In this document: positions 1 to 17,325 of the stretch, one piece after another
How the letters are laid out: the number at the start of each line of letters is the position of its first letter
How positions within the stretch are numbered: position 1 is the stretch's first letter
Assembly: GCA_013813905.1 (NCBI GenBank)
Contig: JACCQX010000164.1
Span: 1-17,325 of the forward strand
From: Chloroflexota bacterium
GTDB lineage: Bacteria > Chloroflexota > Limnocylindria > Limnocylindrales > CSP1-4
Direction of reading: 5' to 3'
Length of the DNA: 17,325 nucleotides
Made by a program: the position numbers and the translations under genes
Notes under the pieces: generated by a model
Seen by the model: only the letters and a program-made list of their open reading frames with translations
The model's database searches: none
Told to the model about the DNA's origin: nothing

Positions 1-107
1 AGAGCGGCATCCTCGCAGAGGCTCGCAGGCGTGAGCACTACGAGAAGCCGAGCGTCAAGCGCAAGCGCAAGGAAGCCAAGCGCAAGAAGGCCAGCCGTCA
101 GGACTAG
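1..107 (+). CDS. rpsU: 30S ribosomal protein S21, C-terminal part
   Basis: The first 107 bases are the 3' end of a gene whose start lies before the window. The reading frame begins at base 3 and ends at TAG 105-107. It encodes 34 residues with the S21 signature: an ARRREHYEKPSVKRKRK-type segment followed by a Lys/Arg-rich tail ending SRQD. S21 is a small basic protein of the 30S subunit that contacts 16S rRNA near the anti-Shine-Dalgarno region. It is followed by yqeY, the neighbour it has in many Firmicutes and Chloroflexota. The identification rests on the basic C-terminus and on the neighbour; the N-terminal half is not visible. Confidence 0.9.
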   Translation, partial: SGILAEARRREHYEKPSVKRKRKEAKRKKASRQD

Positions 108-116
108 GCGGTCGGT

Positions 117-143
117 GATCCGGGCCATGAAAGCCCGCGGATC
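117..143 (+). terminator. Stem-loop after rpsU (terminator-like, no U-tract)
   Basis: Ten bases after the rpsU stop, GATCC (117-121) pairs with GGATC (139-143) and GGGC (122-125) pairs with GCCC (133-136). There is a two-base bulge and a seven-base loop, CATGAAA. No T-run follows, so it is not a standard intrinsic terminator. It may instead protect the rpsU mRNA 3' end or mark a processing site. A perfect 14-base palindrome (141-154) abuts it and could compete for pairing. Confidence 0.4.
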
Positions 144-159
144 AGCCGGCTGATGGTCT

Positions 160-177
160 CCCCGGCAGGCCGGGGGA
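160..177 (+). promoter_or_regulatory. Hairpin overlapping the yqeY ribosome binding site
   Basis: CCCCGG (160-165) and CCGGGG (170-175) form a perfect six-pair stem with a CAGG loop. The 3' arm runs into GGGGGAA (172-178), the only Shine-Dalgarno-like sequence before the GTG start of yqeY at 185. Folding would bury the binding site. Whether this regulates translation is inference; the pairing itself is directly visible. Confidence 0.4.
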
Positions 178-184
178 ACATCCG

Positions 185-658
185 GTGACCCTTTCCGAGC
201 GACTCCAGGCGGCACTCCAGACCGCCATCCGTGAACGCGACGAGCTTCGTCGCGACACGCTGCGGATGGCCGTGGCCGCCGCTTACAACGCCGAGAAACA
301 AGCTCGTCGGCCCCTGACGGACGACGAGCTCCTTGGGGTGCTCACGCGCGAGGTCAAGACGCGCCGCGAGTCCGTCAAGGCATTCCGCGACGGCGGACGC
401 GAGGAGATGGCCCAGCGCGAGGAGCGAGAGGTGGTCATCCTCGGTGAGTTCCTGCCCCAGCAGCTCGGCGAGGCTGAGTTGCGGGTCATGGTCGTGGCCG
501 CCATACAGGAGACTGGCGCGTCCTCCGCACGCGACCTGGGCAAGGTGATGAGCGTGCTGTCGACCAGGACGCGAGGCCGTGCTGACGGGAAGCAGGTAAG
601 TGGCATGGTCGCCCAGGAGCTGGCCCGTCGCGACCTGTCGAGTCACGAGCACGCATGA
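185..658 (+). CDS. yqeY: GatB/YqeY domain protein
   Basis: This 157-residue protein spans the whole YqeY family length (about 150). It begins TLSERLQAALQTAIRERDELRRDTLRM and contains the family-typical ELLGVLTREVKTRRES segment, an acidic/basic central helix and GEFLPQQLGEAEL. It ends with the segment related to the tail domain of the GatB subunit of Asp/Glu-tRNA amidotransferase (ARDLGKVMSVLSTRTRGRADGKQVSGMV). YqeY proteins are thought to bind tRNA or amidotransferase-related partners, but no reaction is established. The GTG start is chosen because a strong purine-rich RBS lies seven bases upstream and no other family-consistent start exists. It sits directly after rpsU, the classic arrangement. 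Confidence 0.92.
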   Translation: MTLSERLQAALQTAIRERDELRRDTLRMAVAAAYNAEKQARRPLTDDELLGVLTREVKTRRESVKAFRDGGREEMAQREEREVVILGEFLPQQLGEAELRVMVVAAIQETGASSARDLGKVMSVLSTRTRGRADGKQVSGMVAQELARRDLSSHEHA

Positions 659-668
659 GCACCCCTCG

Positions 669-2828
669 GTGAGCCTGGTGACGCGCCGGACGCCGCGCCG
701 GCCGAATGCCTTCACGCGGCGCGACGCCGGCCGGCTCCTCGTGGCCGGTGCCCTGATGATCGCCACTCTCTCCGCGATCCTTTCGGTGGACATCCTGCCC
801 ACCGGTTTCCGCGGACAGGTCGGCGACGTGGCCCACCGCAACGTCGTAGCGCCTCGTTCCCTGGACTACACCTCGGAACGCGAGACGACCCTCCGGGTGG
901 CGACTGCCCGCGCGCAGGTGGCCCCCCAGTACGACTACACGGCTGACCAGGGCCTCGCCTCCGCGGAGCAACAGTCGGCGGCCTTCGATATGGCCATGCA
1001 GCCGGTCGACATGGCATTCTCCGCGGCCACCACGCCGGAGGCCCGGATGGAGGCGCTGAGGGCGGCCTTGCCGGACCTGCCGCCCAACGCCTTCGAGACG
1101 CTGGCGGCCATGAGCACGTCCGAATGGACCTCGCTGCGCTCGGAGATGGCGCGAGTGCTGGAGACGGCGCAACGCTCCGAGGTGCGCGATACGCAGCTGC
1201 CCGAGGTCAGGGCTGGCCTGCGGACCCGCATCGCGTCGCGGTTCTCAGGCGCGCAACGCCAGCTGGCCGGCGAGATCCTGGCTCCGCTGCTCGTGCCCAA
1301 CTCCACGTACGACGAGCTGGCCACGCTCGCGGCCCAGGAGGCTGCCGCCCGTGCGGTGCAGCCGGTGCGCTACAGCGTGTCCAAGGGTGAGGTCGTGGTG
1401 GCCCAGGGCCAGCGGGTCGATGACACGATCTACGAGCGACTCGAGCGACTCGGACTCCTGGACCCCCGGCCCGACGTGACGCAGGCGGGCGGCTGGGTCC
1501 TCGCCTCGACCCTACTGGTGAGCCTGCTGTTGGGCTGGATCTGGCGCTTCCGCCCGGAGATCTGGCATCGCACCAACTCATTGCTGCTCATCGCTCTGAT
1601 GGTGGTGCTCGCGACACTGGCGCTGAAGCTGACCGGCGAAGGGGCGGTACTGCCCTACTTCGTGCCGGCCGCCGCGGTGGGTCTCGTGGTGGCTATCCTG
1701 CTCGACTCGGACACGGCCCTGGTGGGCATGGCCTTGCTGGGCGTCCTGGCCGGCGCGATCACCGAGTCGGTCGAGGTGGCCGCCTACGTCTTCCTGGGTG
1801 GCACGGCCGGCATCATCGCCGTGCGCAAGGGCGAGCGGCTGGCGCACTTCATCCAGGCCGCGCTGGCCATGGCCCTCGTCAACGTCGCGGTGGTGACCGC
1901 CTTCACGCTCATCGGTGAGCGCGACCTGGCGGGCCTGCTTCAACTGTGGGGCGCGGCCCTGGCGGCCGCCGGCAGCTCGGCCGTCGCGGCCGTCGGTTCA
2001 TTCGTGGTGCTGGGCAACGTCTTCGGCATCACCACCTCCTTCCAGCTGCTGGAGATGGCCAATCCCTCGCAGCCACTCCTGCGCCGGCTCCTGCTGGAGA
2101 CGCCCGGCACCTATCACCACTCACTGATGGTGGGCAACCTGGGAGAGCGGGCAGCCGAGGCGATCGGTGCGGATCCCCTCGTAACGCGGGCCGCCGCCTA
2201 TTACCACGACATCGGCAAGCTGGCCAATCCCATGGGCTTCATCGAGAACCAGGGCCAGCAGGAGAACCCGCACGATCTGCTGACACCGATCGAGTCGGCC
2301 CGCATCCTGAAGGCGCATGTGGCCGACGGCATTGACCTGGGCTACCGCTACAGGCTGCCCAAGCAGATCATCTCCTTCATCCCGCAACACCACGGCACGG
2401 CGCTGATGAGCTATTTCTACGCCCGGGCCAAGGAGCAGGCCACGGAAGCTGCCGGAGCCCGGCCTGGCACGCCGCAGGCGCGCGATGCGGAGCAGGCCGT
2501 GGCTGCCGCTCATTTCCGCCACTCGGGGCCAAAGCCGCAATCGCGCGAGGCGGCCATCCTGATGCTGGCGGACAGCGTGGAGGCCTCGGTGCGGTCGCTC
2601 ACCAGCCAGGACGAGCCGGCCATCCGTGCCATGGTCGAGCGCATCATCCGGGAACGTCTGGAGGACGGTCAGTTCGACGAATGCGATCTGACGCTGCGCG
2701 ACCTGGACCTCATCCGCGAGGCTTTCATCGCCCAGCTGTTGGGCATGTACCACCGGCGCATCGAGTACCCGCAGAACAAGATCGTGGAGCTGGAATCGCG
2801 GCGCACCGCCTCTGGTCGAGGGTCATGA
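669..2828 (+). CDS. pgpH: 7TM-HD membrane phosphohydrolase, PgpH/YqfF-like
   Basis: The protein is about 719 residues. It has an N-terminal membrane segment (LLVAGALMIATLSAIL), then a long extracytoplasmic 7TMR-HDED-type region. Hydrophobic helices follow at roughly residues 274-455, and then a cytosolic HD domain. HD-domain signatures are TPGTYHHSLMVGNL and AAYYHDIGKL, with H513 and D514 as the metal-binding HD pair, and later IPQHHGT. PgpH-type proteins hydrolyse cyclic di-AMP to pApA at the inner face of the membrane. The open frame extends back to 600 but overlaps yqeY there; GTG 669 or 678 lies just past the yqeY stop and is preferred, although neither has a clear RBS. In Bacillus the homologous gene also precedes ybeY. 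Function is by family; activity on c-di-AMP is inferred. Confidence 0.9.
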   Translation: MSLVTRRTPRRPNAFTRRDAGRLLVAGALMIATLSAILSVDILPTGFRGQVGDVAHRNVVAPRSLDYTSERETTLRVATARAQVAPQYDYTADQGLASAEQQSAAFDMAMQPVDMAFSAATTPEARMEALRAALPDLPPNAFETLAAMSTSEWTSLRSEMARVLETAQRSEVRDTQLPEVRAGLRTRIASRFSGAQRQLAGEILAPLLVPNSTYDELATLAAQEAAARAVQPVRYSVSKGEVVVAQGQRVDDTIYERLERLGLLDPRPDVTQAGGWVLASTLLVSLLLGWIWRFRPEIWHRTNSLLLIALMVVLATLALKLTGEGAVLPYFVPAAAVGLVVAILLDSDTALVGMALLGVLAGAITESVEVAAYVFLGGTAGIIAVRKGERLAHFIQAALAMALVNVAVVTAFTLIGERDLAGLLQLWGAALAAAGSSAVAAVGSFVVLGNVFGITTSFQLLEMANPSQPLLRRLLLETPGTYHHSLMVGNLGERAAEAIGADPLVTRAAAYYHDIGKLANPMGFIENQGQQENPHDLLTPIESARILKAHVADGIDLGYRYRLPKQIISFIPQHHGTALMSYFYARAKEQATEAAGARPGTPQARDAEQAVAAAHFRHSGPKPQSREAAILMLADSVEASVRSLTSQDEPAIRAMVERIIRERLEDGQFDECDLTLRDLDLIREAFIAQLLGMYHRRIEYPQNKIVELESRRTASGRGS

Positions 2829-2845
2829 CCGCCCGTGGGGCTTGA

Positions 2846-3064
2846 TCCGCGGCGCGTGCCCCCGTCACGATGTTCGCCCAAGAGGGATGCCTAAAACGTT
2901 TCGAGAGGTTCGTCGGGATCAGCTATGAACGTTCCCAACTCGAGGTGACTTACCTCTCTCCCACGGCAGTCTCGTGGCAGGACGGCGATCGACGTGTCCA
3001 GTGCGTCCTTCACTCCGGCGATGGGGAACCTCTCACGGGATCGATGCGTGGCCGGGGCGAGTAG
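2846..3064 (+). pseudogene. Remnant of a septum-formation (Septum_form) domain
   Basis: After an in-frame TGA (2843-2845) an open stretch runs to TAG 3062-3064; ATG 2870 would give 64 residues. The peptide reads CLKRFERFVGISYERSQL, then LSPTAVSWQDGDRRVQC, then LTGSMRGRGE. From memory of the family, this C..aF..yvG..y..S.l / Pt..SW..GdR.v.C / LtGS.rg pattern matches the C-terminal half of Septum_form-type domains of Actinobacteria and relatives. The N-terminal half, the membrane anchor and any signal peptide are absent. The stretch also overlaps the first codons of ybeY. It is most likely a decayed gene end. Alternatively it is a small expressed ORF that resembles the domain by descent only. 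Confidence 0.5.
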
Positions 3065-3692
3065 GAGCGCCCCGCCGCGACAGGCGACCAGCACCGTCTA
3101 CCTCCGCCCATGGCGGCTGGATCTGACGGATCGCTCAGATCGGAGGCCGATCGTGGCCAGGGCCGTCCATGCCCGCGACCTGGCGCAGGCCCTGGAGGCC
3201 GCTGGTGCACCGCAGCCTGCCACGGTCGGGTTGATCCTCACCAACGACGCGGAGCTCGCGGAACTGAACGAGCGGGCCATGGGTCGATCGGGCCCCACCG
3301 ATGTCCTGTCGTTCCCGCTCCTGCCGGCGGGTGCCTTCCCGCCGCATCCCGGCCAGCATCGACGGCGGCGGCCGGATGCTGGCACGGACGCCCAGCCGTT
3401 CGCCTTGCCGCCCGCGCAGCGCCTCCACCTGGGGGAGATCATCGTCTCGGTCGAGCGTGCGGTGGGGCAGGCCGACGAGGGACGAGGTGGACAGACGGGC
3501 GATGTGCGCTGGTCAGCTGCCGACGAACTCCGCCTGCTAGTGACCCACGGCGCCCTCCACCTGTGCGGCTGGGACCATGCCGAGCCGGAGGAAGAGGCCG
3601 CCATGCGTGCCCTGGAGCGAGATCTGTTGGGATGGAGCAACCGACCCGAGGCACCCCTCACTGACCCGAGGCGCCTTACTGTCATTCCCTGA
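3048..3692 (+). CDS. ybeY: Endoribonuclease YbeY (rRNA maturation factor)
   Basis: YbeY is a zinc-dependent RNase-like factor needed for 16S rRNA 3' maturation and 70S quality control. The zinc motif HGALHLCGWDH is intact (His residues 167, 171 and 177 counted from GTG 3048). The upstream family block NERAMGRSGPTDVLSFP is also present. Between TDVLSFP and LGEIIVSVERA there is an extra stretch of about 35 residues rich in Pro, Arg and His, where most YbeY proteins have under ten. The start is uncertain: GTG 2994, ATG 3021 and GTG 3048 are all in frame and none has a strong RBS. I chose 3048 because the expected first beta strand (STVYLRPWRLDL) lies just downstream and it minimises overlap with the preceding remnant. 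It follows the PgpH-like gene, as in Bacillus. Confidence 0.93.
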   Translation: MAGASRSAPPRQATSTVYLRPWRLDLTDRSDRRPIVARAVHARDLAQALEAAGAPQPATVGLILTNDAELAELNERAMGRSGPTDVLSFPLLPAGAFPPHPGQHRRRRPDAGTDAQPFALPPAQRLHLGEIIVSVERAVGQADEGRGGQTGDVRWSAADELRLLVTHGALHLCGWDHAEPEEEAAMRALERDLLGWSNRPEAPLTDPRRLTVIP

Positions 3693-4066
3693 TAAAGGCG
3701 ATCGTGACGGATGGCCTAAGGGGGTTTTCACACCACAGGGATCGATCGTCTACGGATGGGGGCGGTCGTATGTGACGGTTCAGGGCGCGCCATGGGCTGG
3801 GTGTCCCTCAAACCTCGTCCGGCTGGGCGTGGAGGAGCTCTTACCACCGCCTCCAACCGTAGGACGCGGAAACATCTGTCATCAGCTGGGTGACATGCTC
3901 CACCACCTCGGAGCGGCGCATTGCAGCTTCGACGGCACTCACCTGCGCCCCGGTTTACTATCCCGTTCGCGGGCCACTTTCCCAGGGAGAGGGATGTGGC
4001 CCCGTCGGCGTGCCCTGCGCACCGGCTCGCCAGCCGCTCGCCTGTCGCCGTCCATCAGAGGTCGCC
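3693..4066 (+). other. 374-nt gene-free spacer between ybeY and pth
   Basis: No convincing coding sequence is present: frames crossing it are continuations of neighbouring genes without family resemblance. It holds a long-range helix candidate (annotated separately) and TACTAT at 3956-3961, a possible -10 element. That box is followed at once by a perfect CCCG-TTCG-CGGG hairpin (3962-3973). The RBS of pth is at its end. I found no T-loop motif, no RNase P conserved blocks and no SRP domain IV motif. Confidence 0.6.
3724..3873 (+). ncRNA. Candidate structured RNA or pth-mfd leader
   Basis: Bases 3749-3766 pair with 3846-3863: 17 of 18 positions pair, with one A-A mismatch and two G-U wobbles. 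Inside, 3813-3820 pairs with 3825-3832 around a GGCT loop (one U-U mismatch). Outside, GTTTTC (3724-3729) can pair with GGAAAC (3868-3873). Together these make a plausible closed, branched RNA on the + strand, about 200 nt before pth. It matches no RNA family I recognise. It could be a free small RNA, a 5' leader, or chance pairing in GC-rich DNA. Covariation among relatives would decide. Confidence 0.3.
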
Positions 4067-4813
4067 GTGAAGATCGTCGTGGGGTTGGGCAACCCCGGAC
4101 GCCAATACGAAGGGACACGCCACAACGTGGGCTGGATGGTGCTCGACCGCATCGCGGAGCGGGCGGGTTGGAGCGGCAAGGCCAAGGCGCGTGATGCCGC
4201 CGCGGTCGCGCGCGGCCGGCACGGGGACCTGGATCTGGTGTTGGTGAAGCCGACCACCTACATGAACCTTTCGGGTTTGGCCGTGCGCAAGGTCCTCGCT
4301 CGAGAGCGCGCGCCGCTTGCCGACATGCTCGTCGTGGTGGACGACTTCGCCCTGCCCATGGGGCGGCTGCGACTTCGCGAGGAGGGCAGCGCGGGTGGCC
4401 ATAACGGGCTGCGCTCGATCATCGGAGAGATGGGCACCCAGGGATTCGCGCGCCTGCGGGTCGGTATCGGCGATCCGGGCCAGCGTGCCGTCGATCATGT
4501 CCTCAGCCGGTTCGGCCCGTCGGAACGCGCGGATCTGGAGCTCGTCCTGGACGCGGCGGCCGATGCCGTCGAGGACTGGGCGCGCGAAGGCACGTCGCGA
4601 GCCGCCAATCGATGGAACCCCTGGCGCCTGGGGGCCTCGGACGTCGGCGGGCCTGGCCACGGCGGACCCGTCGAGGCGACCGATCCGACGCTGCCCGCCC
4701 CGCCCACGCTTCGGATACCCGAGCGGGAGGGCAAGCCCGACAAGAACGGCATCGTGCGCACGCTCACCGGCTGGCGCAAGCTGCTTCCCCCGGGCCGCCG
4801 AGACCGCCCATGA
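4067..4813 (+). CDS. pth: Peptidyl-tRNA hydrolase
   Basis: Pth releases tRNA from peptidyl-tRNAs that fall off ribosomes. Catalytic and binding residues are visible: GLGNPG with N9, TRHNVGW with catalytic H19, KPTTYMNLSG, VVVDDFALP with D92/D93, GGHNGLRS with N113, and RLRVGIG. GTG 4067 puts the conserved KIVVGLGNPG at the true N-terminus and has AGAGG five bases upstream; the open frame before it is not family-like. The core ends near residue 190, and about 60 further residues form a Gly/Pro-rich linker closing with KNGIVRTLTGWRKLLP. That tail is not part of the standard fold. The stop overlaps the mfd start as ATGA, implying translational coupling. pth-mfd adjacency is also typical of Bacillus. 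Confidence 0.96.
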   Translation: MKIVVGLGNPGRQYEGTRHNVGWMVLDRIAERAGWSGKAKARDAAAVARGRHGDLDLVLVKPTTYMNLSGLAVRKVLARERAPLADMLVVVDDFALPMGRLRLREEGSAGGHNGLRSIIGEMGTQGFARLRVGIGDPGQRAVDHVLSRFGPSERADLELVLDAAADAVEDWAREGTSRAANRWNPWRLGASDVGGPGHGGPVEATDPTLPAPPTLRIPEREGKPDKNGIVRTLTGWRKLLPPGRRDRP

Positions 4814-7800
4814 CCGACGCTGCGGCGACGCGCACGAGGGGCAGGCGCGGACGCGATCGACACATCGCGGAGCGGGTCGCCTCGGGCACTGCCACCGGGC
4901 AGGCCACCAGCGCCAGCTCGCCTGGCGCGCTGCGGCCCCGTGTCCCGGACCTGGCCGCTCTGCCCGATCTGCTCGCCCGGTCGGGCGAGGTGGAAGCGCT
5001 GGTGGAGCGTTTCGCCCGAGCACGCGACGGCCGTGCCGCCGGGCTGCGTCATGTCGTCTACGCGAGCGTCCCGCACGGGGCCAAGACCTTCCTTGCCGCG
5101 GCCCTGGTCCGAGCGTCGGGCGAGCCGCTGGTCTGGCTGGCGCGTGACGCGGAGATCGCCGACCGTGTGGCCGAGGAGCTTCAGGCCTGGCTGGGGGACG
5201 CCGCCGCGGTCGTGACGCTGGAACCGCGCACCTCCCTCGCGTACGAGCGGTCGGAGCTGGTGCGAGACGAGAGTGCCGCCCGGGTCGCCGCGCTGGCTGC
5301 CTGGCGCTCCGGGCAAGGTGACGGGCCGGCACGCGGTCCGGCGCGCGTGCTGGTAACGAGCGTCCAGGCCCTGTTCCAGCGGACGCTTCCGCCCCAGGCA
5401 CTGCCGCAGGACCCTCTCACCATCCGACGCGGCGCCCGCCTGAGCCAGGAGCGAGTGCTGCGCTCGCTGCTCGAGCTGGGCTACGAAGCCGTCCCCGAGG
5501 TCGGCGGGCGCGGCGAGTTCACGCGCCGTGGCGGTATCGTGGACTGCTTCCCGGCCGGCCAGCCACTGCCGGTGCGCATCGAGTGGTTCGGTGATGAGAT
5601 CGACTCCCTGCGCGCCTTCGACCCCGCCGACCAGCGCGGCGTCGGGGCGATCGACGCGACCGTGCTGCTACCCGCCTCGGAGTTCCTCTTCCCCGCCAGT
5701 GAGCACGGACCGGAGGCGGCCGCCGCGTGGCTGGGCGATCGACTGGGCCGGCTGGGAGTCAGGCTCAGCGAACCGCTCCAGCAGGACCTGGCCCAGTTGG
5801 CCAACGGGCAGCTCGGCGATGCGGCCGAGATCTGGGCAGGCGTCCTCGCTCCGGCCTTCGGTCTCCAGCACCTGGGCGACGCGCTCTGGCTCATCGACGA
5901 GCCCCGCGACGTCCACGATGCCGGCGATTCGCTGCGCGCCCAGGCGGAAGAGCGGCGGGCCGAGATGGAGCGTGCCGGCGAGCTGCCCAAGGGTTGGGCC
6001 GAGGCCTACCCGGCGGCGCGGGAATGGAAGCGTGCTCTGCTCGAGGCACGCACCATTGAGCTCACCTGGGAGAGCGAGGCGGACGGCGCGCCGCCGGGTG
6101 GCAATCCCTTCGGCTGGCATGAGCCGGTGATGCCGCCACAGGCCATCACCTCGCTCGCTCCCACCATCAGCCGTTGGCGCCGCGAAGGCGCCCGCGTGGT
6201 GCTCACCTCCGATCAGTCGGCGCGACTCTCGGAGATCCTGGCCGAGGCGGACATGGTCACCGCGCCCACTGCGCATCTCGCTGAGCCGCCGCCACCGGGC
6301 GGCCTGGCGCTCGTCGAGCGAAGCCTCAACGGCGGCTTCGCGGGCGGCCCGGACGGGCTGGTCCTGGTCTCCGACCGTGAGCTCTTCGGCACGGTCCGCG
6401 TCCGTCGGCCGCGCGCCCTCCGCCGGGTCGTGCCGCGGGACCTGCTGGAGCGCCTGCAGCCAGGTGACATCGTGGTCCACATCGACCACGGCGTGGCCCG
6501 CTACGCCGGCCTCGTGCGACGCGGTGCCGGCGGCGAGGGCGGGGAGGAGCGGGACTTCCTGGAGCTGCACTTCCGCGACAAGGATCGCATCTGGGTCCCG
6601 GTGGAGCAGATCGACCGCGTATCTCGCTACGCCGGCGGAGAGCAGCCGGCTCTCTCCAAGCTCGGCGGCGGGGAGTGGCAGCGCGCCAAGACCCGCGTCC
6701 GCAAGGCGGTCGGGGATCTGGCCAAGGAGCTCCTGGAGCTGTACGCGGCGCGTGCCGGCGTGCGCGGCCGGGCCTTCGGCGAGGACACGCCGTGGCAATC
6801 GGAGATGGAGGCCGCCTTCCCCTACGAGGAGACTCCCGACCAACTGCGCGCCGCCCTGGAGGTCAAGGCCGACCTGGAGCACGAGCGCCCGATGGACCGG
6901 CTGGTCGTGGGCGACGTCGGTTACGGCAAGACGGAGGTCGCCATCCGCACCGCCTTCAAGGCCATCCAGGAAGGGACGCAGGTGGCTTTGCTGGTGCCCA
7001 CCACGGTGCTGGCGGCCCAGCACCTGGAGACCTTCAGCCAGCGTTTCGCGGCGTATCCCATCGCGGTGCGGATGCTCAGCCGCTTCGTGCCGCCGCAGGA
7101 GCAGCGCGACACGCTGGCGGGCCTGGCGGCCGGCTCGGTGGATCTGGTCATCGGCACGCACCGCCTGCTGTCGCGGGACATCCGCATCAAGGAGCTGGGC
7201 CTGGTCATCGTGGACGAGGAACAGCGCTTCGGGGTGGCCCATAAGGAGCGCCTGAAGCGACTGAAGACGGAGGTGCACGTCCTGACCCTCTCGGCCACGC
7301 CCATCCCGCGGACGCTGAACCTGGCCTTGGTCGGTGTGCGGGACATGAGCGTCATCGAGACGCCGCCGGAGGACCGCCTGCCCATCCAGACCCGCGTCGC
7401 GGAGGCATCCGCCGGGCTGGTACGCGATGCGATCAACCGCGAGCTGGATCGTGGCGGCCAGGTCTTCTTCGTGCACAACCGGGTGGAGACCATCGAGGCG
7501 CAGGCCGAGCAGCTCCGGCGGCTCCTGCCGCGGGCGCGCATCGTGGTGGCGCACGGCCAGATGGCCGAGGGCGGCCTGGAGAAGGTCATGATGGCCTTCG
7601 CGCGCGGGGACTTCGACGTGCTGGTCTGCACGACCATCATCGAGTCGGGGCTGGACATCCCCAACGCCAACACCATCATCATCGACCGGGCCGACGCGCT
7701 CGGACTGGCCCAGCTGTACCAGCTGCGCGGACGGGTCGGGCGCTCGAGCCGGCGGGCGTACGCCTACCTTCTCTACCGCCGGCGGGAGCGGCTGAGCGAC

Positions 7801-8544
7801 ATCGCGCGCAAGCGGCTCCAGGCAATCTTCAACGCCTCGGAGCTGGGTGCCGGCTTCCAGATCGCTCTCTCCGACCTGGAGATCCGCGGCGCCGGCAACA
7901 TCCTGGGTGGCGAGCAGCACGGCCACATGGCGGCCGTGGGCTTCGACCTGTACAAGCGCATGCTCTCCGAGGCGGTGGAGGAGGAGAAGGCCAGCTTCGA
8001 CGAGCGGCCAGCGGCCCACGCCCGGACCCAGACGGTCATCGACCTGCCGGTCGACGCCTACCTACCCGACGACTACGTGCCCGAGGAGCCCCAGAAGCTG
8101 GAGCTCTACCGCCGGCTGGGCCGCGTTGCCACTGAGTCCGAGCTGGGCGTGGTGCGCATCGAGCTGCTGGACCGCTTCGGTCCCGTGCCGCCACCGGTGG
8201 AGCGGCTGCTTGACGTGGCGCGGCTGCGCTTCACGGCGGAGGCGGCGGGCATCGCCTCGCTGTCCCGCGAGGACGGACAGCTCGTGCTGCGCTTCCCGCC
8301 GGACTGGTCACGTGGCGCGACGATGCGCGCCCTCGCGTCGGGCGGCCCGGCCGATCGTATCCCGGGCGTGGCGTCGGGCGGCGTGACGTTCGCCTCGAAT
8401 CAGGTGCGCGTGCGCCTGCCCCGCGATGCCGTGGCTGGCTGGGCCGCGACGCGCGCCGTCGTCGAGCGGCTCGCCCGACGGCTTCAGCCCGGTGCCCCTC
8501 GTCGCGCCGACCCGCAGCCCGTCGACCTCCAGCCCTCGGGCTAG
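4810..8544 (+). CDS. mfd: Transcription-repair coupling factor Mfd
   Basis: The 1244-residue protein carries all Mfd modules. The N-terminal UvrB-like part has a degenerate P-loop (PHGAKT) and [30 protein letters not shown]. The CarD-like RNA polymerase interaction domain lies around residues 545-620 ([15 protein letters not shown]). The RecG-like translocase has Walker A [10 protein letters not shown] (K707), DEEQ (802-805), [11 protein letters not shown] and [11 protein letters not shown] (968-978). A C-terminal TRCF domain follows. Mfd pushes stalled RNA polymerase off DNA lesions and recruits UvrA. The ATG start is set by the ATGA overlap with pth; the open frame further upstream belongs to pth shadow sequence. 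The protein is about 100 residues longer than E. coli Mfd, partly through a basic, low-complexity N-terminal extension of about 50 residues. The stop lies in a CTAG shared with the opposing gene. Confidence 0.97.
   Translation: [1244 protein letters not shown]
8439..8477 (+). repeat. 39-bp direct repeat, copy 1 (inside mfd 3' end)
   Basis: Copy 1 encodes the mfd segment [12 protein letters not shown]. It matches 9448-9486 at 35 of 39 positions without gaps. Two of the four differences are third-position synonymous changes and two change the residue. The two copies bracket the sulfotransferase gene. Confidence 0.55.
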
Positions 8545-9362
8545 AGGTGCCCGAAGTCGGGCCACAGGGTCAGGTCCAGGTCCGGCACGATGTCCTTCAG
8601 GCGGGCGACATCCGCCTGGTATCCGTCCACCAGTCGCCTGTGCTGCTCCGGATCGAGGTCGGTCTTGCCCACGGTCGTGGTGTTGACCGGCAGCCTCATG
8701 ACCTCCGGCTCCGGAAGCCACTGGGGCAGACCGAGGAACGACAGTGTCCGTCCGTACTGATCGGCGGGCTCAGACAGGCAACGCTCGAACTGGAGCACGA
8801 GCAGCCGGTCTCGCCCGAAACGCCCAATCAGGCGCTCCAGTTGACGAGCGTAGAGGCCGCGCTCCACGGCCTCGCTCTCCCCACGCTCGTCCTCCGGCGG
8901 CCGGCCCGTCCGGCGACGCGTGACGTACCACTGCGACAGGCCGGAGCGGTAGCGCTCCACGGGATCGCGCAGGATGGCGACGAGGCGAGCCTCGGGAGCG
9001 GCACGTTGGATGGCCTCTGCCACGGAGGGGATGGCCATGTAGCGCGGCGTCCACTCGCCGGCCAGGAGGCCCGGCGGGCGAGGGAAGTGGCGGTGGTACT
9101 CGGCGACATCGTCATCGTTCATCGGCCGGTGCTGGAATCGCGACAGGAAGTGAAGCTCCTTTGCGTGCGCGCTGCCCTCCACGCCCGGGTGTGCCGCAAG
9201 GAGAGCCCACCACCAGCTGGTGCCGGACTTCTGAGTGCCGACCCCGATGAAGTCGGGCGGTCCCGTGCGCCATCCAGGCGGGCACTCGGGAGGAGGGATC
9301 TCGCGGTGCAACGGGGGGCGCTCAGGCATCGGTGAACGGACTCGGCGGAACAGGGGCGACAT
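8541..9362 (-). CDS. PAPS-dependent sulfotransferase
   Basis: This is a sulfotransferase-fold protein that would move a sulfo group from PAPS to an unknown acceptor. The 5'-phosphosulfate loop is GTQKSGTSWWWALLAAHP (residues 42-59), followed by KELHFL. The 3'-phosphate site is RDPVERYRSGLSQW, with R132 and S140 in the canonical places. The length (273) is normal for compact bacterial members. ATG 9362 gives the longest frame. ATG 9329 (residue 12) would leave room for a leader if the -10-like box at 9371-9376 is used, and is a serious alternative. The acceptor cannot be read from sequence. It is the lone minus-strand gene between mfd and the XdhC-like gene and may be an acquisition. Confidence 0.88.
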   Translation of the reverse strand: MSPLFRRVRSPMPERPPLHREIPPPECPPGWRTGPPDFIGVGTQKSGTSWWWALLAAHPGVEGSAHAKELHFLSRFQHRPMNDDDVAEYHRHFPRPPGLLAGEWTPRYMAIPSVAEAIQRAAPEARLVAILRDPVERYRSGLSQWYVTRRRTGRPPEDERGESEAVERGLYARQLERLIGRFGRDRLLVLQFERCLSEPADQYGRTLSFLGLPQWLPEPEVMRLPVNTTTVGKTDLDPEQHRRLVDGYQADVARLKDIVPDLDLTLWPDFGHL

Positions 9363-9366
9363 GTGG

Positions 9367-9419
9367 CGAGCTTATCGCGGGCCCGGGAAGCGCACCGGGG
9401 GAAGGCGATAATGAGCTCG
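9367..9419. promoter_or_regulatory. Divergent inverted repeat with outward -10-like boxes
   Basis: CGAGCTTATCGC (9367-9378) is the inverted counterpart of GCGATAATGAGCTCG (9405-9419), apart from a three-base insertion in the second arm. Read outward, each arm gives GCGATAA...AGCTCG. Each therefore carries a -10-like box: GATAAT at 9407-9412 toward xdhC and GATAAG at 9376-9371 toward the sulfotransferase. It sits in the divergent spacer, as expected for paired promoters or a two-fold operator. I see no clear -35 elements. Confidence 0.4.
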
Positions 9420-9424
9420 TGCTG

Positions 9425-9505
9425 ATGTGTCAGTCCCTGCTCTCGGCCTGGGCTGCGACGCGCGCCGCCGTCAAGCGGCTGGCCCGGGCCCCTGCCCGCC
9501 CATGA
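9425..9505 (+). CDS. 26-codon mini-ORF coupled to xdhC
   Basis: ATG 9425 opens a frame of 26 codons, MCQSLLSAWAATRAAVK and a basic tail ending PARP. It stops at TGA 9503-9505, overlapping the xdhC ATG (9502) as ATGA. Its middle resembles residues of the mfd C-terminus (the 39-bp repeat). It could be a leader peptide giving translational coupling, or a meaningless remnant. No strong RBS precedes it. Confidence 0.25.
   Translation: MCQSLLSAWAATRAAVKRLARAPARP
9448..9486 (+). repeat. 39-bp direct repeat, copy 2 (before xdhC)
   Basis: Copy 2 lies just upstream of the XdhC-family gene. In the frame of the small ORF 9425-9505 it reads WAATRAAVKRLA, the same frame and nearly the same peptide as in mfd. 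This suggests a duplicated mfd 3' fragment rather than unrelated DNA. Confidence 0.55.
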
Positions 9506-10563
9506 TCGAGGTGCTGGACGCCCTGGAGCGCTGGCGCCGCGAAGGGGTGCCGGTCGGGCGGGCGGTGCTGGTCCGTGCCTCCGGCTCCGCGCCGCGACCG
9601 GAGGGAGCGGTCCTGATCGCTACCGCGGACGGTCGGGTCGCCGGCTCCGTGAGCGGCGGCTGCGTGGAGGCTGCCGTGGTGGTGGACATCGACGAGGTGC
9701 GCCGCAGCGGCCGGGCACGCGTCACCGAATACGGCTTCAGCGACGCGACGGCGCGCGATGCCGGACTGGCCTGTGGCGGCCGGATCGAGGTGCTGGTGGA
9801 GCCCCACGTGCGACCGGAGATCTTGTCAGCGGCCACTGCGCGCGGCCGAGCGGTGGTCACGGCACTGCCCGCCGAGGACGCGCTGGGTCCGGCCGGCGTG
9901 GTCGTGTCGGAGGACGGCAGTGTGGAAGGCTCCACGGGGGATGCCGCGGTGGACCGGGCGCTGGTCGGGGCAGCGCAGGAGGCGCTCGAGGTCGGTCGGT
10001 CCGGGCTCGTCGAGGTGGGCAGCCGCTCGTACTTCGTGGAGGTCTTCGCCAACCGACCGCGGCTGGTCATCGTGGGCGCCGTGCAGGTCGCCATCCCGCT
10101 GGTGTCCCTGGCAGGCATCCTGGGCTACGAGACGATCGTCATCGACGGGCGTTCGGCCTTCGCGACCCCAGAGCGCTTCCCAGGTGTTGACCGCCTCATC
10201 GTCGGCTGGCCGGACGACGTGGCCGGGCAGATCGCGCTGGGACCGGCGGACTCGGTAGCCGTGCTGAGCCACGACCCCAAGTTCGACGAGCCGGCCATCG
10301 TGGAGGCGCTGCGGTGCGGCTGTCGCTACGTGGGCGCCATCGGCAGCCGCCGCACGCAGGCCGATCGGCGGACGCGGCTGCATGCAGCAGGTCTCACCGA
10401 CGCAGACCTCGAGCGGCTGCGCGGCCCCATCGGACTCGACCTGGGCGGCCGGGACGCGGCGGAGATGGCGCTGGCCATCATGGCCGAGGTGATCGCGGCG
10501 CGGTTCGGTGGATCGGGCGCGCCCATGCGCGATGCGGTGACCCTTCAGGCGTCCAGGCGGTAG
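9502..10563 (+). CDS. xdhC: XdhC/CoxI family protein
   Basis: XdhC/CoxI proteins help mature molybdenum hydroxylases, such as xanthine and CO dehydrogenases, by handling or sulfurating the Mo cofactor. The 353-residue protein shows the N-terminal domain (RASGSAPRPEGAVLI, GSVSGGCVEAAVV, ACGGRIEVLVEP). The C-terminal Rossmann-like domain follows (PRLVIVGAVQVA, IDGRSAFATPERFP, YVGAIGSRRTQ, PIGLDLGGRDAAEMALAIMAEV). The usual GAGH-type loop reads GAVQVA. ATG 9502 is the start that begins the family-like sequence (MIEVLDALERW); the frame continues upstream to GTG 9427, but that part is low-complexity. No molybdenum hydroxylase gene lies in the window, so its client is unknown. Its 3' end overlaps the opposing hydrolase remnant by 19 bases. 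Confidence 0.9.
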   Translation: MIEVLDALERWRREGVPVGRAVLVRASGSAPRPEGAVLIATADGRVAGSVSGGCVEAAVVVDIDEVRRSGRARVTEYGFSDATARDAGLACGGRIEVLVEPHVRPEILSAATARGRAVVTALPAEDALGPAGVVVSEDGSVEGSTGDAAVDRALVGAAQEALEVGRSGLVEVGSRSYFVEVFANRPRLVIVGAVQVAIPLVSLAGILGYETIVIDGRSAFATPERFPGVDRLIVGWPDDVAGQIALGPADSVAVLSHDPKFDEPAIVEALRCGCRYVGAIGSRRTQADRRTRLHAAGLTDADLERLRGPIGLDLGGRDAAEMALAIMAEVIAARFGGSGAPMRDAVTLQASRR

Positions 10564-11396
10564 CTCTCGCCGCGCCGCAGGTAGCGCACGCGGTCGGTCA
10601 GACCGGCCGCCTCGACGGCCGCCTGGAAGTCGGATAGTGGCGACTTGAAGACGTCGTAGTCGTCGTAGTGGATGGGCATGGCCACTCTGGGCTCGACGGT
10701 GCGCAGGAGCTCCACGCCCTGCTTGTCGTCCATCGTGACCAGCATCCCCAGCACGCGGCCGCCACCGAGGTGCAGCATGGCCAGGTCGATGCCCGGGAAG
10801 CGCCGGGGAATCTCCTTCAGATCGTCGATCACCAGCGTGTCGCCCGTGATGTAGAGCCGCTTGCCGCTGTCGGCCGTCCCAGTTCCGAACTCCAGGATGG
10901 TGCCGATCACATCGGGCAACGCGACCGAGACGACCGGCGGCCCGTGGCGGCCGGGCGTGGCCGTGATGCGCAAGCGGGCATCACCCTTCTCGACGGACAG
11001 CTCGTCCCACCGCTCCAGAGGATGCACGTTCGTGAAGCCACGCTCGGTGAGCGCCTTGGCTGCCTCACCCGTGGTCACGATGGGCAGTGACTTGTCCAAC
11101 TCGCGCTCTGCCACCTGGTCGAAGTGGTCGCCGTGCAAGTGGGACAGGATGATGAGGTCGATTGGTGGCAGGTCGCCGATGTCCATGGCCGGATCGGTCA
11201 GCCGGGTGGCGGTCATGCCCTAGCCGATGTCCGCCTTCTCATCCCTGTGCACGAAGTTGGGGTCGGTCAGGACGGTAAGCCCGGCGTATCGGATCAGCAG
11301 GGTCGCCGTGCCGATGAACATGACCGACCCGCCGGGGTCGGAGGAGCCGTTCGACGGCAGTACGATCTTGTCCCTGCGGTTCGACGTGTCATTCAC
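10545..11396 (-). pseudogene. MBL-fold metal-dependent hydrolase, split by in-frame TAG
   Basis: The same minus-strand frame carries both halves of one metallo-beta-lactamase-fold hydrolase. The N-terminal half reads VMFIGTATLLIRYAGLTVLTDPNF, then HRDEKADIG. TAG follows at 11222-11220, then GMTATRLTDPA and the metal motif SHLHGDHFD. Further fold elements are TPGRHGPP, ITGDTLV, AMLHLGGG and PIHYDD. In relatives I recall, the interrupted spot reads LGYGL, so TAG most simply replaces a Tyr codon by one substitution. GTG 11396 (GGGAG upstream) is the likely start; ATG 11438 is also open. The downstream half could restart at ATG 11216 but lacks the first strands. TAG serves as an ordinary stop elsewhere here, so recoding is unlikely. 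It is a recent pseudogene, a sequencing error, or weak readthrough. Confidence 0.82.
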
Positions 11397-11539
11397 ATGG
11401 GCACTCTCCCGGACGTCACGACACGTCGCGCCTGCCACGGGACCGGCGAACGTGTCCGGTTCGTTGCAGCGGCCGTCGGCCTCGGTCAGCCTTGCCAGTC
11501 GAGTCAGCCGCTCTCCGGTGAGCCGCGCTGGCCGTGCGC

Positions 11540-11545
11540 TAGACT
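11540..11545 (+). promoter_or_regulatory. Possible -10 box for the apt operon
   Basis: TAGACT lies 51 bases before the GTG of apt, in the 200-nt divergent spacer 11397-11596. It resembles a sigma-A -10 element. No good -35 hexamer is seen 16-18 bases upstream, so this is a weak call. Nothing else stands out in the spacer. Confidence 0.25.
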
Positions 11546-11596
11546 GGCGCCCTTCGGCTGCCCAAGCCGTCCCTACCCCAGAGGGAAGCCAGTTCC

Positions 11597-12118
11597 GTGT
11601 CTGTTGAGACCCTGCGCGAACGGATCCGAGAGATCCCCGACTTCCCCAAGCCGGGCATCCTCTTCTACGACATCACCACCCTGCTGAAGGACGCCGACGC
11701 CTTCAAGGAGGCCATCGACCTACTGACCGAGCCGTTCCGGGACACGCCGGTGGACGTGGTCGTGGGCATGGAGTCACGCGGCTTCATCTTCAGCGCACCG
11801 ATGGCTTACCAGCTCGATGCGGGCTTCGTGCCGGTGCGCAAGCTGGGCAAGCTGCCCGCGGAGACCGTCAGCGTCGAGTACGCCCTGGAGTACGGCACGA
11901 ACACGCTGGAGATCCACAAGGACGCCATCGCGCCCGGGCAGAAGGTGCTCATCGTCGACGACCTGCTGGCCACCGCCGGCACCGTGCTGGGCACCATCGA
12001 GCTCGTCACGCAGCTGAAGGCGGAGGTGGTCGGCCTGGCGTTCCTGGTCGAGCTGCTCTTCCTGAAGGGCCGGGACCGCCTTCATGGCCACGAGATCCAC
12101 AGCGTCATCCAGTACTGA
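11597..12118 (+). CDS. apt: Adenine phosphoribosyltransferase
   Basis: Apt converts adenine and PRPP to AMP and pyrophosphate in purine salvage. The 173-residue length is standard. Family features are IPDFPKPGILFYDITTLL near the N-terminus, GMESRGFIFSAPMAY, the KLGKLP and VEYALEYGTNTLEIH blocks, and the PRPP-binding motif VLIVDDLLATAGT (residues 117-129). The GTG start has AGAGGGA about ten bases upstream. It opens a four-gene same-strand cluster whose last member, ahcY, generates adenosine, so adenine salvage is a sensible partner. Confidence 0.96.
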   Translation: MSVETLRERIREIPDFPKPGILFYDITTLLKDADAFKEAIDLLTEPFRDTPVDVVVGMESRGFIFSAPMAYQLDAGFVPVRKLGKLPAETVSVEYALEYGTNTLEIHKDAIAPGQKVLIVDDLLATAGTVLGTIELVTQLKAEVVGLAFLVELLFLKGRDRLHGHEIHSVIQY

Positions 12119-13418
12119 CCCGGTGGCTGCCGGACCCGGATCGGACGAGGTCGATCTGGGGCGCCGCAGCTTCTTCCGGCACTTCGGGCGGAGTGCACTG
12201 CTGACCGCGGGCCAGGTGGCCGGTGCCGCCGAGGCGGTCCGGCGCGGGACCTCAGACGTGGCCTCCGGTCTCTTCGATCCGAGTTCCGGCGGGAGTGAGC
12301 CAGCGCCCGACGCCGCGAGTTCGATCGCGGCCCGGTCCAGCGCCGCCTACCGCAGTCCCTACCGACTCGACGGCGACACGCTCTTCCTGCTCGACCAGCG
12401 CGGCCTGCCGGATCGGTTCGACTCCATGGCCTGTCACGACGGCCGCGAGGTCGCGCGTGCCATCCGACTGGGCGCCGTCCGTGGCGGAGCGACCCTGGGG
12501 CAGGTCGCGGCCTATGGCGTGGCCCTCAGCGCTCAGCGCCACCGCGAGCGCCGTCCGAGCGCGGTCCGCGGTGAGATCGGCGCCGACATGTCGAGTCTGC
12601 GCAGCGCCCGCCCCTCGGCGCATGCGTTGAGAGCGGCCCTGGATCGTCTTCGTGCGTGCCAGGCTGCGCTGCCGCCGGACGCCGATCCGGAGGTGCTCGC
12701 GCAAGCGCTGCGCGCTGAAGCGGATGCCATCGCCAGTGAAGCGATGCTCGATCATGCGGCGCTGGCCGGTCACGGCGCGGCCTGGCTGCCGAGATCCGCT
12801 GGACGGCCGCTCCAGCTGCTCCTTCACGGCGAGAGCGGTCCCATGGCCGGCGGCATGGTGGGCACGGGCATGGCCGTCATCCAGCGACTCGTCGCTGAGG
12901 GTCGCCCGGTCCACGCCTGGGTGACGGAAGGACGCCCCACCGGTGAGGGTGCCCGGATCACGACCTGGGAGCTGCGGCACGCGGGCGTGCCCCATACGGT
13001 CCTGCCTGATGCGGCCGTGGGTTGGCTGCTCCAGCACCAGCCGCCGGACGCCGTGCTGCTCAGCGCGGAGTGGCTCTCCGCCAACGGGGACGCCGCCGTC
13101 TTCGCGGGTGGCGGTGCCATCGCGGCGCTGGCCGCGAGCCGCTCAGTGCGCCAGGTGCCAGTGCTGCTGTGCGCGCCGGCCGCCTCGTTCGATGGCGCGA
13201 CGCCGAGCGGAGCCGCCATCCCCGACGACCTGCGCACGGGTCGGGAGGCCGGTTCGCTGATCCATCCCGGCACGCCGCCGGGAACGCACGTGCTCACGCC
13301 GGCCGTGGACGTGGTGCTGGCGGAGCACGTGGCGGCGGTCGCCACGGCGGCGGGCGTGGTGAGGCCTCCCTTCGACGCGTCCCTGTCCCTCGCCATGACT
13401 GCCCCGGTCGCCGGCTGA
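12084..13418 (+). CDS. MtnA/eIF2B-like protein with altered active site and Tat-like N-terminus
   Basis: From about residue 90 the 444-residue protein follows the MtnA/eIF2B fold. It shows LFLLDQRGLPDRFDSM, AIRLGAVRGGATLGQVAAYGVAL, then GTGMAVIQRL, WVTEGRPTGEGARITTWEL and SANGDAAVFAGGGAIAALA. MtnA isomerises methylthioribose-1-phosphate in methionine salvage, using a Cys in a THCN-type motif and an Asp in GADRI. Here these read LLHGESG (Gly249 at the Cys place) and SAEWL (Glu329 at the Asp place), so canonical catalysis is doubtful. Residues 25-50 (LGRRSFFRHFGRSALLTAG) look like a twin-arginine signal or hydrophobic anchor, unexpected for a cytosolic enzyme. ATG 12084 overlaps apt by 35 bases with GGGA upstream; GTG 12123 is an alternative. 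It may be a repurposed sugar-phosphate isomerase or a non-enzymatic regulator. Confidence 0.75.
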   Translation: MATRSTASSSTDPVAAGPGSDEVDLGRRSFFRHFGRSALLTAGQVAGAAEAVRRGTSDVASGLFDPSSGGSEPAPDAASSIAARSSAAYRSPYRLDGDTLFLLDQRGLPDRFDSMACHDGREVARAIRLGAVRGGATLGQVAAYGVALSAQRHRERRPSAVRGEIGADMSSLRSARPSAHALRAALDRLRACQAALPPDADPEVLAQALRAEADAIASEAMLDHAALAGHGAAWLPRSAGRPLQLLLHGESGPMAGGMVGTGMAVIQRLVAEGRPVHAWVTEGRPTGEGARITTWELRHAGVPHTVLPDAAVGWLLQHQPPDAVLLSAEWLSANGDAAVFAGGGAIAALAASRSVRQVPVLLCAPAASFDGATPSGAAIPDDLRTGREAGSLIHPGTPPGTHVLTPAVDVVLAEHVAAVATAAGVVRPPFDASLSLAMTAPVAG

Positions 13419-14287
13419 TGGCGGCCATCACGCGCACCGGTGCGGCCAACAGCCAGACCCTGGAGGTGCGCGCCACGCGCGACCGCGAGTCGCTGCGCGG
13501 GTTCCTGGAGCAGGACCGGCTCTTCGCCGCCTACGCCATCTGCGACCTCGAGGAGCGCGAGTTCCCACGTACGCGCTGGGGCATCGCCATGGACCGCGGT
13601 CAGGTCGTGGCGGTCGTGCTGGAGTACTCCGGTCTCTCACCCCAGCCGCTGTTCGTGATGGGCGACGATGAGGGCGTGGCGGCCATCCTGGAGGATGTCA
13701 TCCATCCGCGAACGGCCTATCTCGCCGCCCTGACCCATTCCCTGCCGGCGGTGGAGCGGGTCTACCGGATGGAAGCTGGGCCGCCCATGGTCCGCATGTG
13801 GGTCGATCGAGCCAAATTCCTGCCTGTCCCGCAGATCGCCACGCGCCTGATGCCGGCAGAGATCGGCGACCTCAACCGGCTGTACGACCTGGGCTTCTCG
13901 GCCTGGTTACCGGCCGACGCCATCCGCCACGGCGTCTACTACGGCGTCCGCGTGGAGGGCCGGCTGGTGGCGGCCGCGGGAACGCACGTCATCGGCCGGG
14001 ACGCTCGTCTGGGCGTGGTGGGTAACGTGATGACGCACCGCGAGCATCGCAGCCAGGGTTTCGCGAAGCTGACCACGGGCGCCGTCACCGCCGAGCTGCT
14101 GCGCACCTGCGATCAGGTGGTGCTCAACGTCCGTTCCGACAACCCGCCCGCGCTGGCTGCGTACCGAGCGTTGGGCTATCAGGAGCACGTCCGCTTCGAG
14201 GAGCGCATCGTGCACCGTCGCGGCGCGCTGTGGGATAGCATCACCCTGCCATTCCGGCGTTGGTTCCCCCATAGCAAGGAGTCCTGA
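13418..14287 (+). CDS. GNAT family N-acetyltransferase
   Basis: This 289-residue protein has a poorly conserved N-terminal half and a C-terminal GNAT domain. The acetyl-CoA-binding motif A region is GVVGNVMTHREHRSQGFAKLTTGAV, whose R/Q-x-x-G/A type loop reads HRSQGFAK. Motif B-like sequence follows as LNVRSDNPPALAAYRALGYQ. The two-part layout resembles FR47- or DUF4081-type acetyltransferases. It would acetylate an amine on an unknown substrate. ATG 13418 overlaps the stop of the MtnA-like gene by one base (TGATG), and the stop is immediately followed by the ahcY start, so it is co-translated with both. Its role in the cluster is unknown. Confidence 0.82.
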   Translation: MAAITRTGAANSQTLEVRATRDRESLRGFLEQDRLFAAYAICDLEEREFPRTRWGIAMDRGQVVAVVLEYSGLSPQPLFVMGDDEGVAAILEDVIHPRTAYLAALTHSLPAVERVYRMEAGPPMVRMWVDRAKFLPVPQIATRLMPAEIGDLNRLYDLGFSAWLPADAIRHGVYYGVRVEGRLVAAAGTHVIGRDARLGVVGNVMTHREHRSQGFAKLTTGAVTAELLRTCDQVVLNVRSDNPPALAAYRALGYQEHVRFEERIVHRRGALWDSITLPFRRWFPHSKES

Positions 14288-15622
14288 GTGACCCAGACCC
14301 CGGTCCTTTCCCCTCAGATGCAGCAGACCTCCGGTGACGCCGCCAACGGCCAGACCGCTTCGCTTCCCCCCCACGACGTCATCGACCTCGGCCTGGCCGC
14401 CGAGGGGGTTCGCCGCATCGAATGGGCGGAACGGGAGATGCCCGTCCTCCGGCTCATCCGCGAACGCTTCGAACGCGAGCGACCGCTAGATGGCCTGCGC
14501 ATCGGTGCCTGCCTCCACGTCACCACCGAGACCGCGAACCTCATGCGCACGCTGAAGGCCGGCGGCGCGGAGGTATCGCTGTGCGCCTCCAACCCGCTCT
14601 CCACCAAGGACGACGTGGCCGCGGCCCTCGTCGCGGAGTACGGCATCAGCACCTTCGCCCGCCGCGGCGAGGACCGCGACACGTACTACCGGCACCTCAA
14701 CTCGGTGGCCGACACGCAGCCTCAGGTGACCATGGACGACGGCTGCGACCTCGTCTCGCTGCTGCACCAGGAGCGGCCGCAGCAGCTGGAGCAGATCCTG
14801 GCCGGCACGGAGGAGACGACCACCGGCGTCATCCGCCTCAAGGCCATGGCCGCGGACGGCGCACTGGCTTTTCCCGTCGTGGCCGTCAACGAGGCCAGGA
14901 CCAAGCACCTCTTCGACAACCGCTACGGCACCGGCCAGTCCACCGTGGACGGCATCCTGCGCGCCACCAACGTGCTGTTGGCGGGTCGCAAGGTAGTCAT
15001 CGCCGGTTACGGCTGGGTCGGACGCGGCATCGCCTCGCGCTTCCGCGGCATGGGTTCGCACGTGGCCATCACGGAAGTGGAGCCCATCCCCGCCATCGAG
15101 GCACTGATGGACGGCTTCGTGGTCATGACCGGCCTGGAGGCCGCCGCGTGGGGTGACGTGTTCATCACCGCGACCGGCAACCTCAACGTCTTCCGACGTG
15201 AGCACTTCGAGAAGATGCGCGACGGCGCGATCATGGCCAACAGCGGCCATTTCGACGACGAGATCGACCTCAAGACGCTACGCGAGATGGCCGGTGGCCA
15301 GGTTCGCGAGGTCCGCCGCGATGTCGAGGAGTTCGTGGTCGAGGGGCGCCGGCTGCACGTCGTGGCGGAGGGGCGGCTGGTGAACCTGGCCACGGCCGAG
15401 GGCCACCCGGCAGCCGTGATGGACATGTCCTTCGCCAACCAGGCCCTGTCCGCGGAGCACGTGGCCAGGAACCACGACACGCTAGCCAACCAGGTCTACG
15501 TCGTGCCCGAGGACATCGACCGCGAGGTCGCCCGCCTCAAGCTGGTGGCACTGGGCGTGGACATCGACACTATGACCCCCGAACAGGTGGCCTACGTGGC
15601 CTCCTGGCAGAGCGGCACTTAA
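14288..15622 (+). CDS. ahcY: Adenosylhomocysteinase (SAH hydrolase)
   Basis: AhcY splits S-adenosylhomocysteine to adenosine and homocysteine using bound NAD, relieving product inhibition of methyltransferases. Substrate-domain signatures are visible: [10 protein letters not shown] (D150/D151), [10 protein letters not shown] (E175/E176), [25 protein letters not shown]. The NAD site is [17 protein letters not shown] (from residue 240), followed by [11 protein letters not shown]. At 444 residues it ends in [14 protein letters not shown] and lacks the Lys-Tyr tail (KPDHYRY type) of eukaryotic and many bacterial enzymes, resembling the shorter archaeal/Thermotoga-type form. The GTG start directly follows the upstream TGA with AAGGAG ahead. 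It closes the apt-led cluster. Confidence 0.96.
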
Positions 15623-15664
15623 CGGCCGCGCAGCTTACCGCCGGAGGTCGCTGACTAGCGGCCG
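15623..15664. terminator. Inverted repeat between convergent genes
   Basis: CGGCCGC (15623-15629) and GCGGCCG (15658-15664) form a perfect seven-base inverted repeat. They span the 32-base gap between the ahcY stop and the stop of the opposing PLP enzyme. It could act as a shared terminator stem, but the 28-base loop and the absence of T-runs make this weak. Confidence 0.25.
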
Positions 15665-16836
15665 GCCGGCTCCAACAGGCGCGCCACGACCGCCACGGCG
15701 TCGGCCACTTCCTGCTCCGTGTTGTAGAAAGCCGGGGAGAAGCGGACGATACCGGGCCGCGCGTCCACCACGAAGCCCTCCCTGGCGAGGGCCGCCACGA
15801 TCGGCGCCGGCTCGGCGGCCTCGATGGCCACGATGCCGGCGCGTCGGGTGTCGTCGCGAACAGCACGCACCGGCAGCCCGGCACCATCGGACAGCTTGAT
15901 CAGCTGCGCGCCCAGGTCGATGGTCCGCTCATGGATGGCTTCCACGCCGATCTCCCGCACCAGCGACAGGCCGCCTCGGGCGAGGAAAGCCGAGGGCACG
16001 GCGGGCGTGCCCATCTCGAATTTTCGCCCGTCGGGGGCGAAGTCCAGGTCGCCCACGTCGAAGTCGAACTGCCGTGCGCTGGAGAACCAGCCGGTGGTGG
16101 TCGGGTCGAGTGCCTCGCGGAGTCCGGTCCGTAGCCATAGGAATGCGTTGCCGGGCCCCCCGAAGAGCCACTTCAGCGTGCCCGAGACGTAGATGTCGAC
16201 GCCCAGCCTGGCCACGTCGGTGGGGATGAGGCCGGTGGCCTGATACGCGTCGAGGAGCAGCAGCGCGCCGCGCTCCCGGCACAGCGCGGCCAGCCCAGCC
16301 ACGTCCTGCACCGCGCCCGTGGTGAAGTACACGTGGCCCGTGGCGACCAGGGCAGTGCGCTCGTCGATGGCTGCCTCGAACTCCTCGAGCGGCACGGTCA
16401 GCCCGTCGGGAGAGGGCAGGATGACGACCTCGATGCCCAGCGGCGCCCGGGCCAGCCACTGGTGGCCAAGCGTCGGGAAGTCGAGCGCCGTGGTGATGAC
16501 ACGGGTGCGCGGTGGTCCCTTGTCACCCCTGTGGATCGGATCGAGCGCCGACGCCACCGAGGCCAGCGCCACCGACACATTGGGCGCCAGGGCGATCTCC
16601 GAGCCGGGACGCCCGATGACCCAGCCAAAGTCCTCGCGCAGCGCCGCCAGCTCGTCCATCCAATGTCCATACCAGGCGCTGGCACCCAGCCGGTCCCATT
16701 GGCCCAGGAACTCGTCGAGCTTGGCACGGCCGCGCGCCGGGAGAGCTCCCAGCGAGCAGGTGTTGAGGTATCTGGTCGCGCTCAGGAGCGGGAACTCAGC
16801 GCGGTAACGCAGGAGCTCGGGATGGCGTGCCGTCAT
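15655..16836 (-). CDS. Class V aminotransferase / kynureninase-like PLP enzyme
   Basis: The 393-residue fold-type I PLP enzyme opens with RYLNTCSLGALPARG, typical of class V members. It contains GHVYFTTGAVQDVAGL, LLLDAYQATGLIPTDV with the pyridine-binding D196, and YVSGTLKWLFGGPG with the PLP lysine K222. Then WFSSARQFDFD and FEMGTPAVPSAFLARGGL follow. The last two blocks recall kynureninase (aromatic amino acid breakdown) and cysteine-desulfurase-like proteins. Substrate cannot be fixed from sequence, and no other tryptophan-degradation gene is in the window. ATG 16836 lies in a perfect 12-base palindrome (16834-16845), and no clear RBS precedes it. It probably shares a transcript with the sulfotransferase upstream, 72 bases away. 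Confidence 0.85.
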   Translation of the reverse strand: MTARHPELLRYRAEFPLLSATRYLNTCSLGALPARGRAKLDEFLGQWDRLGASAWYGHWMDELAALREDFGWVIGRPGSEIALAPNVSVALASVASALDPIHRGDKGPPRTRVITTALDFPTLGHQWLARAPLGIEVVILPSPDGLTVPLEEFEAAIDERTALVATGHVYFTTGAVQDVAGLAALCRERGALLLLDAYQATGLIPTDVARLGVDIYVSGTLKWLFGGPGNAFLWLRTGLREALDPTTTGWFSSARQFDFDVGDLDFAPDGRKFEMGTPAVPSAFLARGGLSLVREIGVEAIHERTIDLGAQLIKLSDGAGLPVRAVRDDTRRAGIVAIEAAEPAPIVAALAREGFVVDARPGIVRFSPAFYNTEQEVADAVAVVARLLEPAGR

Positions 16837-16845
16837 CCCGGGATG
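16834..16845. repeat. 12-bp perfect palindrome over a start codon
   Basis: CATCCCGGGATG reads the same on both strands and includes the minus-strand ATG of the class V PLP enzyme. It could be an operator or translational hairpin, or chance. The rest of the spacer (16846-16908) shows only GC-rich short palindromes such as CCCCGGGG. Confidence 0.3.
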
Positions 16846-16908
16846 GTCGGTGATACGTGGGGCAGGCCCAGGCCAGCTCCGCGGCCGCCTCCTGGCCGCT
16901 CCCCGGGG

Positions 16909-17325
16909 TCAGAAGGAATAGCCATAGCGATCCAGCTCTGCGCGCCAGGCCCGTTCGACCGTGCGCCGGGCTGACTCCGTGTAGTACTCGCGGTAGTGGC
17001 GGCGACCTTCCGTCACGTTCACCCGCGGCAGCTCGATCGAGCCGGGGTAGCCGATGTCCTTGAGCAGCGTCCGAAAGTCATCCTGAAGGTTCTCGAAGCG
17101 CAGGACGCGGTCGACCCCTTCGGTATGCGCGAAGGAAGCGACCGGATGCGACCTGAATCGGCTGGCCAGACCATGGCGCCCCCAGCGATGAGCGATCCAT
17201 TCCGGGAAGGTGTGCGTGGCGCTGAACTCCAGCTGCCTCACCCGAGCGGGGCTCATGATCTGATCGGGGCGCTCCAGGGTGCCCGCCACGACGGCCCGGT
17301 TCTTCTGCCACATGGAGACAAGGTC
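16909..17325 (-). CDS. Sulfotransferase family protein, C-terminal part
   Basis: The frame is open from the window edge (DLVSMWQKNR, the end of an RNPWDxLVS-like 3'-phosphate-binding motif) to TGA 16911-16909. About 138 residues are visible. They contain FSATHTFPEWIAHRW, VDRVLRFENLQDDFRTLL and PRVNVTEGRRHYREYYTESARRTVERAWRAELDRYGYSF-type sequence. The last block, with its final FGY/YGYSF, is typical of the Sulfotransfer_2-like family (carbohydrate or glycan sulfotransferases). The PAPS 5'-phosphosulfate loop would be beyond the window. ATG 17313 is internal, not the real start. It is a different family branch from the sulfotransferase after mfd. Confidence 0.75.
   Translation of the reverse strand, partial: DLVSMWQKNRAVVAGTLERPDQIMSPARVRQLEFSATHTFPEWIAHRWGRHGLASRFRSHPVASFAHTEGVDRVLRFENLQDDFRTLLKDIGYPGSIELPRVNVTEGRRHYREYYTESARRTVERAWRAELDRYGYSF

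Follow-up and report, generated by a model that had tools for sequence, protein, structure and literature searches.

A helix-bearing MtnA-fold protein without the catalytic Cys and Asp, encoded downstream of apt in Limnocylindrales, as a candidate pseudo-isomerase

The closest described relatives of gene X, the subject of this analysis, are the methylthioribose-1-phosphate isomerases (MtnA; TIGR00512; structures 1t9k and 2yvk), with which it shares the whole fold, many sugar-site residues and neighbours concerned with salvage of adenine and SAM by-products. X differs from MtnA in lacking the catalytic Cys, the catalytic Asp and the phosphate-end Lys, in scoring below the TIGR00512 cut-off and in carrying an extra helix and linker. 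The human MtnA, MRDI or MRI1 (4ldq, 4ldr), whose name Mediator of Rho Dependent Invasion is taken from the structure title, has the MtnA fold like X but keeps the catalytic Cys and Asp. It has a catalysis-independent role, and we know of no RRxF[FL]-type helix in it. Ribose-1,5-bisphosphate isomerase (R15Pi; TIGR00511; 5yfj) also shares the fold and keeps both residues. According to the accessible part of PMC5789824, the Cys and Asp of R15Pi are essential, the Cys135Ser form being inactive, and eIF2B alpha has Ala or Gly at the position of the catalytic Cys; the accessible part of PMC8187479 describes eIF2B alpha as having no catalytic activity, its old site being occupied by sugar phosphates. 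The alpha, beta and delta subunits of eIF2B belong to the same superfamily as X, and the Cys is replaced in the alpha subunit. X differs from them in being bacterial and MtnA-derived within one order and in bearing the RRxF[FL] helix, and no translation factor link was seen. Among the matches listed from open PMC articles there was no paper on a Cys-less MtnA in Chloroflexota or on the RRxF[FL] helix, and the accessible parts of PMC6302742, PMC13212565, PMC8576121 and PMC9160962 make no mention of it.

Gene X lies in the window, the 17,325-nt stretch of a Limnocylindrales contig that was analysed (Table 1); translation might also begin later, from the in-frame GTG at 12123. An earlier reading made without database searches (the sequence-only reading) had given the gene a fixed place between apt and ahcY. 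The upstream neighbour stands, but a GNAT acetyltransferase gene intervenes before ahcY. Among relatives, apt is directly upstream in 57 of the 58 f1 loci with room and in 16/16 in f2, the latter being genomes of about 1 Mb that are Ca. Limnocylindrus by their protein names; GNAT is downstream in 56 of 58 and 15 of 15 loci, respectively, and ahcY in 50 of 52 f1 loci but in none of ten f2 loci. The helix-bearing MtnA clade was found only in the order Limnocylindrales, at loci arranged apt-X-GNAT(-ahcY).

Table 1. Features of the X locus, in positions of the window.
Feature	Position	Strand	Description
apt, adenine phosphoribosyltransferase	11597..12118	+	directly upstream of X; NCBIfam apt TIGR01090, 230 bits, above cut-off
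Gene X, MtnA-fold	12084..13418	+	444 aa; ATG 12084; 35-nt overlap with apt; AF2 core pLDDT mostly >90; Foldseek 1t9k/2yvk
N-terminal RRxFF helix module	12153..12278	+	about residues 24-65; profile A2 E 1.2e-18; AF2 helix
Variable linker, residues 67-92	12282..12359	+	pLDDT about 47-54; lowest identity among compared regions, within and between f1 groups
MtnA core, residues 93-435	12360..13388	+	Pfam, HMMER, AF2, Foldseek
Gly249 (GGC), site of catalytic Cys	12828..12830	+	HMMER structure alignments
Glu288, replacing Gln of RPxxQGAR	12945..12947	+	comparison with relatives
Glu329 (GAG 13068-13070)-Trp330, replacing catalytic Asp and next Arg	13068..13073	+	alignments
Val339-Phe340, replacing Asn-Lys of NGDTANK	13098..13103	+	comparison with relatives
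GNAT acetyltransferase	13418..14287	+	Acetyltransf_1 6.6e-9; 1-nt overlap of GNAT start with X stop
ahcY, adenosylhomocysteinase	14288..15622	+	TIGR00936, 614.7 bits, above cut-off; abuts GNAT

X matches Pfam IF-2B (PF01008) at E 5.6e-32 and falls below the NCBIfam cut-offs both for TIGR00512 salvage_mtnA (203.8 against 279 bits) and for TIGR00511 (67.1 against 314.1 bits). Foldseek matched its AF2 model to 1t9k (TMt 0.92, 2.2 A), 2yvk (TMt 0.90) and 5yfj (TMt 0.81), and HMMER against structure sequences matched 23 chains, MtnA at 5.9e-39 versus eIF2B alpha at 1.3e-4. Residue placement was read from the five printed alignments of these 23 (1t9k, 1t5o, 6a34, 2yrf and 4ldq), where Gly249 aligns with the Cys of [HIY]CN[AT]G and Glu329 with the Asp of GADR. 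An intact Cys or Asp is found at neither catalytic position, which bears out the earlier proposal of an MtnA fold without these residues. Phe340 occupies the place of the Lys of NGDTANK, which we take to be the phosphate-end residue in MtnA. X departs from MtnA in its TIGR00512 score, both catalytic residues and this Lys, and from R15Pi in its TIGR00511 score, Gly249 and Glu329. It is not an eIF2B orthologue on sequence, MtnA being by far the better match (the tree contained no eIF2B rows); with the eIF2B regulatory subunits it has in common the superfamily (PF01008, MtnA fold) and a replaced catalytic Cys.

The helix-bearing proteins form a single group on the tree (bootstrap/SH-aLRT 100/99). 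Next to it stand 19 canonical MtnAs that lack the helix and have both Cys and Asp, and 26 of the 89 tree rows combine the helix with an intact Cys/Asp pair. At least five changes of the Cys are required by the quick tree and six by the careful one; the tree tool warned of long branches, some of which are Cys-less rows. Fragments G091, G104:C100, G107:C141 and G101, the PNPOx hit G118:C246 and the ten f2 rows then available were left out. Comparison across the clade shows that the ancestor of X was a helix-bearing MtnA of this order with an intact Cys/Asp/Lys pocket, and that the window lineage rewired the pocket while keeping fold, helix and locus. The sequence-only reading contained neither the clade members whose active site is intact, nor the recurrent loss of the Cys, nor the helix common to PNPOx-like proteins (see below).

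Beyond the Cys and Asp, the pocket of X is altered at Gln to Glu288, Arg to Trp330 and Asn-Lys to Val339-Phe340, changes absent from the sequence-only reading. Sequencing or assembly error was rejected as the source, because the same changes recur in many independent sequences. The 77 helix-bearing proteins with altered Cys/Asp have Glu329 in 56 cases, Trp330 in 51 and both in 45, and retain R291 (76), E282 (74), R176 (70) and R133 (58) at the same sites. None of the 77 has the phosphate-end Lys; the genome row G082, with a pocket intact except for Cys-to-Gly, still does. Within the 45 proteins selected on Glu329 and Trp330, Gly249, His248 and Trp295 are invariant, an acid stands at 288 in 42, and the phosphate-end Lys is absent from all. 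In the f2 proteins most pocket residues are gone and the gene is retained.

The best explanation of the whole, to which we give a probability of roughly 0.55, is that X is a pseudo-isomerase retained, in the manner of eIF2B, as a docked protein that binds a ligand or acts as a scaffold. It would no longer isomerise methylthioribose-1-phosphate, in line with the earlier suggestion of another role, which is likely; as a pseudoenzyme, its remodelled pocket may still bind a sugar- or nucleotide-derived ligand. Conversion to a new enzyme, in which a pocket of Gly249, Glu288, Glu329 and Trp330 would catalyse another reaction, its substrate a sugar or nucleoside derivative and Glu329 the acid/base, is possible but rather doubtful. 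The recurrence of Glu329 and Trp330 and the tight match to 1t9k argue for it, and the retained R133, R176, E282 and R291 are also compatible with new catalysis, but neither a nucleophile nor a second acid/base is seen at the Cys site, the phosphate-end Lys has gone (G082 excepted), position 329 varies, with Asp in many Cys-less relatives, and the f2 gene has outlasted most of its pocket.

Loss of the Cys follows the state of the pathway, which favours the pseudo-isomerase reading. Of the 34 Cys-less rows, 31 come from genomes in which no MTAP was found or a second canonical MtnA was present; of the 26 Cys-bearing rows, 1 does (Fisher 1.5e-12, uncorrected for kinship). The count covers 60 rows from 59 genomes (G125 twice) and treats G029 as helix-bearing although its N-terminus is masked. 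In a kinship-aware comparison about three of five independent pairs agree, none oppose and two show no difference (sign test p 0.25). The lists of genomes with MTAP and with a second MtnA were compiled by hand from profile results, and sub-cut-off matches in G062, G082, G091, G099, G128 and G149, of which four contribute rows, were counted as MTAP, the gap between these and weaker PNP-family matches (<=98 bits) being drawn by judgement; the genomes are drafts, in which an absence may reflect a gap. An isomerase working without the Cys/Asp pair would be consistent with the unchanged locus and fold and with G050, G082 and G086, in which MTAP is present and no MtnA other than a Cys-less X was found, as well as with G101, of the window's genus, where a 299-bit MTAP accompanies a Cys-less X fragment. 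It is nevertheless improbable, given that the accessible part of PMC5789824 has both residues essential in R15Pi, that no MTAP match exceeds the cut-off in G087, a 92% complete genome of the window's genus, and that the NGDTANK Lys is gone in the window and in 77/77 altered proteins. G050, G082, G086 and G101 are exceptions to the pathway link, and one of the opposite kind is G148 (65% complete), in which X bears the Cys and MTAP was not found.

The N-terminus had been read as a twin-arginine signal, with RRSFFRHFG followed by a hydrophobic stretch. The motif is present at residues 27-35, but what follows it resembles an amphipathic helix and not a uniformly hydrophobic core. R27, R28, F30 and F31 occur in all 90 covering rows (of 110), the RRxF core is invariant in the aligned sets, and profile A2, in which X is one of 26 sequences, finds the helix in X's own genome. 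Export or membrane anchoring by such a signal would fit this invariance and the agreement of RRxFF/RRxFL with the Tat core motif. Of the 151 genomes, 136 encode TatC, among them that of the window; X of the window lacks acidic residues over the 15 positions following the motif, though it carries R32 and R36, and its best 15-residue hydropathy (1.22) is only a little below the 1.30-1.59 of four E. coli Tat signals. Against this, acidic residues fall within the 17 positions after the motif in 47 of 89 f1 and 81 of 81 f2 proteins; among PNPOx-type pattern matches they do so in 75 of 78. None of 14 Tat controls shows this (20 loci taken, 18 with RR, 14 judged by eye to be correctly located), and median hydropathy is 1.75 in the controls versus 1.22 in f1 X. 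By predicted starts RR lies beyond residue 35 in 43 of 90 rows, and among 72 frames, counting a duplicate and one of PNPOx type, 9 have no start codon within 35 aa upstream. The AF2 helix spans residues 25-63 (about 39 residues, at low pLDDT of 47-61), and Cys-bearing members would require a cytosolic phosphorylated substrate. At E up to 1, no Tat model appeared for X in Pfam or among the NCBIfam families listed for 58 members (25 of 26 families); PF10518 detected candidate Tat signals elsewhere in related genomes but none at located X loci, and within the window's genus G000, G087 and G124 gave no PF10518 match anywhere. The helix is probably not a Tat signal, and export or anchoring by one is very unlikely. 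Missing TatC was discarded as evidence, G080 (91% complete) lacking a TatC match yet having six PF10518 matches.

A profile built from f1 X alone matched a PNPOx-like protein at E 1.8e-7. The PNPOx-like (PF01243) proteins P0197-P0296 have an unrelated split-barrel domain and are encoded at other loci, but their RRxF[FL] helix module is that of X and they likewise carry a variable linker; 85 of 101 PNPOx relatives show RRxF[LFIM] or RRSIL at the start of the helix, and several of the remaining 16 begin inside the helix. To judge from these matches, the helix is portable between unrelated families. For the pseudo-isomerase reading, the helix on its flexible linker would dock X to a partner, either another protein or a membrane surface, and that putative partner would also serve one or more further families of soluble proteins in these bacteria, the likely output being a regulatory or scaffolding function linked to the operon for adenine/SAM by-products that encodes X. 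More tentatively, the helix may be a docking module, so far undescribed and confined to one order, by which soluble proteins of unrelated families (MtnA-like and PNPOx-like) are brought to a common partner or membrane site. X would then be the bacterial equivalent of the regulatory subunits of eIF2B, an isomerase without activity that would sense a metabolite and signal via its docked helix. The neighbours of the PNPOx genes were considered as pointers to the partner; an MFS gene adjoins in two of three loci, and no partner is indicated. Microcompartment cargo was rejected (BMC in 20 of 151 genomes, in 0/4 of the window's genus and 0/16 of f2), as was encapsulin cargo (PF04454 in 0/151 genomes). 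Identity between Cys-bearing f1 and f2 is 0.33 in the helix and 0.24 in the core, and against the window's group 0.27 and 0.22; this difference is small, and the helix was not relied on as the most conserved part.

Cys-less relatives of the window protein are under purifying selection. Among hand-chosen pairs of close relatives, dN/dS is 0.061-0.139 for f2 X (15 pairs), 0.086-0.334 for Cys-less f1 X (8 pairs) and 0.141-0.213 for Cys-bearing f1 X (6 pairs). The f2 proteins match f1 X over nearly their whole length (profile-profile E 6.8e-20), and MtnA is still the top structural match of an f2 AF2 model. With the f2 pocket gone, only the docking and scaffold part could act in f2. Genus g3 has cleanly lost X, as read at 14 of 14 apt loci, and GNAT persists there, so that the function of X is dispensable in g3 and GNAT is independent of X. 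That X is a relic heading for loss, retained only by its operon position, is the least likely reading, for although it could draw on g3, on a diverged G147 copy without the helix motif, on a G094 copy whose match to f2 kin covers only 235 of 406 residues and on the faster evolution of f2 X than of f2 Apt and GNAT, dN/dS is 0.06-0.33, the RRxF core is invariant and all 16 streamlined f2 genomes retain the gene.

One clade and one locus thus hold a graded series, from an intact helix-bearing isomerase through the Cys-to-Gly change of G082 and the rewired pocket of the window to the erased pocket of f2, with the scaffold kept. How an enzyme of this superfamily becomes a non-enzymatic regulator, eIF2B being the example, usually has to be inferred by comparing domains of life; here testable intermediates survive. 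The small N-terminal helix common to two unrelated families is easily mistaken for a Tat signal, and many database entries labelled methylthioribose-1-phosphate isomerase are without the catalytic residues. When its neighbours were compared for co-variation with X, only three columns stood out: GNAT E69, present in 97% of 36 with X versus Gln in 14 of 14 g3 without it, and two in Apt. A partnership with GNAT or Apt read from these columns was set aside, as they are too few and confounded by kinship.

X, the 444-aa MtnA-fold protein with an N-terminal RRxF[FL] helix, is encoded in the window in a tightly packed, same-strand group of four genes with apt, a GNAT acetyltransferase gene and ahcY, overlapping apt by 35 nt and the GNAT gene by 1 nt. 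The sequence-only reading had described an MtnA scaffold without the catalytic Cys and Asp, and both points were borne out: X matches PF01008 (5.6e-32), Foldseek aligned its AlphaFold2 model (core pLDDT mostly >90) with 1t9k of Thermotoga at TMt 0.92 and with 2yvk, the MtnA of Bacillus, at TMt 0.90, and five alignments to solved relatives place Gly249 at the catalytic Cys position and Glu329 at that of the catalytic Asp. Against the MtnA equivalog TIGR00512, X scores 203.8 bits, below the cut-off of 279. Among database proteins P0017-P0196, many that lack the Cys, even some from f2 (the group of ∼1-Mb genomes), are named methylthioribose-1-phosphate isomerase by JGI, likely a misannotation.

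Coordinates of X, its neighbours and other helix-bearing proteins
Feature	Location	Strand
apt	window 11597-12118	same as X
X, PF01008 protein	window 12084-13418	same as apt, GNAT, ahcY
GNAT acetyltransferase	window 13418-14287	same as X
ahcY	window 14288-15622	same as X
PNPOx-like protein, RRxF[FL]-type helix and variable linker	L113:3791-4531	(-)
PNPOx-like protein, RRxF[FL]-type helix and variable linker	L264:2105-3181	(+)
PNPOx-like protein, RRxF[FL]-type helix and variable linker	L265:1861-2661	(-)
Second helix-bearing MtnA-like paralog, G090 (C9)	L266:1826-3958	(-)

In an alignment of X with 109 homologs (110 rows), Gly occupies position 249 in 83 rows, Cys in 21, Asp in 4 and Thr and Ala in one each; the residue at position 329 is Glu in 65 rows, Asp in 44 and Ser in one. 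Gly is by far the commonest Cys replacement among Cys-less proteins of f1, the group that includes the window's X (83/89). Among 77 helix-bearing proteins with altered Cys/Asp, Glu329 occurs in 56, Trp330 in 51 and both in 45, and these 45 share Gly249, His248 and Trp295 without exception, Arg291 in 44 and an acid at 288 in 42. The Lys of NGDTANK is found in none of the 77, and the genome row G082 retains it. Judged from this conservation, the pocket of the window's group looks rewired with residues of its own rather than randomly decayed.

R27, R28, F30 and F31 never vary among the 90 rows spanning these positions. The same helix is also carried by proteins with a wholly canonical pocket (HCNTG, GADR, NGDTANK), so it predates the disappearance of the catalytic residues. 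In a tree of 89 rows, from which columns 249 and 329 had been taken out, the helix-bearing proteins form one group (support 100/99) beside 19 canonical MtnAs that lack the helix. The minimum number of Cys changes is five on the quick tree and six on the careful one, with a warning of long branches from the tree tool, and they are read as losses because all 19 rows outside the group have Cys and Asp. On the favoured reading, the ancestral isomerase would already have had a second, helix-dependent role, for which the protein was retained as the chemistry was lost several times; X may still bind a ligand, and the helix may dock it to a partner. The main rival explanation is that X has acquired a new enzymatic activity. 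Among known systems, eIF2B alpha comes closest: the same Cys is replaced there by Ala or Gly (PMC5789824), and the old site is still occupied by sugar phosphates (PMC8187479).

Loss of the Cys was compared with the surrounding pathway in 60 helix-bearing rows from 59 genomes. MTA phosphorylase (MTAP) was not found for 25/34 Cys-less vs 1/26 Cys-bearing rows, a second canonical MtnA was present for 17/34 vs 0/26, and one or the other held for 31/34 vs 1/26 (Fisher 1.5e-12, which ignores kinship); over five independent pairs, about three agreed, none opposed and two showed no difference, which is not significant (p 0.25). Exceptions are G050, G082, G086 and G101 (window's genus) and, in the opposite direction, G148. 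At L130, L131, L132 and L135 a separate, helix-less canonical MtnA lies, in several genomes, beside class II aldolase and RuBisCO-like/MtnW-like genes, also with a DeoR/LsrR-type regulator and sugar ABC transporter genes, resembling a DHAP-shunt type locus.

Among 151 genomes of the class (E up to 0.001), PF01008 was detected in 65 and the helix in 70. In phylum samples, with the best 18-24 candidates per genome scored, the helix was confined to this order (18/301 with helix profile A2, 33/400 with A5), all matches being f1 or f2. The fixed place between apt and ahcY proposed earlier holds in f1, where loci with room have apt directly upstream in 57/58, GNAT downstream in 56/58 and ahcY in 50/52 (the exceptions come from G125, at its second copy, and from the PNPOx locus in G118), with GNAT intervening; in f2, apt (16/16) and GNAT (15/15) are kept and ahcY is absent (0/10). 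At f2 loci L103, L104, L109 and L111, apt-X-GNAT is followed by mannose-1-phosphate guanylyltransferase-like and phosphoglucosamine/phosphomannomutase-like genes, without ahcY. Genus g3 shows a clean absence of X between apt and GNAT at all 14 loci read (L194-L207), and G147 has a diverged copy without the RRxF[FL] motif. As separate observations, TatC was not found in seven g3 genomes; an MFS transporter family (EmrB-like, under the model cut-off), absent from the window, occurs in 29 loci read, mostly upstream of apt; and G090 encodes, besides its apt-locus copy, a more diverged paralog with an ERRHFLR helix and GAEWLGADGS pocket (PF01008 1.7e-10).

All 16 sampled f2 genomes (0.9-1.2 Mb) have X, six of these loci having been reached through apt, and a helix match (A5), the G094 copy aligning with its kin over just 235/406 residues. 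NCBI names among relatives include Candidatus Limnocylindrus for f2 and Candidatus Limnocylindrales for f1. Precomputed PF01008 is present on 1/87 f2-type proteins, and with the threshold set at E 1 it matches 22/29, the best at 8.6e-6; f2 and f1 profiles align over nearly their whole length (E 6.8e-20), and MtnA structures rank first for an AlphaFold2 model of f2 X with mean pLDDT 68.8 (6a34 4.9e-15; best ten TMt 0.58-0.68, rmsd 5.4-7.3). The pocket residues are mostly gone in f2. The dN/dS (Nei-Gojobori, close pairs picked by hand, the window species being in none) ranged over 0.061-0.139 in 15 pairs of f2 X, 0.086-0.334 in 8 Cys-less f1 pairs and 0.141-0.213 in 6 f1 pairs that have the Cys; f2 X is clearly constrained, although it evolves faster than the neighbouring Apt and GNAT.

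The N-terminus had been taken for a twin-arginine signal, a reading that the family argues against. In the 17 residues after the motif, acidic residues occur in 0/14 Tat controls (20 loci fetched, RR located in 18, position correct by eye in 14) vs 47/89 f1 and 81/81 f2 proteins. PF10518 (E up to 0.1) gave candidate Tat signals in 32/41 related genomes, none of them in G000, G087 or G124, and matched none of the X loci located. The window's X has no acidic residue in the first 15 after the motif, so the Tat reading is less remote for it than for the family. AlphaFold2 predicts one helix (residues 25-63) at low pLDDT (47-61), with a linker also of low confidence. The hydrophobic residues of the helix form a stripe at a spacing of about 3-4 (31, 34, 38, 42, 45, 49, 52, 59, 63) with polar residues between, and position 54 is Arg in 77/90.

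When the search profile drew on the helices of f1 X only, it also matched a second ORF in G118 (E 1.8e-7), a PNPOx_N protein (6.9e-12) with the same helix. Among this ORF and 100 homologs, RRxF[LFIM] or RRSIL stands at the helix start in 85/101, several of the other 16 beginning inside the helix; two of the 78 PNPOx-type matches in a pattern count are P0297, which matched by chance, and P0214, whose match lies elsewhere in its sequence. Two further helix-bearing PNPOx-like proteins occur in G014 and G135; the latter, for which Pfam gave nothing at E up to 0.1, was assigned by eye from its sequence. MFS transporter genes adjoin two of the three PNPOx-like loci tabulated.
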